From: Methylomonas sp.
GTDB lineage: Bacteria; Pseudomonadota; Gammaproteobacteria; Methylococcales; Methylomonadaceae
Assembly: GCA_026989395.1 (NCBI GenBank)
Contig: JALSJK010000135.1
Span: 1-51,898, forward strand
Reading direction: 5' to 3'
DNA length: 51,898 nt
Numbering within the stretch: position 1 is the stretch's first letter; each line of letters opens with the position of its first letter. The notes beneath the pieces are model-generated. The model was not told where the DNA came from and made no database searches. It saw only the letters and a list, made by a program, of their open reading frames with translations. The translations under genes and the position numbers were made by a program. Of the stretch, positions 1-51,898 are shown in pieces.

Positions 1-771
1 TTGATGGTAACGTACAATGGATTCAGTGAAACCAAAATGCAAGGGATCAAGAATTGGGTCAACTATAAAAGTATGATTGTTTTTTTGTAATATTTCAATG
101 GCTCGATCCAGGGATGCGAGGTCAGCATGCTTTTCAGGAATAACAATGGGGGTAGCCTGAACCTGATCGGCAATCCACAAAGTTGATTCATGAAGACTCA
201 GCATAAAATCTGCACCTGCCTTGCTGCCGCGTAGTAAATCATCGGCTTCCAGGGAATCAATACTGACTTTAAATCCTTCTTGCTTAAGTTCTTGAATGGT
301 TTCTTCAAGATGCGGAAATTCAGTATCAGGCAAGCAGCCAATATCAATCACATCTGCGCCATTGGATTGATAATAGTAAGCGCGTTCGATTATTTTTTCG
401 ATGCTGCTTTTGGGCGCGTCAACAATTTCAGCAAAAATTTTGACTTTATATTGGGAAAGATCTGGTTTATGAGCCTCTTCCCCGAAAAATAGCGGTAAAT
501 CCTTTAATTCATCCGGGCCACGTTCAACTGGTAGGCCAAATTTTTCAGACAATGCTTCCAGATCGCCGCGGCAACGCCCTGGAACAATGATTCGATCAGC
601 TGAAAAGGTATCTTTCAAACGTCTACCAATCATTTCAGCTGTCATCAGGGCAGCAACTTTGACACCAAGTTGATGAATAGTCCAGGAAAATTCAGGCTGC
701 ATTTTCTCAAGAATCTGGCGTAACTGTTTTTCAGCCAGTTTGCCGGTCAGAAACAGGATGTGTTCACTCAT
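1..771 (-). CDS. Dihydropteroate synthase-like protein (DUF6513 type), C-terminus cut by window edge
   Basis: An open frame of 257 codons runs from an ATG at 771 to the window edge with no stop, so the C-terminal part is missing. Residues 1-100 form a distinct N-terminal domain. From about 112 (FAEIVDAPK) the protein looks like a TIM-barrel dihydropteroate-synthase relative: GADVIDIGCLPD at 138-149 matches the DHPS G-A-D-I-I-D-x-G strand, and VSIDSLEADD at 169-178 matches the I-D-S/T strand. It is not FolP, which lies divergently at 1580. Family knowledge: such proteins occur in methanogens and in bacteria with tetrahydromethanopterin-linked C1 metabolism and are thought to act in pterin cofactor synthesis. 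The start overlaps the stop of the flavoprotein gene (ATGA), implying translational coupling. The exact reaction is unknown to me. Confidence 0.85.
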   Translation of the reverse strand, partial: MSEHILFLTGKLAEKQLRQILEKMQPEFSWTIHQLGVKVAALMTAEMIGRRLKDTFSADRIIVPGRCRGDLEALSEKFGLPVERGPDELKDLPLFFGEEAHKPDLSQYKVKIFAEIVDAPKSSIEKIIERAYYYQSNGADVIDIGCLPDTEFPHLEETIQELKQEGFKVSIDSLEADDLLRGSKAGADFMLSLHESTLWIADQVQATPIVIPEKHADLASLDRAIEILQKNNHTFIVDPILDPLHFGFTESIVRYHQ

Positions 772-1346
772 GCAGGTTTTTCACTTTTATTGCTGTGGGG
801 GAGTGCCAGTGCTTGTAATCTTTGATCAACCGCTTTGATGAGTTCCTCAACGCTTTCGACAACCTGTGTATATTCAAAACTACGTAATTTATCAGTGGCT
901 TCTAAATCCACTTTGCGGGGATAAACCATAACTTTTCCCCCTGGGGCCGTGGTTTCCATTTCTGCAGCGATATCGCAAGGATAAACAATGCTGGGAATCC
1001 GGCACTTACCAGCTTGTGAGTAAAGATTGGTTGCCAGAGAATCGGCAATGCCTAAAACACATTTCGCAACAGTGTTGGAAGTAGTTGGCGCCATTACAAA
1101 GGTGTGATAATAACCTTTGTAAAACAGCCCGACAGGTGGGGCAGAAGCAGCCTTATCGCGATAAATCGGCATATTTTCACGGAGTTTTTTTATATCAATG
1201 CCATACATTTTTAAAACTTCCTCACCTGCCTGGCTGATATAGAGATCTACATTTTCCAGGGTAAGTATATAATCCAAGCATTCTTCAATATAATGGCCTG
1301 AACCGGTAATGGCCCAAGCGAGGCGTGATTTTCCCATGTGCGTCAT
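768..1346 (-). CDS. Flavoprotein, dihydromethanopterin reductase (DmrB/AfpA)-like
   Basis: The frame encodes a protein of about 192 residues of the flavoprotein (PF02441-type) fold. It begins GKSRLAWAITGSG, the N-terminal FMN-binding strand-loop of archaeal flavoprotein AfpA and dihydromethanopterin reductase DmrB. A second flavin-loop signature, MAPTTSNTVAKCVLGIADSLATN, follows mid-protein. The frame is open to an ATG at 1418, but I choose 1346 because family members begin close to the RLAWAITGSG motif and because a TATAAT box (1366-1371) lies inside the longer version. ATG 1337 is also possible. The expected role is reduction of dihydromethanopterin to H4MPT in the C1-transfer pathway. The stop overlaps the start of the DHPS-like gene by 4 bases, so the two form an operon. 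Function is from family knowledge; the start is inference. Confidence 0.82.
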   Translation of the reverse strand: MTHMGKSRLAWAITGSGHYIEECLDYILTLENVDLYISQAGEEVLKMYGIDIKKLRENMPIYRDKAASAPPVGLFYKGYYHTFVMAPTTSNTVAKCVLGIADSLATNLYSQAGKCRIPSIVYPCDIAAEMETTAPGGKVMVYPRKVDLEATDKLRSFEYTQVVESVEELIKAVDQRLQALALPHSNKSEKPA

Positions 1347-1365
1347 CAATATTAACTGGGCTGGT

Positions 1366-1383
1366 ATTATATACTTTTCACGC
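1366..1383 (-). promoter_or_regulatory. Promoter region of the H4MPT-type genes, with 16-bp element copy 1
   Basis: On the minus strand the sequence GCGTGAAAAGTATATA (1383 to 1368) runs into TATAAT (1371 to 1366), a consensus -10 box 20 bases before the chosen ATG at 1346. No good -35 box is visible at 17 bases, which fits activator-dependent transcription. The same 16-mer recurs on the plus strand at 1518-1533 in front of folP. Confidence 0.55.
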
Positions 1384-1517
1384 CTAAGAATGTCTGTTTT
1401 GAGCGAGCAGTTTTCCATGTGGAGTTAGCTCTGAAACCATAAAAAATTCAATCCATTGGCATGATTTTACAGCAATGACCAAGGGGGAAAATGCCAGCTG
1501 AAGATGGATTTTTTTAA

Positions 1518-1535
1518 GCGTGAAAAGTATATACT
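1518..1535 (+). promoter_or_regulatory. Promoter region of folP, with 16-bp element copy 2
   Basis: GCGTGAAAAGTATATA at 1518-1533 is an exact copy of the 16-mer upstream of the divergent flavoprotein gene, in opposite orientation. It overlaps a -10-like TATACT at 1530-1535, about 45 bases before the folP ATG at 1580. The -35 region is poor, so the shared sequence may be an activator or operator site rather than a plain promoter. Confidence 0.5.
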
Positions 1536-1579
1536 AATGATCTATTTTTAAAATTACAGCTTTGCTGCGAGGCGTGGGT

Positions 1580-2413
1580 ATGTTTAAAAAATTAGAGAAG
1601 CCAATGATTATGGGTATTTTAAATGCCACACCAGACAGTTTTTCTGATGGGGGGCAATTTACTGGCGTTGGTGCTGCAATTAGACAAGCTGTATCCATGA
1701 TTGAAGAAGGCGCAGATATTATTGATATTGGCGGCGAATCGACACAGCCCGGATCTGAACCGGTTTCCGTTAACGAACAAATCAGAAGGGTAGTGCCGGT
1801 AATTGAAGCGATACGGGAAAATATTTCAGTTGAAATACCAATCAGCATTGATACCACCCAAAGTACAGTTGCCTTGGCCGCACTTGATGCGGGCGCAAAT
1901 ATAATTAATGATGTTTCGGCAGGTCGCGATGATCAAGCAATTTTTACGCTGGCAGCGGAACGGGATGTGCCAATTATCTTGATGCATATGCAGGGACAAC
2001 CCAAGAATATGCAGGACAAACCTTTCTATAATGAAGTCATTGATGAAGTATTGGTGTTTCTTGAGCAGCGAATTCAGGCCGCATTAAAAGCTGGCGTTCA
2101 AAAATCGAATATTGCCATCGATCCCGGCATTGGTTTTGGCAAACGCAAACAGGATAATTTTGACTTGCTTGCTGGTCTGCAGCGATTTGTTGACACTGAT
2201 TTTCCAGTGTTGCTCGGCACCAGCCGTAAAGGATTTCTGGGTAAAATCTGTGATATTTCAGACCCAACAAAACTGGTAACAGCAACGGCAGTAACCACTG
2301 CGTTAGCTGTTATGAATGGTGTGCAAATGTTTCGGGTTCATGATGTAAAGGAAAATCGTCAGGCTGCGGATATCGCCTGGACGATCAAGCAGTCACAACA
2401 GCAAATTGAATGA
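1580..2413 (+). CDS. folP: Dihydropteroate synthase
   Basis: This 277-residue protein joins 4-aminobenzoate to 6-hydroxymethyl-dihydropterin pyrophosphate in cytosolic folate synthesis. Near the N-terminus MGILNATPDSFSDGG is the first DHPS signature, followed by GADIIDIGGESTQPGS (second signature, pterin/pyrophosphate loop), SIDTTQSTV, DPGIGFGKR, GTSRKGFLGK with the conserved Ser-Arg-Lys, and a C-terminal RVHDV. Length matches E. coli FolP (about 280). The frame also opens from a TTG at 1562, but ATG 1580 has a GAGG ribosome-binding sequence at 1569-1572 and gives the usual N-terminus. It is divergent from a DHPS-like H4MPT gene with which it shares a 16-bp upstream element. Its 3' end overlaps the next gene by 8 bases. 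Confidence 0.96.
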   Translation: MFKKLEKPMIMGILNATPDSFSDGGQFTGVGAAIRQAVSMIEEGADIIDIGGESTQPGSEPVSVNEQIRRVVPVIEAIRENISVEIPISIDTTQSTVALAALDAGANIINDVSAGRDDQAIFTLAAERDVPIILMHMQGQPKNMQDKPFYNEVIDEVLVFLEQRIQAALKAGVQKSNIAIDPGIGFGKRKQDNFDLLAGLQRFVDTDFPVLLGTSRKGFLGKICDISDPTKLVTATAVTTALAVMNGVQMFRVHDVKENRQAADIAWTIKQSQQQIE

Positions 2414-3329
2414 AATTAACTTGCTAGCCGCACTGGAAAAGTTTGAGCAGCAACTACAGCCTTCTTTGCTCACCAGAGTTTGTGATCCTTTTCTACAGCA
2501 ACGCAAAATTGAACTGTGGATAAAGCGTGATGATCTATTGCACCCCATTATTTCAGGAAATAAGTGGCGTAAGTTGAAGTTTGTTTTACAACATACTCTA
2601 TTAAATGAAAAGAATTCGATTGTCACTATGGGGGGGCAGTTTTCTAACCATCTTCATGCATTAGCTTATATAGGCAAGGTTTTGGATATTTCTACATCTG
2701 CTTTTGTTCGAGGTGAAAGACCGGAATCGTTAAGCCCAACACTCAAAGATTGTCATGAATGGGGTATGCAACTGAAATTTATTGCTCGTTCAGCATACCG
2801 GGAATTAAGAGATGTTCGCAAATTACCAATGCAACAAATTAACGAATATTGGCTGCCTGAAGGTGGAGCGGTAAAATATGCCTTGCAGGGTGTTGCAAAA
2901 ATTATTGAAGAGATTGATATTTCCTATGATGTGTTATGTGTTCCTTGTGGAACGGCTACAACTTTGGCGGGCTTGGTTGCCACCGCTCCGGATCAAAAAA
3001 TCGTAGTGGGCTTTGCCGCATTAAAAGGGCGTGGATTTTTGGAGCAAAATGTTGATCAATTGCTAGCTGGAAATATTATGTCCAATTGTTCTTGGGTAAT
3101 TAACCATGATTATTATTTTGGCGGATTTGCTAAAACTCGACCTGAGCTAATAAATTTCATCAGTTTTTTTCAACAACAAACTGGAATCGAACTGGAACCC
3201 GTTTATACTGGAAAAATGCTTTATGGTATTTACGATTTAGTCAAACAGGGATTCTTCAAAACAGGACAACGAATTATTGCGATCCATACGGGAGGACTGC
3301 AAGGGAACAGAGGGTTTGTAAATGGATAG
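2406..3329 (+). CDS. PLP-dependent enzyme, ACC deaminase/D-cysteine desulfhydrase family
   Basis: A protein of 307 residues with the tryptophan-synthase-beta fold. The sequence LWIKRDDLLHPIISGNKWRKL (residues about 35-55) contains the conserved S-G-N-K-x-R-K motif with the PLP lysine, and TMGGQFSNH is the substrate/PLP loop with Ser-Asn-His. PCGTATTLAGLV is the glycine-rich phosphate loop, and IHTGGLQGN near the end is also typical. Family members deaminate 1-aminocyclopropane-1-carboxylate or D-cysteine; I cannot tell which substrate applies. The start is a TTG at 2406 inside folP; another TTG at 2421 is possible. Overlaps with both neighbours place it in one transcript with folP and the methyltransferase. 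Confidence 0.88.
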   Translation: MNEINLLAALEKFEQQLQPSLLTRVCDPFLQQRKIELWIKRDDLLHPIISGNKWRKLKFVLQHTLLNEKNSIVTMGGQFSNHLHALAYIGKVLDISTSAFVRGERPESLSPTLKDCHEWGMQLKFIARSAYRELRDVRKLPMQQINEYWLPEGGAVKYALQGVAKIIEEIDISYDVLCVPCGTATTLAGLVATAPDQKIVVGFAALKGRGFLEQNVDQLLAGNIMSNCSWVINHDYYFGGFAKTRPELINFISFFQQQTGIELEPVYTGKMLYGIYDLVKQGFFKTGQRIIAIHTGGLQGNRGFVNG

Positions 3330-3975
3330 AAAACTTGAACCTGAACTTATGGAAGACTGGAAGCAGGTTCAGGCTTATGCCGAAGCGGATTTTTCTGAGC
3401 CTCATCATAATTTTGTAACACGAATATGTGAACATATCGGGTTTGATTTTTCTGGCAAAGCTTTGGACTTGGGATGTGGGCCTGGAAACATTAGTTTTCA
3501 ATTTGCAAAAACATTTCCAAGATGCCAAATTGACGCGCTGGATGGTTCCAAGCCGATGCTTGATTATGGAAAAAATACCTGCCCAAATGCTTTGATTAAG
3601 CAAATTAACTTTATTCATGCAAAATTACCATTATCAAAACCTCCAGCGATTTATGATCTAATTTTCAGTAATAGTTTGCTGCATCATTTACCCGACCCGC
3701 AAGTGCTTTGGCAAACGATAAAACAATGTGCTGGAAAGGATGGCAGTGTTATTGTGATGGATCTATTGAGACCAATGGATGAAAAAATAGCGCTACAACT
3801 AGTCGAACAATATGCAAATAATGAACCGGATATTCTTAAGCATGATTTTTATCATTCCTTGCTGGCTGCCTTTACACTGGATGAAATTAATTTGCAATTT
3901 GCTGAAGCGGAGTTAACTTTAAATATCCAACAAGTGAGTGATCGACACGTTTTAATTAAAGGAAGAGTAACTTGA
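3322..3975 (+). CDS. Class I SAM-dependent methyltransferase
   Basis: A soluble protein of 217 residues. ALDLGCGPGNISFQF at about residues 48-62 is motif I of the Rossmann-fold methyltransferases (SAM binding), DALDGSKPMLDYG is motif II with the acidic residue for ribose binding, and DLIFSNSLLHHLPDP is the motif IV/post-I segment. The ATG at 3322 follows an AGAGGG ribosome-binding sequence (3309-3314) and overlaps the preceding PLP gene by 8 bases. The stop overlaps the ppk1 start by 4 bases. The substrate cannot be predicted from sequence. Tight packing between a PLP enzyme and polyphosphate kinase suggests co-transcription but not necessarily a shared pathway. Confidence 0.85.
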   Translation: MDRKLEPELMEDWKQVQAYAEADFSEPHHNFVTRICEHIGFDFSGKALDLGCGPGNISFQFAKTFPRCQIDALDGSKPMLDYGKNTCPNALIKQINFIHAKLPLSKPPAIYDLIFSNSLLHHLPDPQVLWQTIKQCAGKDGSVIVMDLLRPMDEKIALQLVEQYANNEPDILKHDFYHSLLAAFTLDEINLQFAEAELTLNIQQVSDRHVLIKGRVT

Positions 3976-6056
3976 AAGACAATATGAATGAAGACAATGA
4001 ATTGTTTAAGCCGGAATATTATCTCAACCGCGAGGCCAGCTTATTAGAGTTTAATTTGCGGGTTTTGGCACAAGCGGAAATAGAATCGATTCCACTGCTA
4101 GAAAGACTAAATTATCTGTGCATTTCCAGTTCAAATCTGGATGAGTTTTATGAGGTTCGGGTGGCTAGTGTATTACAGATGGCCAAAATGGATCCAGATT
4201 CGGTCAGTATTGATGGGCTAAAACCTGCTGAACAGTTGTCTTTGATTTCGAGAAAAGCCAATGTATTGGTGGAAAATCAATACCGAATACTCAATGAAGT
4301 ATTGCTACCTGCGCTGGAAACTGAAAATATCCGTTTCATTAGGCGTAGAGACTGGACAGACTCACAACGCTCCTGGTTACAGCAATATTTTTATGAGGCT
4401 TTAATGCCGATTTTAACCCCTGTTGGCCTGGACTCAGCGCATCCTTTCCCGCGAATATTAAATAAAAGTTTAACTTTTATTATTTCTTTAACCGGCAAGG
4501 ATGCTTTTGGTCGTAACAGTGGCAGAGCAATTTTACAAGCTCCCCGGGCATTACCCAGAATTATTCAACTGCCGGAAGATTTAACTGATTGCGGACCGCA
4601 TGATTTTGTTTTTTTATCATCAATTATTCACGAATTTGTTGATGAATTATTTACGGGTATGACAGTAAAAGGCTGTTACCAATTTCGTGTTACTCGTAAC
4701 AGTGATTTATTTGTGGATGATGAAGCCATTGATGATTTACTGGATGCCCTCGAGGGAAAGCTCGCTATGCGTAATTATGGTGATGAAGTCAGATTGGAAA
4801 TTGATGCCAATTGTCCTGAAGATACCACTGAATTTTTGCGATCCTTGTTTGCTATGAACAAGGAACGGGTTTTTAGAGTTAATGGTCCGGTAAATTTGAA
4901 TCGATTGCAGGCAATATATAGTTTAATTGACCGTCCTGATTTGAAATTCCAACCTTTTAAGCCCTCGATACCATCAATTCTTGCTAAAAACAAAAATATC
5001 TTTGATGCTATCAAAAAGCAGGATATTTTATTGCATCACCCTTTTGAATCCTTCACGCCAGTCATAGAATTTGTGCGTCAGGCAGCAGTGGATCCAAATG
5101 TTTTGGCGATTAAACAAACCCTGTATCGGACCGGAACTGATTCAGCCATTGTTGCGGCTTTGGTAAAAGCAGCCCGCGAAGGTAAAGAAGTTACGGTGGT
5201 TATTGAACTGCGCGCTCGTTTTGATGAGCAGGCAAATATTGATTTGGCTGAGCGTTTGCAAGATGCTGCTGTTCATGTGGTTTATGGTGTAGTGGGTTAT
5301 AAAACCCATGCAAAAATGTGTCTGGTACTGCGCAAAGAGGGCAAGAAATTACGAAATTACATCCATTTGGGAACCGGAAATTATCATTCTAAAACTGCCC
5401 GGCTCTATACTGATTACGGTCTTTTTTCTTGTAATAAGGAATTGGGTGAGGATGTTCGAAAAATCTTTGTTCAGTTAACGAGTTTGGGAAAGGTCACTCG
5501 TTTGAATAAACTTCTGCAATCACCTTTTACTTTACATAAAGGGCTAATCGAAAAAATTGAAAGAGAAGCTAAAAACGCCAAACTTGGAAAACCTGCTCGA
5601 ATTATTATCAAAGTAAATGCAATCGTTGAAGACCAAACAATTCAGGCGTTGTACCGGGCATCGCAAGCAGGAGTTGAAATAAAATTGATAGTTCGAGGAA
5701 TTTGTTGCTTAAAACCTGAAATACCTGGGGTATCAGAAAAAATTGAAGTACGTTCCATTATTGGACGATTTCTCGAACATACGAGAGTTTATGTTTTTGA
5801 AAATGATGGTAATCCAGAAATTTATTGTGCGAGTGCAGATTTAATGAATCGAAATATGTTTAGTCGTGTAGAAACATGTTTTCCTATCGAAAACCCCAAG
5901 CTCCGTGAACGGATTATGTATGATCTGGACTGTTATCTTAAAGACGACTCCCAAGCCTGGATATTACAAAATGATGGTAGTTATCAGCAAATGCAGCCAA
6001 AGGGAGAAAAGCCTTTTCAGGCTCAAATGGTGCTATTGTCAGAAATGACCAGGTAA
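3972..6056 (+). CDS. ppk1: Polyphosphate kinase 1
   Basis: A protein of 694 residues, the usual PPK1 length, that reversibly polymerises the gamma-phosphate of ATP into polyphosphate. The N-terminal helical domain starts at YYLNREASLLEFNLRVL, with CISSSNLDEFYEVRV. The phospholipase-D-like catalytic domains follow: VGYKTHAKMCLVLR carries the histidine expected to be phosphorylated, IHLGTGNYHSKTARLYTD is the next signature, and FLEHTRVYVFENDG with SADLMNRN is the second HKD-like region. A TTG start at 3972 has GGAAGAG directly upstream and overlaps the previous stop; ATG 3984 is the alternative. The gene ends the plus-strand folP run, followed at once by a terminator. Confidence 0.96.
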   Translation: MKDNMNEDNELFKPEYYLNREASLLEFNLRVLAQAEIESIPLLERLNYLCISSSNLDEFYEVRVASVLQMAKMDPDSVSIDGLKPAEQLSLISRKANVLVENQYRILNEVLLPALETENIRFIRRRDWTDSQRSWLQQYFYEALMPILTPVGLDSAHPFPRILNKSLTFIISLTGKDAFGRNSGRAILQAPRALPRIIQLPEDLTDCGPHDFVFLSSIIHEFVDELFTGMTVKGCYQFRVTRNSDLFVDDEAIDDLLDALEGKLAMRNYGDEVRLEIDANCPEDTTEFLRSLFAMNKERVFRVNGPVNLNRLQAIYSLIDRPDLKFQPFKPSIPSILAKNKNIFDAIKKQDILLHHPFESFTPVIEFVRQAAVDPNVLAIKQTLYRTGTDSAIVAALVKAAREGKEVTVVIELRARFDEQANIDLAERLQDAAVHVVYGVVGYKTHAKMCLVLRKEGKKLRNYIHLGTGNYHSKTARLYTDYGLFSCNKELGEDVRKIFVQLTSLGKVTRLNKLLQSPFTLHKGLIEKIEREAKNAKLGKPARIIIKVNAIVEDQTIQALYRASQAGVEIKLIVRGICCLKPEIPGVSEKIEVRSIIGRFLEHTRVYVFENDGNPEIYCASADLMNRNMFSRVETCFPIENPKLRERIMYDLDCYLKDDSQAWILQNDGSYQQMQPKGEKPFQAQMVLLSEMTR

Positions 6057-6095
6057 AAAACAAGAACTTCCATAACCGAAAGAAGCTCTTGTTTT
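6057..6095. terminator. Bidirectional intrinsic terminator
   Basis: AAAACAAGAACTTC (6057-6070) pairs with GAAGCTCTTGTTTT (6082-6095) around an 11-base loop, with one A-C mismatch. The stem is flanked by A-runs on the left and T-runs on the right, so it can stop both ppk1 (plus) and the convergent sensor gene (minus). Confidence 0.8.
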
Positions 6096-6103
6096 ACTGA
6101 AAA

Positions 6104-6595
6104 TCAAGCGAGTTCTTTATCTATATTGTGGGCCTTTAAACCCCAGCCCAGTAAATTAACGATACGTTTATTTCCTTCTCGAAGCCTCGGTAATAAAGCT
6201 GTCATCCAGCTTTGAACAATCAAGTAGCCGATTTCTGGGTGTTTTTCAAAGAAAAATTTTAGTTTGGTGACATCAACAATGGCTAATTTACACGCGGAGA
6301 GGGTTTTGACTGTTGCACAATGTGGATGATCATCGAAAAAACAAAAATGCCCAAACTCTTCTCCTTCCTTAAGTTTATATAATCCCGGAGAAATACGTTT
6401 CCTATCAGATATTTCTATATCGCCAGACACCATTAGACAACCTTCTAAAACAACGAAAATTTGCTGATGCGATTCTCCTTCTACAATGACTGTTTGATTA
6501 GCGGATAAATGTTTAATTTTCCAGTGAATATTTTCTTTAAACTCATTATGACTGAGTAAGCTTTTTAATGTTTGGTATTGTTGTTGATTTGACAT
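6104..6595 (-). CDS. Cyclic-nucleotide-binding-domain protein without an output domain
   Basis: A protein of 163 residues with a single CAP/CRP-like beta-roll: VIVEGESHQQIFVVLEGCLMV at 36-56, then KEGEEFGHFCFFDDHPHCATV at 76-96. No helix-turn-helix or kinase domain follows; the last 50 residues are short helices. In CRP the phosphate cassette contains an arginine that binds the cyclic phosphate. Here the aligned position appears to be His92, so ordinary cAMP binding is doubtful. It may be a stand-alone sensor or protein-interaction module. It is monocistronic, convergent with ppk1, with no strong ribosome-binding sequence before ATG 6595. The 195 bases upstream (6596-6790) contain nothing I can name. 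Confidence 0.75.
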   Translation of the reverse strand: MSNQQQYQTLKSLLSHNEFKENIHWKIKHLSANQTVIVEGESHQQIFVVLEGCLMVSGDIEISDRKRISPGLYKLKEGEEFGHFCFFDDHPHCATVKTLSACKLAIVDVTKLKFFFEKHPEIGYLIVQSWMTALLPRLREGNKRIVNLLGWGLKAHNIDKELA

Positions 6596-6790
6596 AAAAA
6601 AAGAATTTGAAGAAATATCACTGAGTATAGTTTAGTCATGTAATCAGAGGTGTGAAATAATAAACATTATCGGCAAAAGCTAAATTTCTAAATGCGAGTA
6701 AGCGAAGTATAGGTATAGCTATTTCTATGGCTTGTGGTAATGCACCTCACCGAAATCTTTGATTGTATGCCGAAGCAACAGACTATTAAT

Positions 6791-7672
6791 TCAACAAATT
6801 TTTTTGATTGCTTCGGCCAGCAATTCATCGAGATACATAATTGTCGTTGGGTGAGTGATGCTATCAGTACTCCAAATAGCTTTTATCCCAGATTGCCTCA
6901 GTAATTGCTCTGCATCATTGAAAAATAACGGGTGTGTTACGACTGCAAAAATATCAGTGGCTCCTTGAGAGCGTAGCAGCTTGGTCGTTTCTGAAATTGT
7001 TCTTCCTGTACTCGCCATGTCGTCTACAATAACAATTGTTTGGTTTTGAAAATCGGTTTTCGGGAGGCTTATCTTCACTTGTTTATCGCCTTGACGAATT
7101 TTGCTCGCAATACCATAATCAAAGCCGATTTTCTCAGCAAGACTGGCAACCCACTGTTTTGATTCACTATCCGGCCCTATAAGAATAGCATGATCAAATT
7201 TTTTCTGGAGCAGGGCGGTAATAACTGGACGGGCAGATAAAGCAATCGCATTTTTCATCGGAAAAGCTTCATCTAACGATGAAATACGATGCAAGTGGGG
7301 ATCAACAGTTATCAAATCATCAAATAAATCAGCAAACCATTTGCCAATAATTTGCTGACTTATAGCTTCACCCGGATGGTTTTCAATATCCTGCCGCATA
7401 TAACACAAATAGGGCGCAATGAGTGTAATGCGCTTGGCTCCTAATCTTCGGGCAGTTTTTGCCGCAAATAGTAATTCCACCAGTTTTTCATTTGGTTGAT
7501 TAAGACTTCGAACAAATAGAACATGTTCTGGAATATCTGTAGGGAGTCTTACCAGGCTTTCCTGATCAGGAAAATGGTGGATTGAAATCTCTTTTAATTT
7601 TACTTCAAGGCGAGCAGCCAGCCGTTTGGCCTGCGGTAAATAATCTGGAAAAGCGAGTATTAACATTTTCAA
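6791..7672 (-). CDS. Ribose-phosphate pyrophosphokinase-like protein
   Basis: A protein of 293 residues of the PRPP synthetase family, shorter than E. coli Prs (315) and closer to archaeal forms. FPDQESLVRLP corresponds to the ATP/PRPP flag region, APYLCYMRQDIENHPGEAIS to the conserved A-P-Y-x-x-Y-x-R-Q-D segment, DPHLHRI to the pyrophosphate region, and IVIVDDMASTGRTISE to the phosphoribosyl-binding loop with two acidic residues. Family knowledge: ATP + ribose-5-phosphate gives PRPP + AMP. Only 9 bases separate it from the AMP-phosphorylase-like gene, so both are likely on one transcript. That context suggests a role in ribose-phosphate recycling, with possibly altered substrate use; this is inference. 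Confidence 0.88.
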   Translation of the reverse strand: MKMLILAFPDYLPQAKRLAARLEVKLKEISIHHFPDQESLVRLPTDIPEHVLFVRSLNQPNEKLVELLFAAKTARRLGAKRITLIAPYLCYMRQDIENHPGEAISQQIIGKWFADLFDDLITVDPHLHRISSLDEAFPMKNAIALSARPVITALLQKKFDHAILIGPDSESKQWVASLAEKIGFDYGIASKIRQGDKQVKISLPKTDFQNQTIVIVDDMASTGRTISETTKLLRSQGATDIFAVVTHPLFFNDAEQLLRQSGIKAIWSTDSITHPTTIMYLDELLAEAIKKIC

Positions 7673-7681
7673 TATCCAAGA

Positions 7682-9220
7682 TTAATAGGGGACAAATGAT
7701 TCAAGAATTTGTTCTTTCGTTCCAATTGTGTAGCCATTGTTTTGGCTAGCCAATGTTGTGGAAAATTTAAAATCTGATGGGAATTCAGCAAATATTTTGT
7801 ATAAAACCTCGCCTTTTTCAACAGCATCCCCAAGTTTTTTAACTATATCAACACCTGCTTTTTTATCCATCGGTGCACCGGCAATTCTGGCGATTTTGGC
7901 CATTTGTAAATTATCAATATTTGCCACAATACCAGCTTTTTCTGCAATAACTTGATAGTTGAGCTTGCCAGGAGTAAGGTCAATAATTTTTTCGCCCTGA
8001 GCTTTCACAATGGCTTTCATTTTTGCCAAAGCTCGACCAGAATCCAGAATATCCCTGGCGATGGCGTAACCTTGTCCGCCTCGGACATCTGGATCAAATT
8101 CGATAATTCTTCCTGCAAGCTGCAAAGATTTTTGTCTTAGTTCAAAAGGAGCGGCTGGGTCATTTTCTAGAACCTGCATAACATCTCGGGCTTCTAGAGC
8201 TGGACCAATACCTCTTCCTATGGGTTGACGACCATCGGTTATAATAACTTCCAGGTGAATATTCAGCTGATCTCCAACATATTCAAATAATTTTCGTAAT
8301 GCCAAAGCTTGCCGCATGTGTCTGACTTTGGCCGTAGGACCAACCGGAATATCAATCAATAAGTGTGTAGAACCTGCCGCTAATTTTTTTGATAAAATCG
8401 AAGCTACCATCTGGCCTTGTGAGTCAATCCCTAACGGCCGTTCAACGGAAATCAACATATCATCAACAGGCGCTAATTTTGCTGTTCCTCCCCAAGCAAG
8501 ACAACCCCTTTCTTGTTGGACAATTTCAAGAAGCTTTTCCGGAGCCAAATCAACCTTGGCAATTAATTCCATGGTATCCGCAGTACCGGAAGGGGAGGTG
8601 ATGGCTCTGCTGGATGTTTTGGGAATCAGCATGCCGTGTGCAGCAACAATGGGTACCACAAGCATTGATGTTCTATTTCCAGGAATACCGCCAATGCAGT
8701 GTTTATCAGCGACTAACGATTCATGCCAGTTCATGCGTTCGCCTGAAAACAACATGGCTTTGGTAAGAAATAGTAATTCATCGCGATCAAGGTTATTTTG
8801 ACCGGTAGCAACTAAAAATGCAGCCATTTCCATTTTGGAATAGCGGCTTTCGACGATGTCGGTTGCGATATCAATAAAATCTTGCTCCGATAATCGCTCG
8901 CCATTGATTTTTCTTCGGACCGCATCCATGGATTTCGGAGGTTCGGCATGATCAACAGTAACAGAACTTCCTGCTTCAATATTCAATTGACTAAATGCTT
9001 GTTCTGACAAACCAAGTTCATCAGAATTAACGATTGAGTGATCATCGACGACATTGAGTACCGCAAGCACTCGATGACCATCTGAACTTATTTTTATTTT
9101 CGATAAAGCCTGAAATCCCTCGGCTCGATATAACTCACAATCACGATTCAGATAAGCAACATTTTCGTGATAAGTATCAATTCCAATTCTGCGTATTTTT
9201 AAAGTTTCGTTACTAGCCAT
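7682..9220 (-). CDS. Thymidine/AMP phosphorylase family protein (archaeal type)
   Basis: A protein of 512 residues. The first about 95 residues ([20 protein letters not shown] onward) form an extra N-terminal domain typical of archaeal AMP phosphorylase and absent from E. coli DeoA. The nucleoside phosphorylase II core follows: [50 protein letters not shown] (phosphate-binding region), [17 protein letters not shown], and a C-terminal pyrimidine-phosphorylase domain with [20 protein letters not shown]. Expected reaction, from the archaeal family: AMP (or another NMP) + phosphate gives base + ribose-1,5-bisphosphate. True substrate unproven. It is coupled to a PRPP-synthetase-like gene downstream. 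Confidence 0.87.
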
Positions 9221-9366
9221 AAAATCATGAAGGGTGATTGTAAAAACTTTATGTAACCATAGATGACAAGTATACCTGAAGGCGTTATTGGAAATAATGT
9301 TTATAATTTAACATAATATACATTATGCGAAGTAAATTTATTCTGTTTGCCAATCATTTTTAATTC

Positions 9367-10515
9367 ATGTATTTTTTCTTCATGAATCAACAATACCGAT
9401 CGTTATTTGAGCTTTCCGACAAACTTATTTATCTTAATCATGCGGCTGTCTCGCCTTGGCCCATTAGAACTTCTGAAGCTGTGCTTAATTTTGCTAAACA
9501 AAATGCACAATATGGGAGCAAATTTTATCTGGACTGGTTACAAAAACAAACAGAATTAAGGCATCAGATAAAATCTTTAATTAATGCGCCTTCAAGCGAT
9601 GATGTCGCTTTAGTGAAAAACACATCTGAGGCTTTATCTTTCGTTGCTTATGGATTGCATTGGAAAAATGGTGACAACATAGTTTCCAGTCGTGAAGAAT
9701 TTCCTTCTAATCGAATTCCATGGCAGTCATTATGCCATCAGGGCGTAGAATTTAGAGAAGCAGACCTCTCTTCAAATTCATCTCCTGAGCTAGCACTGTT
9801 TGATTTAGTTGATCAAAAAACACGATTAATCACTATCAGCTCTGTTCAATTTTCCAGCGGTTTCAGAACAAACTTACAAATTATCGGCGAATTCTGTAAA
9901 AAACGGGATATTCTTTTTTGTATCGATGCTATTCAAAGTATCGGCGCTTTAGAATTTGATGTTCAGGAGTATCAGGCGGATTTTGTAATGGCAGATGGTC
10001 ATAAATGGATGCTAGGACCTGAAGGTTTAGGTTTTTTTTACTCCACACCAAAGTCTAGAGATATGCTCCGGCTGACTCAGTACGGCTGGCATATGCTTAA
10101 AGACATACACGGCTATGAAAACCAACCCTGGGAAATTCATCCTACGGCTCGTCGTTTTGAATGTGGTAGCCCCAATATGTTGGGCATTCATGCGCTTTCT
10201 GCAAGTCTTGAAATCTTGCTCGGAATCAGCATGACAAAAATTGAGCAAAAAGTATTAGCTAATGCGGATTACTTAGTTAAAAAAATCAAGGCATCAAAGT
10301 CGCTAACACTCCTTTCAGGTTCAACAAGTCCTTTAAAATCAGGGATTGTATTATTTGGCCATAAACAGATTCCTAATAAACAATTATTCCTACATCTACA
10401 AAAAAATGATGTTATGTGCGCACTGCGAGCGGGAGGAATTCGTTTTTCCCCGCATTTCTATAATTCGGTTGCTGAACTGGATCAGGCATTGGCCATTGCG
10501 GAACAGTGTGGGTAA
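9367..10515 (+). CDS. Aminotransferase class V-fold PLP enzyme
   Basis: A protein of 382 residues resembling cysteine desulfurases and isopenicillin-N-epimerase-like enzymes. YLNHAAVSPWP is the N-terminal signature, LVKNTSEALSFVAYGL the PLP phosphate loop, CIDAIQSIGALEFD carries the PLP-binding Asp-Ala-x-Gln, and ADGHKWMLGPEGLG contains the Schiff-base lysine. RAGGIRFSPHFYNS at the C-terminus is also conserved. No mobile cysteine loop typical of IscS/NifS was seen, so desulfurase activity is uncertain. ATG 9382 (MNQQYRSLFEL) is an equally good start; neither has a clear ribosome-binding sequence. The last 104 bases overlap the convergent acyltransferase gene on the other strand. Confidence 0.85.
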   Translation: MYFFFMNQQYRSLFELSDKLIYLNHAAVSPWPIRTSEAVLNFAKQNAQYGSKFYLDWLQKQTELRHQIKSLINAPSSDDVALVKNTSEALSFVAYGLHWKNGDNIVSSREEFPSNRIPWQSLCHQGVEFREADLSSNSSPELALFDLVDQKTRLITISSVQFSSGFRTNLQIIGEFCKKRDILFCIDAIQSIGALEFDVQEYQADFVMADGHKWMLGPEGLGFFYSTPKSRDMLRLTQYGWHMLKDIHGYENQPWEIHPTARRFECGSPNMLGIHALSASLEILLGISMTKIEQKVLANADYLVKKIKASKSLTLLSGSTSPLKSGIVLFGHKQIPNKQLFLHLQKNDVMCALRAGGIRFSPHFYNSVAELDQALAIAEQCG

Positions 10516-11218
10516 CATTTAATTCCTGGCCTATAAGATGATAGAGTTCTTGTGACTCTGGTCTTAAGTGGTTATAGGAGGCATCCGGCAGCATTTTATA
10601 AGGAGCTCGTGAGCCATGAAAATCAACAATTTCTCCCATTTTTGTTAATTGAACACCAAACATGGAAAGTAATTTCGCTAATTTGGGTTCCATTAACGCA
10701 ACTGAAAAATCCAGATTTGCTTCCTTGCACAAGTTAATGCCTATCAAGGTTAAACATAAAGGCAGATAGTTGATTTTAAGGCGTTTATTTTTTATACCGC
10801 CACTAACATTATCTCTGAGTTGAAAAGTGATGTCATACGCTCGGCGGCGGAACGATGACTCGATCGCCATTCTCGAAACTTCACCAACCCACGGAGTCCG
10901 TAAATCGGATGGTGAAATGATTTGTGAATCAAATTGAGTGGTGATTTTTTCCAATGGAAGATGTTTATGGCGATTTTCATTAAAGGGAACAACCCGTATA
11001 CACCCTATTAATGCATCAGTCGGCCGATGAAATAACAAACCATGCAAGGCATAATCATCATAATCGTCAGTCTCAATTTTACTGTCATCGTTATCCTTGA
11101 AAACATCATCACCATACTTATCTGCATAAACCTGATATCGAAGCTGATAAGCTAATTTTTTTAATTCGGGCGTATCAGCAGCCACGGTATAAAAATATTT
11201 TTTATAATGATTAAGCAT
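10412..11218 (-). CDS. PEP-CTERM/exosortase system-associated acyltransferase
   Basis: A protein of 268 residues related to N-acyl amino acid and acyl-homoserine-lactone synthases. LAYQLRYQVYADKYGDDVF is the R-x-x-V-Y/F signature near the N-terminus of these enzymes; LIGCIRVVPF and VGEVSRMAIESSFRRR follow, the latter equivalent to the E-(I/V)-S-R-x-A/F core. Family knowledge: such genes track with exosortase and PEP-CTERM sorting loci and use acyl-ACP or acyl-CoA, but the product is not generally known. A GAGGGGAA ribosome-binding sequence precedes ATG 11218. No exosortase gene lies in this window. The 3' end overlaps the convergent aminotransferase by 104 bases. Confidence 0.82.
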   Translation of the reverse strand: MLNHYKKYFYTVAADTPELKKLAYQLRYQVYADKYGDDVFKDNDDSKIETDDYDDYALHGLLFHRPTDALIGCIRVVPFNENRHKHLPLEKITTQFDSQIISPSDLRTPWVGEVSRMAIESSFRRRAYDITFQLRDNVSGGIKNKRLKINYLPLCLTLIGINLCKEANLDFSVALMEPKLAKLLSMFGVQLTKMGEIVDFHGSRAPYKMLPDASYNHLRPESQELYHLIGQELNVTHTVPQWPMPDPVQQPNYRNAGKNEFLPLAVRT

Positions 11219-11236
11219 AAAGTTCCCCTCTTTTTA

Positions 11237-11266
11237 ATTTTATTTAAAAAATATGACGTAGTTCAA
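11237..11266 (-). promoter_or_regulatory. Putative sigma-70 promoter of the acyltransferase
   Basis: On the minus strand TTGAAC (11266 to 11261) and TAAAAT (11242 to 11237) are separated by 18 bases, with ATG 11218 a short distance downstream. The 28-bp palindrome at 11272-11299 ends 5 bases upstream of this -35 box, an activator-type position. Confidence 0.5.
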
Positions 11267-11271
11267 AAAAA

Positions 11272-11299
11272 TTGATCTACACTTTGAAGTGTAGATCAA
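11272..11299. promoter_or_regulatory. 28-bp palindrome between divergent genes (operator or hairpin)
   Basis: TTGATCTACACTT (11272-11284) and AAGTGTAGATCAA (11287-11299) are perfect 13-base inverted arms around TG. The site lies between the divergent acyltransferase and methyltransferase genes. Its size and position suit a dimeric regulator. Read on the minus strand it is followed by seven T residues, so an intrinsic terminator acting on antisense transcripts is the alternative. Confidence 0.6.
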
Positions 11300-11327
11300 A
11301 AAAAAATTTTTTCTGAGGAAATGTCAT

Positions 11328-12107
11328 ATGAATAATAATCAAGGTTATGTCAACAAAAAATATCTCGAACAAGCAGCTCAGACTTTTAAAGCTATCAAAG
11401 CATACAGTTATGAAATGATGGCGATTGATGCTGGAAACTGTGTACTTGATGTTGGCTGTGGTCCGGGTATAGATGTTTTACAACTTGCAAAACAGGTTGG
11501 GCCGAGAGGTCTGGCCGTCGGTATTGACCATGACGCCCAAATGATCACTGAAGCCAAATCATTGGCTGAATCAGAAAATATTACTGAAAGGGTTAAATTT
11601 CATGTTAATGATGTCACTTCCCTGCCCTTTGACAATAATTGTTTTGACAGTTGCCGAAGCGAAAGGGTTTTTATGCATTTGCAGAATCCTTTGGCTACCC
11701 TGCAAGAAATGCATCGCATCACTAAAACCAATGGGCGGGTAGTCGTAGCTGAATCAGACTGGAGCAGCTTATCTATTGATTGTGATACAGTTGGAACCGA
11801 AAAAAAAATATTCCAATATCATCGAGATAAAATCATGGCTAGTGGTTATGCAGGCCGTAGCCTATTCAGGTTTTTCCGAAGCACAGGGTTTTCAGAAATT
11901 GATATCAAGATTTTCCCGATTTTCACGACAGATTTGTCCGCATTTAGCGATTTGGTAAGGTTAGAATATATTGAAGAACAGGCTTTGTCTGCCAACGCCA
12001 TTAGCAAACAGGAACTAGCCAAGTGGCGGGAGCAATTGCAAAATCGCAATGAACAAGGCTACTTTTTTTGTTCTATGAATGTATTTGTTGTTTCAGGAAC
12101 AAAATGA
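11328..12107 (+). CDS. Class I SAM-dependent methyltransferase
   Basis: A protein of 259 residues. VLDVGCGPGIDVLQLAKQVG is motif I (SAM binding), GIDHDAQMITEAK motif II with the ribose-binding acidic residue, FHVNDVTSLPF the adenine-binding segment, and RSERVFMHLQNPLATLQEMHRITKTNG motifs III-IV. The pattern matches the UbiE/small-molecule methyltransferase group, but the substrate cannot be assigned. ATG 11328 has GAGGAA at 11315-11320. It is divergent from the PEP-CTERM-associated acyltransferase and shares the palindromic intergenic region, so the two may be co-regulated. A MITE follows 22 bases after the stop. Confidence 0.85.
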   Translation: MNNNQGYVNKKYLEQAAQTFKAIKAYSYEMMAIDAGNCVLDVGCGPGIDVLQLAKQVGPRGLAVGIDHDAQMITEAKSLAESENITERVKFHVNDVTSLPFDNNCFDSCRSERVFMHLQNPLATLQEMHRITKTNGRVVVAESDWSSLSIDCDTVGTEKKIFQYHRDKIMASGYAGRSLFRFFRSTGFSEIDIKIFPIFTTDLSAFSDLVRLEYIEEQALSANAISKQELAKWREQLQNRNEQGYFFCSMNVFVVSGTK

Positions 12108-12129
12108 TAATAAGTTAGCTCTTTTTCAT

Positions 12130-12290
12130 CTAGGAGACTGTCTGGTTAAGGATTTTACTGCAACAATGGGGAATTATCTTTTTTTCTGGTCTCTTTCGTT
12201 GCCTAGTACGACTAGGCGCTCCAAAAGATTAAAAAAAGCGCTCAATTTCCCACTTGCTTCGCTTCGAACTCCTTAGCCCGACAGCCCTAG
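12130..12290. mobile_element. MITE-like 161-bp palindromic element flanked by CTAG
   Basis: The left end CTAGGAGACTGTCTGGTTAAGGA and the reverse complement of the right end (CTAGGGCTGTCGGGCTAAGGA) match over most of their length. The two halves are imperfectly complementary along the whole element, ending in a perfect central hairpin (GCCTAGT 12201-12207, ACTAGGC 12211-12217). CTAG at both ends looks like a 4-bp target duplication, as made by IS5-family transposases. There is no coding capacity, so it is non-autonomous. It fills the gap between the methyltransferase and tatD stop codons and may also terminate transcripts. Confidence 0.7.
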
Positions 12291-12309
12291 TAAATTTTCT
12301 GGACGTCAG

Positions 12310-13086
12310 TCAATTTTGAATTTGAAATAACCGATAGAAATTTTCCCGGCTTTGCTTGGCAATTTCGTTGATACTAGTATTTCTTAATTCAGCGAGGTGT
12401 TCTGCGACAAATTTTACATAAGTCGGGTAATTGGGCTTACCTCGAAAGGGAACTGGTGCCAGATATGGAGAATCAGTTTCAATTAAAAATCTGTCGCTTG
12501 GTATCTTTTTTGCCGCTTCTTTAATTTCCTGCGCATTTTTAAAAGTAACAATCCCGGAAAATGAGATGTAAAAATTTAGATCCATTGCCTTTTTTGCAAA
12601 TTCCCAGTCTTCGGTAAAACAATGGATAACTCCACCAGCTTCTTCGGCATGTTCTTCAGCCAAAATTTTGAGTGTATCTTGTTTGGCTGCGCGAGTATGA
12701 ATAATCAGAGGCTTTTTGAGTTGTTTTGCAGCATCAATATGCACCCTGAAACGCTCATGTTGCCATGCTAAATCCCCTTCACTACGAAAATAATCGAGTC
12801 CAGTCTCCCCTATTCCAACAATTTTTGGATCCTGGGCAATGTCAATCAATTCAGCTGAGTCTGGTTCATGTCCATCCGTCACGTTTGGATGGACTCCAAC
12901 CGTTAAAGAAATATTGTCATAGTTTGAGACCATCTGACGCATTTCAGGAAATGATTCCATATCAATACTGATGCACAGCAAATGCTCAATCTGGCAGCTG
13001 GCTGCTTCAGTCATAAAACAGGAAAAATCATCTTGATAAGGTTTTAGATCAATTCGATCAAGATGGCAATGGGAATCAATAAACAT
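12310..13086 (-). CDS. tatD: TatD family metal-dependent hydrolase/DNase
   Basis: A protein of 258 residues, the usual length for the YcfH/TatD group. The metal-binding and catalytic residues are all visible: DSHCHLD at the N-terminus, GVHPN, GETGLDYF with the bridging glutamate, IIHTRAA, VIHCFTED and IETDSPYLAP. Family members are 3'-5' exonucleases or related phosphoesterases in the cytosol. It is the last gene of the long operon tmk-holB-pilZ-tatD, an arrangement conserved in gammaproteobacteria (holB-pilZ-ycfH). It lies 12 bases downstream of pilZ. Confidence 0.93.
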   Translation of the reverse strand: MFIDSHCHLDRIDLKPYQDDFSCFMTEAASCQIEHLLCISIDMESFPEMRQMVSNYDNISLTVGVHPNVTDGHEPDSAELIDIAQDPKIVGIGETGLDYFRSEGDLAWQHERFRVHIDAAKQLKKPLIIHTRAAKQDTLKILAEEHAEEAGGVIHCFTEDWEFAKKAMDLNFYISFSGIVTFKNAQEIKEAAKKIPSDRFLIETDSPYLAPVPFRGKPNYPTYVKFVAEHLAELRNTSINEIAKQSRENFYRLFQIQN

Positions 13087-13098
13087 TTTGTCCTAAAA

Positions 13099-13449
13099 TT
13101 ACATCGTATGTGTTGAGCGTGACGATTCCAATGCACCAGCCAGATAGGTTTCAATTTTATTTCTGGCTGTGCCGCCGTCCTGGTCACTAAATTGTACGCC
13201 AATCCCAGTTGCACGGTAGCCTTCAGAGCCTGGAGGCGTTTTCCAGATAATTTTACCCGCTATTGGAATGCGTTCAGTTTCTTCCATCAAACTGAGTAAC
13301 ATAAACACTTCATCGCCCATGTCATATTCTCTATTTGTTGGGATAAACAAGCCGCCATTAATAACAAAAGGCATATAGGCGGCATATAATGCGTTTTTGT
13401 CTTTGATGGAAAGGGATAATATGCCTTGTTTTGCTGGAGCTTCTGCCAT
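13099..13449 (-). CDS. pilZ: Type IV pilus PilZ-domain protein
   Basis: A single-domain PilZ protein of 116 residues, matching the length of Pseudomonas/Xanthomonas PilZ (about 117). The sequence YMPFVINGGLFIPTNREYDMGDEVFMLLSLM covers the beta-barrel with the conserved G-G-L-F-I-P-T segment; KIIWKTPPG and TGIGVQFSDQDG follow. The N-terminal R-x-x-x-R and D/N-x-S-x-x-G motifs for cyclic di-GMP are not evident, as in the original PilZ, which works with type IV pilus proteins rather than binding the nucleotide. It sits between holB and tatD as in many gammaproteobacteria; the gap to holB is 2 bases. Confidence 0.92.
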   Translation of the reverse strand: MAEAPAKQGILSLSIKDKNALYAAYMPFVINGGLFIPTNREYDMGDEVFMLLSLMEETERIPIAGKIIWKTPPGSEGYRATGIGVQFSDQDGGTARNKIETYLAGALESSRSTHTM

Positions 13450-13451
13450 AA

Positions 13452-14441
13452 TTATTTTCTACTGAGTCGTGCCCAATTGATTAAAATTTCTTCAAAAATT
13501 AATTGTTTGTTTAATTGACTGGAAAGACGTTTTTTTTGTCTTAACAATAAATCATAAAATTTGAAGAGCCTTTTCAATTCTAGTCGTTGCGCCAGTTCTT
13601 GCAAGGAAGGCTTGAAATCTGGATTGTAGCATTTATCAGGATTTTGATTAAAATAACATTTTAAAGTGTCCGTTACCCAGGTTGTCATCCAAAATAATAT
13701 CAGGGAATCAGAAACTTTCTGCCATTGCTCGGCGATAAAAACAGGGCTGACTTGCTGCCGAGAAATTTTTAACCAATCATTAAAACATGACTTCCTGCTT
13801 GCCAAAATCCCTTCATTTGCATATTGCTGGGCTGTCAACGGCACACCATGTGCCATATTGAGCAAAATATCAAGATCTTCTGAAATCTGCTGCTGTTGTA
13901 GCCATTGCTTTGCAACTTCGGAGTCAGGAGCTTCAACAAAAAGCTTTTGGCAGCGGCTGCGAATAGTTGCTGGTAATGCTGTGGGCATATCAGAAATAAG
14001 AATAATACAGGTTTTTTCTACTGGTTCTTCAAGGCTTTTCAAAAAACTGTTGGCAGCGGCATGAGTTAAACGATGGGCATCATTGATGATCAGCGCACGA
14101 TAACTATTAAATTGTGATGATAGCAATAAAAAATCAGTCAGCCCTCGAATTTGACTAATAGTAATACTTTTTCCAGCTTCCTCAGGCTGAATGACAGTAA
14201 AATCTGGATGGGTATTTGCATTAAATAATTGACAACTTGAACAATGGCCACAAGCAAGTGACTCTATTGATCTTTGTTCACATAACAAAGCTTTTACAAA
14301 ATTCTGAGCTAATTGTTGTTTTCCCAATCCCTTTTTCCCAGTAATTAACAGTGACTGGGGAATTCGCTGTTGCGCAAGATAAGCCGCAAGCTGAGACCAG
14401 GAGCCATGTAACCAGGAGTAGAGATCTTTGTTACTAGTCAT
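13452..14441 (-). CDS. holB: DNA polymerase III subunit delta'
   Basis: The clamp-loader subunit delta', 329 residues from ATG 14441 (E. coli has 334). The N-terminal AAA+ domain has a degenerate Walker A, GKKGLGKQQL, with Gln where Ser/Thr is usual, consistent with delta' not hydrolysing ATP. A four-cysteine zinc module CEQ...CGHCSSC follows, then FLKSLEEPVEKTCIIL and TIRSRCQKL, the sensor/SRC motif. The frame is open to 14495, but ATG 14441 is preferred because it gives the normal length and an 8-base overlap with the tmk stop. It belongs to the tmk-holB-pilZ-tatD string. Confidence 0.94.
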   Translation of the reverse strand: MTSNKDLYSWLHGSWSQLAAYLAQQRIPQSLLITGKKGLGKQQLAQNFVKALLCEQRSIESLACGHCSSCQLFNANTHPDFTVIQPEEAGKSITISQIRGLTDFLLLSSQFNSYRALIINDAHRLTHAAANSFLKSLEEPVEKTCIILISDMPTALPATIRSRCQKLFVEAPDSEVAKQWLQQQQISEDLDILLNMAHGVPLTAQQYANEGILASRKSCFNDWLKISRQQVSPVFIAEQWQKVSDSLILFWMTTWVTDTLKCYFNQNPDKCYNPDFKPSLQELAQRLELKRLFKFYDLLLRQKKRLSSQLNKQLIFEEILINWARLSRK

Positions 14442-15063
14442 TACCTTTGACAATTTGTTCAAGTTGTTCGGCGATTTGTTTTTGTACTTGTTCAAGAACT
14501 TGATCTGCCTGAATGATTTTGATTCTTTCTGGATATTGTTTAGCTCTGTTCAGGTATGTTTCTCTGACTGATTTAAAAAAATCGATTTGTTCCATCTCAA
14601 AACGATCAAGCTCATTTCTCGTTTTAGCACGAACCAATCCTACTTCGACAGGGGCATCAAGCAATAGCGTTAAATCAGGCCTGAAATCCCCTTGCACCAG
14701 ATTTTCTAGACAGGCAATTTTATTGTCAGCAACTTTTCTACCCCCACCTTGATAGGCATAAGTGGCATCTGTGAAACGATCACAAAGTACCCAGTTTCCC
14801 TTTTTTAGATTTGGGTAAATCACTTCAGAAAGATGTTGTGAACGTGCAGCAAACATTAACAATAATTCTGTTTGCCCGGAAATGGTTTCTTCGTGCTTGG
14901 CTAGTAATATTTTCCGAAGTGTTTCGGCAATGGGTGTGCCGCCTGGTTCACGAGTTACTACAACAGGAATATTAAGTTGCAGAAAATATTCTTTAATAAA
15001 TTCAATATTTGTAGTTTTACCAACCCCTTCCCCGCCTTCTAAAGTAATAAATTTGCCAGCCAT
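14434..15063 (-). CDS. tmk: Thymidylate kinase
   Basis: A protein of 209 residues converting dTMP to dTDP with ATP. The P-loop EGGEGVGKTTN is at residues 9-19, the dTMP-binding TREPGGTPIAETLR at about 38-51, LLMFAARSQHLSEVI and VLCDRFTDATYAYQGGGR in the middle (D-R-F/Y-x-D-S/A-T signature), and a LID region rich in Asp/Arg follows. Start and stop overlap mltG and holB by 1 and 8 bases, so translation is coupled along mltG-tmk-holB. Confidence 0.96.
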   Translation of the reverse strand: MAGKFITLEGGEGVGKTTNIEFIKEYFLQLNIPVVVTREPGGTPIAETLRKILLAKHEETISGQTELLLMFAARSQHLSEVIYPNLKKGNWVLCDRFTDATYAYQGGGRKVADNKIACLENLVQGDFRPDLTLLLDAPVEVGLVRAKTRNELDRFEMEQIDFFKSVRETYLNRAKQYPERIKIIQADQVLEQVQKQIAEQLEQIVKGND

Positions 15064-16064
15064 TATTTTTTCCTTTGGTAGATATTAACAGCCTTATTAT
15101 GTTTGCTGAGAGTTGCAGAAAAAACATGGGAGCCGTCACCACGGGAAACAAAATACAGACTATCGCCTGGTTCAGGATGAAGTGCGGCATGGATAGCAGC
15201 TTTTCCTGGCATAGCAATTGGCGTTGGCGGTAATCCTTTAATAACGTAGGTATTATAAGGTGTCGGTTTTTTTAAATCTTTATAACGAATATTACCTTTG
15301 TATGCTTTGCCCATTCCGTAAATAACGGTGGGATCAGTTTGAAGCAACATGCCTTTACGAAGCCTGCGAATAAAAACGCCTGCAATGGTAGGCCGCTCGG
15401 AAACTTTGCCGGTTTCCTTTTCAATAATTGATGCCAAAATTAAAGCTTCATAAGCACTTTTCAAAGGTAGGTTTTTTTCTCGATTTTGCCATTCCTGTTC
15501 AAGGACTTGATGCATTTTCTGGTAAGCGCGTTTTAACAAAGCAACATCAGTCATGTTTTTTTCAAAATAATACGTATCTGGAAAAAATAATCCTTCAGGA
15601 TGATCTTCCTTTGCCCCAATTTGTTTTAAAACAGTTTTTTCATCAAGCCCCTTAAGAGTTTGTTTGATATTAGAGGCCTTTTCTATTTCATGTCTGATTT
15701 GGGTAAAAGTCCAGCCCTCTGGAAAAGTAATTGCATATTGCTTGCTCTTGCCAGCAACCAAAATAGCTAATAGTTCAGTTGGGGTTATTCCTGGATTTAA
15801 AACAAATTCACCTGTTTTAATTTTTTGGGTAAGGTTTTTCTGATAAGCCAACAGCCTGAACCAAACAGGTTTAATAGCCACGCCCTTTTGTCTTAGTTTG
15901 TCGGTTATTTGTCGAAAAGATTGACCTTTTTCAATTTCTAACAAAATTGATTGTTGATCAATGACTGGTTTTTTTAGAAAACGTTGGTAATCGATAAATG
16001 TCCAGCCTGCAATCGCACAGAAGACTATTAAAATGATGCTGATGATTTTTACGAAATTTGACAT
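15063..16064 (-). CDS. mltG: Endolytic murein transglycosylase MltG
   Basis: A protein of 333 residues (YceG family). One N-terminal membrane segment (about residues 7-24, IISIILIVFCAIAGWTFI) anchors it in the inner membrane, with the catalytic domain in the periplasm. A LysM-like part (IEKGQSFRQITDKLRQKGV) precedes the catalytic core: ALILASIIEKETG contains the catalytic glutamate, DPTVIYGMG and YNTYVIKGLPPTPIAMPG are family signatures. MltG cleaves nascent glycan strands and sets their length. It overlaps pabC by 16 bases and tmk by 1 base, the order usual in gammaproteobacteria. Confidence 0.95.
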   Translation of the reverse strand: MSNFVKIISIILIVFCAIAGWTFIDYQRFLKKPVIDQQSILLEIEKGQSFRQITDKLRQKGVAIKPVWFRLLAYQKNLTQKIKTGEFVLNPGITPTELLAILVAGKSKQYAITFPEGWTFTQIRHEIEKASNIKQTLKGLDEKTVLKQIGAKEDHPEGLFFPDTYYFEKNMTDVALLKRAYQKMHQVLEQEWQNREKNLPLKSAYEALILASIIEKETGKVSERPTIAGVFIRRLRKGMLLQTDPTVIYGMGKAYKGNIRYKDLKKPTPYNTYVIKGLPPTPIAMPGKAAIHAALHPEPGDSLYFVSRGDGSHVFSATLSKHNKAVNIYQRKK

Positions 16065-16882
16065 AAATCCTGGGTTTTAAAGTCTTCAAGCCAACGTTGA
16101 ATTTTTTGGGTGATCGCGCCGGGTCGATAGCTTTTTTCCACAAGCTGACTGACGGGCCAGAGATTAATAACTGAATTCGTCAAAAATAATTCATCGGCTT
16201 CAAGGCACTGCTGCTTGCTCAGGTCAGTTTCAGTCAAATTAATACCCAAGTCTTGCGCTGCCAGAAAAACAAGCTGTCGAATAATTCCTTTTATCCCGCA
16301 CATATTCAGCTTTGGGGTATATAGATGATTTTTTTTTACAATAAACAGGTTGCTCATCGTACCTTCCATGACATTATTATTAATATCCAGCATTAATCCC
16401 TCCTGATAATCAGCCGAGTGCCATTCAGCACGCGCTAAAACCTGGTCAAGACGATTAAGATGTTTTATTCCTGCCAAACGTGGATTTAATCCCAGTCTGT
16501 TTGCGCAAAATCGTAATTTTATGCCTTCAGTTTTAAAAACGTCAGGAAAATCAGGAAATGGATATAATAAGACAACCCTGGTTGGGTTGATTTTAGTCGG
16601 TTGTTGATACCCTCTGCCACCTGATCCACGAGTTACGATAATTTTTAAAACTGCATGACGTTGATGGTGAGTAAGAGTTTTTATTTCTTCTCTCAGTAAA
16701 TCGAATGATTTAAAAGGAATCTCCAGTGTTTCACAGCCTTGTGCTAAACGCTCCAAATGTAACTTTAAGAATACACAGTGGCCATTAATCACCTCAATGG
16801 TTTCAAAAAGACCATCCCCATAATGAAAGCCTCGGTCAGATAGTTCCAGTTGGGAAGTCTTTTTGCCATTGATCAGTATCAT
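16049..16882 (-). CDS. pabC: Aminodeoxychorismate lyase
   Basis: A protein of 277 residues, PLP fold type IV, that releases pyruvate from 4-amino-4-deoxychorismate to give 4-aminobenzoate for folate synthesis. Y/H-G-D-G-L-F-E-T (GDGLFETIEV, residues about 22-31) is the fold signature, GIKHLNRLDQVLARAEW contains the PLP lysine, and EGTMSNLFIVKKN and CGIKGIIRQLV cover the phosphate-binding loop. In this window its product feeds the DHPS FolP at 1580. It lies between fabF and mltG as in E. coli. Confidence 0.94.
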   Translation of the reverse strand: MILINGKKTSQLELSDRGFHYGDGLFETIEVINGHCVFLKLHLERLAQGCETLEIPFKSFDLLREEIKTLTHHQRHAVLKIIVTRGSGGRGYQQPTKINPTRVVLLYPFPDFPDVFKTEGIKLRFCANRLGLNPRLAGIKHLNRLDQVLARAEWHSADYQEGLMLDINNNVMEGTMSNLFIVKKNHLYTPKLNMCGIKGIIRQLVFLAAQDLGINLTETDLSKQQCLEADELFLTNSVINLWPVSQLVEKSYRPGAITQKIQRWLEDFKTQDLCQIS

Positions 16883-16904
16883 AAACTATCAATGGCACTG
16901 TTTT

Positions 16905-18149
16905 TTATGAAAACTTTTTGAAAACCAATGTTCCATTGGTACCACCAAAACCAAATGAATTGGATATAGCAATATCAATTTTCATTTCCCTTGCTGTATT
17001 AGGCACATAATCCAGATCGCATGCAGGATCAGGGTTTTCCAGGTTAATCGTTGGCGGGGCAATTTGTTTTTCAATTGCTAATGCCGAAAAAACCGCTTCA
17101 ATTCCGCCAGCAGCACCGAGCATGTGGCCAATCATGGATTTTGTCGAGCTAATTGCTACTTTATAGGCATGATCCCCTAATGCAGCTTTCATTCCTTGTG
17201 TTTCACAAATATCTCCTGCAGGCGTTGATGTGCCATGAGCGTTAATATAATCTACATCAGCCGGGTTTAATTGAGCATCCCGTAGCGCATTTTTCATGCA
17301 TCGTGCAGCTCCCTCTCCTCCTTCAGAGGGTGAAGTCATGTGATAAGCATCAGCGCTCATCCCATAACCAACAATTTCAGCATAAACCTTTGCACCACGC
17401 GCTTTTGCGTGTTCTAATTCTTCGAGAACGACTACGCCTGCTCCATCACTCAAAACAAAGCCGTCGCGGTCATTATCCCAAGGACGACTTGCTGCTTCGG
17501 GATCATCATTACGGCGTGACAAGGCTTTAGCAGAAATAAAGCCGCCCATTGCTGTCGGTGAGGTGGTGCAACGTTCAGCTCCACCAGCAACCATGACATC
17601 CGCATCACCATATTTGATTAGTCTGGCCGCATCGCCAATATTATGTGTGCCAGTTGTACAGGCTGTCACAATGGCGAAATTGGGTCCTTTTAATCCGTAT
17701 TTGATTGATAGATTTCCGGAAATCATATTAATGATATTCCCAGGAACAAAAAACGGGGAGATTCGTCTTGGGCCACTCTTTTCGTAAGTGGCATAACATT
17801 CTTCAATGCCGGTAACACCGCCTATTCCGGCACCAATAGCAACCCCTATACGTTCTGCATTTTGCTCAGTAATTTCAAGACCTGAATCATCAATTGCCTG
17901 ACAACCCGCAGCAATCCCATAATGAATAAAGCCGTCCATGCGTTTCGCATCTTTGACAGGAATGTATTGGCTAATATCCAGATTTCTGATAACCCCGCCA
18001 AATCTTGTTGCAAAAGGGGAAATATCAAAAGAATCGATATTGCTTATACCACTTTTCCCATTAATAATGCCATCCCAGGTTTCAGAAACGGTATTAGCTA
18101 AAGGCGTAATAGCGCCTAATCCAGTTATTACAACTCGACGTGTGCTCAA
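16905..18149 (-). CDS. fabF: 3-oxoacyl-[ACP] synthase II
   Basis: From TTG 18149 the protein has 414 residues, matching E. coli FabF (413), and begins [16 protein letters not shown]. The catalytic triad is visible: [11 protein letters not shown] contains the nucleophilic Cys, [11 protein letters not shown] and [16 protein letters not shown] the two histidines, and [10 protein letters not shown] is the C-terminal glycine loop. The frame stays open to an ATG at 18200, but that codon lies inside the hairpin between acpP and fabF and would add 17 unconserved residues; AAGG stands just upstream of TTG 18149. FabF elongates acyl-ACP with malonyl-ACP and controls unsaturated fatty-acid length. Confidence 0.95.
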
Positions 18150-18179
18150 TTTGGGGTACCTTGTATTTGGATCGTGACA

Positions 18180-18206
18180 TAGTGGATGAATAATATCCAT
18201 CCACTA
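18180..18206 (-). other. Intercistronic hairpin between acpP and fabF
   Basis: On the minus strand TAGTGGATG (18206 to 18198) and CATCCACTA (18188 to 18180) form a perfect 9-bp stem with a 9-base loop, 12 bases after the acpP stop. There is no following T-run, so it is better read as an mRNA-stabilising or attenuating hairpin that lets acpP be expressed above fabF than as a full terminator. Confidence 0.6.
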
Positions 18207-18218
18207 AGGATAAGAAGC

Positions 18219-18449
18219 TTACGCGTTATTTTTTACGTAATCGATTGCTTGTTGTACAGTGGTAATTTTTTCTGCTTCATCATCTGGAATTTCACATTCG
18301 AATTCTTCTTCTAGCGCCATTACCAATTCAACAGTATCAAGGGAATCAGCACCCAGATCATCAACGAAAGAGGCTTCATTTGCAATATCCTCTTTTACAC
18401 CCAGTTGCTCAGCAACAATTTTTTTTACACGTTCTTCAACGTCACTCAT
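18219..18449 (-). CDS. acpP: Acyl carrier protein
   Basis: A protein of 76 residues, strongly acidic. [18 protein letters not shown] contains the serine (about residue 37) that receives 4'-phosphopantetheine. Length and sequence match gammaproteobacterial AcpP. A GAGGA ribosome-binding sequence stands before ATG 18449. It has its own likely promoter at 18562-18591 besides read-through from fabG, and a hairpin downstream, as expected for a very abundant protein. Confidence 0.98.
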
Positions 18450-18561
18450 AATTTTTTTTCCTCAATTAATGCTTGCTTAGAAGTTATTCAAAATACAAAC
18501 AAGAATTCATAATAATAGTTTATTTGTAAATAACCAATCGGAAATTCCAAACGGTTGGCGA

Positions 18562-18591
18562 ATTATACTTGAAATTAATTAAAAACCACAA
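18562..18591 (-). promoter_or_regulatory. Putative acpP promoter
   Basis: On the minus strand TTGTGG (18591 to 18586) and TATAAT (18567 to 18562) are 18 bases apart in the 169-base gap between fabG and acpP. The -10 box is perfect; the -35 is moderate. The position agrees with the separate acpP promoter known in E. coli. Confidence 0.6.
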
Positions 18592-18618
18592 GTATTCAAT
18601 CACAGATAATGATAAGCC

Positions 18619-19347
18619 TTAAGCCATATACATCCCGCCATTAACATGCAAGGTTTCGCCGGTGATATAAGCCGCTCCCTCGGAAGCCAAAAAAGAAACA
18701 GCATGTGCAATTTCATCAGTATTTCCAAGACGAGCCAGAGGTATTGCGCTGAGAAGGGATTGCTTGTTCTGTTCAGGCAAATCACGAGTCATATCAGTAT
18801 CTATAAAGCCAGGCGCTACAGTATTGACTGTGATATTACGGGAACCCACTTCTTTAGCCATGGATTTTGCAAAACCAACCATTCCAGCCTTGGCGGCTGC
18901 ATAATTGGCTTGCCCGGCATTTCCTGTAGAGCCAACAACAGACGAAATATTGATAATACGACCAGTTTTGGCTTTCATCATGCCGCGCAGAACGGCTTTG
19001 CTCATTCTAAAAACAGAACTCAGATTGGTATTGATGATTTCATCCCATTCATCATCTTTCATCCGCATCAACAGGTTATCCCTAGTGATTCCAGCGTTAT
19101 TGACCAACACAATCGGGGCTTTAAACTTTTCACCGATATCCTTAATCACCTGATTAATTGATTCAGGAACTGCAACATTAAGTTTCATTCCAATTCCATT
19201 CTTACCCAAATAACTGGAAATTGAATCGGCACCTGATTCTGAGGTAGCAGTGCCTATAACAAAAAAACCGTCATTTGCTAATCTTTCGGTGATTGCTCTG
19301 CCAATACCACGGCTTGCACCGGTAACTAAAGCAACTTGTTTATCCAT
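18619..19347 (-). CDS. fabG: 3-oxoacyl-[ACP] reductase
   Basis: A protein of 242 residues, a classical short-chain dehydrogenase. VTGASRGIGRAI is the NADP-binding loop, VLVNNAGITRDNLLMRM the N-N-A-G motif, IINISSVVGSTGNAGQANYAAAKAG contains catalytic Ser and Tyr-x-x-x-Lys, and the end EGAAYITGETLHVNGGMYM is characteristic of FabG. It reduces 3-ketoacyl-ACP in each elongation round. It overlaps fabD by 8 bases. Confidence 0.97.
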   Translation of the reverse strand: MDKQVALVTGASRGIGRAITERLANDGFFVIGTATSESGADSISSYLGKNGIGMKLNVAVPESINQVIKDIGEKFKAPIVLVNNAGITRDNLLMRMKDDEWDEIINTNLSSVFRMSKAVLRGMMKAKTGRIINISSVVGSTGNAGQANYAAAKAGMVGFAKSMAKEVGSRNITVNTVAPGFIDTDMTRDLPEQNKQSLLSAIPLARLGNTDEIAHAVSFLASEGAAYITGETLHVNGGMYMA

Positions 19348-20290
19348 TGATGTGCTCCAAAACGTTTTCTAAAGTCTCTGAATTAAAAATTGAGAAATGA
19401 TCGGCATTCTTCGCAATACGCTTGTTTAAACCCATCAGAACTTTACCAGGCCCGCATTCTACAAATTGGTTAACTCCTTGTTCATGCATAAATTTAATCG
19501 TATCTACCCATCGTACGGGTTTATAAAGTTGTTCTGCCAAAGCATTACGAATGACATCAGGAGCATTATGGGAGGCCACATCAACATTATGTATCAAGGT
19601 AACATCCGGTGATTCAATTTCTATCTCATGTAATCGTTGTTCCAGCTTTTCTGCTGCAGGCTTCATTAATGAACAATGGGATGGAACACTAACGGGTAAT
19701 TTCACAGCACGTTTGGCCCCAGCTTCTTTTGCGGCAATCAATGCTCTTTCAACGGCATCAGAATCTCCTGCGATAACAACCTGTCCGGGTGAATTAAAAT
19801 TTACTGCCGAAACAACTTGTCCGTGTCCCGATGCGTTGCAAATTTCAATTACTTTCGGATCATCCAGTCCTAAAATTGCAGCCATTGCTCCGCCTGTTTC
19901 TAAAACTGCTTCCTGCATGTATTGGCCTCTATCAGCAACCAACTTGACTGCATCCTCAAATTTCATTGCATTAGAGCAAACCAAAGCTGTATACTCGCCC
20001 AAGCTATGACCTGCCATCCAGGCGGGTTTTATAGAAGAATTTTCACGCCAGAGTTGCCAAATAGCAAAACCAGAGGTAAGCATTACCGGTTGCGTATTTT
20101 GAGTTTGATTTAGCTGATCAGCCGGTCCTTCTGATGCAAGGTTCCATAGGTTTTTGCCAAGAACATCGGAAGCTCGTTCAAATGTCTGTTTTATAATTGG
20201 ATATGCTTCCGATAAATCGTTCAGCATGGCAACTGATTGTGATCCTTGACCAGGGAAAACAAAGGCCAAGTTATAATTTTTGTCACTCAT
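19340..20290 (-). CDS. fabD: Malonyl-CoA-ACP transacylase
   Basis: A protein of 316 residues. FVFPGQGSQSVAML is the N-terminal signature, AGHSLGEYTALV the nucleophile elbow with catalytic Ser, SVPSHCSLMKPAAEKL contains the catalytic His, and ECGPGKVLMGLNKRI the C-terminal motif. It loads malonyl groups on ACP. It lies 33 bases downstream of fabH and overlaps fabG by 8 bases. Confidence 0.97.
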   Translation of the reverse strand: MSDKNYNLAFVFPGQGSQSVAMLNDLSEAYPIIKQTFERASDVLGKNLWNLASEGPADQLNQTQNTQPVMLTSGFAIWQLWRENSSIKPAWMAGHSLGEYTALVCSNAMKFEDAVKLVADRGQYMQEAVLETGGAMAAILGLDDPKVIEICNASGHGQVVSAVNFNSPGQVVIAGDSDAVERALIAAKEAGAKRAVKLPVSVPSHCSLMKPAAEKLEQRLHEIEIESPDVTLIHNVDVASHNAPDVIRNALAEQLYKPVRWVDTIKFMHEQGVNQFVECGPGKVLMGLNKRIAKNADHFSIFNSETLENVLEHING

Positions 20291-20323
20291 ATTAAGGTTT
20301 AAGGTTTTCTTGATTGTTCAAAA

Positions 20324-21286
20324 CTAAAGTCTTATTAATGCCGAACCCCAGGTAAAACCGGCGCCAAAAGCTTCAAGTAGTACTAACTGATTTTTTTGAA
20401 TGCGGCCATCGCGAATGCCTTCATTAAATGCAAGTAACACGGAAGCAGAAGAGGTGTTTCCTTGTTCCTGTAGTGTCAGAATCACTTGATCCAGGGACAT
20501 TTTTAATTTTTTGGCCGTTGCAGCAATAATACGCGTATTAGCTTGATGAGGAACCAGCCAGTCAATATCAGATTTATCCAAGTTATTTGCTGCCAGTGTC
20601 TCATCAACGATGTTTCCAAGCGTATTAACAGCCACCTTAAAAACTTCATTGCCACGCATTTGGATAAATCCTTTCGGATCAGGATTCCCCAATGCCTGGG
20701 GGTTAGGCAAATTTAGTAATTCTTCAAAACGACCATCAGAATGAATATGTGTTGACAGAATACCTGGCTGTTCTGATTGTTCAAGTAAAACCGCGCCAGC
20801 GCCGTCTCCAAATAAAATACAGGTTCCACGATCTTGCCAGTCCACAAAACGGGAGCAAATTTCGCTACCAATAACCAACACCTTTTTTGCTGCACCAGAT
20901 TTAATATACTGATCAGCAATACTGAGCGCAAAAATTGAACCCGAGCATGCTGCCTGCACATCAAATGCCACACAATCTTTAACACCCAGGCGATGCTGAA
21001 TCAGACATCCGGTGCTGGGGTAAATTCGATCAGCGGCTCCCGTTGCGACAATAATTAAATCGATTTCTCGGGGTTCGATTTGTGCCGCTTCTATTGCTTG
21101 ACGGGCAGCGATTTCTCCCATACTGGATGCGGTTTCATGTTCAGCAGCAATTCGTCGACTTTTAATTCCAGTTCGTTCAAAAATCCAACTGTCAGAAGTA
21201 TCTACTGTTTGAGAAATTTCATCATTGGTGCGGATCTGTTCAGGTAAATAGCCACCGGTTCCAATTACTTTTGAAAAAAAACTCAC
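20324..21286 (-). CDS. fabH: 3-oxoacyl-[ACP] synthase III
   Basis: A protein of 320 residues that starts fatty-acid synthesis by condensing acetyl-CoA with malonyl-ACP. The Cys-His-Asn triad is visible: [25 protein letters not shown] and [25 protein letters not shown] near the N-terminus is the conserved CoA-binding/R-T-G-I segment. It overlaps plsX by 4 bases (ATGA). Confidence 0.97.
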
Positions 21287-22308
21287 TTGATTTTCCTAGC
21301 AGCCAGAATTGAAGCAACTTTATCACTGATTTTCTGAGTTACATTTTTTTCTGCTTCAACAACAGCCAATTGCAGGGCTGTTTCAAATGCTAAGGAATCA
21401 GCGCCACCATGACTTTTAATGACAAGTCCTCGCAAACCGACAAAACTAGCGCCATTATAAAGCCGAGGATCAATCCTATTTTTAAATGCCTTAAGTACCG
21501 GGAATGAAAAAAACGCAGCCAATCTGGTAAAAATATTTTTACCAAATTCCTCTTTCATCAGTTGACTGATCATCGTTGCAGTACCTTCAATTGTTTTAAG
21601 CGCGACATTGCCGACAAAGCCATCGGTCACAATTAGATCAACATCATTCCCCGCGCAAAGTGAATTTCCCTCAACATAGCCGATATAATTCAAATCAGAA
21701 TTTTCCATTAACTTTGAAGCAGCCTTGACTTGTTCATTGCCTTTAGTCTCTTCTTCGCCAATATTGAGCAAACCTACTTCAGGATTATCAATGTTATCGA
21801 CCGCTTTTACAACCTCAGCCCCCATAATTCCAAACTGAAATAATTGTTCGGCTGAAGAATCGACATTACCGCCAAGGTCTAAAACGTGCGTATGACCATG
21901 GATTGAAGGAATAGTGGAAATTATAGCCGGGCGATCAATCCCTGGAATCATTTTCAAAACAAACCGCGCCGTTGCCATCAAAGCTCCGGTATTTCCAGCA
22001 CTAACACAAGCTGCAGCTTTGTCATCACGGACTAAATTAATGGCGACACGCATCGATGAATCTTTCTTGTTTTTGAGTGCTTTCGAAGGTGATTCATGCA
22101 TTTCGACACATTGTGAGGCATGTTGGATACTTAACCTTCCTGAAAAATCATCAGTCTTGTCAGCAAGGGAACTTTTTAGTACCTGCTCATCCCCTACTAA
22201 AATTAAAGAAAGATTTGCATTTTTTTTCAGGCAATTAAGTGATGCGGGAATAGTCACTTCAGGACCAAAGTCACCCCCCATTGCATCTACAGCAATAATT
22301 AAACGCAC
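21283..22308 (-). CDS. plsX: Phosphate acyltransferase PlsX
   Basis: A protein of 341 residues converting acyl-ACP to acyl-phosphate for phospholipid synthesis. [20 protein letters not shown] is the N-terminal signature; [33 protein letters not shown] and [17 protein letters not shown] are conserved blocks. It opens the fab series, 197 bases downstream of rpmF, a gap that contains a likely promoter (22399-22428). Confidence 0.96.
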
Positions 22309-22398
22309 CGTTAGGATCTACTCAGAAAAATATAGATTTATAGCCAGAGAGTTCTGCCTGGAAAATCTTGCTAGGTTCAAGAATTTAAGAAAAAACGC

Positions 22399-22428
22399 AG
22401 TATAAAATAGCATTCTTTGCAAAGTTAA
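22399..22428 (-). promoter_or_regulatory. Putative promoter of the plsX-fab genes
   Basis: On the minus strand TTAACT (22428 to 22423) and TATACT (22404 to 22399) are 18 bases apart in the rpmF-plsX gap, about 90 bases before the plsX ATG. It is a moderate sigma-70 match in an AT-rich stretch, so it is uncertain. Confidence 0.4.
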
Positions 22429-22505
22429 CTGAATAAACTTTCATTAACCTTTTGATTATTGACTGCGTTTCTTGTAGCAAGCTCTAAACGACAAATGACA
22501 GCAAA

Positions 22506-22685
22506 TTAATCTTCTTTGCTAGGAATTATCTGTCTGCCTTTATACATGCCATCGGGGGTAACATGATGACGCAAATGTGTTTCGCCTGTTAAAGGATCTT
22601 GTGAAAGTGTTTGACTTGTTAAAGAATCATGCGAGCGACGTTGTCCTCGTCTTGAGCGAGTCACCTTACTTTTTTGTACAGCCAT
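22506..22685 (-). CDS. rpmF: 50S ribosomal protein L32
   Basis: A short gene of 59 codons read directly from the minus strand: it begins [20 protein letters not shown] and ends [11 protein letters not shown]. The M-A-V-Q-x-x-x-x-x-x-S-R-R-x-x-R-R-S-H-D start and L-x-H-H-V-x-x-D-G-x-Y-x-G-R end are diagnostic of bacterial L32. It lies 3 bases downstream of yceD and upstream of plsX, the usual yceD-rpmF-plsX order. No zinc-binding cysteines are present, so it is the C-minus form. Confidence 0.97.
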
Positions 22686-22688
22686 GAA

Positions 22689-23213
22689 TTAATCTCCAGA
22701 TTTTTTTAAAGTTTCTAAAATTGCAAATGGGTTGTCAGATTGCTTCGTTTCAATATCTATACTTACATCTTTATCGCCATACTGAGCAATATCCAGACAA
22801 TTATGTCCATGTTTAGGATATTCCGGGATTGCCAACAATAGCTCTTCCTCAATAATGGCAGATAGGGCAATTTTTTCTTGATTTTTAACCAGCAATGGCT
22901 CATAGCCAGAAGGTAAGCGATTTACCTCATCCAGAGATTGCACCAAACCCAACATAAATGTGGTTTGACAATCCCATGACATCACTTTTAAGCAATTTTG
23001 GCATTCAAGATTTAAATTTGCGCTTATTTTTCCAACAATAGAGGCAAGTTTTTTTTCTTTGTAAAACGACAATTCAATGATCACCTTACCATTTTGATTT
23101 GCTAGAATATCTTCCAAGCGTTCAAATTGATTCAATTCAATTTCACCCCCCAGCTCTCTTGCTCTTTCAGCATAAAGTAGCGGATCAATGAATCTAGGTA
23201 ATCGATCTAACAT
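22689..23213 (-). CDS. yceD: YceD family (DUF177) 23S rRNA accumulation protein
   Basis: A protein of 174 residues, the YceD length. The central LECQNCLKVMSWDCQTTFMLGLV contains the conserved C-x-x-C...D/H region of DUF177 proteins, and EEELLLAIPEYPKHGHNC matches the E-D-E-L-L-L-x-L-P-x-x-P-x-H-x-x-C motif. The C-terminus NPFAILETLKK is the N-P-F-x-x-L-x-x-L block. YceD is needed for normal 23S rRNA levels in E. coli. It heads the yceD-rpmF-plsX-fab string and is divergent from maf. Confidence 0.93.
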   Translation of the reverse strand: MLDRLPRFIDPLLYAERARELGGEIELNQFERLEDILANQNGKVIIELSFYKEKKLASIVGKISANLNLECQNCLKVMSWDCQTTFMLGLVQSLDEVNRLPSGYEPLLVKNQEKIALSAIIEEELLLAIPEYPKHGHNCLDIAQYGDKDVSIDIETKQSDNPFAILETLKKSGD

Positions 23214-23266
23214 AACTGTCTAATAGTATATGGATTTATTAGCCAGGTCAATTTAAAAAACTATAA

Positions 23267-23860
23267 ATGAACAAAGATAAAAGAATAATTTTGGCATCCA
23301 GTTCGCAGTACCGTCAACAATTGTTAAATAAAATCAATATAAAATTTACTGCTGCTGCCCCAGAAATTGATGAGACAGCAAAAAACCATGAATCGCCGCA
23401 ACAACAGGCATTACGTTTGGCACAAGAAAAAGCATTGGCACTGCAACAACAATTTAATCAACATTTGATTATTGGCTCTGACCAAGTTGCCTACTGTAAT
23501 GGACAGCAGCTGAACAAACCTGGAAATCGGGTACACTCGATCCAGCAATTAGAAATGATTGCTGGAAATACCGTAAAATTTTATACCGCTATTTGTGTTT
23601 TTGACTCACAAACTTGGAAGATCAAAAAGGATATAGATTGTAGTACAGTGACGTTTAGAGATTTATCATTGGCAGAAATAGAAAATTATGTGGATTTAGA
23701 CAAGCCATACCATTGCGCTGGCTCGTTCAAATCAGAAGGGTTAGGCATTGCTTTAATTAAAAAAATTGATGGCGATGACCCCAACTCACTGATTGGGTTG
23801 CCAATAATCAAACTAATTGATTTGCTTGCGGAATTTGGAGTAAAGGTTTTAAATACCTGA
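23267..23860 (+). CDS. Maf/YceF-type nucleotide pyrophosphatase
   Basis: A protein of 197 residues. ILASSSQYRQQLLNKI is the Maf N-terminal S-x-S-P/Q-x-R motif, PEIDETAKNHESP the E-x-D-E loop, LIIGSDQVAYCNGQ the catalytic G-S-D-Q segment, and YHCAGSFKSEGLGIALI the Y-x-x-A-G-x-F-x-x-E-G-x-G block. The YceF subgroup hydrolyses m7GTP, and the divergent position next to yceD-rpmF matches E. coli yceF. Substrate preference is inferred from subgroup and context. Confidence 0.92.
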   Translation: MNKDKRIILASSSQYRQQLLNKINIKFTAAAPEIDETAKNHESPQQQALRLAQEKALALQQQFNQHLIIGSDQVAYCNGQQLNKPGNRVHSIQQLEMIAGNTVKFYTAICVFDSQTWKIKKDIDCSTVTFRDLSLAEIENYVDLDKPYHCAGSFKSEGLGIALIKKIDGDDPNSLIGLPIIKLIDLLAEFGVKVLNT

Positions 23861-23984
23861 ATTGGTTTAGCACGGAATTTGAAAAAATCTTAGTTCCACC
23901 CTCAGGTTAAGCGGGCATTTTTTTCAATCCATGATGAATCAAGAACTTGCCACCTGTGCCGTAGTGAAGTCACGGATTCAGGTA
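23854..23984. repeat. Short inverted repeat framing the maf-HDOD convergent gap
   Basis: TACCTGAAT (23854-23862) and ATTCAGGTA (23976-23984) are perfect 9-base inverted arms 113 bases apart, overlapping the maf stop and ending shortly before the HDOD stop. The inner halves share only patchy complementarity. It could be a decayed MITE or chance; nothing else identifiable lies in this 141-base gap. Confidence 0.25.
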
Positions 23985-24001
23985 GTTATTAATGCAATTT
24001 T

Positions 24002-24847
24002 TTAAGTAAAATTTTGATTTGGAACCAGCATAGAAAATACCAAAGATAATTCTTTCTCGGCTTTTAGCAATACATCTTCAATATCCTCTTCACTAATAGA
24101 AAGTATCGATAACACCTGATTAGATATTTTTTCCACGATTTCAGAAATTTTCTCAAAAGGTGTAACCAAATCACACAAAAATGCTGCCAAATTTAAAATA
24201 CTGGCATCATATTTGTATTGACCTGCTTTTTCAGGTTCCATGTAATTCATGACACTTTCAGACAAAGAGTCTGGAAGCCCCCAATGTCTTAGTAATTCAG
24301 CACCTACATCAATGTGGCTGAATCCAATCATTTGATTTTCCAAGGCAACGATTTGCTGCCGGTCATAATTTGATTTTTCCAGAATTTTTTTCGATTCATC
24401 AGGAAACTGCGAATAGATAATCAAAGAACCAATATCATGTAACAAACCAGCTATAAACAATCGTTCAGCGTGAAGAACAGCGCACTTTTCGGCTAAAATT
24501 TTTGCTATGACTGCACAATTAACACTACGAAACCAAAAGCTGGTCATATCCGCCAAATCATCAGGAATACTATCGAAATTGTCAACAACAGATGTGGCCA
24601 AAATCAAGTTCTGCAAATCATCAATACCAACAACAGTTATTGCGCGACTGATTGTATCAATTCGAGATGGAAAACCGTAATAAGGGCTATTAACGATTTT
24701 TAATAGCCTCACGCTAAGTGCTGGGTCTTTACTAATTACATGGCCAAAATCTTCGACGGAATAGCGTGGATCATTCAGCATTTTACTCAGCTGAAAAAAA
24801 GTATCTGGAAGAGAAAAAAGCTCTATGGTTTGCTGATTCATATTCAA
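24002..24847 (-). CDS. HDOD domain protein
   Basis: A protein of 281 residues that is nearly all HDOD domain. ISKDPALSVRLLKIVNSPYYGFPSRIDTISRAI is the domain's N-terminal signature and LFIAGLLHDIGSLIIYSQFP carries the HD pair. No GGDEF, EAL or receiver domain is attached. Such proteins are regulatory scaffolds, often in signalling of motility or stress. It overlaps the upstream lytic transglycosylase gene by 4 bases (ATGA), so the two are translationally coupled. The partner is unknown. Confidence 0.88.
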   Translation of the reverse strand: MNMNQQTIELFSLPDTFFQLSKMLNDPRYSVEDFGHVISKDPALSVRLLKIVNSPYYGFPSRIDTISRAITVVGIDDLQNLILATSVVDNFDSIPDDLADMTSFWFRSVNCAVIAKILAEKCAVLHAERLFIAGLLHDIGSLIIYSQFPDESKKILEKSNYDRQQIVALENQMIGFSHIDVGAELLRHWGLPDSLSESVMNYMEPEKAGQYKYDASILNLAAFLCDLVTPFEKISEIVEKISNQVLSILSISEEDIEDVLLKAEKELSLVFSMLVPNQNFT

Positions 24848-25449
24848 CTGGTTTGCTGATAAAAGCGTAGAACTTTTTTTACATAATTACGAGTTTCCCG
24901 ATAAGGAGGAATAGAATTTCGGTATTTAATGACCGCGTTCTCTCCAGCATTATAAGCGGCTACTGCTAATTTCAGATTGGAATTAAACATTTTCAATAAA
25001 TCCTTTAAATAACGCGTCCCACCAGTAATATTTTGTTTCGGATTGCGGCGATTTTTTACACCGTAACGTTTTGCAGTGGCAGGCATGAGCTGCATCAAGC
25101 CAACTGCACCGACTCTGGAAACCGCATTAGGATTGTAAGCAGACTCTGCTCGAATAATAGCATGTAATAATTTCGGGTCGATTTTATGCTTTGATGCAAT
25201 TTTTTTAATCAGCAGGTCAAATTTTTTTTTGTTTTTATTAAAAGCCCGGTAGGGTTTTCTTACCTTTTTAGATGTTATTTTTCTGCTTTTAATCACCCGC
25301 TTATATCCAGAATGCTTAGGACTATCTGAAAAAAACACACGGCCGTCATGGGTGACGTATTTGTATACATCAGCACTCGCCAACCCGCTGAAAAACATAC
25401 CGGATACAAAAAATATTTTGCTTAGAAGTAATTTAGGCATCATGGACAA
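24844..25449 (-). CDS. DUF4124-lytic transglycosylase (SLT) protein
   Basis: A protein of 201 residues with an N-terminal signal peptide (KLLLSKIFFVSGMFFSGLASA), then a DUF4124-type segment (DVYKYVTHDGRVFFSDSPKH), a basic linker rich in Lys/Arg, and an SLT domain from about residue 80. HAIIRAESAYNPNAVSRVGAVGLMQLMPATAKRYG contains the catalytic glutamate, and KLAVAAYNAGENAV is the second conserved block. It should cleave peptidoglycan in the periplasm. It is coupled to an HDOD gene. The 160 bases upstream (25450-25609) show no clear element. Confidence 0.9.
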   Translation of the reverse strand: MSMMPKLLLSKIFFVSGMFFSGLASADVYKYVTHDGRVFFSDSPKHSGYKRVIKSRKITSKKVRKPYRAFNKNKKKFDLLIKKIASKHKIDPKLLHAIIRAESAYNPNAVSRVGAVGLMQLMPATAKRYGVKNRRNPKQNITGGTRYLKDLLKMFNSNLKLAVAAYNAGENAVIKYRNSIPPYRETRNYVKKVLRFYQQTS

Positions 25450-25609
25450 TCAAAGTCTACTAATAACTTTAACTAAGGCTAGTACAAAAAAAAGTAATTA
25501 TCGATGCACTAGAAGATTAAATGCCTATTAAAAGACTAATGTCACAATCTTGAAACAAATAGTGTGATTATGGGCAGATGTTTGTATGTTTTTCAGACAA
25601 AATAATTTG

Positions 25610-27202
25610 CTATTGTCTTTTCAGATATTTTTCAATATCCGCTTTGGCAAAACCGATTTTTTTTGCAATTCGTTCTGCGTGACTAACCCTGGAAATTCCT
25701 TTAATCAATCTATAGGTTGGTGCGTCACCCTTGAATTCTACTTGCCTTGCCTGACCTGTTTTTTGATTAATAAAGTGATCGACTAACTGATGATTATGGG
25801 TAATTAGTAAAGTACTACAGCCTTTTTTGACAAAACCCTCAAGAACAGTGATCGAAGTCGCCATTTTTTCCTCAAATGTCGTTCCCTCTGATAATTCATC
25901 AAGCACTACAAGACTTTGTGCTGTGCAGCTTAAAAAAATGTTTTTAGTACGTTTCAGTTCCGTACCGAACCGCCCTTCTCCATCATCCAGGTGACTAATT
26001 TCTGGCGCCTGGTAAAAAATTCTATCTGCTACGGTTAAAACGGCACGGTCAGCAGGAACAAAACATCCAATTTGGGTAAGCAATTGTATTTGGGTTACGG
26101 TTTTACAAAAGGCCGTTTTTCCACCGCTATTCGGGCCAGTAATAAAAATCAGCCGATCCTTATCCAAACTCAGATCATTTCCGACATAATCAGGATTGGC
26201 TTTCCCTAAAATTGGGTTTTTGGCATTCTGCAATTCAAGCTTATGATGGGGAGCAGTCATTAATTCGGGTAATACCATTTCACTGCCAAAAGCTTCTGCG
26301 TATTTGGTAAAAGCCAATAATTCATCAAGTTGACCCAAGGCATCTAAGGCTTCGGCTACCTCCTCGGATTGTCTGAAAATATCTCGCAAGGGGATGATGG
26401 CATGATCCCGGTCAAATCCTCCAACAACCGGGATATAAACCAGTAATAATGGGATGAAGAAAATTGAAGCAACCGGAATTGATTCCTTAGAAAAACTGAA
26501 CATGTCGCTAGGGAAAATATTCAAGAAAAACCAGATAATGGCGAACACCGATAGCATAAACAATGGCTTAAATAGTGTAGGCCTAAAAATGACCGCGGGA
26601 TTAAATTTCCCTTTTCTCTCAGTTTTACTTTGGATTCCCTGTTCAGAGATATAGGCAGGTCCAACTGCAAGCTCAAAACTTCTGCTGCTTGAAAATCCAT
26701 GAATTTTTTGCAGCACCTGCTTTAAGTAAGTGCTTTCCGGGGTTTGCAAGGCTTTCGCGTGAGCAACAAATTCCTGTAAAAACCGTGTACCCCTTATAAA
26801 TTGCACATAGCCGAATCCTTCTATTTCATTTTCTTCGCGCGCAGTACCCATAGCGCCAAGAAACTGGCCATACAACAATAAATAGAAGTTTTTTTCACCA
26901 TCAGCTGTATGACTGACAAGACCCTGTAAATTGCTCTGGAGTTCTGGGTTGTTTTGTATTTCTTTAACGGCCTCTTGTTTTTCCTTGACCTGCTCAAGGT
27001 TATCAGCCGGGCGCGACAAGGAACGATATAAAATGGATTGACCGACCATTGTCTCGGCATGGTTAACATTTTCAAAAAGCTCATCAACTTCTATCGTTCT
27101 AAATGTTGCTTCGTCAATCACGCCTTCACCAGTAGGTAAAGGCTTAGTGCATCGAATTTCAGGCCATTCTCCAGTCCAATTTTGCAAGATGGTTTTTTTC
27201 AT
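25610..27202 (-). CDS. Membrane-anchored MutS-family ATPase
   Basis: A protein of 530 residues from ATG 27202. A frame extension to 27355 reads through the upstream small gene and is rejected. The C-terminal half is a MutS domain V ATPase: ITGPNSGGKTA (Walker A, about 355-364), LVVLDELSEGT (Walker B, 431-441) and THNHQLVDH (469-476). Unlike MutS there is no mismatch-binding domain; instead two hydrophobic segments (212-230 and 243-262) split the N-terminal helical region from the ATPase, making an inner-membrane protein likely. The start shares one base with the stop of a 61-codon gene (TAATG). Role unknown; it should not be called mismatch repair. Confidence 0.85.
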   Translation of the reverse strand: MKKTILQNWTGEWPEIRCTKPLPTGEGVIDEATFRTIEVDELFENVNHAETMVGQSILYRSLSRPADNLEQVKEKQEAVKEIQNNPELQSNLQGLVSHTADGEKNFYLLLYGQFLGAMGTAREENEIEGFGYVQFIRGTRFLQEFVAHAKALQTPESTYLKQVLQKIHGFSSSRSFELAVGPAYISEQGIQSKTERKGKFNPAVIFRPTLFKPLFMLSVFAIIWFFLNIFPSDMFSFSKESIPVASIFFIPLLLVYIPVVGGFDRDHAIIPLRDIFRQSEEVAEALDALGQLDELLAFTKYAEAFGSEMVLPELMTAPHHKLELQNAKNPILGKANPDYVGNDLSLDKDRLIFITGPNSGGKTAFCKTVTQIQLLTQIGCFVPADRAVLTVADRIFYQAPEISHLDDGEGRFGTELKRTKNIFLSCTAQSLVVLDELSEGTTFEEKMATSITVLEGFVKKGCSTLLITHNHQLVDHFINQKTGQARQVEFKGDAPTYRLIKGISRVSHAERIAKKIGFAKADIEKYLKRQ

Positions 27203-27387
27203 TATTTTTTCCCCATCAGACCAAACACAATAACGGCAGCAACAAAAATGCCCGACATCATAATGTTTTCTTTTGATGCGCCAAGCAAATAGGCCACGCC
27301 TCCTCCCAAACCCATTCCAACCCCCGTAAAAGCAAGACTTCTCATTAAACGACAAAATGGGCAGTTTTCAGGATATGCTCTGGACAT
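27202..27387 (-). CDS. Small two-helix membrane protein with a CPFC motif
   Basis: A protein of 61 residues. ENCPFCRLMRS near the N-terminus has a C-x-x-C pair, followed by two hydrophobic segments (about 18-36, AFTGVGMGLGGGVAYLLG, and 43-57, MSGIFVAAVIVFGL) and a basic tail MGKK. Its stop codon overlaps the ATG of the MutS-family gene, which strongly supports real translation and a joint function. The cysteines could bind a metal or form a disulfide. I do not recognise the family. It lies 8 bases downstream of hemH. Confidence 0.75.
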   Translation of the reverse strand: MSRAYPENCPFCRLMRSLAFTGVGMGLGGGVAYLLGASKENIMMSGIFVAAVIVFGLMGKK

Positions 27388-27395
27388 TTTTGTAC

Positions 27396-28382
27396 CTAAA
27401 TATTGGATGAAACCAAGCTTTTTAGCATTTCTACATGATTTGCATCTGCATTCAACGCAGGGATATACTGATAGGATTCCCCACCTGCATCAAGAAAAAT
27501 TTTCTTATTAGTCATATTAATTTCTTCCAGAGTTTCTAAGCAATCTACGGCGAAACCAGGGCAAACAATATCTACACTTTTGATTCCCTGTTCTGGTAGC
27601 TCGAGCAGAGTATCCACACAATAAGGCTGCAGCCATTCGGCTTTGCCAAATCGCGACTGAAATACAATTTTCCATTCATTTTCAGTAAGTTGCAGTTTTT
27701 CGGCAATCAATTGTGCAGTGCGATGACATTGTTCAGCATAGGGATCCCCCCATTCCGAGAGTTTTGCTGGCAAGCCATGAAATGACATAAGCAGCAATCC
27801 TGCTTTTCCCTTTTGTGACCATTGCACTTTAATTTTATCAGTTATCGCCTTGATATAATGAAAATTTTGATGATAGTCATTGAAAAAATGAAGCTCAGGG
27901 ATAAATTTTTCCTGACGATAAAAATCAGATATCACATCAAACACAGAAGCCGTTGTTGTTGATGAATACTGAGGATATAAAGGAACGACGATTAGTTTGG
28001 TTACGCCTTGCTGCTGGAAAAGTTTTAGTTTTTTGGCAATTTCTGGTTGGCCGTAACGCATTGCCATTTCAACATGGATGGACTTACCGTTAAAGTTCGA
28101 GGAAAGTTTTTCAGTTAACTGGCGAGTATATAAGATTAATGGCGCTCCTTGTTCAGTCCAAATTTTTCGGTAGGATTTTGCTGATTTACCTGAGCGAAAA
28201 GGCAATACCAGAAAATGTAAAATTAACCACCATAAAACACGAGGCAAATTAACCACCCGGGGATCAGATAGGAAATCTTTCAAATAACGTTTGACGGCAG
28301 CCCGGGTGGGCATCGCTGGCGAACCCAAATTCACCAGCAACACCCCTGTTTTTGTTATTGTTGTTGCTGGACCGGCCACCAC
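27396..28382 (-). CDS. hemH: Ferrochelatase
   Basis: A protein of 328 residues inserting Fe2+ into protoporphyrin IX, the last step of heme synthesis. TGVLLVNLGSP is the N-terminal signature; LYPQYSSTTTASVFD, LLMSFHGLPAKLSEWGDPY with the catalytic His, FQSRFGKAEWLQPY and CPGFAVDCLETLEEI with the conserved glutamate are all present. The start is a GTG (28382 or 28379), 4 bases after the folE stop. The Cys residues needed for a [2Fe-2S] cluster at the C-terminus are not seen. Confidence 0.94.
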   Translation of the reverse strand: MVAGPATTITKTGVLLVNLGSPAMPTRAAVKRYLKDFLSDPRVVNLPRVLWWLILHFLVLPFRSGKSAKSYRKIWTEQGAPLILYTRQLTEKLSSNFNGKSIHVEMAMRYGQPEIAKKLKLFQQQGVTKLIVVPLYPQYSSTTTASVFDVISDFYRQEKFIPELHFFNDYHQNFHYIKAITDKIKVQWSQKGKAGLLLMSFHGLPAKLSEWGDPYAEQCHRTAQLIAEKLQLTENEWKIVFQSRFGKAEWLQPYCVDTLLELPEQGIKSVDIVCPGFAVDCLETLEEINMTNKKIFLDAGGESYQYIPALNADANHVEMLKSLVSSNI

Positions 28383-28386
28383 AAAT

Positions 28387-28929
28387 TTATCGACTAATCA
28401 GGCTTAAAAACTCAGACCGGGTACTGCTACTGGCACGGAATTGACCCAACATGACAGATGTAGTCATGACTGAATTTTGTTTTTCCACGCCGCGCATCAT
28501 CATGCATAAATGTTTAGCTTCAATAACCACGGCTACTCCTTTTGCGCCTATAGCTTCAGAAACCGTATCAGCAATTTGTTTGGTCAATTTTTCCTGAATT
28601 TGGAGTCGTTTGGCAAACATATCGACAATCCGGGCCAGTTTGGATAAACCTAAAACTTTGCCATTAGGCAAATAAGCAATATGGCATTTACCAATAAACG
28701 GCAACAAATGATGCTCACACAAGGAAAATAGCTCAATGTCTTTAACGATGACCATATCCTCGGTATCCGCCTCAAAAATTGCTCCGTTTAACACATCATC
28801 CAGATTTTTTTCATAACCATCATTCAAAAACTTGAAGGCAGTAGCCGCCCGTTTAGGGGTGTCAACCAATCCTTCCCGGGTTATATCTTCGCCAATTGCT
28901 TCAATAATCTTGGAAAAATATTCTTCCAT
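28387..28929 (-). CDS. folE: GTP cyclohydrolase I
   Basis: A protein of 180 residues that opens GTP to 7,8-dihydroneopterin triphosphate, the first step of folate synthesis; in H4MPT-using bacteria some cyclohydrolase also feeds that pathway. [38 protein letters not shown] with the zinc ligands Cys and His, [23 protein letters not shown] and [21 protein letters not shown] with the third zinc Cys are all conserved. It is co-directional with hemH and dusA. Confidence 0.96.
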
Positions 28930-28972
28930 TTACTCATCTCTGTAAAAAATAATAGCGGACCAGTATAACGTA

Positions 28973-29944
28973 TCACCGGACAAAATTTAATGCTGCCAGA
29001 ATAACATTTTCATCAGCACCAGGTTTGCAGGCATTTTCACTGATACAGCGCCGCCAGTTTTTTGCTCCAGGCTGACCATGAAAAAGACCCAGAATATGCC
29101 TTGAAATACTGTTTAATCGGACCCCCTGTTTAAGTTGCTTTTGAATATAGGGAATTAATTGCAAAACTACTTCTACTCGAGAATGGACTTTTTCAGTATC
29201 CTGAAAAAAAACATGATCGACATCAGCAAGCAGGAAAGGATTTTGATAAACTTCACGGCCAATCATCACTCCGTCAACTGTTTCCAGCATTGATTTGCCT
29301 TGCTCTAATGACACAATTCCGCCGTTGATTATGATTTCCAGATCAGGAAAATCCTGTTTGATTTGAAAAACTCTGTCGTATCGCAATGGAGGTATTTCCC
29401 GATTTTGTTTTGGAGACAGGCCGTTCAGCCATGCTTTACGGGCATGAATAATGAATGTCTTGCAGCCAGCATTAGACACAATGGCAACGAATCTTGTCAA
29501 ATCGGCGCAGGAATCCTGATCATCGATGCCAATTCGTGATTTAACGGTTACAGGAATTGAAACCGCATCTTTCATCGCCGCAACACAATCAGCAACTCGA
29601 TCAGGTTCAGCCATCAAACAAGCACCAAAACGGCCATTTTGCACTCGATCACTGGGGCAGCCGATATTTAGATTCACCTCATCATATCCAAAGTCCTCTG
29701 CCATTTTTACACATGTCTGCAAATCAGCCGGTTCACTGCCACCTAATTGCAGAGCAACTGGATGCTCCTCTGAATTAAATTGTAAAAATCGCTTCCAGTC
29801 TCCATAGATTAGAGCTCCAGTAGTCACCATTTCGGTATATAAAACAGCATGTTTCGACATAATCCGGTAAAAAAAACGACAGTGTCGATCAGTCCAATCG
29901 AGCATAGGCGCAACGCAAAAGTTACGTTTAAATGCTTTGTTCAA
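28973..29944 (-). CDS. dusA: tRNA-dihydrouridine(20/20a) synthase DusA
   Basis: A protein of 323 residues, FMN-dependent. FCVAPMLDWTDRHCRFFYRI is the DusA N-terminal form, LNIGCPSDRVQNGRFGACLM contains the catalytic Cys, VTVKSRIGIDD and FIIHARKAWLNGLSPKQN are FMN/tRNA-binding segments, and INGGI with GVMIGREVYQNPFLL is the phosphate-binding end. It reduces U20/U20a in tRNA D-loops. The start overlaps the cupin gene by 17 bases. Confidence 0.95.
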   Translation of the reverse strand: MNKAFKRNFCVAPMLDWTDRHCRFFYRIMSKHAVLYTEMVTTGALIYGDWKRFLQFNSEEHPVALQLGGSEPADLQTCVKMAEDFGYDEVNLNIGCPSDRVQNGRFGACLMAEPDRVADCVAAMKDAVSIPVTVKSRIGIDDQDSCADLTRFVAIVSNAGCKTFIIHARKAWLNGLSPKQNREIPPLRYDRVFQIKQDFPDLEIIINGGIVSLEQGKSMLETVDGVMIGREVYQNPFLLADVDHVFFQDTEKVHSRVEVVLQLIPYIQKQLKQGVRLNSISRHILGLFHGQPGAKNWRRCISENACKPGADENVILAALNFVR

Positions 29945-30419
29945 CGTCTTTTTTTACCTGGCTACAAGCACGCTTGAGATCGACCAAATTAACGGACTGT
30001 CCGTTTTTTCGGAACAAGCGCTTTCTTTTCTCAGGATATTCCACAATATCATGGTCAAGTCGCTGACCAATAACGATGTATTTAAGAATAACATGGCCAT
30101 CATTGATTAATTGATGGGCCATCCCATTGGCTCGAAAACCGATAAAATCACCGACACCGACTTTTCTTTTGTGATCGCCTATCCTTACCGTTGCTTCGCC
30201 TTGCAAAATATAAACACATTCATCTTCGTATAAATGGCGATGATATTCTGATGATTCACAACCTGGTTTAATTTCAACCAGATGAAACCCCAGTCCAGTC
30301 AGTCCAGTGAAATCACCCAACGATTTGTCCAGTCTTTTTGCTTTGGAATTTAGAAAATGAGTCTTTTTTTTTCCATTCAAAGCGGCAATAGTTTTTTTTC
30401 TTACGATGTAACTATCCAT
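29928..30419 (-). CDS. Cupin-domain protein
   Basis: A protein of 163 residues. LVEIKPGCESSEYHRHLYEDECVYILQGEATVRIGDHKRKVG is a full cupin motif 1 (His-x-His...Glu), with VGDFIGFRANGMAHQLIND as motif 2, so a metal site is likely. The C-terminus is basic. Small cupins of this type act as sugar-binding or regulatory proteins, and the exact role is not known. It overlaps dusA by 17 bases and is preceded by a pyrimidine-rich direct repeat (TATCTCTCT twice) near 30460-30480. Confidence 0.82.
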   Translation of the reverse strand: MDSYIVRKKTIAALNGKKKTHFLNSKAKRLDKSLGDFTGLTGLGFHLVEIKPGCESSEYHRHLYEDECVYILQGEATVRIGDHKRKVGVGDFIGFRANGMAHQLINDGHVILKYIVIGQRLDHDIVEYPEKRKRLFRKNGQSVNLVDLKRACSQVKKDVEQSI

Positions 30420-30495
30420 TTTTTGTGTACCCTGAAATATTTTTATTGATTGCCTTTGTATCTCTCTTTATCTCTCTTCCAGCAAATTATCCTCC

Positions 30496-32082
30496 CTATA
30501 ATTCACGTGTTGCACTAAAATTGATGTCGGGCCAGCGTTCCTCAGTTAATTGCAGGTTAACCCGGCTAGTTGCCAGATAAACCAAAAAGCCACCGCCATC
30601 TTCAGCCAAATTATCGAATGCTTTTTTCTTGAATTCCTCAAGTTTGGCAGGGTCATCGGCAGTTACCCAACGCGCTGTTGTTATTGAAATATTGTCATAC
30701 ACGCACTCAACATTATATTCAGTCTTTAAACGATGCGCGGTCACATCAAATTGTAAGACCCCAACAGCACCCAGAATCAAATTATTGTTTTTTAAGGGTT
30801 TAAAAAGCTGGGTTGCTCCTTCTTCAGTCAACTGAACCAAACCTTTTTGCAAAGCTTTGGAGCGCAGAGGGTCTTTAAGAACCACACGCCTGAACAATTC
30901 TGGCGCAAAATAAGGGATACCACCAAATTTTAAAACCTCTCCCTGAGAAAATGTGTCTCCCACCTGAATAGTACCGTGATTGTGCAAACCAATAATATCG
31001 CCAGAGTATGCTTCCTCGATATTTTTTCTACTAGCTGCCTGAAAAGTGATGGCATTACCAACCTGAATATTTTTACCGATACGGACATGATTTATTTTCA
31101 TGCCTTTATCAAATTTTCCTGAGCAAACCCGAACAAAGGCAACCCGATCACGGTGCGCAGGATCCATGTTAGCCTGGACTTTAAAAACAAAGCCAGTGAA
31201 TTTCGGCTCATCAGGCAGAACGGTACGCTGCTCCGCTTCCCTGGATTTTGGTGGCGGTGCAAAATCAGCAAATGCATCCAAAAGCTCAAGAATGCCGAAA
31301 TTATTAATTGCCGATCCAAAAAAAACCGGCGTTTGGGTTCCTTCCAGATAGCTGTCAAGATCAAATTCATGACTGGCCCCTTTCACCAACTCTATTTCTT
31401 CCCGCAACTCTTGCGCCTGATCGCCAAGCAACTCATCCATTTTGGGTGAATCAAGCCCTTGAATCACCTCAGCTTCCGCAATTTTGCCGCCATGAGTAGG
31501 ACTAAACAAATGCGTGGTATCAGTGTGCAAGTGATAAACACCTTTAAAACGCTTACCCATACCGATCGGCCAGGTCATGGGCGCACAATTGATTTTCAAA
31601 ACAGTTTCTACTTCATCCAATAACTCAATCGGTTCACGGCCCTCTCTATCCAGCTTATTGATAAACGTCAAAATCGGCGTATCTCTAAGTCGGCAAACCT
31701 CCATCAGCTTGATGGTACGATCCTCAACCCCTTTGGCAACATCAATCACCATCAGCGCAGAATCAACAGCAGTCAAGGTTCGATAAGTATCTTCGGAAAA
31801 ATCTTCGTGACCCGGAGTATCCAATAAATTGAGAATACAGTCTTTATGTTCAAATTGCATTACAGAAGTGGTTACCGAAATACCCCGCTCTTTTTCCATT
31901 TCCATCCAATCCGAAGTTGCATGACGCGCTGCTTTACGGCCCTTTACAGAGCCTGCCATCTGAATGGCGCCGCCATATAACAAAAGTTTTTCAGTGATCG
32001 TGGTTTTACCGGCATCGGGGTGGGAAATAATGGCAAAAGTTCTGCGCCTATTGATTTCATTAGCTAAATTAACATCTGACAT
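30496..32082 (-). CDS. prfC: Peptide chain release factor 3
   Basis: A protein of 528 residues (E. coli RF3 529), the GTPase that recycles RF1/RF2 from the ribosome. [17 protein letters not shown] is the P-loop, [23 protein letters not shown] the switch I region, [17 protein letters not shown] the G3 box and [12 protein letters not shown] the G4 box. The H-P-D-A-G-K-T form with [10 protein letters not shown] distinguishes RF3 from EF-G. It is divergent from cysD across a 426-base gap. Confidence 0.97.
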
Positions 32083-32323
32083 AAAATTCTTACTGGTTTT
32101 TCACCGTATTAGAGTGCCCTGAACGTACAAGCCTGTCAGTAGCAAACTAACAACACCTCCCGCAAAGCAGTTAAAAAATAAACCTTTAATTATACCTGCT
32201 AACGCCAGCTTACAGAAAGGGTACATTAAAAAAACCTGCTAATATTTTTCCTGGCCTTTTACATGCTTAGAGGGTTTTAATCTTATGATTTTTGTATATT
32301 TAAAAAAGACGGGGAAAATGTAC

Positions 32324-32387
32324 AATTTGAATTGCAATCAATATCGTTCAAATTACAATTGCCTAAGTATAACTATAATTTTATAAT
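32324..32387 (+). promoter_or_regulatory. cysD promoter with upstream inverted repeat
   Basis: TTGCCT (32359-32364) and TATAAT (32382-32387) are exactly 17 bases apart. Just upstream AATTTGAA (32324-32331) and TTCAAATT (32347-32354) form perfect 8-base arms with a 15-base spacer, an arrangement suited to a LysR-type activator such as CysB; that identity is inference. The rest of the 426-base gap (32083-32508) is AT-rich with nothing else I can name, apart from short chance open frames. Confidence 0.5.
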
Positions 32388-32508
32388 GAAAAAAACGTAC
32401 ATTGGCATATGGTTATGGCAGTTCACACTGTCCAGTAATTTTTTACCCTCTCTGCCTTTCTTTGGCGTGCCTTAAGCCAAACTGATTTACCCATTAAATT
32501 ATTTCCTG

Positions 32509-33417
32509 ATGACTGATTATAAATTAACCCACCTAAAACAATTAGAAGCGGAAAGCATCCATATTATTCGTGAAGTTGCAGCTGAATTTGATCGACCAGT
32601 CATGCTGTATTCGATCGGAAAAGATTCAGCTGTAATGTTGCATCTGGCGATGAAAGCGTTTTACCCGGGCAAACCTCCATTTCCACTCATGCATGTAGAT
32701 ACCACATGGAAGTTCAAGGAAATGATCAAATTTCGGGACAAACTGATTCATGATCTCGGACTGGACCTCATTGTCCATATTAATGAAGAGGGCGTTAAAC
32801 AAGGGATTGGTCCCTTTACTCATGGCAGTAAAAAACATACGGATGTGATGAAAACCGATTCCCTAAAGCAAGCATTGGATAAACATCAGTTTGATGCAGC
32901 TTTTGGAGGCGCACGACGTGATGAAGAAAAATCCCGCGCTAAAGAGCGGGTTTATTCATTCCGGGACAAAAACCATCGCTGGGATCCCAAAAATCAGCGC
33001 CCGGAACTATGGAACATCTATAATGGCAGAATTGATAAGGGCGAAAGTATTCGCGTTTTTCCTTTATCAAACTGGACAGAACTTGATATCTGGCAGTATA
33101 TTCACCTTGAAAATATTCCTATCGTACCGCTCTATTTTGCCAAACAACGCCCAGTCGTCAATAAAGATGGCATGTTAATCATGGTGGATGATGAGAGAAT
33201 GCCAATTGAAGCAAGTGATAAGATCGAAATGAAAATGGTTCGCTTCCGAACTCTAGGATGCTATCCATTAACCGGGGCTGTTGAATCAACTGCCACAACT
33301 CTGCCGGAAATTATTCAGGAAATGTTACTGACTACAACTTCAGAACGACAGGGACGTTTGATTGATCATGATCAGGCGGGGTCGATGGAGCAAAAAAAAC
33401 GCGAAGGTTATTTTTGA
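32509..33417 (+). CDS. cysD: Sulfate adenylyltransferase subunit 2
   Basis: A protein of 302 residues, the same length as E. coli Cys[32 protein letters not shown] contains the PP-loop (S-I/G-G-K-D-S) for AMP-forming chemistry, followed by [21 protein letters not shown] and [13 protein letters not shown]. With CysN it makes adenosine 5'-phosphosulfate from sulfate and ATP, driven by GTP. The gap to cysN is 124 bases, longer than usual, and contains the GC-richer stretch GGGTTATGCTTCGCTAAACC, a possible degenerate REP-like hairpin. Confidence 0.97.
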
Positions 33418-33541
33418 AATAATTATTTTACGAAAAATATCAAAATCTAACATTTTCCGTTGGGTTATGCTTCGCTAAACCATCTATATCATTGAAAATC
33501 AACAAGCACAAACACAAAAAAAACAGGTTTATTCCATAAAA

Positions 33542-35170
33542 ATGTCACATCAATCAGATTTAATCAGTACCGATATCAATGCTTATCTGGATCAACATGA
33601 GCGTAAGGAATTATTACGTTTTTTAACCTGTGGTAATGTCGATGATGGCAAAAGCACCTTAATTGGTCGTTTGCTGCACGATTCCAAAATGATCTATGAA
33701 GATCAATTGGCCGCCGTTAAAGCTGACAGTGTAAAATCTGGTACGACAGGAACCGGAACCATTGATTTGGCATTGCTGGTCGATGGTTTGCAGGCAGAAC
33801 GTGAACAAGGGATTACCATTGATGTTGCCTATCGGTATTTTTCCACATCGACAAGAAAATTTATTATTGCCGATACGCCTGGCCATGAGCAATACACACG
33901 CAACATGGCTACTGGCGCCTCTACTTGTGACCTTGCGGTAATTTTGATTGATGCGCGCTATGGTGTTCAAACTCAAACCCGGCGGCATAGTTTTATTGCG
34001 TCGTTACTGGGTATTAAACACATTATCGTCGCCATTAATAAAATGGATCTGGTAAATTTTAGTGAAGGTACTTACGAAAAAATCAAAAAAGACTATCTGG
34101 AATTTGCTGAAAAACTAAATTTGTCCGACATTTATTTTATCCCGATGTCAGCATTACAAGGCGATAATGTTGTCAATAAAAGTGACAACATGCCTTGGTT
34201 TACTGGAAAGCCAATGATGGAAACTTTAAACACCATCGAAATTAACAGTGACAAGAATTTTACTGACCCCCGTATGCCAGTTCAATATGTTAATCGTCCC
34301 AATCTGGATTTTCGAGGGTTTTGTGGAACTATTGCCGCAGGTGTATTTCATAAGGGCGATAATATTACCGTATTACCATCAGGTAAAACCAGCAAAATCA
34401 AATCCATCGTAACCTATGATGGCGAACTACAACAAGCTTTCCCGCCGATGGCCGTCACGCTTACTTTGGAAGATGAAATTGATGTCAGCCGGGGTGATTT
34501 GATTACCAGCAGTACCCTGCCGGAAATTGCCGATTCATTTCAGGCTACTATCGTCTGGATGGCTGAACAGACTATGACGCCAGGTCGACAATACATAATT
34601 AAGCAGGCAACTCGAAGTGTTCCCGGTTCTATTTCAAAAATTGATTACCGGATTGACGTTAATACCCTTGAACGGTTTAGCGCAACGGAACTGCATCTTA
34701 ACGAAATTGCTTCTTGTACTGTTTCTGTCAATGCTCCCGTGGTTTTTGATCCTTATCAAAAAAGTAAGGGAACAGGGTCTTTCATTATTATTGATCGATT
34801 AACTAATGTCACAGTTGGCGCAGGGATGATTTCAGGTGTCAGTGACAAATCCAGTTTTACTCATGTTACCCCCGAAGAACGCAGCGCCCGATTTGGCCAA
34901 AAAGCTGTTGCAATTGGACTGACAGGCGCAAAAGCCGGTGAAGTCGCCTATCAGCTTGAAAGAAAGTTGTTTGTTTCAGGTCATGTGGCAACGATTCTTG
35001 AAAATCAAGGGGAAAACCAGGCTAAGTATATTGAAGTTATCAAACATGCGGGTCTAATAGTGTTATGCCCAGAATGTCCTGAAAAGTTGCTGGATATGCA
35101 ATTTGATACAGAAAAAAACACCAGTGAACAAATACTTGCGTCATTGAAGGCAAAAAAAACTATTGTCTAA
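33542..35170 (+). CDS. cysN: Sulfate adenylyltransferase subunit 1
   Basis: A protein of 542 residues, an EF-Tu-like GTPase. [20 protein letters not shown] is the P-loop, [13 protein letters not shown] switch [20 protein letters not shown] the G3 box and AINKMDLV the G4 box. It ends about 70 residues after E. coli CysN (475) but contains no APS-kinase domain: after [22 protein letters not shown] comes a stretch that resembles an APS-kinase start (GxxGxGK reduced to GAKAGEV), so it may be a remnant of a cysNC fusion. No cysC follows in the window. Confidence 0.95.
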
Positions 35171-35188
35171 TGCATCAATATTGCAAAA

Positions 35189-35227
35189 TGAGTATTATTT
35201 GAGAAAGATTTAGTTATTTAATACTCA
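35189..35227 (+). other. Inverted repeat in front of the CcsA/YpjD-type gene
   Basis: TGAGTATTA (35189-35197) and TAATACTCA (35219-35227) are perfect 9-base arms with a 21-base loop, ending 3 bases before ATG 35231. In RNA the hairpin would sit on the ribosome-binding region, where no standard Shine-Dalgarno sequence is seen. Confidence 0.5.
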
Positions 35228-35230
35228 ACA

Positions 35231-36022
35231 ATGAATCCTTTATCGCTTGGTAGTTTTGCTTGCTTTGCTTACTTAATTAGCAGCCTGTTGATTTTTTTTG
35301 AGATTAAAAAAAAATCTGGCAAGCCTGTTTCCCTGTATATTGCCTGGCTTGCCGTTGTTCTTCATTTTGGTTATCACGCAAATAATATCCTGCTATTTGG
35401 CACTGTTAGCTTTAGTTTTTTTTACACAGCTTCCATTGTGTCACTTTTAGTTTCTTTGATATTATTGATTGCCGCCATCTCACAACCGGTTGAAAAACTA
35501 GGCTTGGCTGTTTTTCCATTATCTGTAATTCTGCTGGGCGGCAGCATAATATTTCCAGAAAGCTCTCATCATCTACAATCTTCAGACTGGAAAATGCATA
35601 TCCATATTTTCAGCTCAATTATTGCTTTCAGTTTGTTAAATATTGCAGCATTTCAGGCATTGCTTTTGGCTTATCAAGATTACCAACTCAAAAAACATCA
35701 GCCAAAGTGGTTTGTCCTGTCCCTGCCACCATTGCAAACCATGGAATCATTATTATTTCAAATGATTGCTACGGGGCTAGCCTTTTTAACGATATCATTG
35801 GTGAGTGGTTTTCTTTTTGTCGAAGATTTGTTTGCTCAACACCTGGGTCACAAAACCATACTCTCTATTCTGGCCTGGATTATCTTTTCTGGATTACTCG
35901 CTGGGCGATCTCTTTATGGCTGGCGCAGCCAAACCGCAATACGATGGACATTGCTTGGGTTTGCCGCATTACTGCTGGCCTACTTTGGCAGCAAGCTGGT
36001 GTATGAATTTATTCTTCAGTAA
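35231..36022 (+). CDS. Cytochrome c assembly (CcsA/YpjD-type) membrane protein
   Basis: A protein of 263 residues, the E. coli YpjD length. About eight membrane helices are visible, from LGSFACFAYLISSLLIFFEI to WTLLGFAALLLAYFGSKLVY. WKMHIHIFSSIIAFSLLNIAAFQALLLAYQ and FLTISLVSGFLFVEDLF are typical of the CcmC/CcsA family, and the histidines at the ends of helices (HFGYH, HIH, GHKTILSILAW) could ligate heme. It usually lies next to ffh in proteobacteria; here it follows cysDN by 60 bases. A role in heme handling is inferred from the family only. Confidence 0.82.
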   Translation: MNPLSLGSFACFAYLISSLLIFFEIKKKSGKPVSLYIAWLAVVLHFGYHANNILLFGTVSFSFFYTASIVSLLVSLILLIAAISQPVEKLGLAVFPLSVILLGGSIIFPESSHHLQSSDWKMHIHIFSSIIAFSLLNIAAFQALLLAYQDYQLKKHQPKWFVLSLPPLQTMESLLFQMIATGLAFLTISLVSGFLFVEDLFAQHLGHKTILSILAWIIFSGLLAGRSLYGWRSQTAIRWTLLGFAALLLAYFGSKLVYEFILQ

Positions 36023-36026
36023 TACA

Positions 36027-36326
36027 TTAACCCGCATTAGCATAGCTTTTTACGGCATTTTTACCTTGCGTTACCTTTTTTAATTCCTGGGCCAAGCGAT
36101 CACGTTCCTGACGAACTTCATTTTGTATTTGCTGATCTTTACTCAACACCTGACGAACAGCATCAGCTAAATTTTCATCTTTTAACAGAGAATCAACAAA
36201 GTATTTCTTAATTAAACCATCCCGGGTTTTTTCGAGAGTAAATAAATCATCCCACTGCTCTTCTTTTGCACTGTTTAACATTTGATCCGTCAATTCCAAT
36301 ATCTGATTAAAGGTTTCCTGATTCAC
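36027..36326 (-). CDS. fliT: FliT-like flagellar chaperone
   Basis: A protein of 99 residues, almost all helical and highly charged, with no membrane segment. LTDQMLNSAKEEQWDDLFTLEKTRDGLIKKYF resembles the FliT heptad region that contains W-(D/E)-x-L-x-x-L-E-x-x-R-x. Family role: cytosolic chaperone for the FliD cap and regulator of flagellar genes. Sequence alone is weakly diagnostic; the call rests on size plus position 4 bases after fliS in the fliD-fliS-fliT order. Its stop lies 4 bases from that of the convergent membrane protein gene. Confidence 0.68.
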   Translation of the reverse strand: MNQETFNQILELTDQMLNSAKEEQWDDLFTLEKTRDGLIKKYFVDSLLKDENLADAVRQVLSKDQQIQNEVRQERDRLAQELKKVTQGKNAVKSYANAG

Positions 36327-36330
36327 TTAA

Positions 36331-36741
36331 TTATCCCATTTTTTGGCGATATTTATACTCTTCAGGAATAGCATCCCATCCTTGCTTGACTTCAGCCATC
36401 AAAGACTGAACTTCCGATAGTATGGCAACATCATTATTAGAATTTGCTTCAATTAAACGACGATTCATATAATCATATAACTCATTCAAATTTCGCGCAA
36501 TTTCATCTCCTTTTTCCATGTCCAAACAACTTCTCAAGCCATTGACAATTCCTATTGCTTTACTAATATATTTACTTTTTTCAGGTAGATCACCTCTTTC
36601 AATATGCCCTTTGGCATAAGCCACTCTTTCCATAAAACCATCCATTAACATCTGAATAATCCGATGTGGAGAAGCTTCGATTGCTTCTGAAGCAACGGCA
36701 TGTTTACTATACGATTCGATTGCACTGCTTAAAGCTACCAT
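36331..36741 (-). CDS. fliS: Flagellar export chaperone FliS
   Basis: A protein of 136 residues, four-helix type. YSKHAVASEAIEASPHRIIQMLMDGFMERVAYAKGHIERGDLPEKSKYISKAI is the classical FliS block (x-S-P-x-x-L-I/V-x-M-L-x-D-G), and RNLNELYDYMNRRLIEAN the C-terminal one. FliS holds unpolymerised flagellin in the cytosol before export. It lies 17 bases downstream of fliD. Confidence 0.94.
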   Translation of the reverse strand: MVALSSAIESYSKHAVASEAIEASPHRIIQMLMDGFMERVAYAKGHIERGDLPEKSKYISKAIGIVNGLRSCLDMEKGDEIARNLNELYDYMNRRLIEANSNNDVAILSEVQSLMAEVKQGWDAIPEEYKYRQKMG

Positions 36742-36758
36742 TTTTTACCTCTTTACAA

Positions 36759-38096
36759 TTATTTTTTACCGATATTGCCGATTAAAGAAAGCTGCTGGGT
36801 TAAATAAGATCCTGTTGAATTCATTTGGGCAACAAATGAATCCATCGCAGCAAATTGTTTTCTTAGCCTCCTTTCAGTGCTTTCCAATCTTGCTTCCATT
36901 TGAATTTTTCTATCACTAATACGATCAAGCCTTTTTTTCAAGCCATCTTCCCGTCCATCGATCAAACCATCAGACTCTAATATTGATTTTGCAACGGATT
37001 CCAACCGCGATGCAAAACCCTCATCTTTTACCGAAAACAAGTTTACGACCGATGAAAAATCTGCATTCATCTGTTTGGTAAACAGACCACTATCCAGTTT
37101 CATTTGACCTTCTTTATCAACTGCCAAGCCTACTTCTGACAAAAAATTGAAACTCGAATCAGTAATAGAGTTTCCAGAATTCAGTACGCTCAACATACGT
37201 GATTCAATACTGCTTAATGTACTATCAGCTTCAAGCTGCCCTTGCCTCTGGTTTTTTATTTCGTCTTTTAATGCATTAAAAGCATCGGCAAACGCTTGAA
37301 CATTTTCTTTAATCGCTTCATCATCTCGATTAATATCAATAACAACTGATCCCGGTTTTTTAATGTCCAAAGTTACCCCGTCAATCAAATCACTTACCGA
37401 ATTGGAAGAGCGGGTGACAGTAAAGTTATTCTCAAACAACATGACTGCATCCAGATCAGCGGCTTCAAATGTACTACTGCCGTCACGATCTTCATTAATT
37501 GTGTTCATTGCAAACGGGGAATTGTTTAATTGAACAAAGTTTTTGCTGCCGGTTTCATTTCCTGTTAAAAGCAACCGATATCCTTGATCATCATGTAAAA
37601 TTGAAGCAGTGACCCCTTTATTATCAGTAGCTTTGTTAATTTCATCCCTGATTTCCTGCAAGGTCTTGCCATCGACAGCAACATCAAAAGAATTATCGCC
37701 GACCTGTATGGTCATTGGAGAAGCAGAATTAAACCTGGTTGAATCTGAATCAATCTGAGCTTCAGAAGCAAGTTTGTGATTTTCGGCGATACGTTTTACT
37801 TCAACAGAAAAAACACCTTTCGCAGCATCTTTAGATGCAGTGATACCTAATATGTCTTCATCAGTTGAATTAGCCGCATAAATTCTGAATTTATCGGCCG
37901 TCCCCAAATTCGCCATCGCTGTCTGAAAATCAGCAACTTTACTTTTTAACTGTCCATATGCGCTGATTTGATTATTAATGGTTGATTCTTTTCTATCCAG
38001 TTGTCTGATTGGCTGACGTTCCAGTTCCATTAACTTGGAAACGATACCATTAATATCTAGCCCAGAACCAATACCCGGTGCTTGTATGCCAGCCAT
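36759..38096 (-). CDS. fliD: Flagellar filament cap protein FliD
   Basis: A protein of 445 residues (family range about 440-480). The N-terminus GIGSGLDINGIVSKLMELERQPI is the FliD_N signature, with a coiled-coil after it; the middle contains the variable outer domain; the C-terminal LRKQFAAMDSFVAQMNSTGSYLTQQLS is the FliD_C coiled-coil end. FliD caps the filament and assists flagellin folding outside the cell. It follows flaG by 21 bases. Confidence 0.95.
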   Translation of the reverse strand: MAGIQAPGIGSGLDINGIVSKLMELERQPIRQLDRKESTINNQISAYGQLKSKVADFQTAMANLGTADKFRIYAANSTDEDILGITASKDAAKGVFSVEVKRIAENHKLASEAQIDSDSTRFNSASPMTIQVGDNSFDVAVDGKTLQEIRDEINKATDNKGVTASILHDDQGYRLLLTGNETGSKNFVQLNNSPFAMNTINEDRDGSSTFEAADLDAVMLFENNFTVTRSSNSVSDLIDGVTLDIKKPGSVVIDINRDDEAIKENVQAFADAFNALKDEIKNQRQGQLEADSTLSSIESRMLSVLNSGNSITDSSFNFLSEVGLAVDKEGQMKLDSGLFTKQMNADFSSVVNLFSVKDEGFASRLESVAKSILESDGLIDGREDGLKKRLDRISDRKIQMEARLESTERRLRKQFAAMDSFVAQMNSTGSYLTQQLSLIGNIGKK

Positions 38097-38117
38097 TTAT
38101 CTGCCTCTTATATTCAA

Positions 38118-38585
38118 TTAAGCCTGCTCTTGCAGTAACATGCCTGAAAAGTTTTCCAATGATTCAGCAATCTTTAACACCTCTTCAGACGGTATTTGTC
38201 TGATGACTTTATCGGTTTCAGAATCAATTACTTTGACCACAGTCCTATCCGTTCCTTCATCAACACTAAATTGAATTTCACGATTAATTTTTTGACTATA
38301 GTCATTTAATTGGGCTATTTTTTCAGTTAATTGATTTTTATTTTCTGCTTCTTCTTCCCTTGCTTCCAAAGGTGTTGAAGCCAGTTTTTTTTCTTCAGCA
38401 AGTTTATCTTTAACCTTGTTAAGACCTTCATTACTCAGTTTAGAATCTGAAATCGATTCTTTGACTAGGTTTTTTGGCCCCATACCGGGTTGACTTGCAA
38501 CCCGATCAGGATTAAATCGTTGTTGAATCTTTACCGGCGAAGCAGCTTGTGTACCTGTTATATCACCCGCCATTATATTCACCAT
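38118..38585 (-). CDS. flaG: FlaG family protein
   Basis: A protein of 155 residues. The first about 90 residues are Lys/Glu-rich and low in complexity; the FlaG core is C-terminal: LNDYSQKINREIQFSVDEGTDRTVVKVIDSETDKVIRQIPSEEVLKIAE. FlaG affects filament length in several bacteria. Position between a flagellin gene and fliD is standard for polar-flagellum loci (fliC-flaG-fliD-fliS-fliT). Confidence 0.92.
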   Translation of the reverse strand: MVNIMAGDITGTQAASPVKIQQRFNPDRVASQPGMGPKNLVKESISDSKLSNEGLNKVKDKLAEEKKLASTPLEAREEEAENKNQLTEKIAQLNDYSQKINREIQFSVDEGTDRTVVKVIDSETDKVIRQIPSEEVLKIAESLENFSGMLLQEQA

Positions 38586-38634
38586 TGTGTTACGAATGTA
38601 TTAAATAGAAACTTGTTGTTTCCAGCTCTCACCC

Positions 38635-39480
38635 TTAACCCAACAATGACAAGGCTGCCTGTGGTAACTGATTCGCTTGAGCAACAATCGAAGTACCAGC
38701 CTGAGACAGAATTTGTGCTCTAGTCAGTTTCGATGTTTCTGCGGCAAAATCTGCATCCTGAATTCGACTTCTTCCTGCTGCAAGATTTTCAGAATAATTC
38801 TGCAAGTTGGAAATCACGGCATCAAATCTATTTTGTACCGCCCCGTAGGTTGATCTTGTGGAAGCAAGAGCTTCAATAGCAGTATCCAGCTTAGCAATTG
38901 CCGCAGAAGCATTTGCCGCATCATCGACATCTACAATTCCCGTTGCGGCAAGATCTGCAGAAAATCCTCCTCCTGCAGATAACGTTGTTTCCAGAGCCAC
39001 CCCAGTCACGGTGATTTGGTTATTAGCTTGTCCTTTGGCCCCCACCTGAAAAGTCAGATTATTTCCTCCACTAAGAACAAATTTTCCGTTATACTCAGTC
39101 GTTGTCACTATTCTGGAGATTTCCTGAGTTAACTGATCGACCTCTAATTGTAAGCCTGCTCGGTTTTCAGTCGTGGCGTTAGCTGATTGAACCGCAATCT
39201 CACGAAGACGTTGCAAGTTATTGCCAATTTCAGACATTGCCCCTTCGGCCGTTTGGGCTAAGGATATGCCATCTGCTGCATTTCGAACTGCCTGGTTCAA
39301 TCCCCGAATATCGGAAGTCATTAGTTCTGCCGAGAAAAGACCAGCCGCATCATCTTTTGCACTATTAATACGCAAACCTGAAGACAAACGTTGCATTGAG
39401 GTGGAAAGATCCATTTGCGATTTTCCCAGATTTCTTTGTGCATTTAGGGATGCGATATTCGAATTTACAATTAAAGCCAT
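38635..39480 (-). CDS. fliC: Flagellin 1 (sigma-28-type promoter)
   Basis: A protein of 281 residues with both conserved flagellin ends: ALIVNSNIASLNAQRNLGKSQMDLSTSMQRLSSGLRINSAKDDAAGL at the start, and the D0 segment ADFAAETSKLTRAQILSQAGTSIVAQANQ at the end. The central outer domain is very short, so the filament has little D2/D3. It is a close paralogue of the neighbouring flagellin at 39659. AGGAG stands 7 bases before ATG 39480, and a sigma-28-type promoter lies at 39545-39571. Surface Ser/Thr in the short central part could be glycosylated by the linked transferases (inference). Confidence 0.96.
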   Translation of the reverse strand: MALIVNSNIASLNAQRNLGKSQMDLSTSMQRLSSGLRINSAKDDAAGLFSAELMTSDIRGLNQAVRNAADGISLAQTAEGAMSEIGNNLQRLREIAVQSANATTENRAGLQLEVDQLTQEISRIVTTTEYNGKFVLSGGNNLTFQVGAKGQANNQITVTGVALETTLSAGGGFSADLAATGIVDVDDAANASAAIAKLDTAIEALASTRSTYGAVQNRFDAVISNLQNYSENLAAGRSRIQDADFAAETSKLTRAQILSQAGTSIVAQANQLPQAALSLLG

Positions 39481-39544
39481 TATATTTCTCCTGTTGAGTC
39501 TAGATTCACATTAAATTTTTAATGCGATATTAATTTCAAACAAG

Positions 39545-39571
39545 GTAACGGCCATAAAATAAATAACTTTA
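39545..39571 (-). promoter_or_regulatory. Sigma-28 (FliA) type promoter
   Basis: On the minus strand TAAAGTTA (39571 to 39564) and GCCGTTAC (39552 to 39545) are separated by 11 bases, against the E. coli FliA consensus TAAAGTTT-N11-GCCGATAA (7/8 and 6/8). It lies about 65 bases before the flagellin 1 ATG. Confidence 0.8.
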
Positions 39572-39609
39572 GGAAATTGTTGGTTTCTCCTCTTGCAAAA
39601 TTAATAACT

Positions 39610-39625
39610 GTGAAAATCTTCTCAC
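39610..39625. terminator. Weak hairpin after flagellin 2
   Basis: GTGAAAATCTTCTCAC (39610-39625) forms a short stem between the two flagellin genes, followed by TTTTT on the plus strand and by a looser T-rich stretch on the minus strand. It may end the flagellin 2 transcript before the flagellin 1 promoter. Confidence 0.3.
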
Positions 39626-39658
39626 TTTTTAACCCAATCAGGTATTTTCTGGATTATT

Positions 39659-40504
39659 TTACTGAAGTAATGACAAAGCCCCTTGTGGTATCTGATTTGC
39701 CTGTGCCAAAATCGAGGTACCCGCCTGCTGCATAATTTGTGCTCGGGTCAATTTTGCTGTTTCCTGGGCAAAATCAGCATCCATAATTCGGCTTCGTGCC
39801 GCTGATAAATTCTCGGAATAATTCTGTAGATTTGATATCACCGCCTCAAAACGATTTTGTACGGCACCATAGGTTGCTCGGGTTTCAGCAATTTTTGCAA
39901 TTGCAGTATCCAGGTTATCCAAGACACCAAAAGCATTAGCGGAGGTTGTAATATCTACCGTTCCAGTAGCACTTAAATCAGCACTGTAGCCACCTGATAC
40001 ACCAATAATGTCTTGGATGGCAGTTCCTGAAACAGTGACTTGATTGGTTGCCTTGCCATCTGCACCAACTTGAAATGTTAATGTATTACCAGCGCTAAGT
40101 ACAAACTTGCCATTGAATTCTGTAGTTTGAATAATTCTTGAAATTTCCTGTGTCAACTGATCGACTTCCTTCTGTAACCCAGATCGGTTTTCTGTTGTAT
40201 CATTAGCAGCCTGAACTGCAACTTCCCTAATTCGTTGAATATTATTGGCTATTTCTGCCAAGGCTCCTTCTGCAGTTTGAGCCATGGATATTCCGTCTGC
40301 GGCATTTCGTATCGCCTGATTTAGCCCTCTGATGTCAGAAGTCATTAGCTCACTGGAATACAGGCCCGATGCATCATCTTTAGCACTATTGACTCGCAAC
40401 CCGGAAGATAATCGCTGCATAGCAATATTCAAGTCACCCTGAGATTTGCCTAAATTTCTTTGCGCATTTAAGGATGCCATGTTGGTATTGACAATTAACG
40501 CCAT
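39659..40504 (-). CDS. fliC: Flagellin 2 (sigma-54-type promoter)
   Basis: A protein of 281 residues, the same length as flagellin 1 and nearly identical at both ends: ALIVNTNMASLNAQRNLGKSQGDLNIAMQRLSSGLRVNSAKDDASGL and the C-terminal SRIMDADFAQETAKLTRAQIMQQAGTSILAQANQIPQGALSLLQ. Differences concentrate in the central surface region. GAGGAAA precedes ATG 40504, and a sigma-54-type site lies at 40563-40579. It is separate from the sigma-28-type control of its paralogue, which suggests an early or minor flagellin, as known for multi-flagellin polar flagella; the subunit role is inference. Confidence 0.96.
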   Translation of the reverse strand: MALIVNTNMASLNAQRNLGKSQGDLNIAMQRLSSGLRVNSAKDDASGLYSSELMTSDIRGLNQAIRNAADGISMAQTAEGALAEIANNIQRIREVAVQAANDTTENRSGLQKEVDQLTQEISRIIQTTEFNGKFVLSAGNTLTFQVGADGKATNQVTVSGTAIQDIIGVSGGYSADLSATGTVDITTSANAFGVLDNLDTAIAKIAETRATYGAVQNRFEAVISNLQNYSENLSAARSRIMDADFAQETAKLTRAQIMQQAGTSILAQANQIPQGALSLLQ

Positions 40505-40562
40505 AATATTTTCCTCTATATAACTGAACGATTATTTATTTAAAACAAACTTGACAAAAATA

Positions 40563-40579
40563 ATGCTATCTCTATGCCA
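40563..40579 (-). promoter_or_regulatory. Sigma-54 (RpoN) type promoter of flagellin 2
   Basis: The minus strand reads TGGCATAGAGATAGCAT (40579 to 40563): GG at -24 and GC at -12 have exactly the spacing of the consensus TGGCAC-N5-TTGCA/T, with deviations at two bases. It is about 59 bases before ATG 40504 and flanked by AT-rich DNA. Confidence 0.75.
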
Positions 40580-40678
40580 TTTATTTTAATATAATAATAA
40601 TCAAAAAGTTACAATATATAGGAAGTGGATTAAAAGTTAATTGTCAAATGTTTGCCACCTTACATGGCAATTTTTTGC

Positions 40679-43600
40679 CTACTTTTCTGGTGATTTGATT
40701 CCTGGACTTAACGCATCAAACCATTGCTCAAGCTTATCTTCAAGCAGGTAATTTTTGACGACCCATTGACGAAGCATGTTTCCCTGGCTAGATAATAATT
40801 CCTGGTTGTCAATAGCTTGACGAATGGCAGAAAGCCATGATTGGGTAGTATTTTCAACCCGGGTTACAGGTGCGTTCTGATAGGGAAAAATATCAGAGCA
40901 AATAACAGGCCAGCCCAAAATACCATATTCCAACAAACGTAAATTACTTTTTGCCTCATTGAAACGGTTATCTTCCAATGGCGCGATTGCCAAATCCAGA
41001 TTTAAACTTGCTAAAACTTTTGGATAATCAGAAATATTGACCGGCTCATGAAATTCTTTAATATAGGGTTTGATTTCGTCGGGGCACATTCCCATAAAAA
41101 TCCAGTCGACTTCGCCGGCAGTTTGTTTGACTACATCAATAATGATTTCCAGATCTCCCTGGTGTTGCAAAGCTCCCGCCCAACCAACCCTCAATTTATT
41201 ACTTTGACGTCTTTTAGATTCAAGCTCAAGCCAAGCATTCTTTTCCAGTGAATTCGGTACAATGATGACATCACTTATCATATCCTGACAAAATTCAGCC
41301 AATGGCTTAGTTGAAACAACCGCTCTGTCACAAAAAGACAATGCTTTTCTTACCCTTGATTTTGCGTCCCTGAAATTTCGTTTCATGGTCTTATAAGCGG
41401 CACTTTTTTCGGGTATTTGATTAACCAGGTCGTCAATCATGTAAACAATAAATATTTCAGGAAGTAATTGCTTACATTGCTGCAAAAGTTCCAGTTGCTG
41501 ATCGCTTAACACCGAATGCATGACTAACACATCAGGTTTTAACCGGGCTATTTCAGTTACTGAAAAAGTCTTTTTCTCTGTCCCTGAAAGTCGTACATAT
41601 TCACATTGGGCAAGCCCCACTTTTCGTAAGTTTCTAAAAGGCTGAATTACCCTATAGTCCCCTGCTCCACCATCAAGTGGAACGCCTAAGATTCGCAATC
41701 GATCATGAAAATTTACATCCCAATTACTTACTAATGAAGAAGCGACACTAAAATCACGTTTTGTTAAATTTAGATGACGATTAAAGGCCGGATCATAACT
41801 AATAATATTTAGCCATTTTTTAAATAATGCATCCTGTTCATTTTTAAAACGTAAAATATTTTGTTCAGATTGAGCTGAACGTAATTGTGTGATACTGCCA
41901 TAATGAATCAAAGTGGAAAATGGAGTCCATACGATAAGATATCCTGCACTTCTAACTTTCAGACAAAAATCAATATCATTATTTGATATTGAAAAATGGT
42001 TTTCGTCCATCCCTCCAACCGAATGAAAAATCTTCGTTGAAACTAGTAAGCATGCTCCGGTTACAGCACTATAATTTTGAACTAACTGTGCACGCCCCAT
42101 ATACCCAGGTTCCTTAATATTAAGTAAACCAGCAAAAGGATGGTCGGCAACGGAAGTCATTCCTAAAATAATACCTGCATGTTGTAAAATTCCAGTTTCA
42201 GGAAAAACCAACCTTGACCCAACAATGCCCACATCATCACGCATTGCAAGATTCATCATTCTATCAAGCCATTCTTTATGGAGCACTTCTGTATCATTAT
42301 TCAGTAGTAACAAATAATCGCCATTGGCTTGTTTGGCTGCCATATTACAAATAGCCGAAAAATCGAAATCATATGGGTATTCAATCACCTTTATTTGATC
42401 ATCATATTTTTCCTTTAATTCAGAATAAAAACCGAAAACATCTGGGTCACTGCTTTGATTATCAACAATAATAATTTCATAGTCTGGGTAATCAGTCTTA
42501 CTTAAAACTGATTCAATACAAGGAGCCAAAAATTCTAGTTTGTCCTTGGTTGGGATGATTATGGAAACTTTTGGTTTCGATAGGTGATGGTAATCAACTC
42601 TGAAACTATTGCTAAAGTAACCTGGGATAATAGAAGCATTAATTGAGTTTCTTTGCAGATGCCGATTGATGGTGTTTTGTAGATCGACCTCCAGAATTGT
42701 CCGTTTTGAATATATTGATTTATGGAATAAAACTTCTGCTATATGACCTATTGCCTGTTCTCCATGTAGATCAAATACCTTAAATACAGCATCGTAAAAC
42801 TCGGCATTAGGAACACTTTCAAAACCACCCAATTCCAATAAACACTTTTTTTCAATGAGACCAAAATTACCCACATAAGATGTTGATCTCAACAAATCCA
42901 AATTAAAATCAGGTTTAAATTTGGGATTTAACCATTTGTTATTTTCTTCAATTTCATCTTCATCGGTATAGATCAATTTCCATTCAGGCTCAAGATTGAT
43001 ATAATCACCAAACAACAACATTGCATGGTAAGGTAACCTAGTACCAGCTTCAATCAAACAAACCCAGTCTGAATCAACTTGTTTTATTGTCTTGTTTAAT
43101 AAATCATAAGGCGATTCCTCTCCGGCAAAGCGAACCCAACTCAATTGTTCCTGCTCTGAAAATATAGGGTCAGGCTCTGGCCCGTCAGCAATAATGGTTA
43201 ATCGCCAATTTTTATATAGTTGCGCTGCAAATGAATCAATGGTATCAGCCAACAATGCCTGCTCATCGGGATACAAAAACATGATGAAGTGAAAAACTGG
43301 TTGAGTTTTCCAGGACACCGACATCCTTTCTGCAAATAATTGCCCATCAATTTCCAGTAAATCATGGGCTTTTACCCAGTTTTGATATTCTCGGTTGTAT
43401 TTGAATTGTTCAACAGACCAAATGGCTTGCAAATAATTTTCGTCAGTTTCGTTAAAATCATACTTTTCACGCATAACTGAAATCATTTCATCAAGACTTC
43501 CATAAGTCGTGTTACAAAGAGCGTGCTCATTATCTTCAATTTGTCCTACAAGAAATTCAGCCATTGAAACCAAGAATTGCTGTTTATATAGCTTATCAAG

Positions 43601-46600
43601 TGAATTTTGTGCTGAAATAATTTGTCTGGCTATTGTGGGCAAACTGATCTTCGTCATTTTATGAATAACCAACGCCTGATCCAGTAAATCATCAGACGAC
43701 CAAGAATCAGTCAGTAAAACGGGTAACTGATACCTTTTATTATACTTAAATCTTATTCGTCTAATTTCATCAGTTGCTACCTGTGAGTTTCCTGACAAAG
43801 ATTCGGTAGTATTCCAGAACAAGCCGGTTACAACAGGAATATGTCTCAAATCATATTGTTCCCCGATTCTGATCCAGAAATCCTGGTCTCCAATTGCCTG
43901 AAACTGTTCATCAAAATAACCAACAGTATCATGGACTGATTTTCTCCACATAGGGTTTGGACCAACCAGGCACTTTTCCTTCAACTCCTCAAAACTGTAA
44001 TCTGGCCATTTCATCATGCCTGATAACGTATGGTTTTCAAATGTTTGATGGGGAATCTGAGTCATGTAGCTATCGCCATAAACCAGCATGACGCCAGGAG
44101 AATCATATAATGCTTTTAACAGATTTTCACAAGCTTCCTTACTTAATCGGTCATTGGTACTCATTGGCATGATAAATTCACCGGAAGCCGCCTGAATAGC
44201 AATGTTCCATGCAGCATAGATACCTATTCTTTCCCTTGTCCGAATATATTTGATATTAGAAAATTGTTGCTGATAAGACTTGACAATCGATTTTTCATTC
44301 TCTGGTGAATTGGCGTCAACAATAATAATTTCCATTTGTGAAAAAATCGTTTGACTAACCAAATCATCAAGACATTCTGTCATAAATGCTTCAGATGCAT
44401 AAGTTGAGACAATTACAGAAACTATCGGATCTGTCTGATTGCTTGGATAGTTTTCCTCAAGGTTATCATTGAGTAGATCTTGCTTGTTTTCGGTATCGGT
44501 AAACGAAAAGTGCTGTTGATCAAGATTCGTAAATAATTTGGGAAGCTGATCTGCTTCGCTTGCAATGGTCGAAGTAATTTCATTGATATTGGCAATTGCT
44601 GAAGAATTTTCAGGATCCAGTGTTAATGCTTTTGAAGTTGCCGCTAATCCCAGGGTTCGCCGGTTGCTTTCCCAGGCAGCTACACCCAGATTGTTAAGAT
44701 ATAGAACATCTTCAGGATTTTCCTTGGTCAAAGTCTCCCAGGTTTTCAATGATTCGTTAACATAATCTTGACCAAGACTATACTGGAACTCGGCTTTGAG
44801 GTTTTTTAACTCTGAATGGTTGGCATTTTCCTTCAACAAACCGTCGAGAGCAAGGATTGCAGTCCGTTTTTGCCCAGATTGATAGAGATTGGCAATTTCT
44901 GAAATTTCTTTTTCTAGGTTATTAAATATCTGATTAGATACATTCTCTTGTATTGGTTTCTGGCTGGTTAATTGGGATAAGAAACGTTTGTTAATAAAAA
45001 GAGCATCGCCATGAACCCCGGTATTCAACATATCCCTAAAACCAATAAACTCAAAATCATCTGATAAAAGTGCTTTGATATCAGCAAGTAACCTAGCCCC
45101 TTGATACATCTCTATCAAACTAACCTCTGTATATATAATCTTGACCTTACTGAGTTGTTCGTTACTTAAGCCCGATAAAACTTTGTATTCAGCTCCCTGA
45201 ACATCAATATACAACAAATCAGGAATAACATTATCGTGCTCCTGAATAAATTGATGTAGAGTAATTTGTTGAACCTGGATCTGATCTGTGAAATCAACAG
45301 AGGGAAATATTCTTTTATGTTCCGCTAAAGGCAACAAAGAACTCGATTGGAAATTATTAGCAATGTTGAAGCTTGTCTGGCCCATTTCATCAGATACCGC
45401 AAAAGGATAAATTTGCACCCTGGTATCACAGGCCAGTTTTTGTCTCAACATTTCTTCAATTTGTGGTACTGGTTCAAACAAAAATAACTTTTTCAAATTA
45501 ATAAAGGTTTTGTTAAACCAGTCTTGTTCTTGAAATAAATGGCAACCAACAAAAAAAACAGTTTTAATTACTGAAGCAATGTGTTTGTTTTCAAGAAAAT
45601 CTTCCAGACTCTGCTCAGGTGCTAATATCCAATTGCTGGCTTCAATATTTTCTGTACTTTCCGGTTGTTTGTTCAGACAAAATCCCCATTGAGAACTCAG
45701 TTGCTCAACATTAAAATTTGACAGTTCCTGTTGTTTTGGGTGATCCCCGTTATAAATAAGAAAACTATGTTCGATCAGGCTTACTTTATTATCAAGACCA
45801 AACTGGAATGAAGGCAAGGTAGTTGTTACCCTTGTCATCATATCCCTGAGGGTTTTGCAATATGGTAAATATATTTGCTTAATTAAGTACTGATTTAAAG
45901 GGTAATGATTATGGACCAAGGGAACAAAAATATTATTGTTGACCATTGCGAATGCACTGTAATGAAAAAACACTACTGGATTTTGATCGACGGTCAATTG
46001 CTTAAGGGTATTCGTTTCATATCGATACTGACCATAATTCCAGGGTGCAAGCCCAACACCAGGATTCTTTGCGATTCTTACACCTGAAAACTGCTCAGGC
46101 CAAGCATCGAGGTATTTTTGATCCCCCATTCGATCTTTTTCAAACTTCAGAAAACACCAATCGATACATTTTTCCCGCCACCAGCGTAAAACCTTAAAAG
46201 CATTGCTGTCACGCCTGAAGCCAAGCAGACCGACATTAAACTTGCCACAACTTTCCTCCAGGTGCTTAAGTTCAGGAGAATAATTATGACCATGAATAAA
46301 TACCGAAGCTGCTTCTGCCTCTTGAAAAATGGCATCAGTTGAAGAAAAGAAGAATAAATCTGCATCAAGGTAAGTCAAAAAATCAATCTCAGGATTATCC
46401 TCCAAAATTCTTAAGATAATCGTTGGTGTTGCAGTCCAGTAATACTCAACAAGAGTTCTGCCTTTTCGACTGGACAAAAGCGCTGTGTCTCTTTTCTCAA
46501 TACGGTGAAATGGAATAACAACAACTTGTTCAAATTTTATCTCTTCAAGGAGTATCCGTGAAATCTCATCCATACACACACAAAATATTACAAAATCTTT

Positions 46601-46687
46601 TTTTTCATTTCTTTTAAGGGAATCGATCAGTGCTAAGGCTCGCACCAGATAAGCTTTGTCAAAATAGGTACAATAGAATCGTTTCAT
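40679..46687 (-). CDS. Giant multidomain glycosyltransferase/FkbM methyltransferase, probably flagellin-modifying
   Basis: From ATG 46687, with AGGAA just upstream, the protein has about 2002 residues; an in-frame ATG at 46723 lacks such a site. Approximate domains: 1-280 a GT8-like transferase (FLTYLDADLFFF, DxD near 107); 370-565 an FkbM-type methyltransferase (FLFEPVPQ, YIDVQGAEYKVLSG); 590-710 TPR-like helices (LNNLGVAAWESN); 755-990 a GT2 (VIVSTYASEAFM, MSTNDRLS); 1130-1360 a second GT2 (IYTDEDEI); 1370-1620 a third GT2 (SIIIPTKDK, LLLNNDTEV); 1660-2000 a GT4-like domain (RVGWAGALQHQGD, AKSNLRLLEYG). No signal or membrane segment, so cytosolic. It lies directly upstream of the flagellin genes, 92 bases after another modification gene. 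Flagellin glycosylation is inferred from context. Confidence 0.85.
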   Translation of the reverse strand: MKRFYCTYFDKAYLVRALALIDSLKRNEKKDFVIFCVCMDEISRILLEEIKFEQVVVIPFHRIEKRDTALLSSRKGRTLVEYYWTATPTIILRILEDNPEIDFLTYLDADLFFFSSTDAIFQEAEAASVFIHGHNYSPELKHLEESCGKFNVGLLGFRRDSNAFKVLRWWREKCIDWCFLKFEKDRMGDQKYLDAWPEQFSGVRIAKNPGVGLAPWNYGQYRYETNTLKQLTVDQNPVVFFHYSAFAMVNNNIFVPLVHNHYPLNQYLIKQIYLPYCKTLRDMMTRVTTTLPSFQFGLDNKVSLIEHSFLIYNGDHPKQQELSNFNVEQLSSQWGFCLNKQPESTENIEASNWILAPEQSLEDFLENKHIASVIKTVFFVGCHLFQEQDWFNKTFINLKKLFLFEPVPQIEEMLRQKLACDTRVQIYPFAVSDEMGQTSFNIANNFQSSSLLPLAEHKRIFPSVDFTDQIQVQQITLHQFIQEHDNVIPDLLYIDVQGAEYKVLSGLSNEQLSKVKIIYTEVSLIEMYQGARLLADIKALLSDDFEFIGFRDMLNTGVHGDALFINKRFLSQLTSQKPIQENVSNQIFNNLEKEISEIANLYQSGQKRTAILALDGLLKENANHSELKNLKAEFQYSLGQDYVNESLKTWETLTKENPEDVLYLNNLGVAAWESNRRTLGLAATSKALTLDPENSSAIANINEITSTIASEADQLPKLFTNLDQQHFSFTDTENKQDLLNDNLEENYPSNQTDPIVSVIVSTYASEAFMTECLDDLVSQTIFSQMEIIIVDANSPENEKSIVKSYQQQFSNIKYIRTRERIGIYAAWNIAIQAASGEFIMPMSTNDRLSKEACENLLKALYDSPGVMLVYGDSYMTQIPHQTFENHTLSGMMKWPDYSFEELKEKCLVGPNPMWRKSVHDTVGYFDEQFQAIGDQDFWIRIGEQYDLRHIPVVTGLFWNTTESLSGNSQVATDEIRRIRFKYNKRYQLPVLLTDSWSSDDLLDQALVIHKMTKISLPTIARQIISAQNSLDKLYKQQFLVSMAEFLVGQIEDNEHALCNTTYGSLDEMISVMREKYDFNETDENYLQAIWSVEQFKYNREYQNWVKAHDLLEIDGQLFAERMSVSWKTQPVFHFIMFLYPDEQALLADTIDSFAAQLYKNWRLTIIADGPEPDPIFSEQEQLSWVRFAGEESPYDLLNKTIKQVDSDWVCLIEAGTRLPYHAMLLFGDYINLEPEWKLIYTDEDEIEENNKWLNPKFKPDFNLDLLRSTSYVGNFGLIEKKCLLELGGFESVPNAEFYDAVFKVFDLHGEQAIGHIAEVLFHKSIYSKRTILEVDLQNTINRHLQRNSINASIIPGYFSNSFRVDYHHLSKPKVSIIIPTKDKLEFLAPCIESVLSKTDYPDYEIIIVDNQSSDPDVFGFYSELKEKYDDQIKVIEYPYDFDFSAICNMAAKQANGDYLLLLNNDTEVLHKEWLDRMMNLAMRDDVGIVGSRLVFPETGILQHAGIILGMTSVADHPFAGLLNIKEPGYMGRAQLVQNYSAVTGACLLVSTKIFHSVGGMDENHFSISNNDIDFCLKVRSAGYLIVWTPFSTLIHYGSITQLRSAQSEQNILRFKNEQDALFKKWLNIISYDPAFNRHLNLTKRDFSVASSLVSNWDVNFHDRLRILGVPLDGGAGDYRVIQPFRNLRKVGLAQCEYVRLSGTEKKTFSVTEIARLKPDVLVMHSVLSDQQLELLQQCKQLLPEIFIVYMIDDLVNQIPEKSAAYKTMKRNFRDAKSRVRKALSFCDRAVVSTKPLAEFCQDMISDVIIVPNSLEKNAWLELESKRRQSNKLRVGWAGALQHQGDLEIIIDVVKQTAGEVDWIFMGMCPDEIKPYIKEFHEPVNISDYPKVLASLNLDLAIAPLEDNRFNEAKSNLRLLEYGILGWPVICSDIFPYQNAPVTRVENTTQSWLSAIRQAIDNQELLSSQGNMLRQWVVKNYLLEDKLEQWFDALSPGIKSPEK

Positions 46688-46779
46688 AACATTTCCTGAG
46701 CTGGGAGTCTTTTTGTAATCCAAAAATGTAATTTAGTGTATTTTGTCGTCATTATGGAATTTGAATTTATTCGTCCATC

Positions 46780-49254
46780 TTATTTGGATGTTCTTTTAAA
46801 TACATAAGTTACATCATATTCATCACTCATTTCATTGACTGCAATTTCATAACATCCGATCAGTTCAAAACCCAGATTTATCACAGCTAGAACAATCTCA
46901 TTTTCATTAAATCTGATTTCAAAAGTATCAATACCATAAGCAGTTTTATTGTAAAAACGAGTCTCTCTTTGTCTTGAAACGGGGGTCCGATGCAACACCA
47001 CAAATTTATCAGCAATTCGGGTTGTTTCTATAAGATGTGAAAAATATTGTTTAACATGCAGTAACACACAAGAAGAAATAACAATATCAAAATGACGGTC
47101 GACAAATGGCGTATTTGCACCATCTGCATTGCAAAACTTAGCTTTCGGATAATAGTTTTTTGCCATATCCAGCAAAGGTTTTGAAAAATCAATACCTGTA
47201 TAATCAATTTCCAAACCAAGCAGATACTCAAGAATTTCATAATAATAGCCGCTGGCACAACCGATCTCGGCAATTTTGCAATGATTACCGGCGATTGCTT
47301 TCAGGCTTTCAGAAAGAACCCGGTAATGAAATGGAATATTGTTTTCGTACAACCCTTTTAGTTCCCGCTGAATCAAAGCTCTTTGTCTGATTGGTATCAT
47401 GTCACTTTTCCACGCCAGTTCCTGGCTTTCAGTGATCTCGGAAATTGAAGCATCTGAATAATTGCTGGAAATAGCCTGATTATTGATAGTCAATGGTTGT
47501 TCAAACCATTTATATCTTAAATGCCTGTCCAGTAGCTCTGCTGTTTTGATTAATCTTGCTTGATAATTATGATCCCTTAAAGTTCTTTGTTGGCCTCTTG
47601 CTGCAATTTGAGCGGCCTGTTCCGGGTGCGTCAAGAAAAAATGAATCAGCGCGATACATTCGTCAGTAGATCTATAAACCACAATTTCCTTGCCAATTTC
47701 GAACAGTTCGTCAAGATTATCTTTATAATCAGTGATCAATAAAGTCCCACTTCCAGTCGCTTCAAATAATCGCATATTGTTTGCATAATTTTCCGCAACA
47801 TCAATATGCCGGTTGATAGTTATTTTGGAGTTTTGCAACACATTAAACATATCTTTCCCCCACACTTCACCATGATGTTTTTCTTTAATAGGCGAATCCG
47901 GTGGAAGAGTCTCCATCCCGTAGCCCCAAAATTCTATAGGAGTATTCAAGGCAAGTTGTTCAAGTAATTTTGTTCCTGTGGTATGGGCAATAGAAATACC
48001 ACCAACAAAACTTACATCGTGTTCTCGTGATTGCCAGCCATTTTTTCCCTGTAATTCCTCACTAAATGCCAAAGACTGGTAATAGGCTGTGATACCCTGA
48101 CTGCGGAACCGCTCTACAAAATGAGGAAATGATGAAATAACAATATCAATTGTTTGTAAATCTGCGCTTGGTGGAATCGGTGAAGCGATTTGACCAACAA
48201 TTAATCGAGTATAAACTTTGATCGCTCTAAGTATTTCTGGTGTTGCATAGTTCAAATCCTGAAAATAAACAACATCTGGCCGTAATTGTTTTATTTGTTC
48301 AATTAAAATATCCAGCAGATTATATTGGTGACAACCATTTTCTTTTGCCCATGCTAATTGCAGTGGCTCGCAGTTTATTATCGAGTCTTCTGCATCCCAT
48401 CCTGCATTCTGGATGCCTTTAGAATAAAAATCACTATCTCCAAATTTTTCTAACAGTAATGATTGCAATTGCTTTCGATAAGTTTTGTTATCAAGTTCCG
48501 GATTTTGTTGATAGTGTTTATGAAGAAAACCTGAATAATATGTGTTCAGAAACAAACAAACAGGCTTTTTATTTAAATGAATACTGTGGCTTTCTTGTCT
48601 AGCGACAGAAAAAGAAGTTTCTATCAAAATTGAAGCAGGTAATTGTTGCCGCAATTTATTTAATAATTTCTTGGCAAAAATCTTTGACTTACACATAAAT
48701 AAAGTAGAAAGATATCCTTCAGAGTATTCTTCGGGATTTGTAATTCGAACTGTAAATGCTTGATCAGGTATTCCCGGCGTATACTCCTTCCGTTGGGCAT
48801 CATGCAGGATCATGATTCCATTGTCGTCCAAAATATTCCAACCGGTTCTCATACACTCAACTCGAGCTCGACCATCAACAATCACAATATTAAAAGGCGG
48901 TAAATTAGATTTGGCTGGATAAGTAATATAATTCTCAAACTGCTTATACGTTCCATCATCTTTACCTTCATTGTAATCCTGATCATTTTGAATATGTTTG
49001 ACTAAAACTCCTTGAGTAGAAAATTTTTCTAGCATCTGGCCTACTTCCTCATACCATTCATGATTGTGTTCCAAGGCCAGCCAAGTACTTTGAGGTTGAA
49101 CCAACCCGGAAAAAAATATGGTACTAGCGCCACTTCCCCACTCAAGGACTCGAATAGGAAAATCAAACAATTCAATACTTTCCATAATTGCTCTGATTTC
49201 ATAAGTGTTCATGAAAGGAACAACTTGAAATCGGTGGCTATATGTTTCGTTCAT
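46780..49254 (-). CDS. Three-domain methyltransferase-glycosyltransferase-methyltransferase
   Basis: A protein of 824 residues. Residues 1-200 are a SAM-methyltransferase-like domain (RVLEWGSGASTIFFSG, FNIVIVDGRARVECM, ILHDAQRKEY). About 228-590 is a CgeB-type glycosyltransferase (VCLFLNTYYSGF, DVSFVGGISIAHTTG, INRHIDVAENYANNMRLFEATGSGTLLITD, typical of Glyco_trans_1_2). About 640-824 is a second methyltransferase (KIAEIGCASGYYYEILEYLLG, IDFSKPLLDMAKNYYP, DIVISSCVLLHVKQYF). AGGAAG stands 6 bases before ATG 49254 and a strong sigma-54-type site lies at 49380-49395. Gene order and promoter type link it with the flagellin genes; the sugar and acceptor are unknown. Confidence 0.82.
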   Translation of the reverse strand: MNETYSHRFQVVPFMNTYEIRAIMESIELFDFPIRVLEWGSGASTIFFSGLVQPQSTWLALEHNHEWYEEVGQMLEKFSTQGVLVKHIQNDQDYNEGKDDGTYKQFENYITYPAKSNLPPFNIVIVDGRARVECMRTGWNILDDNGIMILHDAQRKEYTPGIPDQAFTVRITNPEEYSEGYLSTLFMCKSKIFAKKLLNKLRQQLPASILIETSFSVARQESHSIHLNKKPVCLFLNTYYSGFLHKHYQQNPELDNKTYRKQLQSLLLEKFGDSDFYSKGIQNAGWDAEDSIINCEPLQLAWAKENGCHQYNLLDILIEQIKQLRPDVVYFQDLNYATPEILRAIKVYTRLIVGQIASPIPPSADLQTIDIVISSFPHFVERFRSQGITAYYQSLAFSEELQGKNGWQSREHDVSFVGGISIAHTTGTKLLEQLALNTPIEFWGYGMETLPPDSPIKEKHHGEVWGKDMFNVLQNSKITINRHIDVAENYANNMRLFEATGSGTLLITDYKDNLDELFEIGKEIVVYRSTDECIALIHFFLTHPEQAAQIAARGQQRTLRDHNYQARLIKTAELLDRHLRYKWFEQPLTINNQAISSNYSDASISEITESQELAWKSDMIPIRQRALIQRELKGLYENNIPFHYRVLSESLKAIAGNHCKIAEIGCASGYYYEILEYLLGLEIDYTGIDFSKPLLDMAKNYYPKAKFCNADGANTPFVDRHFDIVISSCVLLHVKQYFSHLIETTRIADKFVVLHRTPVSRQRETRFYNKTAYGIDTFEIRFNENEIVLAVINLGFELIGCYEIAVNEMSDEYDVTYVFKRTSK

Positions 49255-49379
49255 TTTTTACTTCCTATTAAATAACCGGCCAAGAACATACTTTGTTAAA
49301 TGCTTAATTTCCATTTTTTTTTAAAATAGCATTGGAATAAAAAATGCCTGTGCCAAAAAAACTTGCTCTACATCCTAAA

Positions 49380-49395
49380 AGCAATGTTTAGGCCA
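49380..49395 (-). promoter_or_regulatory. Sigma-54 (RpoN) type promoter of the modification genes
   Basis: The minus strand reads TGGCCTAAACATTGCT (49395 to 49380), matching TGGC-N7-TTGCT with correct -24/-12 spacing. It is 126 bases before ATG 49254. The remaining intergenic DNA (49255-49494) is AT-rich with no other clear element. Confidence 0.75.
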
Positions 49396-49494
49396 ATCTG
49401 AACAATAAAATTAAAGGGTTAAAGATTAGGCAGAAAACCTAGTCGATAAAGAAAGACAATGATGAAAAAAATTCAGAACTTTCTTAGTTTTGTA

Positions 49495-50148
49495 TTAATC
49501 ATCCTGCTTTTGGGCTTTGTCTTCTATCTCAACCCCAGCTTCAGCAAAAGCATCACCCCAATCCGGTTCTTCAGAAAACTCATCTTCCTCAGCCTCATTT
49601 TTCTCAGATTTTTCGGTAGAATCATCAGCTGCTGGCGTTATATCATTTTTTGTATCGTTGATTTCTTCTAGCTCGGAGTCTGAAATTTCTATCTGATTAT
49701 CTTCTAGGTTGATTGTTTGCTCTGAAGAAGGATCGTTTTGCGACTCAGAAACAGATTGTTTTTCAACTGGCTTATCTTCAGTGGATGACATATTCAAATT
49801 CTCGCCAATCAGCTGTATATATTCATCCAGACAATCGCAACAGTATTGATAAAAATTTGTGACAGGTTGTTGATCCATCAGAATTTCCAGAAATTTATGG
49901 GTTAATTGTTTTTCAGCAGCTACAAAATTTTCTACCTTTTCCAACACAACTTGTTCAGACATTTCTATTTGTGTTGTCAAAATATTGACTATTTGTTTTT
50001 GCCTGGCAGTTTCGTTTGCTTCAATTTCTGTTAACAAACGTTCCATTTCAGTTTTTTTCCGCTTTTTGTCTCGGCCATTGAGAAACAACACAAAACCTAA
50101 CAGTAAAATCAGAACAATCACTAAATTAATCAGAATAATTAGCATCAT
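49495..50148 (-). CDS. Membrane-anchored protein with acidic tail, unknown function
   Basis: A protein of 217 residues. Residues 2-23 (MLIILINLVIVLILLLGFVLFL) form one membrane helix, followed by a basic patch (GRDKKRKK) that places the rest in the cytosol, a coiled-coil from about 33 to 90, a short CCDC cluster near 104-107, and a disordered acidic tail of about 100 residues ending DWGDAFAEAGVEIED. It overlaps the upstream gene by 4 bases (ATGA). It resembles that neighbour in architecture (helix, basic patch, coiled-coil), so the two may be distant paralogues. I do not recognise the family. Confidence 0.72.
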   Translation of the reverse strand: MMLIILINLVIVLILLLGFVLFLNGRDKKRKKTEMERLLTEIEANETARQKQIVNILTTQIEMSEQVVLEKVENFVAAEKQLTHKFLEILMDQQPVTNFYQYCCDCLDEYIQLIGENLNMSSTEDKPVEKQSVSESQNDPSSEQTINLEDNQIEISDSELEEINDTKNDITPAADDSTEKSEKNEAEEDEFSEEPDWGDAFAEAGVEIEDKAQKQDD

Positions 50149-50774
50149 GATGTTTTTACCTCATTTATCTTTTTAATCTGTTGCATACTTTCATAAAAAA
50201 GCCCCAACATTTTTTTGCTACTGTTTTGTAATTCAAGTTCTGTTCGCCGGCCTGCAAATATTTGAGTATATTCAACACTAAGTTCATTCATGGTTCGCAT
50301 GGCTGTGTCCATTTGTTGCGATTGTTTCTGAAGCTCTTTTTTTAGAAGATCGATTTCTTTTTGTGCCTGCTTTAAAGCATCATCGTCAACCACTGGAGCG
50401 ATATTGCTGAGTATTTTGCAATAAGGCTCTGAGATGCTCTGTACTTGTTTATCAATTTTTTTTAGCAACTCTGTATCGCGATTAAAAAACATCCGTAATA
50501 GGTACTGGTAGAATGTTTTTTCAGTACCGGCTATTTCTTCAAGAAAATCATTACGCTGTTCATCTTGCAAATTGGTAGATTCCGTCAAAATTTTGTCCAG
50601 TTGTTCATTCCTGTTGGTTTTATTTTTTTTCAGTTTTTTGACTAAAGACTGTGCTGCATTTTGAGTAGCGGCCTTTTTCCTATGAGACAGAAAAGGGACA
50701 ATTAAAACCAGTAAAATCAAAATCAACAAGGATTCAAGTAAAATGATGACAACAACAGGGCTTAATTCAATCAT
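50145..50774 (-). CDS. Membrane-anchored coiled-coil protein, unknown function
   Basis: A protein of 209 residues. Residues 6-28 (PVVVIILLESLLILILLVLIVPFL) form one membrane helix, then a basic stretch (SHRKKAATQNAAQSLVKKLKKNKTNR) indicates a cytosolic body. A coiled-coil lies at about 125-165 (LKQAQKEIDLLKKELQKQSQQMD) with a conserved-looking end LFYESMQQIKKINEV. Overlaps of 4 bases at both ends (ATGA) bind it into one operon with the genes at 49495 and 50771. No enzymatic motif was seen. Confidence 0.72.
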   Translation of the reverse strand: MIELSPVVVIILLESLLILILLVLIVPFLSHRKKAATQNAAQSLVKKLKKNKTNRNEQLDKILTESTNLQDEQRNDFLEEIAGTEKTFYQYLLRMFFNRDTELLKKIDKQVQSISEPYCKILSNIAPVVDDDALKQAQKEIDLLKKELQKQSQQMDTAMRTMNELSVEYTQIFAGRRTELELQNSSKKMLGLFYESMQQIKKINEVKTS

Positions 50775-51898
50775 TCCAGTCTTTCCAATAATTTTTCTTG
50801 CTGCTTTAGGGTGCTTTTTTTCTGCCAGCGATATATGAGAAAACCAAGTCCAACAAGAATAATATTCCCTCCGGCAACTATCAGGCTAATCATCATCCAA
50901 TGGGTTGTCTCCTGAACTTCCTCTTCTACCTCATCTTCCTGGCCTGCTCCATTTTCAGTTTCTGTAACTTCATTGTTTACCTCTGCTTGGTTTGATTTCG
51001 GTTGAGTTTTTTTCGCTTTTACAGTGTTATCGCCAAACAAGCTTGAATCAATAAAAACGGGTTTAATATTGGGCATGACAGGATTACCTTCAAGTGTTTT
51101 AACCGTCACAGAAAAATTAACCAAAAGACGTTTGCCTGCTTTCGGTTCCTTTAATTTCAGTTGCCACTGCCCTTGTTGTTCTTCAATATCGATAGTCCTT
51201 TCCTGTTTTGGTGGCTCTGTGATAAAAGCTTGAATACTCATGAAAGAAGTATCTAGTATGTTTTTGTCTGGAATGAGTTGCAGGGTTACGCTGTGGTTTT
51301 TTTTATCGACTTTTGTGACTACTTTTATCGGTGAATCAATAACTTCAAATGATCGTTTTATTTGCCTTTTAAAAGTATTGCCATCGACATCCACTACTAT
51401 CTCGTATTTTCCCGAAACCCGGGATTCTTTTAACTGACGACTAAAAAATCCTGCTTTTTCTTGATTTGGCAATAACGGCCATTGCTTAGTTTGTCCATCT
51501 GGTATTTTTTGCTGCAACTGAATATCGAGCATGTTCAGAAAATTAGCCCGTGTGATTAGCTGGCCTTGGTCAGTCAAAAAAACTTGAATATCTAACGTCT
51601 CATCTTTCCCGACTGAATTGGCCACCTCTTGCATTTCAAGTTTTAGATCAGTAACAATCATAATCTGATTATCCGGATCTGTTTCAGCCACTATTCTCCA
51701 TTGTCCAGGCTCTGGCTTTTTTACTGTCACTAGATCATAATTTTTTTCATGCAGCCAATTTACATTGTCTATTGCCTTCTGATAAAGAAGCTCCTGTTCA
51801 TCAGGAGTGATAATTCGAGTGTCTTCTGCACCTGGTTTTCTAAAAACCAATATCGAAAACTCTTTAATCTGACTGTCAATCATAAATTTGTTGCCGAT
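50771..51898 (-). CDS. TIGR03503-like membrane protein, N-terminus cut by window edge
   Basis: The frame is open to the right edge (376 codons visible); the ATG at 51883 is probably internal, because the reading frame continues upstream without a stop. Visible parts: NWLHEKNYDLVTVKKPEPGQWRI, a beta-rich W-x-V-x-x-P-x-P-G-x-W-x-(V/I) segment as found after von Willebrand A domains in such proteins; several beta-sandwich-like repeats; a Glu/Thr-rich linker; and one C-terminal membrane helix (MMISLIVAGGNIILVGLGFLIYRW) followed by a basic tail. So the body would be periplasmic. It precedes two membrane coiled-coil genes with 4-base overlaps. The TIGR03503 resemblance is from memory of the family. 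Confidence 0.68.
   Translation of the reverse strand: MGNKFMIDSQIKEFSILVFRKPGAEDTRIITPDEQELLYQKAIDNVNWLHEKNYDLVTVKKPEPGQWRIVAETDPDNQIMIVTDLKLEMQEVANSVGKDETLDIQVFLTDQGQLITRANFLNMLDIQLQQKIPDGQTKQWPLLPNQEKAGFFSRQLKESRVSGKYEIVVDVDGNTFKRQIKRSFEVIDSPIKVVTKVDKKNHSVTLQLIPDKNILDTSFMSIQAFITEPPKQERTIDIEEQQGQWQLKLKEPKAGKRLLVNFSVTVKTLEGNPVMPNIKPVFIDSSLFGDNTVKAKKTQPKSNQAEVNNEVTETENGAGQEDEVEEEVQETTHWMMISLIVAGGNIILVGLGFLIYRWQKKSTLKQQEKLLERLE

Follow-up and report, generated by a model that had tools for sequence, protein, structure and literature searches.

Two very large genes lie side by side, directly upstream of the flagellin genes, in the stretch of Methylomonas DNA analysed here (contig JALSJK010000135.1, 51,898 nt, referred to below as the window). 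The pair very probably encodes a cytoplasmic O-glycosylation machine for the two adjacent flagellins, of the type represented by FgtA (PA1091) of Pseudomonas aeruginosa. On the sequence evidence, flagellin glycosylation has a high probability of being the right function. Flagellin was already the target proposed in a preliminary description of the locus, and that proposal is well supported, because the core of the larger protein is linked to fliC in a conserved manner and is homologous to FgtA, whose mutant, according to the excerpted report, makes unglycosylated flagellin (PMC11833859).

The gene pair and its surroundings

The features considered are listed in Table 1. The two giant reading frames that were first described, of about 2,826 residues together, are present on the minus strand (2002 plus 824 residues), the larger being counted from an in-frame ATG 12 codons after the listed TTG, where the relative in genome G001 also begins. 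The larger gene is separated by 174 bp from fliC, on the same strand, and the two giant genes are 56 bp apart. A second genome of the genus (the sister genome) has kept both proteins, at 77% and 80% identity, with gene order unchanged, and the gene pair is therefore not the product of chance. The flagellin block downstream consists, according to Pfam, of fliC-fliC-flaG-fliD-fliS, as described, while the fliT that was said to close it is just a reading frame of 99 aa at 36027–36326.

Table 1. Positions in the window of the large gene pair, the modules of the larger protein and the flagellar genes downstream.
Feature	Position	Strand	Evidence or remark
Large modular flagellin glycosyltransferase (candidate)	40679–46723	-	Intact ORF; start at TTG (2014 aa) or at the in-frame ATG, 46685–46687 (2002 aa)
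GT8-like module, LDAD motif, residues 13–310	45794–46687	-	PF01501, E 4.4e-4
FkbM methyltransferase module, residues 409–554 (Pfam stretch)	45062–45499	-	PF05050, E 1.2e-15; TIGR01444 (NCBIfam)
TPR-like helical stretch, residues 595–745	44489–44941	-	TPR_16, E 1.1e-6 scanned alone, 29.4 bits, below the cut-off of 32.7
GT2a module, about residues 764–1000	43724–44434	-	PF00535
Core domain GT2b, residues 1108–1350, YTDED motif	42674–43402	-	Alignment, model, motif count
Core domain GT2c, residues 1383–1650, NND and NDID motifs kept	41774–42577	-	Pfam, alignment, motif count, model
Core GT4-like GT-B domain, residues 1651–2014	40682–41773	-	Alignment, loci, fold
Partner protein, 824 aa	46780–49254	-	Class I methyltransferase, CgeB-type GT, class I methyltransferase; Pfam
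fliC1, flagellin, 281 aa, likely acceptor	39659–40504	-	PF00669/PF00700
fliC2, flagellin, 281 aa, likely acceptor	38635–39480	-	PF00669/PF00700
flaG	38118–38585	-	PF03646
fliD	36759–38096	-	PF02465/PF07195
fliS	36331–36741	-	PF02561

Upstream of the pair, at 49495–51883 on the minus strand, are three genes (370, 209 and 217 aa) of no clear family, all with an apparent membrane helix by eye and the first with a sub-threshold match to MG2. A scan for sigma-70 promoters found 31 sites where 36.4 were expected, and no promoter can be argued from it.

The modules of the large protein follow one another in the order GT8-like, FkbM, TPR, GT2a, GT2b, GT2c and GT4-like. The inventory first given for the pair (GT8-like, three GT2, GT4-like, CgeB-type, FkbM, two class I methyltransferases and TPR) was confirmed through Pfam, relatives and a structural model, several of the matches being sub-threshold. 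Two GT2 stretches and FkbM (PF05050) of the large protein exceed the Pfam cut-offs, and TPR_16 falls below. The match to GT8 (PF01501) appears solely when residues 13–310 are scanned alone, at 20.3 bits against a cut-off of 24.3. GT2b and the GT4-like domain have sub-threshold Pfam matches only and were recognised through relatives and the model. The first SAM-binding motif of FkbM methyltransferases is usually glycine-rich; here, just before the Pfam stretch (45524–45550, minus strand), it reads VGCHLFQEQ, an unusual form that is identical in the sister genome.

The GT8-like module has a 321-aa paralogue, 35% identical, elsewhere in the genome (G000:C29). It belongs to a polysaccharide-type cluster (L040) that also contains a 1482-aa GT4-like protein and rmlC.

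An AlphaFold2 model of residues 1098–2014, calculated from 16 sequences, has a mean pLDDT of 89.1 and a pTM of 0.85. Foldseek places tandem GT-A polymerases at the top of the matches to this model, with GT4-type enzymes among them. VIA-align gives Z scores of 22–26 for GT4-type GT-B chains, over about residues 575–915 of the model, and of 22–24 for polypeptide GalNAc-transferases, from about model residue 269 on, which corresponds to GT2c. A common fold, here a predicted one, by itself shows no function. Residues 13–760, modeled from two sequences, gave a mean pLDDT of 33.1 and no usable N-terminal model.

In the 824-aa protein, the CgeB-type domain (PF13524) and the C-terminal Methyltransf_11 are above the Pfam cut-off, and the N-terminal methyltransferase, scanned alone, gives a sub-threshold match to Methyltransf_24 (E = 8e-4). 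In a search of 61 genomes, the window's own and those of 60 relatives, a full-length relative of this protein was found only in the sister genome, at the same place, the other genomes providing shorter matches that cover single domains. The protein is tied to flagella by its position, with no link beyond that.

The conserved core and its linkage to flagellin

The last ~900 residues of the large protein (GT2b-GT2c-GT4) form a conserved core. Matches over about residues 1015–2010 were found in 8 of the 61 genomes (G000, G001, G043, G011, G058, G007, G033 and G034). All eight have a flagellin gene downstream in the same orientation, which is the direct neighbor in seven and about 3 kb distant in G058. 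Compared with those of the window, core domains from outside the genus show 32–56% identity, and the modules that precede them are far less alike or cannot be aligned.

A search of genome contigs with an alignment of the GT4 domain found 464 relatives, of which the best 80 were analysed, from Methylophaga, Zoogloea, Chromobacterium, Paludibacterium, Thauera, Azospira and Vogesella among others. Since these 80 are the nearest of the 464, more distant relatives could be less linked to flagellin. A flagellin-type gene (the fliC profile cannot reliably tell flagellin from FlgL) is present in 67 of the 80 loci. It starts within 500 bp downstream on the same strand in 55, of which 47 also carry flaG, fliD or fliS, at 0.5–2 kb in 4, and elsewhere in the locus in 8. 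The loci where no such gene was seen comprise 6 with less than 2.5 kb of downstream DNA and 7 with 2.5 kb or more. In the 55 closely linked loci the neighboring protein is unusually long in three cases (L073, L108, L112) and short in one (L052). The sample of loci and that of genomes overlap, L051, L058 and L124 being taken as contigs of G001, G043 and G033.

The GT4 domain also has four relatives on viral contigs, at 29–43% identity.

A class-wide sample gave a match with an E value of 1e-60 or better in 61 of 369 genomes, and the GT4-containing core was counted in 32 (G000 and G011 included). For the positions of flagellin in these genomes, strong matches were entered (not every copy in G292 and G277), and weaker ones, probably FlgL, were left out. 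Flagellin so counted lies within 1 kb downstream on the same strand in 22 of the 32, otherwise within 3 kb in 1, at 3–10 kb in 3 and beyond 10 kb in 1. The remaining five have no flagellin on the contig of the core: G127, G292, G277 and G423, where it is found on other contigs, and G236, where none was found anywhere in the genome.

These counts bear on the explanation that the pair builds O-antigen, capsule or some other surface polysaccharide and that its proximity to flagellin is incidental. GT9, FkbM and TylF modules, which occur in this protein or its relatives, are common in polysaccharide loci. Moreover, the GT4 profile also matches, at about 25% identity, the 1482-aa protein in the non-flagellar cluster of the same genome, and the GT4 domain alone is therefore not exclusive to flagellin loci. 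The same explanation may draw on 12 loci (L028–L039) that have the tandem GT2b-GT2c without GT4, none of which carries flagellin, FliD, FlaG or FliS when all reading frames of at least 90 aa are considered (7 of the 12 are informative, since five of the genomes have no flagellin at all). The latter loci serve equally as a control, because their lack of filament genes indicates that it is the three-domain core, not the tandem GT2, that goes with flagellin. Against a polysaccharide stand the 55 loci with a flagellin-type gene within 500 bp, from beta- and gammaproteobacteria among others, the homology of the core to an FgtA-type gene, and the GT2 matches that the genome has on at least 10 other contigs. 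I regard incidental proximity as very unlikely.

The core can perhaps serve elsewhere. Of the seven loci that show no flagellin-type gene despite 2.5 kb or more of downstream DNA, three, from Thiotrichaceae, Parabeggiatoa and Thiomargarita (L096, L116, L122), encode the core with C-terminal extensions of about 240–300 residues, which suggests a possible non-flagellar use.

The link to experiment is provided by a tblastn match from a plasmid collection, to a P. aeruginosa megaplasmid record with a flagellar locus (L135, NZ_CP131792.1). Its genes run flgF-flgL, methyltransferase, HAD phosphatase, NTP transferase-domain gene, 1694-aa protein, B-type fliC, flaG, fliD and fliS, the 1694-aa protein being annotated "CDP-glycerol glycerophosphotransferase family protein". 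The record bears no PA tags; by order and content I take the island to be pa1088–pa1091 and the 1694-aa gene to be FgtA/PA1091. Residues 1109–2007 of the large protein align with residues 821–1693 of this FgtA-like protein at 34.8% identity over 910 columns (E = 9e-144).

The record itself, with its b-type flagellin island, is labelled an 847-kb conjugative plasmid of P. aeruginosa.

As excerpted, the study of PAO1 reports that the flagellin peptide of the pa1091 mutant is predominantly nonglycosylated, that mutants in pa1088–pa1090 retain a deoxyhexose only, and that it is hard to tell the glycosyltransferase activity of PA1091 from its phosphotransferase activity (PMC11833859); an excerpt of a second paper describes PA1091 as combining glycosyltransferase and phosphotransferase domains (PMC10714395). 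The natural reading of FgtA is that the core attaches the base sugar, to which the N-terminal module adds a cap, roles that the pa1088–pa1091 mutants do not separate. That the core primes is thus something I infer, the two activities of PA1091 being hard to dissect in PAO1.

A proposed mechanism and the variable N-terminal half

The core would recognise flagellin and set the first sugar on Ser or Thr of its short central region. To consider which domain might do so, motifs were counted in 81 cores: those of 75 loci out of the 80 (the five genes truncated at a contig end were dropped), FgtA, the window, G011, G058, G007 and G034. The Y-x-D-x-D motif of GT2b is intact in 78 of them. The last D of the NND triplet of GT2c is likewise kept in 78, missing in L069, L075 and FgtA, and conservation is lower for N-D-x-D, the other GT2c motif, which 42 have in that exact form. 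The window retains both GT2c motifs, whereas GT2c of FgtA is without the DxD-type motif. Since FgtA has one deoxyhexose to account for and a GT2c lacking the triplet, GT2b or GT4 is the likely primer. The core may also extend the first sugar, because GT2c keeps its DxD-type motif in the window. The N-terminal GT8-like, FkbM and GT2a modules, together with the separate 824-aa protein, would then add and methylate further residues.

The first sugar would most likely be a deoxyhexose, e.g., rhamnose from dTDP-rhamnose. The genome does have rmlC, inside the polysaccharide-type cluster L040, and it may serve another polysaccharide. Neither NeuB nor PF01973, the family that Maf proteins presumably match, gave any match in the genome (98.14% complete), which is evidence against a nonulosonic acid/Maf route; the control for the PF01973 search gave matches in four archaea only.

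Relatives differ greatly in what precedes the core. The N-terminal modules are GT1/TPR/FkbM/GT2 in L088, GT9 and a methyltransferase in L099, CgeB-type/TylF/GT1/TPR/GT2 in the 2974-aa protein of L102, and GT11/FkbM/methyltransferase/GT2 in L124, while the N-terminal parts in L106 and L083 have no Pfam match. N-terminal parts were scanned at an E value of 1e-5 for 52 of the 80 loci, after genes truncated at contig ends had been set aside together with many near relatives, for the most part from Zoogloea and Chromobacterium. In the matches, of which 25 of 28 families are listed, GT2 was found in 23 of the 52, FkbM in 3 and a CgeB-type model in 4. Each of the Pfam TPR models matches one or two of the 52, and TPR may be undercounted, because this threshold misses the counterpart, in the sister genome, of the weak TPR stretch in the window.

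Eleven hand-picked pairs of relatives were also compared. Two show no N-terminal match at an E value of 1e-3 (L105/L104, Zoogloea, with cores 73.6% identical, and L052/L057, Methylophaga, 50.8%). Four have the part beside the core in common and an extra N-terminal stretch in one partner, e.g., about 1000 residues between L118 and L127, both labelled C. haemolyticum. One of the remaining pairs is alike in part only and four are alike throughout. By these comparisons, N-terminal modules are gained or exchanged even within genera, and for this reason the base would be common to all while the cap would be particular to each species. Large size alone is not new, since the reading frames of 6 of the 80 relatives exceed that of the window.

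On another reading the core glycosylates flagellin, but the 824-aa partner and most of the modules ahead of the core have a different substrate or are in decay, leaving a glycan of one or two sugars. FgtA, with one deoxyhexose for three core domains and a GT2c without the DxD-type motif, fits such a case, as do the unusual first motif of FkbM and the weak GT8 match of the window. In the sister genome, however, the N-terminal modules are 76–86% identical, about as well kept as the core domains (71–83%), and the 824-aa protein at 80% is no different, so that a short glycan, while conceivable, seems unlikely.

The opposite extreme, close to the preliminary description, is a single-polypeptide assembly line that builds a methylated glycan of five or six sugars on FliS-bound flagellin, with the TPR stretch as docking site. 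The domain inventory would suit it. Docking through the TPR stretch is possible if FlmG of Caulobacter is taken as a parallel, since the TPR region of FlmG binds flagellin according to the excerpted paper (PMC7591256). However, a profile of the window's TPR stretch matches just 2 of the 80 relatives (L051, L088) and not FgtA, and in the Maf system, as excerpted, glycosylation precedes chaperone binding (PMC4065374). I consider an assembly line of this kind improbable. The equation of five glycosyltransferases with five sugars was rejected, because FgtA, with three core domains and one deoxyhexose, indicates that the number of sugars need not equal the number of domains.

Starting from the preferred reading, an FgtA-type machine for the two flagellins, a more general proposal may be put forward tentatively, with some doubt: that beta- and gammaproteobacteria have, in the FgtA-type core, a general platform for priming flagellin that takes interchangeable N-terminal modules, where one polypeptide (plus one partner here) builds the complete methylated oligosaccharide on flagellin without a lipid carrier, and where the glycan can be read from the order of modules. 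Independently of this proposal, the analysis ties many unnamed giant "glycosyltransferase" genes beside fliC to one enzyme with an experimental anchor, and divides them into a core that is constant and linked to flagellin and a capping part that varies. It predicts the same base sugar under different caps across relatives, and the modules provide a natural stock of parts for O-glycosylating proteins. In the open-licence literature searched, no description was found of such a core whose N-terminal modules vary between genera, which is no proof of novelty.

Comparison with known systems

By fold comparison, the core resembles chondroitin polymerase K4CP and heparosan synthase in having tandem GT-A domains in one chain. 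Those enzymes, unlike what is proposed here, are polysaccharide polymerases, and I know of no GT4 domain or flagellar linkage in either.

The remaining likenesses to systems other than FgtA are drawn by description, from excerpts of the papers cited. FlmG, like the large protein, combines TPR and a glycosyltransferase in one polypeptide (PMC7591256), the TPR match of the window being weak; it differs in its donor, pseudaminic acid, and its one GT-B domain, whereas NeuB was not found in the genome of the window. Enterobacterial flagellin islands also have GT2, FkbM and class I methyltransferases beside fliC, with methyltransferase domains in some of the glycosyltransferases, and contain one to three glycosyltransferases per island (PMC4875605), in contrast to the pair described here. 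P. syringae uses large glycosyltransferases for flagellin as well: fgt1 and fgt2 lie upstream of fliC, Fgt1 being said to transfer rhamnose to Ser, and VioT, of 1,173 aa, takes part in flagellin glycosylation (PMC3927599). Those are separate genes, and here there is one fused protein. One relative in the class-wide sample (G215:C16:124572–132489) has two core genes in tandem upstream of flagellin, an arrangement that recalls fgt1-fgt2.

FgtA and the large protein both have a GT2b-GT2c-GT4 core, homologous over its whole length, in a fused polypeptide encoded directly upstream of a fliC-flaG-fliD-fliS block, both have an extra N-terminal enzyme module, and both have a separate methyltransferase gene upstream. 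They differ in GT2c, where the DxD-type motif is kept here and missing in FgtA, and at the N-terminus, which in FgtA is annotated as CDP-glycerol glycerophosphotransferase-type and here is GT8-like, FkbM, TPR and GT2. No phosphotransferase module was matched by Pfam at an E value of 0.01 in a scan of the whole large protein, which is accordingly filed as a variant with a shared core and not as FgtA itself. What sets the pair apart is the N-terminal half, which varies among relatives, and the separate 824-aa partner. The suggestion that the pair is a new system was not borne out, since FgtA already exemplifies the core as well as a fused polypeptide next to fliC; the large protein belongs to the FgtA type, as an elaborate modular variant, and does not form a wholly new system.
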